From: Alphaproteobacteria bacterium
GTDB lineage: Bacteria > Pseudomonadota > Alphaproteobacteria > Rhodospirillales > Magnetovibrionaceae
Assembly (NCBI GenBank): GCA_015231605.1
Contig: JADGBG010000014.1
Coordinates: 1 to 39,953 of the forward strand
Direction of reading: 5' to 3'
DNA: 39,953 bases
Under the pieces are notes generated by a model. The model worked only from the letters and a program-made list of their open reading frames with translations, had not been told where the DNA came from and did not search any database. Made by a program: the position numbers and the translations under genes. This document shows positions 1-39,953 of the stretch, in pieces (within the stretch, counting starts at the first letter, position 1; every line of letters starts with the position of its first letter).

Positions 1-468
1 GAACTACAAACGCAGGCGGTTCACCAACATGGCGGCTTCGTCGATAAGTTTATGGGTGATGGTTTGATGGCATTTTGGCCCAAAGAAACCACGTGGAAAG
101 AATGCTGTGAAAAAGCATTCAAGGCCGCATTGGTGTTCAAAAAAGGTCTGCCGCTCAGCCTCCTTCCAGGTGATACCTCTACCTTAGATTTGAGGATTGG
201 TCTTCATTGCGGCAACGCTATCTTTGGCAACTTTGGGGCACACGGGATGGTCTCTCAAACTTTTCTCGGCTCGGACGTAAATCTGGCGGCACGCTGTGAA
301 CAGGCAAAAGAATCAAGTGAAGGAAGCGATTTAAGCCACTATCGGATTAGGGCAAGTGAGGCTTTTTGGAAGCGCTTGCCTTCAAAGTACCAAAGCGAAT
401 TGCCGCAACTTGTAAACGCCCGCGTTAAGCATAATGAAGTCATAAAACTTCACTGTAGGTCGAGGTAA
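1..468 (+). CDS. Class III nucleotidyl (probably adenylate) cyclase, 5' end outside window
   Basis: The frame is open from base 1, so this is the C-terminal part (155 residues visible) of a cyclase. The motif GGFVDKFMGDGLMAF carries the second metal-binding Asp and a Lys two residues before FMGD that in this family reads the adenine base. SQTFLGSDVNLAARCE carries the Asn and Arg that stabilise the transition state. A Thr stands where class IIIa enzymes have the base-selecting Asp, as in class IIIb cyclases, so ATP is the likely substrate. The first metal Asp and any N-terminal domain lie off the window. The stop is 4 nt before the next cyclase gene, so the two are probably co-transcribed. Base composition is AT-rich against the chromosome beyond 1.2 kb, which suggests transfer. 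The family call is firm; cAMP as product is inference. Confidence 0.85.
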   Translation, partial: ELQTQAVHQHGGFVDKFMGDGLMAFWPKETTWKECCEKAFKAALVFKKGLPLSLLPGDTSTLDLRIGLHCGNAIFGNFGAHGMVSQTFLGSDVNLAARCEQAKESSEGSDLSHYRIRASEAFWKRLPSKYQSELPQLVNARVKHNEVIKLHCRSR

Positions 469-472
469 ATCT

Positions 473-1174
473 ATGGCGCTCATTGACGACCTCAAAGCCG
501 AAACCGCAAGAATTTTCCGAGACCAATGGAATGTCCGTGAAGGCCGGGTAGTCCCCTCTCCCGAGGATGTAAAACTCAGCAATGATGCTGTCCATTTTGA
601 CCGGGCCACTGTGCTTTATGCTGACTTATCTGGCTCCACAAAAATGGTGGACACAAAGAAATGGTATTTTTCTGCTGAAATTTACCGGACTTTCTTATAC
701 TGCGCCGCACGTATTGTTAAATACGAAGGCGGTGAAATCACCTCGTATGATGGTGACCGGATAATGGGAGTATTTATAGGTGACAATCAAACGACTAGCG
801 CTGCACGGTGTGGTCTAAAGATCAATTACGCCGCAAAACACATTATCAACCCTGCAATTTTAAAACAGTACACATCATCAACATTCAAAGTCCGCCATGT
901 AGTAGGGATAGACACAAGCGAAGTTCATGTCGCAAGAACAGGCGCTCGGGGAGGGAACGATCTAGTATGGATTGGACGAGCCCCTAATTATGCAGCAAAA
1001 ATGACCAGTCTTGACCCAGACTACCCAACCTGGGTTACTGGAAATGCGTACTACTTTCTTGCTGATGAAGCGAAGTATGGGGGGAAAGATAAATCCCATA
1101 TGTGGGAGCAACGTTCATGGACTGATATGTCAGGCATGACGATATACCGCTCAAGCTGGACGTGGACAATTTGA
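473..1174 (+). CDS. Pycsar-like class III nucleotidyl cyclase (PycC-type)
   Basis: A single cyclase catalytic domain of 233 residues with no other domain. YADLSGST (residues 49-56) carries the first metal Asp, D51. SYDGDRIMGVF (91-101) carries the second, D95, flanked by Tyr92 and Arg96. WIGRAPNYAAK (166-176) carries N172, with Lys176 where ordinary adenylate cyclases have Arg. YDGDR followed by the GRAPNYAAK block is what I associate with PycC cyclases of Pycsar anti-phage systems, which make cCMP or cUMP. Pycsar loci normally pair the cyclase with a TM or TIR effector. Here the upstream neighbour is another cyclase and the downstream DNA is ordinary chromosome, so any effector must lie left of the window or be absent. 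The start is the ATG 4 nt after the preceding stop. Nucleotide specificity is inferred. Confidence 0.75.
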   Translation: MALIDDLKAETARIFRDQWNVREGRVVPSPEDVKLSNDAVHFDRATVLYADLSGSTKMVDTKKWYFSAEIYRTFLYCAARIVKYEGGEITSYDGDRIMGVFIGDNQTTSAARCGLKINYAAKHIINPAILKQYTSSTFKVRHVVGIDTSEVHVARTGARGGNDLVWIGRAPNYAAKMTSLDPDYPTWVTGNAYYFLADEAKYGGKDKSHMWEQRSWTDMSGMTIYRSSWTWTI

Positions 1175-1198
1175 TTGTCCCGCTATTTTTGTATCTGT

Positions 1199-1279
1199 AT
1201 GCCCGTCACCCGCCCGCACTTGGGCGCGTTCCTGGAAGCCTGGGGCGCGGCGTCGGGCAACCGGTTTTTGCTGGATTAG
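1199..1279 (+). pseudogene. Possible C-terminal remnant of a host gene at a composition junction
   Basis: Immediately after the AT-rich cyclase pair the DNA becomes GC-rich, and a frame of 26 codons ending in TAG at 1277-1279 reads like the tail of a protein (…PHLGAFLEAWG…RFLLD). No ribosome binding site precedes its only ATG. The stop codon lies inside the palindromic repeat that follows, just as the yejF stop abuts the second repeat copy. I read it as the end of a gene cut off when the cyclase segment was inserted. The family is not recognised, and it could equally be non-coding. Confidence 0.25.
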
Positions 1280-1345
1280 AGCATCGTGCGTCAAATATGA
1301 CGCACGATGCTCTAAAGAATTTTGTTTGCCCTCGCCGGGCGCCGC
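1276..1345 (+). repeat. Dispersed palindromic repeat, copy 1
   Basis: A perfect 17-bp inverted repeat (1276-1292 and 1299-1315, arm core GAGCATCGTGCGTC) around a 6-nt AT loop, followed by a tail ending CGCCGGGCGCCGC near 1345. A second copy with the same palindrome and the same tail lies at 19908-19973. Together with 1346-1414, where I see nothing further, this fills the gap between the cyclase gene and the chemoreceptor terminator. Its conserved palindrome and tail suggest a small non-coding repeat family or a recurrent gene-end hairpin. Confidence 0.8.
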
Positions 1346-1414
1346 CTGCCGGACATTTTCAGAACGCGAATGGCGCGTCCTGTCCTGACCCAGCTGCGAC
1401 ATTTGGACAACAAA

Positions 1415-1451
1415 CTCCGCCCCTGCGTTTTCTGCGAACGGAGGGGCGGAG
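1415..1451 (-). terminator. Rho-independent terminator of the chemoreceptor gene
   Basis: A 10-bp perfect stem (1415-1424 with 1442-1451, CTCCGCCCCT arm) with a 17-nt loop begins 7 nt after the chemoreceptor stop on the minus strand. It is followed on that strand by the T-rich TTTGTTGT. Confidence 0.7.
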
Positions 1452-1458
1452 CTGTTGG

Positions 1459-3471
1459 TTAGACTGCACGCACATCGCTGAGGAACGTTTCCACGATCTT
1501 CCTGAGGTTTTCCGTCTGGCTTGACAGTTCCCTCGCCGCGCCTTGGACGGCGGAGGCGGATTGACCCGTTTCAGCCGCAGCTTGGTGGACGCTTTCAACG
1601 TTGGACGACACTTCGGTCGTGCCGCTGGCCGCTTCTTCGACATTGCGGGCGATTTCGCTGGTCGCCGCGCCCTGTTCCTCGACGGCGGACGCGATTGCGG
1701 ACGCGATCTGGTCTATTTCGCGGATGATCTTGCTGATCTCCTCGATGGCCATGGCGGCCACTTCGGTCTGCTTTTGCACGTTGCCGATCTGGGAGCCGAT
1801 TTCATCGGTGGCCTTGGCGGTCTGGTTGGCGAGGTTCTTGACCTCGGACGCCACGACCGCGAAGCCCTTGCCGGCTTCCCCGGCGCGGGCCGCCTCGATG
1901 GTGGCGTTGAGCGCCAGCAGGTTGGTCTGTTCGGCGATGTCGGTGATCATCGCGACGACCGCACTGATGTTGCCGGCCGCCGCGACCAGGCCTTGGACGG
2001 TTTCGTGGGTTTCATCGGCCTGCTTCACCGCGCGGGACGCCACGTTGGAGGATTGCGCCACCTGACGGCTGATTTCGGAAATCGAGCTGGACAACTCTTC
2101 CGCCGCCGACGCCACGGTCTGCACGTTGTTGGACGCCTGTTCCGACGCCGAAGCGGCGGCCGTGGATTGACGGCTGGTTTCCTCGGCGGTGGCCGACATG
2201 GAGGTCGCGGTCGATTCCATTTCGGTCGCGGCGGATGCCACGGTTTCGATGATGCCGCTGACGGCGCTGTCGAAGTCGTGAGTCAGTTCCTCGACCTTCT
2301 GGGCGCGCAGTTCGCGGGCCCTGCGGTCCTTTTCCTGCGCGGCGGCCAGTTGTTCGGCCTTGATCATGTTGTCCTTGAACACCTGGACGGCCTCGGCCAT
2401 GTGGCCGACCTCGTCCTTGTGGTCGCGGGCGGGGATTTCCGTTTCCTTGTCGCCCTCGGCCAAGCGGGACATGGCGCCGGTCATGTTGACGATCGGCACG
2501 GAAATGCCTCGGCCGATGACGAAGGCCGCGACCACGCTCAGCACCAGGGCGATCACGGACACGGTGGCCACGGTGGCGAGCGCCCGGTCGATCTCCGCCT
2601 CGGCGCGCGGGCCCAGTTCATCCTGCAGGGCCTTGATGGCCAGCTTCAGGGTTTCGACTTCGTCCGCCACGATGGGACCGATGCGGTCCAGCTCGTTCTT
2701 GATGATGGCGTTTCGTTCGTTGATGGTCTTGTAGGTTTCCTCGAACGCCGGGACGTAGACTTGGTGCAACTGTTCCACTTCTTTCGCCAGAGCGCGGCGT
2801 GTGGGGTTCTGCAGGTTGGCCGACAGAACTTCCTGGGCCTTGTCCATGTCCGCCATTTCCTTCATCACGCGGTCATAGGACTCCTGGTCGTTGGTGACCA
2901 GGTAGCGGGTGACGTAAAGGCGCCCCAACAGCAGGCTGCGCATCGCCACGCCGGCGCGGTAGGCGGCCTCGGCGTCGCCGTCGTTGAACGCGCTTTCCAT
3001 GATGTCGCTCAGCGCCTTTTCCATCTTCGGGCCGACGACGTTGAGGGTGTCATCGACCAGTGCGTTGCGCCGCGCTTGCTTCTTGGTTACGTCTTCGAAA
3101 TGGGCGACATAGGTTTTCAGTTCGCCCTCAACCTTGTCGACCACCGCAAGGAACTTGGGATCCGTCGTAAGCTCGCGGGTCTCGGGAATCAGATCCAGGG
3201 TGGCCTGGGCGCGCTCCTTGACGCCTTTGATGTTGTCCTCACTGGCCTCGATCACGAAATTCTTCACGAACAGGCGGGTCATCAGCATATTGGCCTGGAT
3301 GCGGCCGGCCTGGTTCGTTTGGCGCGCCAGGCTACGGTAATCCATGAAATTCGTGTCGGCGCCATCGAGGCTGGAAAAGCCGACCACGGCGATCAGCAGC
3401 AGGAGGGCGAGAACGACCCCAAACCCGGTGAAAACCTTGCTCGATATCTTGATGTTTTTGAGAAAGTTCAT
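1459..3471 (-). CDS. Methyl-accepting chemotaxis protein with HBM-type periplasmic sensor
   Basis: A transmembrane chemoreceptor of 670 residues. TM1 is at about 13-34. A roughly 260-residue all-helical periplasmic region resembles the helical bimodular (HBM) sensor of McpS-like receptors. TM2 is at about 298-320, HAMP at about 318-372, and the cytoplasmic signalling coiled coil at about 410-650. Its hairpin tip is the invariant segment around [20 protein letters not shown] (509-528) and [15 protein letters not shown] (531-545), the CheA/CheW contact site. HBM receptors usually bind small organic acids; the ligand here is unknown. There is no C-terminal CheR-tether pentapeptide (the end is SDVRAV). 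The start ATG has AGGAGAGG upstream. It lies 12 nt after a small helical gene, so the two probably form one transcript, ended by the hairpin at 1415-1451. Confidence 0.93.
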
Positions 3472-3483
3472 GTTCCTCTCCTG

Positions 3484-3819
3484 TCAATTCAGCGCCGTAT
3501 CGTGTGAAAGGGACGTTTCGCCGTCGCTTGCTTCAAGCACGAGGGCTTTCATTTCAGCTAAGTTGCCGCGCTCCAATACAGCCAGGACTTGATCCAACAG
3601 CTCTCGGGTATCGGCAATTTTGCTTTGGAGTTCATCGTAAATGCAGCAGGCATGACGCAAGGTCTTCCTTGCCGCACTCAGGTGCCGACCGGCTGTAGAA
3701 ACATCCTTGCCAACCGAAGCGATCTCGGCCGCAAGCAAATAGGATTGTCGTGAAACGCTCCGCAGCTTCCTGGCGGAACGGAAGCCTGCTAACGCATAGA
3801 CCCGGGTTGCGTGAACCAT
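3484..3819 (-). CDS. Small helical protein upstream of the chemoreceptor, function unknown
   Basis: A 111-residue protein, largely predicted helical, with long amphipathic stretches, two adjacent Cys (CC near residue 58) and an acidic C-terminal third. It has no signal peptide or membrane segment. I do not recognise a family. The start ATG is preceded by GGGAGAGG at good spacing. The stop is 12 nt before the chemoreceptor start on the same strand, which argues for a real, co-expressed gene. A role with the receptor (adaptor or regulator) is inference from position only. Upstream, 3820-3932 carries no gene. Confidence 0.65.
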   Translation of the reverse strand: MVHATRVYALAGFRSARKLRSVSRQSYLLAAEIASVGKDVSTAGRHLSAARKTLRHACCIYDELQSKIADTRELLDQVLAVLERGNLAEMKALVLEASDGETSLSHDTALN

Positions 3820-3932
3820 TCCGCCTCTCCCTCACAAACCTTAGAGAGACCACGACAGTCAATTCTGCGCCGCTATGCGGCGCATAGCAACAAAAGACTA
3901 GTTCGCGGGGTTTGCCCAATGGCGCTTTTTGG

Positions 3933-4373
3933 TTAAAAAAACGGATCGTAGGCCCATTGCAGCAGGGCTTGGCGTTGGCCGGGGCGGCAGGTGAAATCCA
4001 TGTCGGGGCAGTTGTGGCGGATGGCGCCGATGTGGCGGGGGCCGAAGGCGCGCCAGCGCTTGATCTGGAACGCGTCCACGCCGGGGATGCGCCGCCCGAG
4101 CGTGTAGCGGCAGTACCACTGGAACCAGCCGAGCGGGTCTTCCGGGGTGATCCAGCCCTTGTCCCGCCACGCCTGGCGGCTTTGTCCCGCCGCCACGCCG
4201 AAGCAATTGAGCCGGGCGTCGAAACCGTCCGGGCTCAGCTTGGCGTTCGCGAACCACTCGGCCGGGAATTCGGCGTGGTCGCCCGCGAAATACCAGCCGC
4301 CGAAGACGCCCAGCTCCAGCATCTCGCGGGGCGTCAGTTGGGGCTCGAACTCCAGGTCCGCGCGCGTGTTCAT
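3933..4373 (-). CDS. Uncharacterised conserved protein coupled to the rubredoxin oxidoreductase
   Basis: A 146-residue soluble protein rich in Trp, Tyr and Arg. Recognisable blocks are LTPREMLELGVFGGWY (13-28), FPAEWF (36-41), WITPEDPLGWFQWYCRY (74-90), RRIPGVDAFQIKRWRAF (94-110) and a C-terminal RPGQRQALLQWAYD (130-143). I recall this as a widespread family of unknown function, found beyond proteobacteria; I cannot name a domain number. Its ATG overlaps the stop of the preceding gene by one base (TGATG), so translation is coupled. That places it in the rubredoxin/rubrerythrin group, though any electron-transfer or stress role is inference. There is no CxxC or metal motif of its own. Confidence 0.85.
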   Translation of the reverse strand: MNTRADLEFEPQLTPREMLELGVFGGWYFAGDHAEFPAEWFANAKLSPDGFDARLNCFGVAAGQSRQAWRDKGWITPEDPLGWFQWYCRYTLGRRIPGVDAFQIKRWRAFGPRHIGAIRHNCPDMDFTCRPGQRQALLQWAYDPFF

Positions 4374-5914
4374 CAGGCCTTGCTGAACGCGTCTTTGCCC
4401 TGGCCGCAGATCGGGCATTGCCAGTCGCCGGGAACGTCTTCCCACGGCGTGCCGGGCTTGACGCCGTGTTCCGGGTCGCCCTGGGCCGGGTGGTATTCCC
4501 AGCCGCACGGGCCGCAGGTCCACACGTCGCCGCCGTCCGCCGCATTGCCGGACGCGGTTTCGGCGGCGATGACGGCGGGCATGGTCTTGACCAAATCGGG
4601 CTGGCGCTTGGTTTTGGTCCCGCTGAGCGCGAAGCCCACGGCGGCTCCGTCCGGGGCGCGGAACACGGCCTCGGCGTCCGCGCCGTCGCCGTCCACCACC
4701 CATGCGCCGTCCGCGCCGGGCTTCGGCGGACACACCACCAGGGGGAACGCCGGGGTTTTCACCGCCACCGCCATGGCGGGCAGCGAGAGCGACGTTTCCG
4801 TTCCCGTCAACGTCGCCGCCAGCGCCCGGCATTCGGCCAACAGGGGCGCGATGAAGGGCAGCGGCCCGGCTTCGGTCTCGGCGCAGTCGCCGATGGCGTA
4901 GATGTCGGGATCGTTTGTGCATAGCATGCGATCGACTAAGATGCCAGCCTTGACGTCGAGGCCCGCCGCCGCCGCCAGATCCTTGCGCGGGGCCAGGCCC
5001 ACGGCGGACAGGGCGTGGTCGAAGGGGATCTCCGTGCCGTTGTCCAGAACGGCCACGAATTCCATCCCGTCCGGCCAGTAGGTCTTCACGGTACGGCCCA
5101 TGTGGAAGGTCGCGCCCAGCGCGCCCAAGCCCTCGGTCAAGGCGTCGCCGATGGCCTGGGGCAACAGCCGAGCCAGCGGCCAGGGCGCGGGGTCCACCAC
5201 GTCCACGGTGAAGCCCTTGGCCGCCAAGTCGTTGGCGAACTCGCACCCCACCAGGCCCGCGCCGATCAGCAGCACGCGGCCGTGCGCGCCGATGCGATCG
5301 CGCCAGACGCGGTAGTCGTCCAGGTCGTTGACCGTGGCGATGTCGATGGCGTCGGAGCCCTCGGCCGGGAATACCCGCGCGTCCGCGCCCAGCGCCAGAA
5401 CCAGCTTGGCGTAGGGGACGGTCTCGCCGCCTTCCAACGCCACCGCCTTGGCGGCGCGGTCGATGGATGCGACGCGGGCGCGGGTACGCACCGTGATGTT
5501 GGTTTCGGCCGCGAACGCGGCGGCGTCCTTTTGCACCAGATCTTTCGCCGCATGCCCCTTGGCCAGCGCGTTGGACAACATCGGCTTGGTGTACACCTCG
5601 CCGCCGTCCTGGGTGATCAGGGTGATGGGCATGGCCGCGTCGAACTTGCGGATTTCGCGCACCAGGGTGTAGCCCGCCAGACCACTGCCGACGATGACCG
5701 TGGCCGGGGCGTCGGAGGTGGCGGATTTCGTGGGTTCGGCGGCGGGAATGGTTTCGAACTGATCCTTGCCGACGTCGCACACGGGGCAAACCCAGCCGTC
5801 GGGCAGGTCTTCCCACGGGGTTCCCGGCGGGATTCCGGCGTCGGGGTCGCCGACGGCTTCATCGTAAACCCAACCGCACACCGTGCATTCGTACGTGGTT
5901 CTGGCAGCGCTCAT
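4373..5914 (-). CDS. Rubredoxin-[FAD/NAD(P)H oxidoreductase]-rubredoxin fusion
   Basis: A 513-residue fusion of three modules. An N-terminal rubredoxin has C10, C13, C43 and C46 with the usual GxxYD and PxGTxWEDLPxxWxCPxC pattern. The middle is a pyridine-nucleotide-disulfide-type flavoprotein, with FAD loop GSGLAG (76-81), NAD(P) loop around LLIGAGLVG near residue 215, and FAD-closing motif YAIGDCAE near 340. A second rubredoxin lies at the extreme C-terminus (C467, C470, C500, C503, same spacing). The centre resembles NAD(P)H:rubredoxin reductase, which has no redox CxxC. The protein should pass electrons from NAD(P)H through FAD to its own two iron centres, and plausibly on to the nearby rubrerythrin. 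Carrying a rubredoxin at both ends is unusual. The start is the ATG about 7 nt after a GGAA-type site. Confidence 0.92.
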
Positions 5915-5945
5915 GGCGACGTTCCGTGGTCTTGAAGGAAAGGAA

Positions 5946-5978
5946 ATCCCCCTGGAAAACCGTGTCCTCCAGGGGGAT
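5946..5978 (-). terminator. Hairpin after rubrerythrin: terminator or attenuator
   Basis: A perfect 11-bp stem (5946-5956 with 5968-5978, arm ATCCCCCTGGA) with an 11-nt loop, followed on the minus strand by TTTCCTTTCCTT. It starts 8 nt past the rubrerythrin stop and lies upstream of the rubredoxin oxidoreductase start. It would reduce read-through from one gene to the next. Confidence 0.65.
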
Positions 5979-5986
5979 GGTCTGGG

Positions 5987-6487
5987 TTAGGCGATGTCGG
6001 CGTACTTTTCGCCCTTGACGCCACACACCGGGCACGCATCCGGCGCGTCGCCGATCACGGTGTGGCCGCACACCGGACAGACCCGCACGGCGGCCGCCGG
6101 CAGATCGCCGCCGGCGCTCACCGCGGCGGCCGCGGCCTTGAACAGCTCGAAGTGAACCTTTTCGACCTCGAGCGCGTGGGTCATGGAGCGTTCGGCCTTT
6201 TTGTGACCTTCGGCCTTGGCGGCCTCGACCATCGGCGGATACATGTGGGTGAATTCGTGCTCTTCCCCGGCCATGGCTTCGGCTAGGTTTTCCGCCGTGC
6301 TCTTGACCCCGTCCATGGCGCGCAGGTGGGCGTGGGCGTGGATGGTTTCCGCCGCCGCGACGGCGCGGAACAGCTTGGCGACCTGGGCGTGGCCGTCCTT
6401 TTCAGCCTGTTCGGCGAAGGCCAGATACTTGCGGTTGGCCTGGCTTTCCCCGGCGAAGGCTTCCTGCAGGTTTTCCATGGTGCTCAT
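5987..6487 (-). CDS. Rubrerythrin
   Basis: A cytoplasmic non-haem diiron peroxidase of 166 residues, the usual length. An N-terminal four-helix ferritin-like domain carries the metal ligands (GES at 13-15, ETIH at 47-50, GEEHEF at 74-79, EKVH at 109-112). A C-terminal rubredoxin-like domain binds one iron through C137, C140, C152 and C155 (two CPVCG motifs). The family reduces hydrogen peroxide to water using electrons delivered by rubredoxin and its NAD(P)H reductase. That partner is the next gene downstream on the same strand. The start ATG is preceded by GGGAGA at 6 nt; an in-frame Met three codons later is the only close alternative. It fits a microaerobic or facultatively anaerobic lifestyle. 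Confidence 0.95.
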   Translation of the reverse strand: MSTMENLQEAFAGESQANRKYLAFAEQAEKDGHAQVAKLFRAVAAAETIHAHAHLRAMDGVKSTAENLAEAMAGEEHEFTHMYPPMVEAAKAEGHKKAERSMTHALEVEKVHFELFKAAAAAVSAGGDLPAAAVRVCPVCGHTVIGDAPDACPVCGVKGEKYADIA

Positions 6488-6651
6488 GCGGTGTCTCCCT
6501 ATGTGAAATGGATCGCGCCCGCCAAACGGAGCAGGCTGCGGGTTGCGAAAAGGTTAGCCCCGTCGGAGAGGGGGGGCAACCCCTTCATCATGACGACCGC
6601 GTGAACGTCCAACACGTTGACATCGGGGGCGGTTGCGCCCATATGCGGGGT

Positions 6652-7050
6652 ATGACGGAAAAGCATACCCCCGTGGCGCTGCGCCCCTTGTATCTCGCCC
6701 TCGGCTGGGCGTTCGTCGCGCTCGGCGCGGCGGGAAGCGTGCTGCCGGTGCTGCCGACCACGCCGTTCCTGATCCTGGCGGCAATGTGCTTCGCGCGCAG
6801 CTCGCCGCGCTTACATGGCTGGCTATATAACCATCCCGCCTTCGGCGCGACGTTGCGCGATTGGGACCGCCACCGGGTGATCCCCCTCCACGCCAAGGTG
6901 CTGTCCATCGGCGCGATGGCGGCGAGTCTCGCCTATATCGCGCTGGTCTCGCCCGCGCCCGGTTACGTCGTGGCGGGGACGGCGGCGGTCATGGGGTATG
7001 GCGCGTGGTTCGTGCTGAGCAAGCCTTCGCGCGTTCCCACCGGGGGATAA
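6652..7050 (+). CDS. DUF454 (YbaN-like) inner-membrane protein
   Basis: A 132-residue membrane protein with the DUF454 signature: an N-terminal hydrophobic pair containing LGWAFVALGAAGSVLPVLPT, TPFLILAAMCFARSSPRLH, then HPAFGATLRDW and a charged turn before two further membrane segments (about 80-115). The function of the family is unknown. The frame is open back to 6508, but conserved sequence begins near this Met. A Met three codons earlier (6643) is equally possible, and neither has a clear ribosome binding site. It is divergent from rubrerythrin across about 160 bp. Confidence 0.85.
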   Translation: MTEKHTPVALRPLYLALGWAFVALGAAGSVLPVLPTTPFLILAAMCFARSSPRLHGWLYNHPAFGATLRDWDRHRVIPLHAKVLSIGAMAASLAYIALVSPAPGYVVAGTAAVMGYGAWFVLSKPSRVPTGG

Positions 7051-7137
7051 CTTTCCGCAGGTTTGTCTTTTTTCTTTAACCTTTCCAGTCTATCGTGATC
7101 GGGACAAAGAGAGAAAAGAGCACGTAGAGAGAAGACC

Positions 7138-7410
7138 ATGACCATCTATATCAGCGCCATCGAAAAGGGCGCGCTTCCCACCCATCTCACCATCAACGGC
7201 ATCACCGACCAGGGTTGGCAGAACGTGCATGTGTTCGTCGCCACCGGCGAAGGCCGCGAAGCCGCTCAGTCCGCCAACCTGACCGCCGTTTCCGACGCGG
7301 ACGGCCACTGGTCCGCCGTCTATCCCAAGCCCGTCGTTCCCGGCGCGCGCATCACCGCCTTCGCCCGCTCGGGCGATTCCCCGCTGGCGGAATTCTCCAC
7401 CGTCGCCTGA
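7138..7410 (+). CDS. Small protein of unknown function, possible beta-sandwich fold
   Basis: A 90-residue protein without signal peptide or membrane helix. Alternating hydrophobic residues and the pattern DADGHWSAVYPKPVVPGA suggest a single small beta-sandwich (Ig- or carbohydrate-binding-like), but I do not recognise the family. A good AGAGAGAAG site precedes the ATG, and codon use matches the high-GC neighbours, so I take it as real. It is convergent with dnaX 24 bp away, with no terminator between them. The 87 bp upstream is pyrimidine-rich and probably holds its promoter. Confidence 0.65.
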   Translation: MTIYISAIEKGALPTHLTINGITDQGWQNVHVFVATGEGREAAQSANLTAVSDADGHWSAVYPKPVVPGARITAFARSGDSPLAEFSTVA

Positions 7411-7434
7411 CGCGGCACGGTTGTCCGTAAACCG

Positions 7435-9225
7435 TTAATCCGTAGGCTCCGCGTCCTCGCCCATCGGCGAATCGCCCGGCATCGGCGCGGGGACGGCCAG
7501 TGACGTGACCTTGGTGATTTCCGCACCGGGGAAGGCGGCCAGGACGGTCTTGACCAGGGGGTCCTTGGCGGCGTTGGCCTTTTCCGTGGCGGCGTGGGCC
7601 TCTTCCTGCTGGCGCAGCGTCGGCTGGCCGGCCTCGCGCGACACCGTCACCACCCAGCGACGCGCCGTGTGGTCGTTGAGGAACTTGGTGAGCTTGCCGG
7701 ACAGATCCTGCGGCGCGTGGTCGCCCGGATGGAATTCGATCTTGCCGGGCTGGAAGCTGACCAGATGCACGTTGGAAATCAGGTTGGCGTGCAGGATCAT
7801 CTCACCCAGTTCCTCGCTCAGCGCCACGACCTGGTCGAACGTCGCGGGATCGGGGAGTTGGAGTTCCGATACGCTCAGCGGATTGGTTTCGGCCTGGGCC
7901 GCGCCCGCGCCGCGCCGCGCCATGCTGGGGCCGTGCGTCACGGTGGGCGCGCCCGTCAGATGGGAACCGCGCGCGTCCACGGATCCGCCGCCGCCCATCG
8001 GCGCGCCGCCGCCCGGTCCGCCGCCAGGATGCGGCTGGGGCGGGGGGGCGTCCTGCAATTTCTTCAGCGCGTCCGCCGGGCTCGGCAATTCCAGCCCGAA
8101 CATCAGGCGCACCAGGATCATTTCCGCGGCCTGCAGGGCGCTGGGCGCGGAACGCACCTCGGTCAGGCCCTTGAGCAGCATCTGCCACGCCCGCGTCAGC
8201 GCCGCCATGGTCAGGCCCTTGGCCATCTCCATGCCCCGCGTGCGCTCCATTTCCGGAACGCCCGGCGCCTCGGCGGCGGCGGGAGTGACCTTGATGCGCG
8301 TCAGCCAGTGCACCAGCTCCAGCATGTCTTCGAGAACCTGCGCCGGGTCGGCCCCGGAATCGTACTGCCCGGCCAATTGGTTCAGCGCGCCTTCCACGTC
8401 GCCCTTCATCGCCGCGTCGAGCAGATCGAAGGTCCGCGCCCGGTCGGCCAGACCCAGCATGTCGCGCACCGCGCCCTCGCCGACCTCGCCCGCCGTGTGG
8501 GCGATGGCCTGGTCCAGCAACGACAGCCCGTCGCGCACCGACCCGTCGGCGGCCCGTGCGATCAGCGCCAGCGCCCCGTCGGCCACCGACGCGCCTTCCG
8601 CCTCGACGATGCCGCGGAAGTGGTTGGCCAGGGTTTCCATGTCGATGCGGCGCAGATCGAAGCGTTGGCAGCGCGACAGCACCGTCACCGGAACCTTGCG
8701 GATTTCCGTGGTGGCGAAGATGAACTTGACGTGTTCGGGCGGCTCTTCCAGCGTCTTCAACAGCGCGTTGAAGGCGTTCTTGGACAGCATGTGCACTTCG
8801 TCGATGATGTAGATCTTATAGCGCGCGTTGACCGGTTTGTAGCGCACGCCTTCGATGATTTCGCGGATGTCGTCGACGCCGGTGCGCGATGCCGCGTCCA
8901 TTTCGAACACGTCGACGTGGCGGTCCTCGGCGATGGCGGTGCAGTTGTCGCAGACGCCGCAGGGCTCGGCGGTCTCGCCGCCTTTGCCGTCCGGCCCGAT
9001 GCAGTTCAACGCGCGCGCAATGATGCGCGCCGTGGTGGTCTTGCCGACACCCCGCACGCCGGTCAGCATGAACGCGTGCGCCAGGCGGCCCGAACGGATG
9101 GCGTTGGTCAGGGTACGCACCAGGGCGTCCTGACCGATCAGCGTGGTGAAATCGGTGGGGCGGTATTTGCGCGCGAGGACGCGGTATTCGTCCTTCGGGG
9201 TTCTGGTGCTCGTTTTGTCCGACAT
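7435..9225 (-). CDS. dnaX: DNA polymerase III subunits gamma/tau
   Basis: The clamp-loader ATPase, 596 residues. The AAA+ module has Walker A GVRGVGKTTT (56-65), a zinc-binding module with C75, C89, C92 and C95, Walker B IIDEVHML (140-147), sensor 1 FATTE (170-174) and the SRC arginine finger (184-186). A Gly/Pro-rich linker at about 400-450 leads to the C-terminal tau-specific domain, which contacts the polymerase. I see no obvious A-rich slippery heptamer for a gamma-producing frameshift, so tau only is the simplest reading. The SRP RNA gene lies just upstream in the same direction, a common alphaproteobacterial order. The ybaB and recR genes that often follow dnaX are not here. Confidence 0.96.
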   Translation of the reverse strand: MSDKTSTRTPKDEYRVLARKYRPTDFTTLIGQDALVRTLTNAIRSGRLAHAFMLTGVRGVGKTTTARIIARALNCIGPDGKGGETAEPCGVCDNCTAIAEDRHVDVFEMDAASRTGVDDIREIIEGVRYKPVNARYKIYIIDEVHMLSKNAFNALLKTLEEPPEHVKFIFATTEIRKVPVTVLSRCQRFDLRRIDMETLANHFRGIVEAEGASVADGALALIARAADGSVRDGLSLLDQAIAHTAGEVGEGAVRDMLGLADRARTFDLLDAAMKGDVEGALNQLAGQYDSGADPAQVLEDMLELVHWLTRIKVTPAAAEAPGVPEMERTRGMEMAKGLTMAALTRAWQMLLKGLTEVRSAPSALQAAEMILVRLMFGLELPSPADALKKLQDAPPPQPHPGGGPGGGAPMGGGGSVDARGSHLTGAPTVTHGPSMARRGAGAAQAETNPLSVSELQLPDPATFDQVVALSEELGEMILHANLISNVHLVSFQPGKIEFHPGDHAPQDLSGKLTKFLNDHTARRWVVTVSREAGQPTLRQQEEAHAATEKANAAKDPLVKTVLAAFPGAEITKVTSLAVPAPMPGDSPMGEDAEPTD

Positions 9226-9274
9226 GTTCCGAGCGTCCGCCCCCGTTCCCCGTGCATGAGAGGTGTGAAGAGGT

Positions 9275-9368
9275 GGAAAGCCGGCGGCGACCCGAAGCGA
9301 AACTCGTTACGGCTGCTTCCTTCCGGACCTGACCGGGTTGGCGAGGACTTCGTCCGCGCCGACTTTCC
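9275..9368 (-). ncRNA. ffs: Signal recognition particle RNA (4.5S/SRP, small bacterial type)
   Basis: The minus strand carries the universal SRP RNA core GGTCAGGTCCGGAAGGAAGC near 9312-9335, followed by AGCC. The two ends pair over a 12-bp stem (GGAAAGTCGGCG at 9368-9357 with CGCCGGCTTTCC at 9286-9275, one G-U), giving a closed hairpin of about 94 nt. The inferred 5' end coincides with the start predicted from the promoter at 9375-9403. This RNA with Ffh targets nascent membrane proteins. The exact 3' end is approximate. Confidence 0.93.
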
Positions 9369-9374
9369 GCGCGG

Positions 9375-9403
9375 AGTATACCAAGCCGTTGGCGGCGAAG
9401 CAA
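9375..9403 (-). promoter_or_regulatory. Promoter of the SRP RNA gene
   Basis: On the minus strand there is a -35-like TTGCTT (9403-9398), a 17-nt spacer, and a near-consensus -10 TATACT (9380-9375). It predicts initiation at about 9368, exactly at the first base of the SRP RNA terminal stem. Confidence 0.7.
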
Positions 9404-9435
9404 AGGGCGATTGCGGAAAAAAAGAAACGCCGGGC

Positions 9436-10002
9436 CTATTGTTCCACCGTGCCGACGCGCGGCCGGATCACGTTGAACACGGTGTCGGCGGTCTGGCCCG
9501 GCATCATGGGGAAGGCGGTGTTGTAGCCTTCGAACCGGCCTTCCTGCACCGGCACGAAGCTGAGCCGCACTTCCTGCTTGGAGCGAATGCGCACGCCGTT
9601 GACGCACGCCGTCCCCGGCGTTTTGTCGCCGAACTGGATGTGGCGCACGGCCACGCCGCGTTTGAGCAGGCCCGGCGCCCAGATGTCGTGGTCGGCGATA
9701 TCGGCGTTTTCCACGACGAACACGTAGGGCCGTCCGGTTTCCAGATACATCACCATGGGGCTGAATTCGCCGTCCACGATGCGGATGCGTTGCACCTGAA
9801 CGCTGTCCCAATCGACGCTTTCGACGATGTCGGCGCGCTCCGCCATGCAGCCGAACTCGAACACGTCGAAGCTTTTCGGTTCGGCGGTGGTGGAGGTGCA
9901 CCCCGACGCCAAAAACGCGCACAGCAACCCAAACCCCGCCCAGCGCCAAGGGCGAACGGAGTCGAAAGTGGTTCGTTTCAAAGGGTTGGCCTGAATCGGC
10001 AC
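9436..10002 (-). CDS. Cupredoxin-like outer-membrane or periplasmic lipoprotein
   Basis: A 188-residue exported lipoprotein. A basic N-terminus and hydrophobic stretch end in lipobox LASGC, with Cys35 as the predicted lipidated residue. The body looks like a cupredoxin-fold domain of the type that keeps the strand GRPYVFVVENADIADHDIW, followed later by LSFVPVQEGRFEGYNTAF. Only one His, in ADHDIW, resembles a copper ligand, and the usual C-terminal Cys-x-His-Met loop is not evident, so metal binding is uncertain. I chose the GTG at 10002 because AGGGA lies 6 nt upstream. An ATG six codons earlier (10020) has no such site. It stands alone between the SRP RNA and a small unknown gene. Confidence 0.75.
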   Translation of the reverse strand: MPIQANPLKRTTFDSVRPWRWAGFGLLCAFLASGCTSTTAEPKSFDVFEFGCMAERADIVESVDWDSVQVQRIRIVDGEFSPMVMYLETGRPYVFVVENADIADHDIWAPGLLKRGVAVRHIQFGDKTPGTACVNGVRIRSKQEVRLSFVPVQEGRFEGYNTAFPMMPGQTADTVFNVIRPRVGTVEQ

Positions 10003-10078
10003 TCTTCTTCCCTCACGCATTGCGTCAGCAGGAAACCAAAATTTTCGCGGTTTGGCAATCCTTTGCAGGATTTCCGGT

Positions 10079-10309
10079 TCACGATCCCTGAGATTTGCGC
10101 GCCAACAGCACCCGCAGGGCTTCGCGGCCCTTGTTGTGCAGCTCTTCCATGACGCCGTCGGCCTTCATGTGCGCCTTCAGGTCCAGAAGCGCGCCCAACA
10201 GCGTGGCCTCGTCCAGATTGGAGAAGCCGGTCATGCGCAGAATCTTGACGGGATCCGCCGCCGGATCCATCCCTTGGAAGCCAAGCTTGTCTTTTTCCCG
10301 CCGCAGCAT
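10079..10309 (-). CDS. Small conserved-looking protein, function unknown
   Basis: A 76-residue soluble protein, mostly charged and helical, with the block DPVKILRMTGFSNLDEATLL followed by LKAHMKADGVMEELHNKGRE. I recognise no domain. The frame opens at 10345, but the Met at 10309 is preceded by GGAGGA at 7 nt, so I start there. Codon use matches the neighbours. It lies between the pheA operon and the cupredoxin-like lipoprotein, all on the same strand but with clear gaps. Confidence 0.6.
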   Translation of the reverse strand: MLRREKDKLGFQGMDPAADPVKILRMTGFSNLDEATLLGALLDLKAHMKADGVMEELHNKGREALRVLLARKSQGS

Positions 10310-10389
10310 CGAACCGTCCTCCATCCAACCGCGCCACCCTGCCATTTAGGGGCAATCGTGCGTCCAAGCAAGGGGTTTGTTGGCCGTTC

Positions 10390-11271
10390 TCAACCGATTT
10401 CGTCGCGGGCCGGGCTGGCGGGGTAGGCGCCCATGATCTTGACCTCGTGGGTGAAGTGCGCGAGTTCGTCGAGCGCCAGTTGCATGGGGCGCGAATCGGG
10501 GTGGCCTTCGACCTCGGCGTAGAACTGCGCGGCCTGGAAACTGCCGCCCACCAGATAGCTTTCCAGCTTGGTCATATTGACGCCGTTGGTGGCGAAACCG
10601 CCCAGCGCCTTGTACAGGGCGGCGGGGATGTTGCGCACGCGGAACACGAAACTGGTCACCACCTTGGGCGCATCCAGCGGCGGGCGGCGTTCGTCCAGCG
10701 CCATGATGAGGAAGCGGGTGGTGTTGTGTTCGGCGTCCTCGATGTTGGCGCGCAGATCCTGCAGGCCGTAGATCTCGGCGGCCAGGGCCGACGCGATGGC
10801 GGCCTGGGTCCTGTCGCCCCGTTCCTTGATCATGTGCGCGGCCCCGGCGGTGTCGGCGTGGACCACCGGCTCCAACCCCAGTTCGCGGATCACCGTGCGG
10901 CATTGATTCAGGGCGTGCACATGGCTGTGCACGTGGGTGAGGTCGTCGAGCTTCGCCCCCGGCAGCGTCAGCAGGTGATGGTCGATGCGCTGGAAATGCT
11001 CGCCGATGATGTGCAGGCCGGAATTCGGCAACAGGTGATGGATGTCCGCCACGCGGCCCGCCACCGAATTGTCGATGGGAATCATCGCCAGCCGGGCGCG
11101 GCCGTCGTGCACGGCGGCGAAGGCGTCCTCGAACGTGGTGCAGGCCAGGGTTTCCATTTTGGGGAACACGGCGCGGCACGCCAGATCGGAATTGGCGCCG
11201 GGCTCGCCCTGGAAGGCGATGGTGTTGTCCGGGTTCTTGGTGGTGTGTTCCGCGTTCATCCGTGTTCTCAC
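10390..11271 (-). CDS. pheA: Prephenate dehydratase
   Basis: Converts prephenate to phenylpyruvate in phenylalanine synthesis. A 293-residue, monofunctional enzyme without a chorismate mutase domain. The periplasmic-binding-protein-like catalytic domain runs from about 17 to 195 and includes [10 protein letters not shown] (20-29), [10 protein letters not shown] (65-74) and the catalytic NTTRF (183-187). A C-terminal ACT regulatory domain (about 205-280) has [20 protein letters not shown] (211-230). The usual ESRP of the ACT site is LESY here, the normal alphaproteobacterial variant as I recall. The start is a GTG overlapping the kdsB stop in GTGA, so translation is coupled. An in-frame ATG at 11259 is the alternative. 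Confidence 0.95.
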
Positions 11272-12002
11272 GCTTCCAAAATGCGCCGCGCGCGCTCCAG
11301 GTCGGCGGGAGTATCGACGCCGAACGGCACCGTGTCAACGCGCGCCGCGTCGATGCGCATGCCGTTTTCCAACGCGCGCAGCTGTTCCAGCTTTTCACGT
11401 TGTTCCAGCACGCCCGGCGGGAGCGAAATAAAGCGTTCCAGCGCGCCCCGGCGGTAGGCGTAGATGCCGATGTGATGCCACAGCGGCCCGTCGCCGTGCG
11501 GCACCGTGGCGCGGGAGAAATAGAGCGCCCGGCCGACCGTGGCGCCGTCCCGGAAGCCCACCACCGCCTTGACCACGTTGGGGTTGGTCTTTTCGTCCTC
11601 GTCCTCGATCCCGGCCACCAGGGTGGCGATGTCGACCGCCGGGTCCGCCAGGGGGGCGAGCGCGGCCCGCACCACCGCCGGTTCGATCACCGGCAGGTCG
11701 CCCTGCAGGTTCACCAGCACGTCGTGCCGCCCGTCCGGGTCCACGGCGCACAGCGCCTCGAAGATGCGGTCCGAACCGGACGGATGGTTGGGATCGGTGA
11801 GCACGGCCCGCCCGCCGGCGGCTTGGACGGCGTCCCGGATCTCCGCTTCGGCGCAGGCCACCACCACCGGGCCGACGTCGGCTTCGCGGGCGCGGTTCAA
11901 AACCTGGACGATCATGGGCAGCCCCGCGATGTCGGCGAGCGGCTTGCCCGGCAGGCGCGTCGAAGCCATGCGCGCGGGGATGATGACGATGGGGTTGGAC
12001 AT
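11268..12002 (-). CDS. kdsB: 3-deoxy-manno-octulosonate cytidylyltransferase (CMP-KDO synthetase)
   Basis: Activates KDO with CTP for lipopolysaccharide inner-core synthesis in the cytoplasm. The 244-residue length is typical. The nucleotide-binding N-terminus is [16 protein letters not shown] (7-22). LVNLQGDLP in the middle holds the metal-binding Asp, and [12 protein letters not shown] and EQLRALENG follow near the C-terminus. The frame runs further upstream, but conserved sequence begins at this ATG, which has GAGG upstream. It is the first gene of a two-gene operon with pheA. It is divergent from hisN across 143 bp, which should hold both promoters. Confidence 0.96.
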
Positions 12003-12145
12003 GGCGGAAACCTCGCAATCCGGACGGGAAACGCACGACACCACATCCCGTCCGTTCTGGCAAGACCGAGCCATTGCAGGCGCGCCGCCTTGCGGGTAAA
12101 GTGGCCGCGCGCCAACAGTTGATGATGAGACAGAAGGTGTCCGCC

Positions 12146-12961
12146 ATGACGCCGCCCGCCGCCGCACCGACATCCAGAGACATCGAAGCCTTCGCCCAAC
12201 TGGCGGGCCGGCTGGCGGATGTGGCGCGCCTGGAGATCCTGCCCCGGTTTCGCACCGGCATCGCGGTGGACGCCAAGTCCGACGCCTCGCCCGTCACCGA
12301 GGCCGACCGCGCCGCCGAACGCGCCATGCGCGCGCTGATCGGCGAGACCTATCCCGGCCACGGCATTCTGGGAGAAGAATACGGCCCCGAAAACACCGAC
12401 GCCGAATACGTCTGGGTTCTGGACCCCATCGACGGCACCAATTCCTTCGTCACCGGCAAGCCGCTGTTCGGCACCCTGGTGGCGTTGTGCCGGTTGGGAC
12501 GTCCCATCGTCGGCGTGATCGACGCGCCCGGGGTGAACGAACGCTGGGTCGGCGCGGCCGGTCTGCCCACCACGTTGAACGGCGAAGCGGTCCGCACCCG
12601 CGCGCTGGCGGAATTGGACCGGGCCTGGCTGTACGCCACCACGCCCGACATGTTCAAGGGCGCGGACCGGGATGCGTTCGCGCGGCTGTCGGGCGCGGCG
12701 TGGCGCACCGTCTACGGCGGAGACTGCTACGCCTACGGCCTGCTGGCGTCGGGGCATGTGGACCTGGTGTGCGAGGCCAGCCTCGGCACCTACGACTATT
12801 GCGCCCTGGCCCCGGTGGTCGAAGGCGCGGGCGGGGTGTTCACCGACTGGGCGGGCGCGCCCGTGGACCTGGATACCGACGGGCGGGTGCTGGCGGCCGG
12901 GAATGCGGCGCTGCACGCCCGCGCCCTGGCCGTTCTGCGCGGTTCGGAGGACGGGGCATGA
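12146..12961 (+). CDS. hisN: Histidinol-phosphatase of the inositol monophosphatase family
   Basis: A Mg2+-dependent phosphatase of 271 residues. Metal-site motifs are GEEYG (near 75), DPIDGTNSF (near 93-101) and [15 protein letters not shown] near 220. The block [14 protein letters not shown] favours the HisN type, which removes phosphate from histidinol phosphate, over a true inositol monophosphatase. The start ATG has AAGGTG about 7 nt upstream; the frame is open earlier, with poorer start signals. Its TGA overlaps the ATG of the next gene (ATGA), joining it to a diguanylate cyclase. Confidence 0.88.
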
Positions 12962-14226
12962 CCGTTGACGCGCCGTTCGCGACGGAACTGCTCAACGCCA
13001 TCTCCAACCTGGTGGCGGTGGTCGAGAACGGGGCCATCACCTACATCAATCCGGCCGGAGTCTCCATTTTGGCGGCGGGCGGCGCGGAGTCGCTGATCGG
13101 GCGGGATCTGGCCGAATTCATCCACGCCGACTACGCCGACCTGATCGCGCTCGGCATCGAGGCCTTCGCCGAGGAAGAGGCGGGCGTGCCGCTGAAGATG
13201 CGTCCGCTCAACGCCGCGCCCATCGACGTTTTGCTGAGGGTGCAGCCGCTGGACGGCGGGTCCCACATGGTGGAATGCCGCGACATCACCAGCTTCATCC
13301 AGTCGGCCGAGGAAGCCCGGCGTCGCGAACAGCGTCTGGCCGGGGTGCTGGGCGCGGTGGCGGACGCCATCGTCACCATCGACGTCCGCGGAACCATGCA
13401 GTCGGTCAACCCCGCGACGGAACGGATCTTCGGCTTCACCAAGGCGGAGATGATCGGCCAGAGCGTCAATCTGCTGATGCCGGTGGAGCATGCCGACACC
13501 CATGACGCCCACATCCGCGACCACATGGAAAAGGGCACCACCAGGGCCATCGGCAACACCCGGGAAATGATCGGCAAGCGCAAGGACGGCACGGTGTTTC
13601 CCATCGAAGTGTCCGTGGCCGAGCTGCACGAAGGTGGGGAAACCCTGTTCACCGGCGTCATCCGCGACATCACGGACCGCAAAAAGGCCGAGGCGGAAAT
13701 CCAGTATCTGGCGCACCATGACGCGCTGACGGGGCTGCCCAACCGCAACCTGTACGTCGAGCGCGTGGAGCGCGCCGTCCACCGCGCCAAGCGGTCCGGC
13801 AAGGTTCTGGCGCTGATGTTCATCGACCTGGACAAGTTCAAGCCCGTCAACGACCTGTTGGGCCACGAGGCGGGAGATCTGGTCCTTAAGACCGTGGCGG
13901 CGCGCCTGAAGCATTGCGTGCGCGAGTCGGACACCGTGGCGCGGCTGGGCGGCGACGAATTCGTCGCCATCCTGGAAAATCTGGACCATTGGCAAAGCGC
14001 CAAGGTGGTGGCGGAAAAGATCCTCAAATCCGTGCCCGAGCCCATCGTCACCGCCACCGGGGACGAGGCGTCGGTGGGCACGTCCATCGGCATCAGCGTC
14101 TATCCACACGACGGCCACGACGTGGACGAACTGACCAACGCCGCCGACCAGGCCATGTATGCGGTCAAGCAGGCCGGACGCGGCAACTACAAGTTCTTCT
14201 GCCAGCTTCCCGAACGGAATGCCTGA
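12958..14226 (+). CDS. PAS-PAS-GGDEF diguanylate cyclase
   Basis: A soluble c-di-GMP synthase of 422 residues. The first PAS domain is divergent (about 8-110). The second is classical with a PAC tail (about 127-240: TIDVRGTMQSVNPATERIFG, then FTGVIRDITDRKKAE). The GGDEF domain (about 250-415) has intact GGDEF (331-335) and the inhibitory RESD site (322-325) five residues before it, so it should be active and product-inhibited. There is no EAL or membrane segment. The PAS domains presumably sense redox, oxygen or a small ligand; no haem ligand can be assigned. Its ATG overlaps the hisN stop and is preceded by GGAGG, so it is co-translated with a histidine-biosynthesis gene, an unexpected pairing. 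Confidence 0.94.
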   Translation: MTVDAPFATELLNAISNLVAVVENGAITYINPAGVSILAAGGAESLIGRDLAEFIHADYADLIALGIEAFAEEEAGVPLKMRPLNAAPIDVLLRVQPLDGGSHMVECRDITSFIQSAEEARRREQRLAGVLGAVADAIVTIDVRGTMQSVNPATERIFGFTKAEMIGQSVNLLMPVEHADTHDAHIRDHMEKGTTRAIGNTREMIGKRKDGTVFPIEVSVAELHEGGETLFTGVIRDITDRKKAEAEIQYLAHHDALTGLPNRNLYVERVERAVHRAKRSGKVLALMFIDLDKFKPVNDLLGHEAGDLVLKTVAARLKHCVRESDTVARLGGDEFVAILENLDHWQSAKVVAEKILKSVPEPIVTATGDEASVGTSIGISVYPHDGHDVDELTNAADQAMYAVKQAGRGNYKFFCQLPERNA

Positions 14227-14302
14227 ACGCGACGCTTGAACCCAGGCCCGTCAGCGGGCACAGTTCGCGAGGGGAAAATCCGCCAGCAACACGAGGACGT
14301 TC

Positions 14303-16135
14303 ATGATGCGCTTGATTCCGTTCGCTGTTCTGATGGCCGCCTGGACATGGCTCGCCGGTCCGGCGTTGGCCGGGGACGCACCATCCCGTCACGGCCTCGC
14401 CATGCATGGAACGGTTAAATACGGCCCGGATTTCAAGCACTTCGATTACGTCAACCCGGATGCTCCAAAAGGCGGGACCATCCGGTACGGCGCGGAGGCC
14501 AGCTTCGACAGCCTCAACGGCTTCATCGCCAAGGGCGAAAGCGCGGCGGGGCTGGGGATGCTCTACGATTCGCTGCTGGCGTCGTCGGCCGACGAGCCGT
14601 TCAGCGCCTATGGGCTGTTGGCGGAACGCTTCGAAATGCCCGACGACCGCAGCTGGGTGACCTTCCATCTACGGCCCGAGGCGCGCTGGCACGACGGTAA
14701 GCCCGTCACCGCCGAAGACGTGAAATGGACGTTCGAGACGCTGACCACCAAAGGCGATCCGTCCTACCGCTTCTATTACGCGGACGTGGACCGGGTCGAA
14801 GTGGTGGACGAGCGCACCGTCACGTTCGTCTTCAAGCCCACCGAAAATCGCGAACTGCCGTTGATCGTCGGACAGATGTCGATTCTGCCCAAGCATTATT
14901 GGGATGGCCGGGATTTCGAAAGGACCACGCTGGAGCCGCCGCTGGGGTCCGGGGCCTATCGCATCGCGACGTTCGAAGCCGGGCAGTTCATCGAATACGA
15001 ACGCGTCGGGGACTACTGGGGGCGCGGCGTTCCGGTCAACGTGGGGATGAACAATTTCGCGCGCATCCGTTACGACTACTTCCGCGACGCCAACGTGCTG
15101 GTGGAAGGCTTCAAGGGCGGGGTGATCGATTTTCGCGCGGAAAACAATTCCAAGATCTGGGCCACCGGCTACGACATGCCGGAAATCGAACGGGGCATGC
15201 TGAAAAAGGAAACCATCGGCCACCAGCGTCCGCAGGGCATGCAGGGCTACGTCTTCAACACCCGCCGGGATCAGTTCAATGACCCCCGCGTGCGCCAGGC
15301 GCTGGCCCATGCCTTCGATTTCGAATGGTCCAACAAGAACCTGTTTTACGGACAGTACACCCGGTCGCGCAGCTATTTCGACAATTCGGAGCTGGCGGCC
15401 ACGGGGCTGCCATCGGCGGCGGAGCTGGAAATCCTCGAACCCTACCGCGGGCGCGTGCCGGACGACGTGTTCACCAAGGCCTACGCGCCCCCCGCCACCG
15501 ACGGCGACGGGCGCATCCGCGCCAACCTGAAAATCGCCGACGATCTGTTGAAGGCGGCGGGCTGGACCATCAAGGGCAAGGACCGGGTGAACGAGACCAC
15601 TGGCCAGACGCTGGCCTTCGAAATCCTGTTGGTGTCGCCCGCCTTCGAACGCATCACCCTGCCGTACGTCAAGAACCTGGAACGGCTCGGCGTGCAGGCG
15701 CGGGTGCGCACCATCGATTCCGCCCAGTACATCGAACGGGTCCGCACCTTCGACTTCGACATGCTGGTGACCAGCTGGGGCCAGTCCCTGTCGCCGGGCA
15801 ACGAACAGCGGAACTTCTGGGGCTCCTCGTCGGCCGTTGAGCCGGGCGGGCGCAACTACGCCGGCATCCGGGACGCGGTGGTGGACGAGCTGGTCGAAAA
15901 GGTGATTTCCGCCCCCGACCGGGAGGCCCTGGTCAACCGGGTGCGCGCGCTGGACCGCGTGTTGCAGTGGGGCCATTACGTGGTTCCGCACTGGCACATC
16001 CCGTACGACCGCGTTATCTATTGGAACAAGTTCTCGCGCCCCGAAACCGTGCCCATGCAGGGCGCGCAGATCGGGGCTTGGTGGTATGACGAGACCAAGG
16101 CCCAGGCCTTGGCGAAGGCGCGCGGCAAGGAATAA
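14303..16135 (+). CDS. yejA: Peptide ABC transporter, periplasmic binding protein (YejA)
   Basis: A family-5 extracellular solute-binding protein of 610 residues. The signal peptide ends at PALA (about residue 23). HGLAMHGTVKYGPDFKHFDY and NPDAPKGGTIRYG are typical YejA N-terminal blocks, and FHLRPEARWHDGKPVTAEDV is the family-5 signature. It captures oligopeptides, and in enterobacteria microcin C-type peptide-nucleotides, for the YejBEF importer. The start ATG has GAGG 6 nt upstream. It is the first gene of yejABEF; the next start is 9 nt after its stop. The 76 bp upstream contains only a weak 5-bp hairpin. Confidence 0.94.
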   Translation: MMRLIPFAVLMAAWTWLAGPALAGDAPSRHGLAMHGTVKYGPDFKHFDYVNPDAPKGGTIRYGAEASFDSLNGFIAKGESAAGLGMLYDSLLASSADEPFSAYGLLAERFEMPDDRSWVTFHLRPEARWHDGKPVTAEDVKWTFETLTTKGDPSYRFYYADVDRVEVVDERTVTFVFKPTENRELPLIVGQMSILPKHYWDGRDFERTTLEPPLGSGAYRIATFEAGQFIEYERVGDYWGRGVPVNVGMNNFARIRYDYFRDANVLVEGFKGGVIDFRAENNSKIWATGYDMPEIERGMLKKETIGHQRPQGMQGYVFNTRRDQFNDPRVRQALAHAFDFEWSNKNLFYGQYTRSRSYFDNSELAATGLPSAAELEILEPYRGRVPDDVFTKAYAPPATDGDGRIRANLKIADDLLKAAGWTIKGKDRVNETTGQTLAFEILLVSPAFERITLPYVKNLERLGVQARVRTIDSAQYIERVRTFDFDMLVTSWGQSLSPGNEQRNFWGSSSAVEPGGRNYAGIRDAVVDELVEKVISAPDREALVNRVRALDRVLQWGHYVVPHWHIPYDRVIYWNKFSRPETVPMQGAQIGAWWYDETKAQALAKARGKE

Positions 16136-16144
16136 TAGCCGACT

Positions 16145-17257
16145 ATGTTTGACTACGTCATTCGCCGGTTGCTGCTGATCGTGCCGACTCTGTTCGGCAT
16201 CATGGTGGTGAACTTCATCATCGTCCAGGCGGCCCCCGGCGGACCGGTGGAAAAGATGATCGCCAAGGTCCAAGGTCTGGACGTGGAGGCGACGGCGCGG
16301 ATTTCCGGCGGCGGCGGCGAAATGGCGCAGACCCGTCCGCAAGGCGCCCAGCCGGGCGGCGGCGGCGCGGGCGCCAAGTACCGGGGCGCGCAGGGGCTGG
16401 ATCCCGAGTTCATCCAGGAAATCGAGCGCATGTACGGCTTCGACAAGCCCGCGCACGAGCGGTTCTGGATGATGATGAAGAACTACGCCGTATTGGATTT
16501 CGGCGACAGCTATTTCCGCGACGAAGGCGTGGTGGATCTGGTGATCGAAAAGATGCCGGTGTCCATCTCGCTGGGGCTGTGGACCACGCTTTTGGTGTAC
16601 CTGATCGCCATCCCCCTGGGCATAGCCAAGGCGGTGCGCGACGGTTCGCGCTTCGACGTGGCGACCTCGTCGGTGGTGGTGGTGGGCAACGCGGTGCCGA
16701 GCTTCCTGTTCGCAATCCTGTTGGTGGTGCTGTTCGCGGGCGGCCGGTATTTCGACTGGTTCCCGTTGCGCGGCCTGGTGTCGGAACACTGGGCCGAGCT
16801 GTCGACCTGGGGGCAAATCAAGGACTACCTGTGGCACATGGTGCTGCCGGTGGGTTCCATGGTGATCGGCGGGTTCGCCGGGCTTACCATGCTGACCAAG
16901 AATTCGTATCTCGAGGAAATCAACAAGCAGTACGTCATGACCGCGCGGGCCAAGGGCCTGACGGAGGGGCGCATCCTGTACGGCCACGTGTTCCGCAACG
17001 CCATGCTGATCGTGGTGGCGGGCTTTCCCAGCGCCTTCGTCGGCATTCTTTTCACCGGCGCGCTGATCACGGAAATCATCTTCTCGCTGGACGGGTTGGG
17101 GCTGCTCGGCTTCAACGCGGCCATCAACCGCGACTATCCGGTGATGTTCGGCACGCTTTACGTTTTCACGCTGTTGGGATTGGTGCTGAACCTGGTGGGC
17201 GACGTGATGTACCACGTCATCGATCCGCGCATCACCTTCGACAAGGTGGAGCGCTGA
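16145..17257 (+). CDS. yejB: Peptide ABC transporter permease (YejB)
   Basis: An inner-membrane permease of 370 residues from the DppB-type binding-protein-dependent family. TM1 is FDYVIRRLLLIVPTLFGIMV. A long periplasmic stretch of about 100 residues includes a Gly/Gln-rich segment (about 58-80). It is followed by five further membrane segments and the cytoplasmic EAA loop around EINKQYVMTARAKGLTEGRI, which contacts the ATPase. The Gly-rich insertion is low complexity and may be lineage-specific. It is followed directly by yejE, whose start is 1 nt after its stop. Confidence 0.95.
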   Translation: MFDYVIRRLLLIVPTLFGIMVVNFIIVQAAPGGPVEKMIAKVQGLDVEATARISGGGGEMAQTRPQGAQPGGGGAGAKYRGAQGLDPEFIQEIERMYGFDKPAHERFWMMMKNYAVLDFGDSYFRDEGVVDLVIEKMPVSISLGLWTTLLVYLIAIPLGIAKAVRDGSRFDVATSSVVVVGNAVPSFLFAILLVVLFAGGRYFDWFPLRGLVSEHWAELSTWGQIKDYLWHMVLPVGSMVIGGFAGLTMLTKNSYLEEINKQYVMTARAKGLTEGRILYGHVFRNAMLIVVAGFPSAFVGILFTGALITEIIFSLDGLGLLGFNAAINRDYPVMFGTLYVFTLLGLVLNLVGDVMYHVIDPRITFDKVER

Positions 17258-17258
17258 G

Positions 17259-18287
17259 ATGATTCTGTCGCCGCTCAACCGCCGCCGGCTCGACAACTTC
17301 AAGGCCAACCGCCGGGGCTATTGGTCGTTGTGGCTGTTCCTGGCGTTGTTCGGGCTCAGCATGGTGGCCGAGCTCGTCGCCAACGACCGGCCGATCCTGG
17401 TGGGCCACGGGGACGAGTTGTACATGCCCATCCTTTATGACTATCCGGAAACCACCTTCGGCGGGTTTCTGGAAACCCCCACCGAATACGCCGATCCCGA
17501 GGTTCAGGAGATGATCGAGGAGGACGGCTGGATCCTCTGGCCGCCGGTGCGCTTTTCCTTTGATACCGTCAACTACGCCCTCGACCAGCCCGCGCCGAGC
17601 CCGCCCAGCGGGTCCAATTGGCTGGGCACCGACGATCAGGGCCGCGACGTCCTGGCGCGCCTCATCTACGGCTTTCGCATCTCGGTTCTGTTCGGCCTGA
17701 CGCTGACGGTGGTGAGTTCGCTGATCGGCATCGCGGCGGGCGCGGTGCAGGGCTATTTCGGCGGTCTGGTGGATCTCTTGTTCCAGCGCTTCATCGAAAT
17801 CTGGTCCGGTTTGCCGATGCTGTTCCTGCTGATCATCCTGGCCTCGGTGGTGGAGCCCAATTTCTGGTGGCTGTTGGGCATCATGCTGCTGTTCAGTTGG
17901 ATGGGGCTGGTGGGCGTGGTGCGGGCGGAATTCCTCAAGACCCGCAATTTCGACTACGTGCGCGCCGCCCGCGCGCTGGGCGTGTCGGACGCGACCATCA
18001 TGATCCGCCACATCCTGCCCAACGCCATGGTGGCGACCGTCACGTTCCTGCCGTTCATCACGTCCGGCAGCATCACCACCCTGACGGCGCTGGATTTTCT
18101 GGGCTTCGGCCTGCCGCCGGGCTCGGCGTCCCTGGGCGAGCTTTTGAACCAGGGCAAGGCCAACCTGCACGCGCCGTGGCTGGGATTGACGGCGTTCTTC
18201 ACCATTTCCGTCATGTTGTCGCTGCTGGTGTTCATCGGCGAGGCGGTGCGCGACGCCTTCGACCCCAGAAAGGTGTTCCGCCAATGA
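17259..18287 (+). CDS. yejE: Peptide ABC transporter permease (YejE)
   Basis: The second permease of the Yej importer (DppC type), 342 residues. It starts with [20 protein letters not shown] and TM1. A periplasmic segment of about 100 residues ends in [19 protein letters not shown], the DppC-family signature. Five more membrane helices follow, with the EAA loop [20 protein letters not shown]. It ends in an ATGA overlap with yejF, so permease and ATPase are translationally coupled. Confidence 0.95.
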
Positions 18288-19909
18288 CCAGACTTCTCGA
18301 CGTCCGGGACCTGTCCGTCACCTTCGGCGAGGGCGAACGCGCCGTCGAGGCGGTCAAGGCTGTCTCTTTCCATGTCGAAAAGGGCGAGACCGTGGCGCTG
18401 GTGGGCGAAAGCGGATCCGGCAAGTCGGTGAGCGCGCTCAGCGTCATGCGGCTTTTGCCCTATCCGCACGCGCGCCATCCGTCGGGCTCGATCCTGTATC
18501 GCGGCCAGGAATTGATGGGCGCGCCGGAAGGCGTGATGCGGGGCCTGCGCGGTTCCGACATGTCCATGGTGTTCCAGGAACCGCTGAGCAGCCTCAACCC
18601 GCTGCATCCGGTGGGCCGCCAGGTCGCGGAAATGATCGCCACGCACCAGCCGTTGGGCCAGGCGCAAATCCAGGCGCGGGTCGAGGAATTGATGGCGCTG
18701 GTTGGGCTGGAGGCGCAAATTCCGCGCCTCAAAAGTCTGCCCCACGAATTTTCCGGCGGCCAGCAGCAGCGCATCATGATCGCCATGGCGCTGGCCAACG
18801 AACCGGACGTGTTGATCGCCGACGAGCCCACCACCGCCGTCGACGTCACCATCCAGGCGCAGATTCTCAAGTTGATGTCGGATTTGCAGCGGAAAATGGG
18901 GCTGGGCATTCTCTTCATCACCCACGATCTGGGCATCGTGCGCCGCATCGCGGACCGGGCCTATGTCATGCAGGGCGGGCGCGTGGTCGAGGAAGGCCCG
19001 ACCCGTGCGCTGTTCGACGCGCCCAAGCACCCCTATACGCAAAAACTGTTGGCGGCCGAACCCAGGGGACGCCCCGGTCCCGCGCCCCAGGACGCGCCGG
19101 AAGTGATGACCGCCCAAGGCGTCAAAGTCTGGTATCCCATCCAGAAGGGCGTGATTCGACGCACCGTCGGCCACGTCAAGGCGGTGGACGGCGTCGATGT
19201 CGCCGTGCGGCGCGGCTGCACCGTGGGCGTGGTCGGGGAATCGGGTTCGGGCAAGTCGACGCTGGCGCGCGCGCTGCTGCGCCTGGAAACGTGCGACGGC
19301 CAAATCCGTTTCCGGGGCCAGGACATCCACGATCTCAAGAGCCGGGCGTTACGTCCGCTTCGGCGGAAAATGCAGATCGTGTTCCAGGACCCGTTCGGCA
19401 GTCTCAGCCCCCGCATGTCGGTGGCGCAGATCGTCGGCGAGGGGCTGGAAGTCCACGAACCCGCCATCCGCGCCCCCGAGCGGCGCGAACGCGTCGCCGC
19501 CGTGCTGGCCGAGGTGGGGTTGAGCCCGGACATGATGGATCGCTATCCCCACGAATTTTCCGGCGGACAGCGCCAGCGCATTTCGATCGCGCGCGCGCTG
19601 GTGCTGAAACCCGACCTGATGGTGCTGGACGAGCCCACCAGCGCGCTCGACGTCTCGGTCCAGGCGCAGATCGTCGACCTGTTGCGCGATCTCCAGGACA
19701 AATACGGGCTGGCGTATCTGTTCATCAGCCACGACCTCAAGGTCGTACGCGCGCTGGCCCACCACGTGGTGGTGATGCAAAAGGGCCGGGTGGTGGAGCA
19801 GGGCCCCGCCCAGGCGGTGTTCGACAGCCCCCGCGATCCCTACACCCGCGCGCTGATGGCCGCGGCCTTCGACATCCGCGCCGACGAAACGGGCGTGGTG
19901 GCCGGCTAG
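18284..19909 (+). CDS. yejF: Peptide ABC transporter ATPase, two fused nucleotide-binding domains (YejF)
   Basis: A 541-residue cytoplasmic protein with two ATPase domains in tandem, as usual for YejF. Domain 1 (about 1-260) has Walker A GESGSGKS (41-48), signature SGGQQQRI and Walker B VLIADEP. Domain 2 (about 285-535) has Walker A GESGSGKS (318-325), SGGQRQRIS and LMVLDEP. Both have the OppF-type C-terminal block ([16 protein letters not shown]). It powers YejBE import. The start is the ATG overlapping the yejE stop; the same frame is open much further upstream only because of GC content. Its TAG runs into the palindromic repeat, followed by a strong terminator at 20001-20032. Confidence 0.95.
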
Positions 19910-19973
19910 GGCATCGTGCGTCAAATACGACGCACGATGCTCCAGGATTTTGTGTGTCCTCGCCGGGCGCCGC
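19908..19973 (+). repeat. Dispersed palindromic repeat, copy 2
   Basis: Same element as at 1276-1345: a 12-bp perfect inverted repeat (19911-19922 with 19929-19940, core GCATCGTGCGTC), a 6-nt loop, and the same tail ending CGCCGGGCGCCGC. The left arm begins inside the yejF stop codon region. Compensating and flanking differences from copy 1 keep the stem while the outer bases diverge. Confidence 0.8.
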
Positions 19974-20000
19974 GGCGATGCCGCGGGACGATTCGCATGA

Positions 20001-20032
20001 AAACGGGCCCCGCTGTTCGGCGGGGCCCGTTT
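20001..20032. terminator. Bidirectional Rho-independent terminator
   Basis: A 13-bp perfect GC-rich stem (20001-20013 with 20020-20032, arm AAACGGGCCCCGC) with a 6-nt loop. Ts follow on the plus strand (TTTCTTCC), and the A-rich left edge gives Ts on the minus strand. It serves yejABEF and the convergent gene ending at 20055. Confidence 0.85.
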
Positions 20033-20054
20033 CTTCCGTGCGCTTGGCCGCGGA

Positions 20055-20690
20055 TCAGTTGGCCGCGGGGCGGTGCGCGTTCATGCGGGCCTCGGACTGC
20101 TCGCGCATCTGGCGGGCGTGGTCTTCCTGAGCCTTGCGCTGCGCGTCCATCTGGGCGCGGGCCTGTTCCATTTGCGCCTTGGCCTGGGCCTTCTGCGCCT
20201 CGATGCGCTGTTCCTGGGCCTTCTGCATGGCGTCGATGCGGGCGCGGTCTTGTTCCATCCGGGCTTCGGACTGGGCTTTCTGCGCCTCGATGCGCTGTTC
20301 CTGGGCCTGGCGGCGCTCTTCCATCTGCTGACGGGCCTGCTGCACATGGGCCGGAACCTGGGGTTCGGACGACGCGGCGCTCGGCTGGGCGATGTTCGCT
20401 TCGGCGACCACCACGGGGGCCTTGGCGTCGGCGGCGACGGCATCGATGGCCGCGACCACGTCGGCCTTGCTGGGGGCGGCGGGCTGAGCGGCGGCCGGGG
20501 CTGCGCTTGCGGCGGTCTGAGTGGCGGCCGGTTCGTTGACGCGGGCCAGGCCCATCGCCATCAAAACGAGGAGAACCGCGCCGGCGATGGAAAACGGATT
20601 GGAAACGAAGTCGCGCGCGGCCGAGGTCTTGGCCGGAGCTTCGCTCGCTTCGACGGCCTGGACGTCTTGGGATTCGGTGGTGTTGCTCAT
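20055..20690 (-). CDS. Single-pass membrane protein with duplicated coiled coil, function unknown
   Basis: 211 residues. A 32-residue cytoplasmic N-terminus is followed by one membrane helix (about 33-50, NPFSIAGAVLLVLMAMGLA). An Ala/Pro-rich linker (about 53-112) leads to a highly charged Gln/Glu/Arg/Ala helix to the end. Residues 129-157 and 158-186 are near-identical tandem copies of a 29-residue coiled-coil unit beginning AQEQRIEAQKAQ. The start ATG has GGGGAA upstream. It lies just downstream of the sulfur-globule-like gene on the same strand but is separated from it by a terminator. I do not recognise a family. A scaffold or spacer role at the membrane is inference from shape only. Confidence 0.75.
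   Translation of the reverse strand: MSNTTESQDVQAVEASEAPAKTSAARDFVSNPFSIAGAVLLVLMAMGLARVNEPAATQTAASAAPAAAQPAAPSKADVVAAIDAVAADAKAPVVVAEANIAQPSAASSEPQVPAHVQQARQQMEERRQAQEQRIEAQKAQSEARMEQDRARIDAMQKAQEQRIEAQKAQAKAQMEQARAQMDAQRKAQEDHARQMREQSEARMNAHRPAAN
20133..20306 (-). repeat. 87-bp in-frame tandem duplication in the coiled-coil gene
   Basis: Two adjacent 87-bp units (20220-20306 and 20133-20219) encode the 29-residue coiled-coil repeat. For example, CGATGCGCTGTTCCTGGGCC recurs exactly 87 bp apart. The identity at DNA level points to a recent internal duplication. Confidence 0.8.
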
Positions 20691-20718
20691 GATGTTCCCC
20701 TATGCGGAAAAACGGAGC

Positions 20719-20745
20719 GGCCCGGCGCAATGAGCGCGCCGGGCC
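20719..20745 (-). terminator. Terminator of the sulfur-globule-like gene
   Basis: A 10-bp perfect stem (20719-20728 with 20736-20745, arm GGCCCGGCGC) with a 7-nt loop, 12 nt past the stop on the minus strand. It is followed by GCTCCG and a run of five Ts. Confidence 0.75.
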
Positions 20746-20757
20746 GAACCGTGAAGG

Positions 20758-21132
20758 TTAGTTGGCCTTCGGAGCGGCCGGAGCGGCGGGAGCCGCCGGA
20801 GCCGCCGGAGCGCCCGGGTAGCCGTACGGGGCGCCGTAGGGAACGCCATACGGAGCGCCGTAGTAATACGGGGCGTAGCCGTTGTAACCGTTGTAGCCGT
20901 TGTAGCCGTTCCAGCCGTTGCCGCGCATGCGGGAGTTGCCGGACATGTTGAAGCTGAAGGAGCCGTCGCCGGAGCCGTCGCCCCAGCCGTCGCCAAAGCC
21001 GTTGTTGTTCCAGTTGTTGCCGCCCCAGCCGTCGTTCCAGGGACCCCAGCCGCCCCAAGCCTGGGCGGAGGTGGCGGAGAGGGCGGTGGCGCCGGCGACG
21101 GCGGCGATGGCGATGAGCTTGGTGAATTTCAT
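20758..21132 (-). CDS. Sulfur-globule-type secreted structural protein
   Basis: 124 residues: a signal peptide (1-25, ending SAQA), then a mature low-complexity chain. It begins WGGWGPWNDGWGGNNW and continues with Gly/Asp/Trp/Asn-rich repeats, four NGY units (about 75-86), Tyr/Gly/Pro repeats such as GAPYGVPYGAPYGYP, and an Ala-Pro-Ala tail. This matches the pattern of sulfur globule envelope proteins of purple sulfur bacteria (Sgp), which coat periplasmic sulfur droplets. It has no cysteine. The start is the Met beginning the signal peptide, with GGAAAGAGAC upstream. A consensus-like -35 promoter lies about 150-170 bp upstream. No sulfur-oxidation (sox, dsr, sqr) gene is in the window, so its role in sulfur storage is inferred from sequence style alone. 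Confidence 0.75.
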   Translation of the reverse strand: MKFTKLIAIAAVAGATALSATSAQAWGGWGPWNDGWGGNNWNNNGFGDGWGDGSGDGSFSFNMSGNSRMRGNGWNGYNGYNGYNGYAPYYYGAPYGVPYGAPYGYPGAPAAPAAPAAPAAPKAN

Positions 21133-21274
21133 GATCTGTCTCTTTCCGTGCTGTTGTTGTGTGGACACGAACGTACCGTCTGCCGCGTCGGGGGCGCGAT
21201 CCATTCGGGCGTTCGATTTTGCTTGTTATTTCCCCCGGCTCTTGCGGCCGCGTTCCTCTAATTTAGATAAGACT

Positions 21275-21303
21275 TAATTAGCATCGACTAATGGAATTGT
21301 CAA
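21275..21303 (-). promoter_or_regulatory. Putative promoter of the sulfur-globule-like gene
   Basis: On the minus strand there is a perfect -35 TTGACA (21303-21298), a 17-nt spacer, and -10 TAATTA (21280-21275) with an upstream TG (extended -10). It sits in a conspicuously AT-rich island within GC-rich DNA and predicts a leader of about 135 nt. The rest of the 21133-21404 gap holds no gene that I can support. Confidence 0.5.
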
Positions 21304-21404
21304 TACAAAAAGATTTACAAGAAAGCGGAGTCAAACCATCGGAGGCGCAAGCCCATGAGGTGAATCACCCCAATAGATTGATTCGAAAAAAAGATTTCTC
21401 GGGG

Positions 21405-22154
21405 TCACGATGGATTGAAGCGATCCTTCATGAGGGTGTCGGACAGGGCGGCGAGGGATTTTCCCGTGCGCTGACCGTAAAGAAAATCGAGAATCTCGCC
21501 TTCCCGTTGGGATTTGGCGGCCAGCAGAATGTCGTTGAGCAACGCGCCCATGATGACGTGGAACTCCAGATGGCCGAGCGCCTTGCTCCCCGGGGTGCGG
21601 GCTTCGTTCAGTTCATGAAGAAACAGGGATTTGGCGGGTTTGAAATCGGCGAACGACAAGCCGAATCGGATCAGGATGTTGTTGAGGAACAGGCGGTGCA
21701 GGTAGTTGCGGTGCACGCTTTCGAGGATCTGGTTGTCCGTGTCTCCCGACACCGCCAGAATGTGGCGCGCCTGTTCGTTGAGGATGCCGTAGGTGGCTTC
21801 GGGAACGATGTGCCGGATGTAGGCGTCGAGACCGACGGAGCTGCGCCGGTCGATGCCCTCGTCCGCGTCGCTCAACTTATAGGCGTAGGATAGTTTGCAG
21901 GACGCCAGGCGCAGCAGGAAAAAGGACCGCTGTTCGTGGCCTCCGGGGGCCTCGGGAACGTGTTCGGGGGCTTCGGCGACCCCGCCCTTCTGGCACGTGG
22001 CGCAGATATCCTGGATCCGGGCGCTGGCCATGCGCAGGCTTTCGTCCGCCATGGCGCGGTCGATGCGAGACCCGTGTTCGAGCACGTACTCGAACAAATC
22101 GTTGATCATGCCGCCGACCCGCTTGGGTCCGGTGCGGTCCGTCTCCTGATCCAT
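21405..22154 (-). CDS. Uncharacterised cytoplasmic protein
   Basis: A 249-residue, mostly helical soluble protein without signal peptide or membrane segment. A CATC pair near residue 51-54 could bind a metal or form a disulfide. Otherwise there are long helical stretches such as GLDAYIRHIVPEATYGILNE and ESVHRNYLHRLFLNNILIRF. I recognise no domain. Codon use matches the high-GC chromosome. No clear ribosome binding site precedes the ATG at 22154; the Met at 22109 is an alternative start. It lies between uppP and the sulfur-globule-like gene on the same strand, 19 bp after the uppP stop-side boundary. Confidence 0.65.
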   Translation of the reverse strand: MDQETDRTGPKRVGGMINDLFEYVLEHGSRIDRAMADESLRMASARIQDICATCQKGGVAEAPEHVPEAPGGHEQRSFFLLRLASCKLSYAYKLSDADEGIDRRSSVGLDAYIRHIVPEATYGILNEQARHILAVSGDTDNQILESVHRNYLHRLFLNNILIRFGLSFADFKPAKSLFLHELNEARTPGSKALGHLEFHVIMGALLNDILLAAKSQREGEILDFLYGQRTGKSLAALSDTLMKDRFNPS

Positions 22155-22173
22155 GGAACAAGCTTAACCGCGA

Positions 22174-22971
22174 TCAGGCGATGAAAGCGAGCAGAAACAC
22201 GCCCAAGGCGATCCGATACAGCACGAACGGGGTGAAGCTGGCGCGTTTCAGCCACGCCATCATCAGGGCGATCGCCACCAGGGCGGCGGCGAAGGACAGG
22301 GCGGCGGCGGTTCCGGCCTCTGCCAGCAGCACGGCATCCCCGGCCTGGTAGAGTTCGAGCCCCGTCAAGGTCCCCGCGCCGATGATGGCGGGAATGCTGA
22401 GCAGCATGGAGAAACGGGCGCTGTCCGAGCGTTCCATGCCGAGCCAGCGTCCGACCGTCATGGTGATGCCGCTGCGCGACGTGCCGGGGATCAGGGCCAG
22501 GCATTGCGACGCGCCGATCAGCGCGACGTCGATCCAGCCCAGGTGCTCCATGCGCCGCACCGTCACGGAGTAGCGGTCGACAAGCCACAACAGAACGCCG
22601 AACCCCAACGTGGTCCAGCCGATCACTTGGACCGAGCGGATGCCGCCGGGCATCAGCGTGTTGAGCGCGTAACCGGCGGCCACCACGGGCAAGGTGCCAA
22701 GGATCACGAAGAACGCCAGCCGCGCGCCCGCATCGACGCCGCGGCCCTTGAGCATGCGCCACAGCCCGTTCAGCATGGCGGCGATGTCCTTGTGCAGATA
22801 CAACACGACCGCGCCCAGGGTGCCCACATGCACCGCGATGTCCATGACAAGGCCCTGATCCGCCCATTTCAAAAGGTGGGGGACCAGAACCAGGTGGCCG
22901 CTGGAGCTGATGGGCAGGAATTCGGTGATCCCCTGCACCAGGGCGAGGATGGCGATATGCAAAAGGGGCAC
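22174..22971 (-). CDS. uppP: Undecaprenyl-diphosphatase
   Basis: An inner-membrane enzyme that recycles undecaprenyl diphosphate for peptidoglycan synthesis and confers bacitracin tolerance (BacA family). It has 265 residues and about eight membrane segments. Catalytic signatures are [17 protein letters not shown], holding the Glu and Ser of the first motif, and [14 protein letters not shown], the PGTSRSG motif. The frame is open to 23103, but family proteins begin about ten residues before LVQGITEF. The GTG at 22971 gives the normal length, though its ribosome binding site is weak. It is divergent from gltB. Confidence 0.93.
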
Positions 22972-23250
22972 GCTGAGGGCGCTTTCGTCTCTATATGGGG
23001 TGCCGCTGGCGGCGCGCGACTTTATCCCAGTCCCGGGGGCGGGGGGAAGCGGGAATTCCACGCCCCCCGGACGGCGGAAAAATCGCCGATGCGGGCTTTC
23101 CATTTGGAAACGGATTCGCTATGTTCGCCAGCCGACCTGAGATTCAGGCCGGGCCCACGGTGTTGTGGCGAGCCGCGAAACACCTCTCAAGGAATTGAAA
23201 TATTAGGACTTCAAGGCCGTAATAGGGCGGCTGAGCGATTGGAAACGACC
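22972..23250. other. Intergenic region between divergent uppP and gltB
   Basis: 279 bp without a supportable gene. A TTGAAA at 23195-23200 and an AT-rich stretch after it may belong to the gltB promoter, but the -10 spacing is poor. I see no clear operator, riboswitch or hairpin. The extension of the uppP frame into it lacks conserved sequence. Confidence 0.5.
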
Positions 23251-26200
23251 ATGATGAAAGCAAGCGGGTTGCCCGATAAACAGGGCCTGTACGACCCCTC
23301 CAACGAACACGACAACTGCGGCGTCGGCTTCATCTGCCACATCAAGAACAAACCGAGCCATGAAATCGTGCGTCAGGGTCTGCAGATTCTCGTCAATCTG
23401 GACCACCGCGGCGCGGTCGGCGCGGATCCGCTGGCGGGCGACGGCGCGGGCATCATCATGCAAATTCCCCACGACCTGCTGGCCGAGGACTGCGCCAAGC
23501 TGGGCTTCGAACTGCCCGCCGTCGGCGAATACGCCGTGGGCCAGGTGTTCCTGCCGCAGGGCGAGGATCTCCGCTCCAGCTGCATCCGCGCCTTTGAAAA
23601 CGTGGTTCCGCGCGAAGGCCAGGTGATCCTGGGCTGGCGCGACGTGCCGGTCGACAATTCGTGCCTCGGCGAGAGCGTCAAGCCCGACGAGCCGGTGATC
23701 CGCCAGATCTTCATCGGCAAGGGCGCGGGCGTCGCCGACGAGGGGCATTTCCAACGCAAGCTGTTCGTCATCCGCAAGCAGGTCCACCACGAAGTGTGGG
23801 ATGAAATGGGCGACGGCAGCCACGCCGGCTTCTACATCCCGACGCTGTCCACGCGCACCATCGTCTACAAGGGCATGGTGCTGTCGGGGAACCTGTCGAA
23901 GTTCTACCTGGACCTCAACGATCCGCGCTGCAAGTCGGCGCTGGCGTTGGTGCACCAGCGTTTCTCCACCAACACGTTCCCCAGCTGGGAACTGGCGCAG
24001 CCGTTCCGCTATCTGTGCCACAACGGCGAAATCAACACGGTCCGCGGCAACAAGAACTGGATGATGGCGCGCAAGGCGACCATGAGCTCCAAGGTGCTGG
24101 GCGGCGACCTGGACAAGCTGTGGCCGTTGATCGGCGATGGCGCGTCGGACTCGGCCACCTTCGACAACGCCTTGGAACTGTTGGTCGCGGGCGGCTATTC
24201 GCTGGCCCACGCCATGATGATGATGATCCCGGAAGCCTGGGACAGCAACCCGCTGATGAGCGCCGACCGCCGCGCGTTCTATGAATACCACGCCGCCCTG
24301 ATGGAGCCGTGGGACGGCCCCGCCGCCGTGTGCTTCACCGACGGCCGCCAAATCGGCGCGACGCTGGACCGCAACGGTCTGCGTCCGGCGCGCTACATCG
24401 TCACCGACGACGATTTCGTGATCATGGGTTCGGAAGTCGGCGTTCTGCCGATTCCGGAAAGCAAGATCGTCAAGAAGTGGCGGTTGCAGCCGGGCAAGAT
24501 GTTCCTCATCGACATGGCCGAGGGCCGCATCATCGACGACGAGGAAATCAAGCGCGGCTTGGCGAACGCCAAGCCCTATCAGAAGTGGCTCGACGAAACC
24601 CAGGTCAAGGTCGAGGACTTGGCGCCGGAAAACCCGGCCATGGCCCCGGACCACGACACCATGTTGGATGCCCAGCAGGCGTTCGGCTACACCAGCGAGG
24701 ACATGAAGCACTTCATCCTGCCCATGGCGCTCACCGGTCAGGATCCGATCGGCTCGATGGGCCGCGACACCCCGGTGGCGGTGCTCAGCGACCGGCCCAA
24801 GGTGCTGTTCGACTACTTCGCCCAGAACTTCGCCCAGGTCACCAACCCGCCCATTGACCCGATCCGCGAGGAACTGGTGATGAGCCTGGTGAGCCTGATC
24901 GGTCCGCGCCCGAACCTTCTGGATCCGGACGATGCCGGGACGCGCAAGCGTCTGGAAGTGCGCCAGCCGATCCTGTCCAACATGGATCTGGAAAAGATCC
25001 GCCACATCGACGGCCACGACAAGGCGTTCAAGACCTGCACGCTGAGCATGGCGTACCCCGCCGACGCCGGCGCGCCCGGCATGGAGGCGGCCCTGGAAAA
25101 CCTGTTCGCCGCCGCCGAGACGGCGGTCGCCGACGGCTTCAACATCATCATCCTGTCGGACCGCGGCCTGGACGAGAACCACATCTGCATTCCGTCCCTG
25201 CTGGCCACGGCGGGCGTGCATCACCACCTGATCCGCCGGGGCCTGCGCACCTCGGTCGGCCTGGTGGTGGAAACGGGCGAAGCGCGGCGCGTCCATGATT
25301 TCTGCCTGCTTGGCGGCTATGGCGCGGAAGCGATCAATCCGTATCTGGCGCTCGACAGCATCGGCGACATGGCGGGCGAACTGCCCGACGGCCTGAGCGT
25401 CGACGACGCCCGCTACCGTTACGTCAAGGCGGTGGCCAAGGGCATGCTCAAGGTGTTCTCCAAGATGGGGATCTCGACCTTCCAGTCCTATTGCGGCGCG
25501 CAGATCTTCGACGCCGTGGGCCTCAACGCCAACTTCATCGAGCGCTTCTTCACCGGCACCGCGTCCAAGGTGGGCGGCATCGGTCTGGACGAAGTGGCCG
25601 AGGAAACGGCACGCCGTCACCGCCTGGCGTTCGGCGAAAACCCGCTCTACCACAAGCACCTGGACGTGGGCGGCGAATTGGCGTGGCGTCACCGCGGCGA
25701 AGCGCACTGCTGGACGCCGGACACCATTTCCATGCTGCAACACGCCGTGCGCAAGGGCGACCGCGACACCTACCGCAAGTTCGAAGCGGCGATGAACGAC
25801 CACGACGTCCGGTTCAAGAACCTGCGCGGTCTGTTCGCGATCAAGCCCGTGGGCAAGCCCGTGCCGCTGGACGAGGTCGAGCCCATCGACAAGATCTGCA
25901 AGCGTTTCGCCACCGGCGCCATGTCGTTCGGCTCCATTTCCTGGGAAGCGCACACCACCCTGGCGATCGCCATGAACCGTCTGGGCGGCAAGTCCAACAC
26001 CGGCGAGGGCGGCGAGGAAGCGGTGCGCTTCAAGCCGCTGGAAAACGGCGACAGCATGCGTTCCGCCATCAAGCAGGTGGCGTCGGGCCGTTTCGGCGTG
26101 ACCACCGAATACCTGGTCAACGCCGACGACATCCAGATCAAGATGGCCCAGGGCGCGAAGCCCGGCGAAGGCGGCCAGCTGCCCGGCCACAAGGTCGACG

Positions 26201-27906
26201 CATGGATCGCCCGCGTGCGCCACTCGACCCCGGGCGTCGGCCTGATTTCGCCGCCGCCGCACCATGACATCTATTCCATCGAGGATCTGGCGCAGCTGAT
26301 CCACGATCTGAAGAACGTCAACCCCACGGCGCGCATCTCGGTCAAGCTGGTGTCCGAAGTGGGCGTCGGCACGGTGGCCGCGGGCGTGTCCAAGGCGCAC
26401 GCCGACCACGTCACCATTTCCGGCTTCGACGGGGGAACCGGCGCGTCGCCCATCACCTCCATCCAGCATGCCGGCAGCCCGTGGGAAATCGGCCTGGCCG
26501 AAACCCACCAGACGCTGGTGCTGAACCGCCTGCGCGGGCGCATCTGCGTGCAGGTCGACGGCGGTCTGCGCACGGCCCGCGACGTGGTCGTGGGCGCGTT
26601 GCTGGGCGCGGACGAATTCGGCTTCGCCACGGCGGCGCTGATCGCCGAAGGGTGCCTGATGATGCGCAAGTGCCACCTCAACACCTGCCCGGTCGGCATC
26701 GCCACCCAGAACCCGGAACTGCGCAAGCTGTTCCCGGGCGAACCGGCGCACGTGGTGAACTACTTCACCTTCCTGGCCGAGGAAATGCGCGTGATCATGG
26801 CCGAGCTGGGCTTCCGCACCGTCGAGGACATGATCGGCCGTTCCGATTGCCTGGAAATGAACGCCGCCATCAAGCACTGGAAGGCGCAGGGCCTGGACTT
26901 CTCCGGCATTCTGCACCGCCCGAACGTGCCCGCCGACGTGGCCGTGCGCCACTGCGAAAGCCAGGACCACGGCCTGGACAAGGCGCTCGACAACGGCTTC
27001 ATCAAGGACGCGGCCGCGGCCATCGAAACCGGCGCGCCGGTCAAGATTTCCACCAGGTTCGTCAACGTCAACCGCACCATCGGCACGATGCTGTCGGGCG
27101 AGGTGGCGAAAAAGTACGGCGCCGCGGGTCTGGCGGAGGACACCATCTTCATCGACGCCGTCGGCACCGCGGGCCAGAGCCTTGGCGCGTGGCTGGCCAA
27201 GGGCGTGACCATCGATCTCAAGGGCGACGCCAACGACTATGTCGGCAAGGGCTTGGCGGGCGGGCGCATCGTCATCCGCCCGGCGGACGACTGCGCCATC
27301 GACGATCCGGCCGACAATATCATCGTCGGCAACACGTGCCTGTACGGCGCGACGTCGGGCGAAGTGTACTTCCAGGGCGTGGGCGGCGAGCGGTTCGCGG
27401 TGCGCAATTCCGGCGCCACCGCCGTGGTCGAAGGCGTGGGCGACCACGGCTGCGAATACATGACCGGCGGCGTCGTGGTGGTGCTGGGCGGCACCGGACG
27501 CAACTTCGCGGCCGGCATGTCGGGCGGCGTCGCCTATGTGCTGGACGAAGCGGGCGATTTCGAAAGCCGCTGCAACCTCGCCCAGGTGGACCTGGAACCG
27601 ATCGAGGCCGAAGACCGCCTGATGGAGGAGATCGAGGGCCAGGGCGGGGATCTCGAAACGCACGGCCGGGTCGACATCGATCGCGACATGACGCGTTACG
27701 ACGAAATGCGCCTCAAGACGCTGATCGAAAAGCACCATCACTACACCGCCAGCGCGCGCGCCAAGGCGATTCTTGACGACTGGGCTGCGTACCGCGCCAA
27801 GTTCGTCAAGGTGATGCCGGTGGAATACCGCCGCGCGCTCCAGGAAATGCAGGCCAAGAAACAGGCCTCGGAACACGACGGCGTCAACACTTCGGTGGGG
27901 AACTGA
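23251..27906 (+). CDS. gltB: Glutamate synthase (NADPH) large subunit
   Basis: 1551 residues, full length. A short propeptide precedes Cys23 of NCGVGF, the class II glutaminase nucleophile that hydrolyses glutamine. The central domain is followed by the FMN-binding synthase barrel. The 3Fe-4S cluster ligands are C1135, C1141 and C1146 (in [15 protein letters not shown]). The C-terminal GXGXG beta-helix repeats include [20 protein letters not shown]. With GltD it makes two glutamates from glutamine and 2-oxoglutarate. I chose the ATG giving the standard propeptide; the frame is open far upstream only because of GC content. gltD starts 4 nt after its stop. Confidence 0.97.
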
Positions 27907-27910
27907 GACC

Positions 27911-29338
<1,428 letters not shown>

Positions 29339-29358
29339 CCGGGGCCCCACGTCATGGG

Positions 29359-29392
29359 AAAGGGCCGCAGGGCAATCCGGGCGGCCCTTTTT
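29359..29392 (+). terminator. Rho-independent terminator of gltBD
   Basis: A 10-bp perfect stem (29359-29368 with 29381-29390, arm AAAGGGCCGC), a 12-nt loop, then a run of Ts. It lies 20 nt after the gltD stop. Confidence 0.85.
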
Positions 29393-29519
29393 CGGTGTTT
29401 GCCCGGCCGTGTGATTTGTGCTGGAATCGTCGCGACGCGGCCCCATATGAAAAAACACCAAGGCGCACGGGCGCCGGATGGCGTCGGCGTGCGCTCTGAG
29501 GCATGAGGGAACGGAATCC

Positions 29520-30266
29520 GTGAAAACACATGGCGTTCTGGCGGCGGCCTTCGCCGTCATCATGATTTTGGTGTTGGGATCGCACGCGCGCGCGGCCGTG
29601 CACGACGTCTATGTGCTCAACAGTTCCACCGCCGCGCCATATGTGACCGAAGACCGACAGGGCTTTCTCGACCTCGTGGTGGCGGAGGCGTTTCGGCGCG
29701 TCGGCCTCAAGGGCGAAGTGGCCTACTACGACGCGTCCAAGCGCGCCCTGTTGAACGCCAACGAGGACATCGACCAAGGGGTGGCGATGCGCATCAAGGG
29801 GCTGGAGGCCACCTACCCCAACCTGGTGCGCGTTCCGGAACCCGTCATATCAAACGATTTCGTGGCCTATTCCCTGGGAACGGCCGTGGACACGTCGTCC
29901 TGGGCGGCCTTGGCGCCGTACGCCGTGACCTACATCCACGGCTGGGTGGTTTTCGAACGCAATCTGAGCCCGGGCCAACAGTCGTTTCCCGTCAAGACGG
30001 CGGAGCAGATGTTCGCCATGCTGAAGAAAGGCCATGTGGACGTGGTGCTGTATGAACGCTGGCAAGGGTTGCAGGTCGCCAAGGGGCAGGGCCTCGCCAT
30101 CCGGGTGCAGGACCCGCCGCTGGCTTCGGTCGAGATGTTCATGTACGTCCACAAGAACCACGCCGATTTGACGGACCGTCTGGCGGAGGCCTTGAAGGCG
30201 ATGAAGGCGGACGGGACCTACCAGTCCATTTTCGACCGCACGCTGTCCCCGTTGGCGCCCGAATAA
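29520..30266 (+). CDS. Periplasmic solute-binding protein (family 3-like)
   Basis: 248 residues: a signal peptide (about 1-25, ending SHARA), then a small bilobal binding protein. Its N-terminal strand is DVYVLNSSTAAPYVTEDRQG, a hinge region follows around VISNDFVAYSLG, and the end, LAEALKAMKADGTYQSIFDR, is typical of extracellular family-3 proteins. It lacks the charged amino-acid site I would expect of a glutamine or arginine binder, so the ligand is unknown. The start chosen is the GTG at 29520, with AGGGA upstream; an ATG at 29478 would put 14 residues ahead of the signal peptide. No ABC permease is adjacent. The next gene, 27 nt on, is a histidine kinase, suggesting a sensory rather than a transport role. 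Confidence 0.8.
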   Translation: MKTHGVLAAAFAVIMILVLGSHARAAVHDVYVLNSSTAAPYVTEDRQGFLDLVVAEAFRRVGLKGEVAYYDASKRALLNANEDIDQGVAMRIKGLEATYPNLVRVPEPVISNDFVAYSLGTAVDTSSWAALAPYAVTYIHGWVVFERNLSPGQQSFPVKTAEQMFAMLKKGHVDVVLYERWQGLQVAKGQGLAIRVQDPPLASVEMFMYVHKNHADLTDRLAEALKAMKADGTYQSIFDRTLSPLAPE

Positions 30267-30293
30267 GCCGGACTTGGAGAACGGTATTCGAAC

Positions 30294-32585
30294 ATGACCG
30301 CCCCGTTCCGTTCCAATCGCATCGCCCGCAAGCTGATCACCGTCTTGATCCTGTTCAGCTCGGTCCTGACGGTGGGGACGACGGGGGTGCAGTTGTGGGC
30401 GGAATATCATCGCGACATCAATTCCATTAAGTCCTTTTTCAGCCAGATCGAGCGCAGTTACGTCGAGGCGGTCACCGTAAACGTCTGGATCGCCGACGAA
30501 CAACGCCTGCAATTGCAGATGAACGGCATCGTGGAATTCCCCGATTTTTCGTATGCCGCCGTGCGCGACAATCTGGACGAGGTCATGGCCAAGGCCGGCG
30601 AGGACGGGGACGAGGGGATGATGCGGCGGAGTTGGAAGCTCAACTACGACTTCCGCGGCGAGACAATGGCGATCGGCCATTTGACCGTGGCCGCCAGCCT
30701 GGACGCCGTTTACGACCGGGTGATCAGCCGCATCGGTCTGATCCTGGGGATCAACGCGGTCAAGACCTTCCTGGTGGCGGTTTTTCTGTTCGCCCTGGTG
30801 TACGGGCTGTTGACCCGGCATCTGGACGTGATGGCGCGCTACGCCACGGATCTGGACCCGGAACACGATCGCGGCGATCTGTCCCTGGATCGGGGCCGCT
30901 TCTGCATGGGCCGGGACGAACTGGACGATCTGGCCCTGGCGCTCAACGCCATGAAGGGCCGGTTGTTCGAGGCTTTGTCCGACGCCCGCCAACTGTCCGA
31001 GGAATTGGAGATCCGCGTGCGCGGCCGGGTGCGGGCGCTCACCCAGGAAATCAAGGAACGCAAGAAGGTCGCCGACCAATTGGCCGAGCGCGAAGCGCGG
31101 CTGCGCGACATCGCGGAAACCGCGTCCGACTGGTTCTGGGAAATGGGACCGGATCTGACCTTCACGTACATTTCCGATGGCGCATTGCACAACGTCGACA
31201 TGGCCATGGAGGACATGATCGGCAAGCCGCGCACGGCGCTCAATGACGAGCCGCAAGAGAAAGCCAAGTGGGATCGCCATCTGGCCGACCTAGCCGCCCA
31301 CCGCCCGTTTCGCGATTTCACCTATCGCGCGCGCATGCCCAGCGGCGACGTCGTCCATTTGCGCGTCAGCGGCAAGCCGCTGTTCGGCAAGGACGGGGAA
31401 TTCCTGGGCTATCGCGGCACCAGCACCAACATCACCGCCCAGATGAAGGCCGAGGCCCGCGCCGCCCAGGCCCAGGACCAATTGCGGGTGCTGTCGTCCG
31501 CCATGGAGCAAAGCCCGTCCGCGGTGTTCATCACCGGCGTTTCGGGAATCATCGAATACGTCAACACCCGCTTCACCGAACTGACCGGTTATGAATACCA
31601 CGAAGCGGTGGGCGAAACCCCCCGCATCCTCAAATCACCCGACACGCCCCGGGAGGTGCATGCCGATCTGTGGCGGACCATCAGCCAGGGGCGCGAATGG
31701 CGCGGGGAAATCAAGGACAATAGCAAGGACGGCAGCGAATTCTGGGCCTATGCCACCATCGCCCCGGTGAAGGACGCCTCGGGCGCCATCACCCACTTCG
31801 TGGCGATCCACGAAGACATTACCGAGCGCAAGGAAAACGAGGAGCGGCTGCGCGACGCCACCCGTCGCGCCGAGGTCGCCAACAAGGCCAAGTCCGAACT
31901 GTTGGCCAACATGAGCCATGAGCTGCGCACGCCGCTCAACGCCATCATCGGGTTTTCCGACATGATGGTGAACACCGTGTTCGGGCCGTTGGGACACGGT
32001 CATTACGCGGAATATTCCCGCGACATCAACGAGAGCGGCCGCCACCTTCTCAGCCTCATCAACGACATCCTCGACGTTTCCGCCATCGAGGCCGGCAAGC
32101 TGGAGTTGCGCCCCGAGCCCCTGGCCCTGGACGCGGTCGCGCGTCAATCCATGAAGCTGGTGGAGCCCCGCGCCGAAAAGGGCGGCGTGCGGCTGTTCGG
32201 CGACATGGCGCCCGACCTGCCCACGTTTTTCGGGGACGAGCGGCGGATCAAGCAGATCCTGCTCAACCTGTTGTCCAACGCCGTCAAGTTCACGCCCGAG
32301 GACGGCAGCGTGACCCTGGCCCTCACCCGCGCGCCCGACGGCGGGGTGGTCATGGCGGTGACGGACACGGGCATCGGCATGGACGAGGACGGCGTGGCTC
32401 AGGCGCTGACCCAGTTCGGCCAGGTGGACAGCAAGCTGGCGCGCAAATACGAAGGCACGGGCCTGGGGCTGCCGCTCACCAAAAGCCTGGTGGAACTGCA
32501 CGGCGGCGTTCTCGAAATCCGCTCCGCCCTGGGTCGGGGCACCACAGTGACGGTCCGCTTCCCCGCGGATCGCAGTTTGGCATAA
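30294..32585 (+). CDS. Membrane PAS-PAS sensor histidine kinase
   Basis: 763 residues. TM1 is at about 14-34, a periplasmic domain at about 35-147, and TM2 at about 148-172. A HAMP-like linker and coiled coil run to about 270, then PAS 1 (about 268-385) and PAS 2 with PAC (about 395-512). The dimerisation/phosphoacceptor domain has MSHELRTPLNA with His542. The ATPase has N-box N658/N662, DTGIGM (691-696) and GTGLGL (721-726). It has no receiver domain, and no response regulator gene is nearby, so it is an orphan. It is probably co-transcribed with the preceding periplasmic binding protein, which could present a ligand to its periplasmic domain; that pairing is inference. Confidence 0.93.
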   Translation: MTAPFRSNRIARKLITVLILFSSVLTVGTTGVQLWAEYHRDINSIKSFFSQIERSYVEAVTVNVWIADEQRLQLQMNGIVEFPDFSYAAVRDNLDEVMAKAGEDGDEGMMRRSWKLNYDFRGETMAIGHLTVAASLDAVYDRVISRIGLILGINAVKTFLVAVFLFALVYGLLTRHLDVMARYATDLDPEHDRGDLSLDRGRFCMGRDELDDLALALNAMKGRLFEALSDARQLSEELEIRVRGRVRALTQEIKERKKVADQLAEREARLRDIAETASDWFWEMGPDLTFTYISDGALHNVDMAMEDMIGKPRTALNDEPQEKAKWDRHLADLAAHRPFRDFTYRARMPSGDVVHLRVSGKPLFGKDGEFLGYRGTSTNITAQMKAEARAAQAQDQLRVLSSAMEQSPSAVFITGVSGIIEYVNTRFTELTGYEYHEAVGETPRILKSPDTPREVHADLWRTISQGREWRGEIKDNSKDGSEFWAYATIAPVKDASGAITHFVAIHEDITERKENEERLRDATRRAEVANKAKSELLANMSHELRTPLNAIIGFSDMMVNTVFGPLGHGHYAEYSRDINESGRHLLSLINDILDVSAIEAGKLELRPEPLALDAVARQSMKLVEPRAEKGGVRLFGDMAPDLPTFFGDERRIKQILLNLLSNAVKFTPEDGSVTLALTRAPDGGVVMAVTDTGIGMDEDGVAQALTQFGQVDSKLARKYEGTGLGLPLTKSLVELHGGVLEIRSALGRGTTVTVRFPADRSLA

Positions 32586-32654
32586 GCCCCTTTGCAAATC
32601 CGTCCAGGCGTCCTATATCAGCGACAAACGTTACGTCTTCCAAGGATGGATGCG

Positions 32655-32894
32655 ATGATTTCCTACACTCTGATTTGCGACAAGGACCACGAGTTCGCCC
32701 ACCACTTCGACGGTTACGACGATTGCATGGCGCAGTTGAAGGCGGGCAAGGTGACGTGCCCCACGTGCGGCTCGAAAACGATTTCCAAGGGCCTGTCCGC
32801 CCCCAACGTCGGCGGCAAGTCGGCCCAGCCTGCGGCGCCGTCCTGTCCGGCGGCGGGCGGCTGCATGAACGGCATGTGCGGCCTGAACCGCTAA
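32655..32894 (+). CDS. Short DUF1178/FmdB-like zinc-ribbon protein
   Basis: 79 residues. The family-like start MISYTLICDKDHEF is followed by a CPTCGS knuckle (about 37-42) and KGLSAPNV. A Cys/Gly-rich tail (CPAAGGCMNGMCG) may complete a zinc site. It resembles DUF1178, whose members usually run to about 140 residues; this one lacks much of the middle. The Met at 32655 is chosen because the family begins MIxYxLxC and AAGG lies at workable spacing. Function is unknown. It is convergent with the next gene, with one base between the stops. Confidence 0.75.
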   Translation: MISYTLICDKDHEFAHHFDGYDDCMAQLKAGKVTCPTCGSKTISKGLSAPNVGGKSAQPAAPSCPAAGGCMNGMCGLNR

Positions 32895-32895
32895 G

Positions 32896-33333
32896 TCATT
32901 CGAGCATCGACAGCTCGGCGTCGGGTTGCGGCAGGGCCTCACGGTCCTCATGGGCGCCCAGCGCGTCGAACAGGGCCGTCCGCATGACCAGGGGGAGCTT
33001 CAGATCGAAGCCGCGCTCCACGGCCGACATGGCGACGCGCGCGGCCTGGTCGTCATTGGCCCTGGCCCGTCCGTCCCTGTAAATCACGCGCGGAAACACG
33101 CGCAACACCGTGACCAGCGCCACCGCGCCTTCGGGGCTTTCGGCCATCATGCACAATTGTCCGGCGGCCGCCGCGCTGATGACGCGGGAAAAGCGGGCGC
33201 GGATGGCTTGGCGGACTTCGTGGTCCGGGACGTACAGGACCCCCCGGTCCATGCCGGGTCCTTCTTCGTCCGCCGTGCCATACCAAAACCGGTTGATGGC
33301 GTCGGTGACGTGGGCAAGTGTTCTGACGTTCAT
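32896..33333 (-). CDS. Uncharacterised protein under a putative CRP-type promoter
   Basis: A 145-residue soluble protein with recognisable blocks HVTDAINRFWYG, PDHEVRQAIRARFSRVISAA and GRARANDDQAARVAMSAVER. It has no known motif, signal or membrane segment, and I recognise no family. The start is the ATG at 33333. The frame extends four codons further, but the region upstream carries a -10 TATAAT and a CRP-like palindrome (33387-33429), which predict a leader of about 47 nt. Codon use is native. The regulation suggests a role tied to cAMP or a related signal; that is inference. Confidence 0.7.
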   Translation of the reverse strand: MNVRTLAHVTDAINRFWYGTADEEGPGMDRGVLYVPDHEVRQAIRARFSRVISAAAAGQLCMMAESPEGAVALVTVLRVFPRVIYRDGRARANDDQAARVAMSAVERGFDLKLPLVMRTALFDALGAHEDREALPQPDAELSMLE

Positions 33334-33386
33334 ACCCGGCCCCACATCCGGAGAGGGCTCATGCTCCGGATCTCAATATTTGTAGG

Positions 33387-33429
33387 ATTATAAGGGATTC
33401 TCCGCGTGGTGGATATGACGTTCGTCACA
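33387..33429 (-). promoter_or_regulatory. Class II CRP-type promoter (putative)
   Basis: On the minus strand there is a perfect -10 TATAAT (33392-33387) without a recognisable -35. Upstream is TGTGACGAACGTCATA (33429-33414), which fits TGTGA-N6-TCACA with one mismatch. With +1 at 33380 (an A) the palindrome centre falls at -41.5, the classical position for activation by CRP overlapping the -35. The rest of the 33334-33537 gap holds no gene. Confidence 0.55.
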
Positions 33430-33537
33430 TCCCCGTTTCAGGCGGCGCGCCTTAACCCTGAGGCGGGCCGCTGCGGCGAGCATTGAGCGAGCGGCCAAGC
33501 CGCCGGCGGCGGCGCCCGGCAAGGGCAACCATAGGGT

Positions 33538-34800
33538 CTAAAGCGAAACCTGGTTGCGACCGCCGTCCTTGGCGCGGTAAAGCGCCTGGTCGGCGGCCTT
33601 GAGTACCTCTTGCGGGTCTTCTCCGCCTCCGTGTGGGGCCGCGCCGATGGAAATGGTGACCCTGACGGTGTCGGACGGCGGCGGGGCCTTCCCTTTTCCG
33701 GTCTTTCGGGGCTTGGCGGCGCCGTTGACGGTGTCCGGACGGTCCTTGGCGCGCAGGGTGAACGATGATGCTTCGATCGCGGCGCGCAGTTTTTCCAGAT
33801 GGGGCAACGCGGCCTCGGCGTCCTTGCGGGGGAACAGCACGGTGAATTCCTCCCCGCCGTAGCGGAACGGGCGGCCGCCCCCGGTCACCTTCATCATCCT
33901 TGCGGCGACCATTTTCAGGACCTGGTCGCCGACGTCGTGGCCGTAGGTGTCGTTGAACTTCTTGAAATGATCCACGTCCAGCATGGCGACGGTGTAGGTT
34001 CCGCTCAGGGACCTGAGGTCGTGCATCAGCGCGCGCCGGCCCGCGAGACCGGTCAATTCGTCGATGAACGCCAGCGTGTAGCTTTCCTGCGCCACCGCCG
34101 CGATCAGGACCGCGAGGCTCAGGGAGAACATCGCCGCCGGCAGCCCGGGGTGTCCTATCGCGTGCAGCGCCAGGACCGCCGCCGCCGTGGCGCCGAACAG
34201 GCCGCCGTCGATCGCGCCGCCGCTCATCGCGGCGCGCGCCAACAGCGCCGCCAGGGCCAGCCCCATCAGCAGGATCGCCGGTTGCGGCAGCCACGACCAA
34301 TGGTCCCAGGATTCGTCGAACAGGCGGAAATGCAGCACCGCGTCCGCCGTCGCCCGCGCGCCCGCTCCGGCGTCCCATACCGCCAGAAGCACCGCCGCCT
34401 GAAACAGCAGGAACACGCCCCGCGCCAGCATGCCGTGCGACATCAGTCCCCGGTCCGTCTTGAAGGCGGCGAGCGCCGCGTTGACGGGAAACGCCACGGC
34501 CAACGCGGCGTAAATCACGGTGATTTCCGGCGCGCGCATGCCGCCCGCCGCGATGGAGGGGTGAACCAGCGCCGCGACCGCCCAGTGCATGCCCACCACC
34601 AAGACCGCCATCAACACCACGCGCGGGCGCTTGAACCAGGCGCCCAGCACGGCCGCGACCAAGCCCAACAGATACGGCAGGACCGGCAACACCGCCGTCA
34701 TGGGCGCCGGCATCGGCGGGCGCGCGGACATCAGCGCCAGCCCCATGCTCAGGGCCAGGGCCGGAAACAGCAACACCAAAAGTGCATTTCTCGCGGTCAT
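33538..34800 (-). CDS. Membrane-anchored GGEEF diguanylate cyclase
   Basis: 420 residues. The N-terminal half (about 6-236) has roughly seven hydrophobic segments, as in MASE-type sensor modules. The cyclase domain (about 240-420) includes FIDELTGLAGRRAL, LDVDHFKKFNDTYGHDVGD and the active-site GGEEF (315-319). The position of the inhibitory RxxD site reads VTGGGRPFRY, so product inhibition is probably lost. A basic, Pro/Lys-rich insertion of about 25 residues (about 352-377) interrupts the domain before VTISIGAAPHGGGED. The start is the Met at 34800; extension to 34860 would run into the divergent gene. It should make c-di-GMP at the membrane in response to an unknown signal. Confidence 0.9.
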   Translation of the reverse strand: MTARNALLVLLFPALALSMGLALMSARPPMPAPMTAVLPVLPYLLGLVAAVLGAWFKRPRVVLMAVLVVGMHWAVAALVHPSIAAGGMRAPEITVIYAALAVAFPVNAALAAFKTDRGLMSHGMLARGVFLLFQAAVLLAVWDAGAGARATADAVLHFRLFDESWDHWSWLPQPAILLMGLALAALLARAAMSGGAIDGGLFGATAAAVLALHAIGHPGLPAAMFSLSLAVLIAAVAQESYTLAFIDELTGLAGRRALMHDLRSLSGTYTVAMLDVDHFKKFNDTYGHDVGDQVLKMVAARMMKVTGGGRPFRYGGEEFTVLFPRKDAEAALPHLEKLRAAIEASSFTLRAKDRPDTVNGAAKPRKTGKGKAPPPSDTVRVTISIGAAPHGGGEDPQEVLKAADQALYRAKDGGRNQVSL

Positions 34801-34852
34801 GCATTCGTGGTACACGAAAACGGTCAACAACCCGTTAAAAGGCGAACAGACA

Positions 34853-35212
34853 ATGAACATTTGGATCGTGTTGGGCGGGCTGAACGCCGGGCTGGCCGTC
34901 GGGCTTGGCGCCTACGGCTGGCACAAGGTGCAAGACGACGTCTTCATGATGGGGACGCAGTATCACATGTGGCACGCGTTGGGGATGATCGCGGTGGGTT
35001 TGCTGGCCAGCCGTGCCGCGAACCGGCTGTTGGATGCGGCCGGGGCGTTGTTCCTGGTGGGGATCTATCTGTTCTGCGGCAGCCTGTACGCCTTTGGCGG
35101 CATCACGGTGGTGCCGGCCGACGGTCTCGCCCCGTGGGGGGGAACGGCGATGATGGGCGGATGGGCGTTGCTGGCATTGGCTGGCGGACGCGTGGCCCGG
35201 CGCGGGGGGTGA
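34853..35212 (+). CDS. DUF423 small membrane protein
   Basis: A 119-residue inner-membrane protein with four hydrophobic segments. Family features are LGGLNAGLAVGLGAYGWHKV at the N-terminus, GTQYHMWHALGMIAVG, and FCGSLYAFGGITVVPADG followed by PWGG, the conserved C-terminal half of DUF423. Function is unknown. AAAGGCG precedes the ATG at rather long spacing. It is divergent from the GGEEF gene across 52 bp. Confidence 0.88.
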   Translation: MNIWIVLGGLNAGLAVGLGAYGWHKVQDDVFMMGTQYHMWHALGMIAVGLLASRAANRLLDAAGALFLVGIYLFCGSLYAFGGITVVPADGLAPWGGTAMMGGWALLALAGGRVARRGG

Positions 35213-35263
35213 GTTCCGGCGAATCCGCTTTTGCGTCCGGTCCCGGCGCGCTATCCTATTGAT

Positions 35264-36298
35264 ATGACGACCGACGACGAGCGCTACGGCGACACACGCG
35301 CATGGTTGCGGCTGCGCGTGCGCACGGCCGACGTGTTGTTCGCGGGCGAGCGCGGCGAGCCCATCACCCACCGGGTGGACTTGGCACTGATCGTGTTGAT
35401 CTCGCTCAACGTGATCGCGGTGGTGCTGCAATCCGTGCAAACCATTTACGCCGCCGCGCCGGGGCTGTTCCACGGCTTCGAGGTGTTCTCGGTGATCGTG
35501 TTCACCGGGGAGTACTTGGCGCGGACGTGGTCGTCGGTGGACAACCCGTGGAAATCCGGCCGCGACCGCCCGGTCTTGGCGCGTATACGCTATATGCTGA
35601 CCAAGATGGCGATCATCGATCTGATCGCCATCGCTCCGTTCTATCTGGGCATGTTCATGTCGGCGGATCTGCGCATCTTGCGGGCGCTGCGGTTGCTCCG
35701 AATCTTCAAGCTGACGCGCTATTCCAGCGCCATGACCCTGTTGCTCCAGGTGGTGCGCGAAGAGGCCAGAACCATCGGCGCGGCGCTGTTCGTCGCCATG
35801 CTGTTGGTGTTCGTGGCTTCGACGTTGGCGTTCATCGTCGAGCACGAGGCCCAGCCCAAGGTCTTTTCCTCCATCCCCATGGCCATGTATTGGGCGGTCG
35901 TCACCATGACCACCGTGGGCTATGGCGACATGGTTCCGGTGACGGCGGCGGGCAAGGTGCTGGGCGGCATCATCGGCATCATCGGGCTGGGCATGGTGGC
36001 GCTGCCGGCGGGCATCCTGGCTTCGGGCTTCAACAACGCGCTGCACCGCCGCCGCGCCATGCTGCACGAAAAGATCGTCGACGCCATGCGGGACGGTCGG
36101 ATCACGGCCGAGGAGCAGGTCAACCTGGACGCCCTGGTGCGCCGTCTCAACCTCAACGACGTCGATGCGCGCGCGGTGATATTCGCCGTGCGCCACCAGA
36201 TGGCCGCCGGGGAGAAGGATGTCTGCCCCCATTGCGGCAAGCCCATCCATGACGCCTACGCCGACGACGACATCGACAACCCGGAATCCGGCGGATAG
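35264..36298 (+). CDS. Voltage-gated-type potassium channel with C-terminal zinc-knuckle-like tail
   Basis: A 344-residue six-helix channel. S1 is at about 38-60. S4 carries regularly spaced Arg/Lys (LRILRALRLLRIFKLTRY, about 136-153). S5, the pore helix and selectivity filter TVGYGD (217-222) follow, then S6 with GLGMVALPAGILASGF. The cytoplasmic tail has a helical segment (GRITAEEQVNLDALVRRLNL) and ends near CPHCGKP (C321, C324), half of a zinc-ribbon motif. This is a modest-length Kv-like bacterial channel. The start is the ATG at 35264; there is no ribosome binding site, and a TTG 11 codons earlier is possible. It is about 50 bp downstream of DUF423 on the same strand. Confidence 0.92.
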   Translation: MTTDDERYGDTRAWLRLRVRTADVLFAGERGEPITHRVDLALIVLISLNVIAVVLQSVQTIYAAAPGLFHGFEVFSVIVFTGEYLARTWSSVDNPWKSGRDRPVLARIRYMLTKMAIIDLIAIAPFYLGMFMSADLRILRALRLLRIFKLTRYSSAMTLLLQVVREEARTIGAALFVAMLLVFVASTLAFIVEHEAQPKVFSSIPMAMYWAVVTMTTVGYGDMVPVTAAGKVLGGIIGIIGLGMVALPAGILASGFNNALHRRRAMLHEKIVDAMRDGRITAEEQVNLDALVRRLNLNDVDARAVIFAVRHQMAAGEKDVCPHCGKPIHDAYADDDIDNPESGG

Positions 36299-36316
36299 TC
36301 GCGAATCGTTGATTTT

Positions 36317-36342
36317 CCTATACCCATAGTCGGCTATATAGG
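36317..36342. promoter_or_regulatory. Palindromic operator candidate upstream of the MarR gene
   Basis: Inverted repeat CCTATA (36317-36322) / TATAGG (36337-36342), with inner arms ATAG and CTAT around TCGG (36326-36337), in an AT-rich promoter-like patch (TTGATT at 36309, TACACT at 36344). MarR proteins commonly bind such palindromes over their own promoter. Confidence 0.4.
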
Positions 36343-36393
36343 ATACACTGCGCCGCCGTGGCAGAACCGCCACGAAATACGGGGGAATACGTC

Positions 36394-36834
36394 ATGTCCA
36401 CGGACCGTGAAAAAACGCCGGCCAACGTCGTCAACCACTTGGCGCGCGTCATGACCCAGGCGCTCAACGACCAGCTCAAGGCCCACGGCGTCGCGCCGGG
36501 GCAGATGCCGGTGCTCATGTGCCTGTGGGAACAGGACGGCCTGACCCAGCGCGAACTTTACGAACGGGTGAAGATCGAACAGGCGACCATGTCCAACACG
36601 CTGAAGCGCATGGAACGCGACTGCCTGATCTATCGCGAGCCCGATCCCAACGACCGCCGCTCCATGCGCATCCATCTGACCGGAATGGCGCGGCAGCTCG
36701 AAGACGACATCACCGCCAAGGCCAAGCAGGTCAACAAGGCGGCCTTCGACGGCATCAAGAAGAAAGAGCGCAAGCAGGTCCTGGACCTGTTGGGGCGGAT
36801 GATCGAAAATCTGGAAACTCTGCGTCAGGACTAA
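36394..36834 (+). CDS. MarR-family transcriptional regulator
   Basis: A 146-residue winged-helix dimer. N-terminal dimer helix NVVNHLARVMTQALNDQLKA; HTH QDGLTQRELYERVKIEQATM with recognition helix ATMSNTLKRMERDCLI; the wing contains DPNDRRSMRIHLT, the conserved DxRxxxxxLT motif; the C-terminal helices complete the dimer. The start Met has GGGGGA 7 nt upstream. The ligand and targets are unknown. The only promoter-proximal palindrome in reach is its own (36317-36342), suggesting autoregulation. Its stop abuts the stop of the convergent flavoprotein gene with no space between. Confidence 0.94.
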   Translation: MSTDREKTPANVVNHLARVMTQALNDQLKAHGVAPGQMPVLMCLWEQDGLTQRELYERVKIEQATMSNTLKRMERDCLIYREPDPNDRRSMRIHLTGMARQLEDDITAKAKQVNKAAFDGIKKKERKQVLDLLGRMIENLETLRQD

Positions 36835-38007
36835 TTACAGCGCCTCGCCGCAGGCGTGTCCCGACGCCCACGCCCACTGAAAATTGAACCCACCCAGGTG
36901 GCCGGTGACGTCCACGGTCTCGCCGATGAAATACAGGCCTGGGACCGTTCGCGCTTCCATGGTCTTGGACGACAGCTCCCGCGTATCCACCCCGCCCACC
37001 GTCACCTCGGCGGTGCGCATCCCTTCCGAACCGTTGGGCAGGACGCGCCAGGCGTTGACGCTGTCGGCCAGACGGCGCAGCGCCTTGTCGGGGGTTTCCC
37101 CCAAACGGCCGACGCTGGGGACCGCGTCAGCCCAGCGGTGCGCCAAGCGGGTCGGCAGCCATTGGGCCAGCACGGTGCGGGTTTCCTTCCTGGGCGTGTC
37201 GGCCTTGGCTTGTTTCAGGCGGGCGAACACGTCGACGCCGGGCAGCAGGTCCAGGGTGATGGCGTCGCCTTTGCGCCAATAGGAGGAAATCTGCAAGATC
37301 ACGGGGCCGCTCAGCCCGCGATGGGTGAACAGCAGGGCCTCGGCGAAGCGGACCTTGCCGAGCGTCGCCGAGGCCGCCAGAGAGATGCCGCTGAGGCCGT
37401 CCAGCAGGGCCATGGTTTCAGCTTCGAAGGTGAGCGGCACCAGCCCCGCGCGGGGCTCGACAACCTTAAGCCCGAACTGTTTCGCCACCGCGTAGCCGAA
37501 GCCGCTGGCCCCCATCTTGGGGATCGACGGCCCGCCGGTGGCGATCACCACGGATGGGGCCTCGAACCGGCCGCGGCTGGTGTCCACCGCGAAGCCCGCC
37601 CCCGTCCGCTCGACGAGGGAGACATCGACGCCGGTGCGGATGTCGCTGCCGGCGGCTTCGGCCAGCAGCATGTCGATCACCTGTTGGGCGGAGCCGTCGC
37701 AAAACAACTGACCATGATCGCGTTCGTGGTACGCGATGCCGTATGCTTCCACCAGCGCGATGAAATCCCCGGGAGTGTAGCGTTTCAACGCCGACACGCA
37801 AAAGCGCGGGTTGTCCGACAGATAGTCGGCCGGAGACACCGCGCGATTGGTGAAGTTCGAACGCCCGCCGCCGGAAATGCGGATCTTTTGCCCGACTTCG
37901 CCGTTGTGGTCGAGGACCAGGACGCGCCGTCCGCGCCGGACGGCGACGCCCGCGCACATGAGCCCGGCCGCCCCCGCGCCGATGATGATCGCGTCATAAG
38001 TGGACAT
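36835..38007 (-). CDS. HI0933-family flavoprotein (YhiN-like FAD-dependent oxidoreductase)
   Basis: 390 residues. The N-terminal FAD-binding loop IIIGAGAAGLMCA (about 7-19) is followed by the family hallmark GQKIRISGGGRSNFTN (about 39-54). A middle domain is inserted, and the C-terminal FAD-closing block has GLYFIGETVDVTGHLGGFNF followed by QWAWASGHACG. The reaction of this family is not firmly established. The Met at 38007 is chosen because it leads directly into the Rossmann strand; the frame runs to a TTG at 38025. The C-terminus abuts marR convergently with no terminator between. Confidence 0.93.
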   Translation of the reverse strand: MSTYDAIIIGAGAAGLMCAGVAVRRGRRVLVLDHNGEVGQKIRISGGGRSNFTNRAVSPADYLSDNPRFCVSALKRYTPGDFIALVEAYGIAYHERDHGQLFCDGSAQQVIDMLLAEAAGSDIRTGVDVSLVERTGAGFAVDTSRGRFEAPSVVIATGGPSIPKMGASGFGYAVAKQFGLKVVEPRAGLVPLTFEAETMALLDGLSGISLAASATLGKVRFAEALLFTHRGLSGPVILQISSYWRKGDAITLDLLPGVDVFARLKQAKADTPRKETRTVLAQWLPTRLAHRWADAVPSVGRLGETPDKALRRLADSVNAWRVLPNGSEGMRTAEVTVGGVDTRELSSKTMEARTVPGLYFIGETVDVTGHLGGFNFQWAWASGHACGEAL

Positions 38008-38084
38008 GGGCGAGGTATAAACCAACCCAGCTCCGCCGCCAAGGACGGCGGAGCCGGGCCAGATTCAACCTAAGCCTTTCCCGT

Positions 38085-38192
38085 TCAATCTGACGCATAT
38101 CCGGCAACCTTGAAGAAGGTGCAGCATTCCGTTGGTTCGAACAGGTCGCATATTTCGCCGAGGGCCTCCATGAAGTGTTCGTCAACTCTACC
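38085..38192 (-). pseudogene. C-terminal remnant of an IS630-family transposase
   Basis: The minus strand is open for 35 codons ending in TGA. The sequence (EHFMEALGEICDLFEPTECC, then TFFKVAGYASD) reads like the extreme C-terminus of IS630-type transposases, which end in FTPxECxNYFxxAGY. A stop codon lies directly upstream (38193-38195) and no further transposase sequence follows, so only this tail survives. It sits between the flavoprotein gene and the tRNA terminator, on the old-chromosome side of the junction. Confidence 0.65.
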
Positions 38193-38296
38193 CTAAGCTC
38201 CCCAAGAAGACATAAGCTCTTTCCCAAATTCCACTTTAAACCTAGATGCCTGTGGGCTGTGACGGTCGACATAACCTCGGCATGCCCCCAAACAGA

Positions 38297-38331
38297 CAAA
38301 ACCCCCGAAACACGAAGTTCCAGGGGTTTTG
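38297..38331 (-). terminator. Terminator of the disrupted tRNA gene
   Basis: A 9-bp stem (38297-38305 with 38323-38331, arm CAAAACCCC) with a 17-nt loop. On the minus strand it starts 7 nt after the CCA end of the tRNA fragment and ends in TTTTG followed by TCTGTTTG. It shows which side is original chromosome. The stretch 38193-38296 holds nothing that I can identify. Confidence 0.75.
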
Positions 38332-38338
38332 AGAATAA

Positions 38339-38378
38339 TGGTGCCCAGGGGCGGATTTGAACCACCGACACGCGGATT
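38339..38378 (-). other. Truncated tRNA 3' end (probably tRNA-Phe): putative attachment site
   Basis: The minus strand carries the 3' strand of the anticodon stem (AATCCGCG), variable loop, a complete T arm (GGTGG, TTCAAAT, CCGCC), the acceptor 3' strand CCTGGGC, discriminator A and CCA. The first half of the tRNA is missing: sequence to the right of 38378 is unrelated. Acceptor and T-arm sequence fit alphaproteobacterial tRNA-Phe. Integrases that recombine in the 3' half of a tRNA gene leave exactly such a displaced fragment at the far end of the element. Confidence 0.7.
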
Positions 38379-38526
38379 CACATCTTTCTGGCGGCCCCTT
38401 AGAGCATCTTTGAGATCATCCTGTTCTGAAGAAGCATTTGCCCCCTTGTCAGCGCCACGGAATTGGAAATAGCGTGTTCCGTCCTTTTACGAGTGCATGT
38501 CCAAATGCGGCTCATGGGAGACCTAT

Positions 38527-39153
38527 ATGGACCAATCCTCAAATGCCCCTCAGTCGACGTTAGGAAAGGTTTTGCGTTGGCTGGGGTTGGCCGTGCTCTG
38601 CTTCACTTTCGTTCGATACGGTTACGGCTTTTTCACGACACTCTCAGACGCTTCCGTTGGCGCCTATGCCCCCTTGATTCTAGTGGAGGGAGCTGTTTGG
38701 GCTGCGGTCGGTGCTGTTCTCGTCTGGCTTGGATCTCGTATGGGGCGGACCACGTCAGGAGACGGTGATGTTGCGGACATTGACAAAACATCCAGAACGC
38801 TTGCTTTGATTTTTTGGTGCCAAGCCCTGTTAGGGCTTATTCCCGCGGCTCTGCTGGCGGCATTCCTGGGTGGCGTTTCCGTGGATGCGCCAAGCACCCC
38901 GGAGTATGTGTTTTATGTTACCGCAGCCGCCACCTTCGCGGCGGTTGCCGCCCTTTCATCCGCCTTGCCGTGGTGGATAGGAAAAATGGTGATGCTTGGG
39001 CGGCCCTGGGGGCTTCGCGGAGCCGCCATATACGCCGCCATCACTCTCCCCGCGTTTCCCTATGGGACCATCCTGGGTGGGGTGGAACTCGCCCTTGTTT
39101 ATCAGATCCACACAAAGCGAAAAAAATCTCAAGACAACCCAGCCTCATCATAA
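38527..39153 (+). CDS. Integral membrane protein of unknown function (element cargo)
   Basis: A 208-residue protein with about five membrane segments (near 15-36, 47-70, 91-114, 127-148 and 165-187), a soluble loop between segments 2 and 3 (TSGDGDVADIDKTSR), and a basic C-terminal tail (HTKRKKS). I recognise no family. The start is the Met at 38527 with GGGAGA upstream; a Met ten codons earlier has poorer signals. Composition is AT-richer than the chromosomal genes to the left. The 148 bp between the tRNA fragment and this gene holds nothing that I can identify. It is convergent with the HTH gene across a strong terminator. Confidence 0.7.
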   Translation: MDQSSNAPQSTLGKVLRWLGLAVLCFTFVRYGYGFFTTLSDASVGAYAPLILVEGAVWAAVGAVLVWLGSRMGRTTSGDGDVADIDKTSRTLALIFWCQALLGLIPAALLAAFLGGVSVDAPSTPEYVFYVTAAATFAAVAALSSALPWWIGKMVMLGRPWGLRGAAIYAAITLPAFPYGTILGGVELALVYQIHTKRKKSQDNPASS

Positions 39154-39262
39154 CGGCCATCGCCACCCGCGTAAGGGTCGGCATAAACGGCCACCCTCCC
39201 CAAAAGCGAATGTAGCGCTCCTCATGAATTTAGAGGAAGAATCGCTAGAACTTGGAGCAGAA

Positions 39263-39296
39263 AAAAGGGCCTCAAATGACGTTTTGAGGCCCTTTT
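39263..39296. terminator. Bidirectional Rho-independent terminator
   Basis: A 14-bp perfect stem (39263-39276 with 39283-39296, arm AAAAGGGCCTCAAA) with a 6-nt loop. It has As before and Ts after, between two convergent genes. Confidence 0.88.
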
Positions 39297-39306
39297 AAGT
39301 ACCCTG

Positions 39307-39918
39307 TTAAAGGGCTTCTGAACGTCTTTTTAGGAGCATTCGCTGGATTGTCCTCACCGAGGGGCATTTCTGGTCATTATTAGCTGTCCACTCCGCCACC
39401 TGTTTGTGCAAATCGGCCACATTAATATTAGGCAGACCTTCGATGGTATCGTTAATAAATTGAGTCAGCCCAGGTGCATCCGTCAAACACGTCTTAGTAC
39501 GCCCCTTCCAAGATGGAAATAGACCGTCGATACCCTGTTCCTTGAAGGCTTTTTTCCAATTCCATATAGTCATGCCCGTGAACTTGGGGATGGCTTCATA
39601 AACCCACTCTGAAAGCCCAGGAATGGCCCTGTTTGGGAACGACTCGACAGCCCATTCAACGGCCTTGCGAACCCCAATATCGTGATCATGGCGGTAGCGA
39701 TCAATGGCCTCCAAAATGGCTACGCGCGCATCGGCAATTTGTTGTTGCCTTTCATGGATTTTGGCACGGGATGCTTCTTTATGGGCCGCATAGGCCTGTA
39801 CGCTGTTATCACCGCGTTTAGCCTCATTCGCCTCAATTAGGGCCTGTACGGCCTTCGCGTAGCGCTCACGGGCGGATTCAAGGGCCTGTCTGGCTTGTTC
39901 CACTTCATCTGTCAGCAT
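39307..39918 (-). CDS. Coiled-coil plus helix-turn-helix protein, transposase-like DNA-binding region
   Basis: 203 residues. The N-terminal charged coiled coil (about 1-75) is followed by a helical region with VRKAVEWAVESFPNRAIPGL. Next is an HTH-like segment, KFTGMTIWNWKKAFKEQGID then GLFPSWKGRTK, of the kind that precedes the catalytic domain in Mu- and IS-type DDE transposases. The last helices (LHKQVAEWTANNDQKCPSVR, then TIQRMLLKRR) resemble a second HTH. There is no DDE catalytic domain: the protein stops and a terminator follows, so it is either a regulator or a stand-alone recombination accessory factor. The start ATG has a strong GGGAGA upstream. I recognise no named family. Confidence 0.7.
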   Translation of the reverse strand: MLTDEVEQARQALESARERYAKAVQALIEANEAKRGDNSVQAYAAHKEASRAKIHERQQQIADARVAILEAIDRYRHDHDIGVRKAVEWAVESFPNRAIPGLSEWVYEAIPKFTGMTIWNWKKAFKEQGIDGLFPSWKGRTKTCLTDAPGLTQFINDTIEGLPNINVADLHKQVAEWTANNDQKCPSVRTIQRMLLKRRSEAL

Positions 39919-39953
39919 GGCTAATCTCCCTATTTTTATTCATCTGCCGAGTT

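Follow-up and report, generated by a model that had tools for sequence, protein, structure and literature searches.

Islander (PMC4383910), in the part of its description drawn on here, treats a tRNA gene with an island as a gene that was split by integration and restored by the island, so that the regenerated gene and a displaced fragment of it mark the two ends; tandem islands are foreseen in the same account. Hot spots of repeated integration into a few tRNA genes are described for Sinorhizobium meliloti (PMC11476347), with direct repeats that are identical to the tRNA 3' end, e.g. 49 bp at tRNA-Lys. The locus presented here resembles both systems, in that an intact tRNA gene and its cognate displaced 3' fragment with CCA occur in the same genome and the direct repeat is again a tRNA 3' end. 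It differs from them in that Islander, as described there, asks for the two copies to stand in one orientation on a single replicon, enclosing a tyrosine integrase (PF00589, not Xer), whereas here the copies lie on separate contigs and neither contig has a PF00589 match, and in that the hot spots named in that account of S. meliloti are tRNA-Thr, tRNA-Asn and tRNA-Lys, whereas the gene concerned here is tRNA-Phe.

The window, i.e. the whole stretch of DNA that was analysed (39,953 nucleotides), is the entire contig C60 of an Alphaproteobacteria bacterium of the Magnetovibrionaceae (assembly GCA_015231605.1). The contig ends 1575 bases past the tRNA fragment, and its features around the fragment are the following.

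36835-38025, minus strand: HI0933-like flavoprotein gene (PF03486, E 6.2e-85), on the presumed chromosomal side of the junction
38297-38331, minus strand: terminator-like hairpin behind the fragment (folding and terminator scan)
38329-38378, minus strand: 50-base perfect direct repeat, candidate attachment core (comparison with the C70 copy)
38339-38378, minus strand: displaced fragment, the 3' half of tRNA-Phe(GAA), positions 37-76 including CCA (40/40 identity to the intact gene)
38379-39953, no strand: presumed island side, AT-richer and reaching the contig end (from composition; no other copy in the genome)
38497-39153, plus strand: ORF A, 218 aa (no Pfam family over cut-off; rare in the order)
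39263-39296, minus strand: hairpin behind ORF B (-21.4 kcal/mol, z -5.5)
39307-39918, minus strand: ORF B, 203 aa, like the N-terminal part of a Mu-type transposase only (phrog_310 match)

The fragment at 38339-38378 agrees in 40/40 bases with positions 37-76 of the tRNA-Phe(GAA) gene at G000:C70:875-950, and the identity of the two copies extends 10 bases beyond the CCA, giving 50/50 bases over 38329-38378. The 5' half and the anticodon are absent, and ARAGORN called no tRNA anywhere in the window. When positions 38280-38400 were searched against all 213 contigs of the genome, the fragment itself and the C70 locus were the only two matches; the C70 match includes the hairpin and covers 92 bases at 87% identity with an E-value of 7.6e-23 in this whole-genome search, which excludes a chance resemblance. 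The hairpin at 38297-38331 (-23.4 kcal/mol, z -6.7) was equalled by none of 200 shuffles and is one of six sites listed by the terminator scan, where shuffles give 2.8. The hairpins that follow the C60 and C70 copies are alike but diverged, and the C60 hairpin also resembles those behind tRNA-Phe and behind a tRNA-Phe piece in the family relative G002. No conserved protein domain and no full tRNA gene overlaps the fragment, the Pfam-matched ORF ending at 38025 and ORF A starting at 38497. Searches against Rfam gave sub-threshold matches only, and a His_leader match over the fragment (E 0.71) was taken as chance. The first-pass annotation had described, within 38297-38526, 40 nucleotides of a tRNA-Phe 3' half with CCA, lacking the 5' half and followed by a terminator, and these results bear it out.

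The same annotation had stated that AT-richer DNA replaces the missing 5' half, in agreement with a GC fraction of 0.46-0.59 in intervals from 38400 on compared with 0.61-0.70 in intervals starting at 35000-37800; GC is low as well (0.545 at 38000-38399) in the non-coding DNA that adjoins the fragment on its left. Both ORFs that follow the fragment look foreign. ORF A reaches the cut-off of no Pfam family, has no match among plasmids and is present in 9/313 other genomes of the order. ORF B matches positions 62-245 of the 696 positions of phrog_310 (Mu-type transposase; E 4.6e-12), has no match among phages or viral contigs and is present in 2/119 other genomes; standing alone, it is possibly a regulator or a truncated relic. 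Neither ORF was found in the 17 other family genomes, whose completeness ranges from 59 to 100% and is low for some. The HI0933-like protein is 60-74% identical in six family relatives whose loci were fetched. A search of 38380-39953 against the rest of the genome for shared contig ends matched only its own inverted hairpin. In a distant DNA search among plasmids the stretch 38280-39953 matched 17 records, none covering 80% of the query, and the five matches listed cover the tRNA 3' end only.

The only intact tRNA-Phe gene of the genome sits on contig C70 at 875-950. The first gene of this contig, cut by the contig edge, belongs to the RNase E/G family (PF10150, E 3.1e-23); YacG (PF03884, E 6e-14) and tRNA-Phe come next. 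yacG was also seen upstream of tRNA-Phe in 13/14 of the other fetched family loci that have an intact gene, all but G007, where tRNA-Phe lies at a contig end, and the RNase E/G-yacG-tRNA-Phe block is common to the family. An intact copy with a direct repeat had been predicted to the right of the fragment; the copy and the repeat were found, 50/50 bases long, although on a separate contig, C60 ending 1575 bases past the fragment. The orientation of the two copies within their contigs permits one island between them. If the right end of C60 and C70 bound one island, its size would be at least about 36.9 kb.

Mobile DNA follows the intact gene. Beyond the tRNA, C70 resembles Mu-like transposable prophages: a first gene (repressor) ~470 bases downstream of tRNA-Phe is followed by a Mu-type transposase (phrog_310, E 6.8e-166), an adjacent AAA protein, tail sheath and DNA-circularisation proteins. 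The left end of this prophage is placed approximately, not to the base; the prophage fills C70 to the contig end, where it stops among tail genes, and its right end is not on C70. The ends of Mu-like prophages carry a short target duplication, not a tRNA repeat, and Mu-like phages are not known to use tRNA genes as attachment sites; the prophage on C70 therefore leaves the 50-base repeat unaccounted for. Contig C171 (L139:8530-14461) has another Mu-type transposase gene (PF00665, PF09299), a few kb from a short PF00589 remnant, so that the genome appears to contain a further Mu-like element close to the remains of a recombinase gene.

Truncated tRNA-Phe 3' pieces occur in 8/17 family genomes (G002, G003, G005, G006, G008, G011, G014 and G015). 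The pieces in G002 are ~25 and ~16 nt long, G005 has three rungs after its intact tRNA-Phe, and G013 has an additional 26-nt piece from the anticodon arm; no intact tRNA-Phe was seen in G008 and G011. Whenever a piece was found on the contig of the intact gene, the two lie on the same strand, in 7/7 cases (G002, G005, G006 and G015 in the family; G020, G033 and G092 in the order), or 8/8 with G013, while truncated 3' ends on contigs that lack an intact gene are found in G003, G008, G011 and G014. The breakpoint is at tRNA position 37 in the window and at 27-32 in most longer pieces of relatives.

Complete intervals on single contigs were found in relatives. In G020, tRNA-Phe is followed by type I restriction genes, a P4-type integrase (PF00589, E 4.4e-20) and the fragment, and in G092 by a PF00589 protein (E 5.3e-23), a 472-aa protein and the fragment. 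In the one-contig genome G033, tRNA-Phe is followed by a 390-aa ORF (no Pfam match at E 1e-5) and by Rep3 and TraG-type genes, the fragment being ~26.4 kb away. The 472-aa protein of G092 (L201:7099-8514) is 50% identical to a 490-aa protein of G003 (L044:4498-5967) that is encoded ~145 bases from a displaced tRNA-Phe fragment. Pfam and NCBIfam gave no match for either protein; the G003 protein does have a weak match that coincides with a PF00589 match elsewhere in that genome (C21:31.0-31.5 kb), and we infer that the two may be divergent tyrosine recombinases. Small and alike contents lie between tRNA-Phe and the fragment in G006 (L038:5113-7061) and G015 (L039:6654-8680), namely a Sel1-like protein (weak match) and a peptidoglycan-binding/phage Mu F-like protein (the latter contents tested in G006 only), and no recombinase was seen in this interval. 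Gene order was read with a codon-based gene caller that misses AT-rich island genes, so that these gene lists are rough.

The comparison with island-free relatives that the first-pass annotation had suggested gave no empty site, since none was found with the same left flank beside tRNA-Phe. In the fragmented assemblies of the family the HI0933-like gene and tRNA-Phe are on different contigs wherever both were matched, and the neighbours of the HI0933-like gene vary. Among the fetched loci of other relatives none matched the C70 and C60 arms, and for the sequence behind the C60 fragment the G002 terminators were the only match. Conserved recombinase arms were considered and dropped: by eye, G005, G008 (one of three), G011 and G014 resemble one another upstream of the fragment, and the window differs from them there.

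A tyrosine integrase had been expected beside the intact tRNA; on C60 and C70, the assembled parts of the presumed interval, the profile search gave no PF00589 match, and it is the Mu-like prophage that adjoins the tRNA instead. The rest of the genome has eight PF00589 matches on seven other contigs, one of them XerC-like. PF00589 was likewise absent from six fragment-bearing family contigs (G002:C117, G003:C57, G005:C11, G006:C1, G008:C85 and G011:C89), some of which are short, with G013, G014 and G015 outside that search. Contig C13, with tail-fibre-like repeats, a DUF5131 gene and two PF00589 integrases, was considered as a bridge and dropped because its 59-base repeat is another tRNA-like 3' half, common with C47, and C13 has no tRNA-Phe match. 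On C47 (L140:6677-11644) this tRNA-like 3' half forms 55-nt repeats, 93% identical and separated by 4913 bases, and a PF00589 integrase lies ~160 bases from one of them, another canonical case; the third copy, on C13 (L142:3179-3237), lies beside a 336-aa integrase. ARAGORN called no tRNA in these C47 and C13 repeat stretches.

Relatives of the organism also carry a cassette of ~0.9 kb, consisting of a 143-aa gene (gene X) and an RRM gene, behind tRNA-Phe, tRNA-Met or tRNA-Ser 3' ends.

L170:3689-4658 (G004): X-RRM cassette; also at L198, L200, L203, L176, L036, L037, L169, L177, L199, L202 and L205

Gene X was found in 20/317 genomes of the order and in 1/385 genomes sampled from the class; in the genome of the window it was not found. 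Among the 20 loci from the order, five have an intact tRNA immediately before X (Phe: G015, G017; Met: G061, G159; Ser: G004), nine have a tRNA end that is truncated or degenerate (G005, G008, G011, G013, G014, G078, G092, G136 and G158), and six have no clear tRNA end before it (G007, G053, G069, G081, G102 and G160). The X of G092 carries a stop. In the class genome G600, reading by eye likewise places X behind a tRNA-Phe sequence. In 11/13 aligned loci, all but G015 and G092, X is followed by another coding-like stretch, and the one copy tested encodes an RRM protein (PF00076, E 3.9e-17). In G004 the pair lies within 69-nt repeats that hold the tRNA-Ser 3' end, 96% identical and 901 bases apart, a spacing that leaves no room for an integrase. 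When a second tRNA end was sought within 900 bases behind X in 15 loci and compared with 100 shuffles, G004, G061 and G078 were clearly above all shuffles and G136 narrowly so, and the other 11 were not. The cassette looks mobile, and in three genomes tRNA 3'-end repeats clearly bound it.

Gene X has no Pfam match and no match in phages or plasmids. Its structural model (mean pLDDT 89.4) shows a beta-alpha-beta-beta-alpha-beta order plus long helices, and Foldseek matched it to no PDB chain or viral model at E 0.001; further structure comparison gave middling Z scores, 7.4 at most, and the sequence gave weak matches only to solved structures. A literature search found no paper on the cassette by title or abstract start, which does not show it to be unpublished. 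Gene X was also considered as a fixed chromosomal neighbour of tRNA-Phe, and so as a left-flank anchor, and was dropped, being found at tRNA-Met and tRNA-Ser as well and not in this genome.

We consider it likely that the repeat at 38329-38378 is the distal attachment junction left by one integrated element, or by several stacked ones, in the 3' half of tRNA-Phe, and that C60 and C70 bound one island or stack. In this account a tyrosine recombinase would have acted on the only tRNA-Phe gene, with strand exchange close to the anticodon loop, and the element would have supplied its own tRNA 3' half, restoring the gene now on C70; the host's original 3' half and hairpin would have been displaced to the opposite end of the insert, which is now on C60. 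The island may have been enlarged or remodelled by other DNA, including the Mu-like prophage. A breakpoint at position 37 (27-32 in most longer pieces of relatives) fits an exchange at the anticodon stem-loop, a location inferred from position. A single island is favoured by the 50-base perfect repeat, the single intact gene, which has the family's RNase E/G-yacG block before it and mobile DNA after it, right-hand ORFs that turned up in none of the 17 family relatives next to a left-hand gene that turned up in six, and by the one-contig parallels in G020, G092 and G033 together with the 3' pieces in 8/17 family genomes. It is weakened by the Mu-like prophage beside the intact tRNA, as a transposable prophage needs no tRNA site, by the lack of continuous sequence between the copies and of PF00589 on C60, C70 or the six family fragment contigs, and by the HI0933-like gene, which in the fragmented family assemblies where both were matched is on a different contig from tRNA-Phe and has differing neighbours. 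Site-specific tRNA integration, as read by the first-pass annotation, thus gains from the second copy, the mobile DNA downstream of it, the ORFs not found elsewhere in the family and the parallels in relatives, while the contiguous join is missing.

The unjoined state of C60 and C70 and the divergence of the hairpins behind both copies would also suit a remnant of an older, decayed or moved element with a tRNA-Phe 3' end, unrelated to the DNA after the C70 gene, and 3' ends do occur on contigs without an intact gene in G003, G008, G011 and G014, with like pieces in plasmids. However, 50 bases without any divergence are unexpected of an old orphan, and the foreign-looking ORFs stand on the side that the island model predicts, so that we regard such a remnant as rather unlikely. 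It is more doubtful still that the fragment is one rung of a family-wide tRNA-Phe stack, built largely by integrase-less elements moved in trans, of which the X-RRM cassette (~0.9 kb) would be the smallest. If the segment had simply been duplicated and had then lost its 5' half, without any mobile element, this would account for the hairpin having been copied together with the tRNA end; yet the truncation lies near the anticodon, as in most longer pieces of relatives (27-32), composition and gene content shift at the fragment, and islands lie between such copies in relatives, all of which makes a duplication very improbable. Hardly credible is an assembly artefact in which the tRNA repeat fused two unrelated contigs: the genome is indeed in 213 contigs, but its completeness is given as 99.21% and its contamination as 0.73%, the fragment is 1.6 kb away from the contig end, and its flanks on either side are unlike those of the C70 locus.

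The fragment is thus probably the ordinary end of a tDNA island, an integration scar of a well-known kind. As such it would mark the meeting point of acquired DNA and chromosome, and it predicts which contig ends share an island. The X-RRM cassette offers a handy test case for elements that are moved by the integrase of another element. Within the family and the order, integration seems to have recurred at tRNA-Phe where it follows the RNase E/G gene and yacG.
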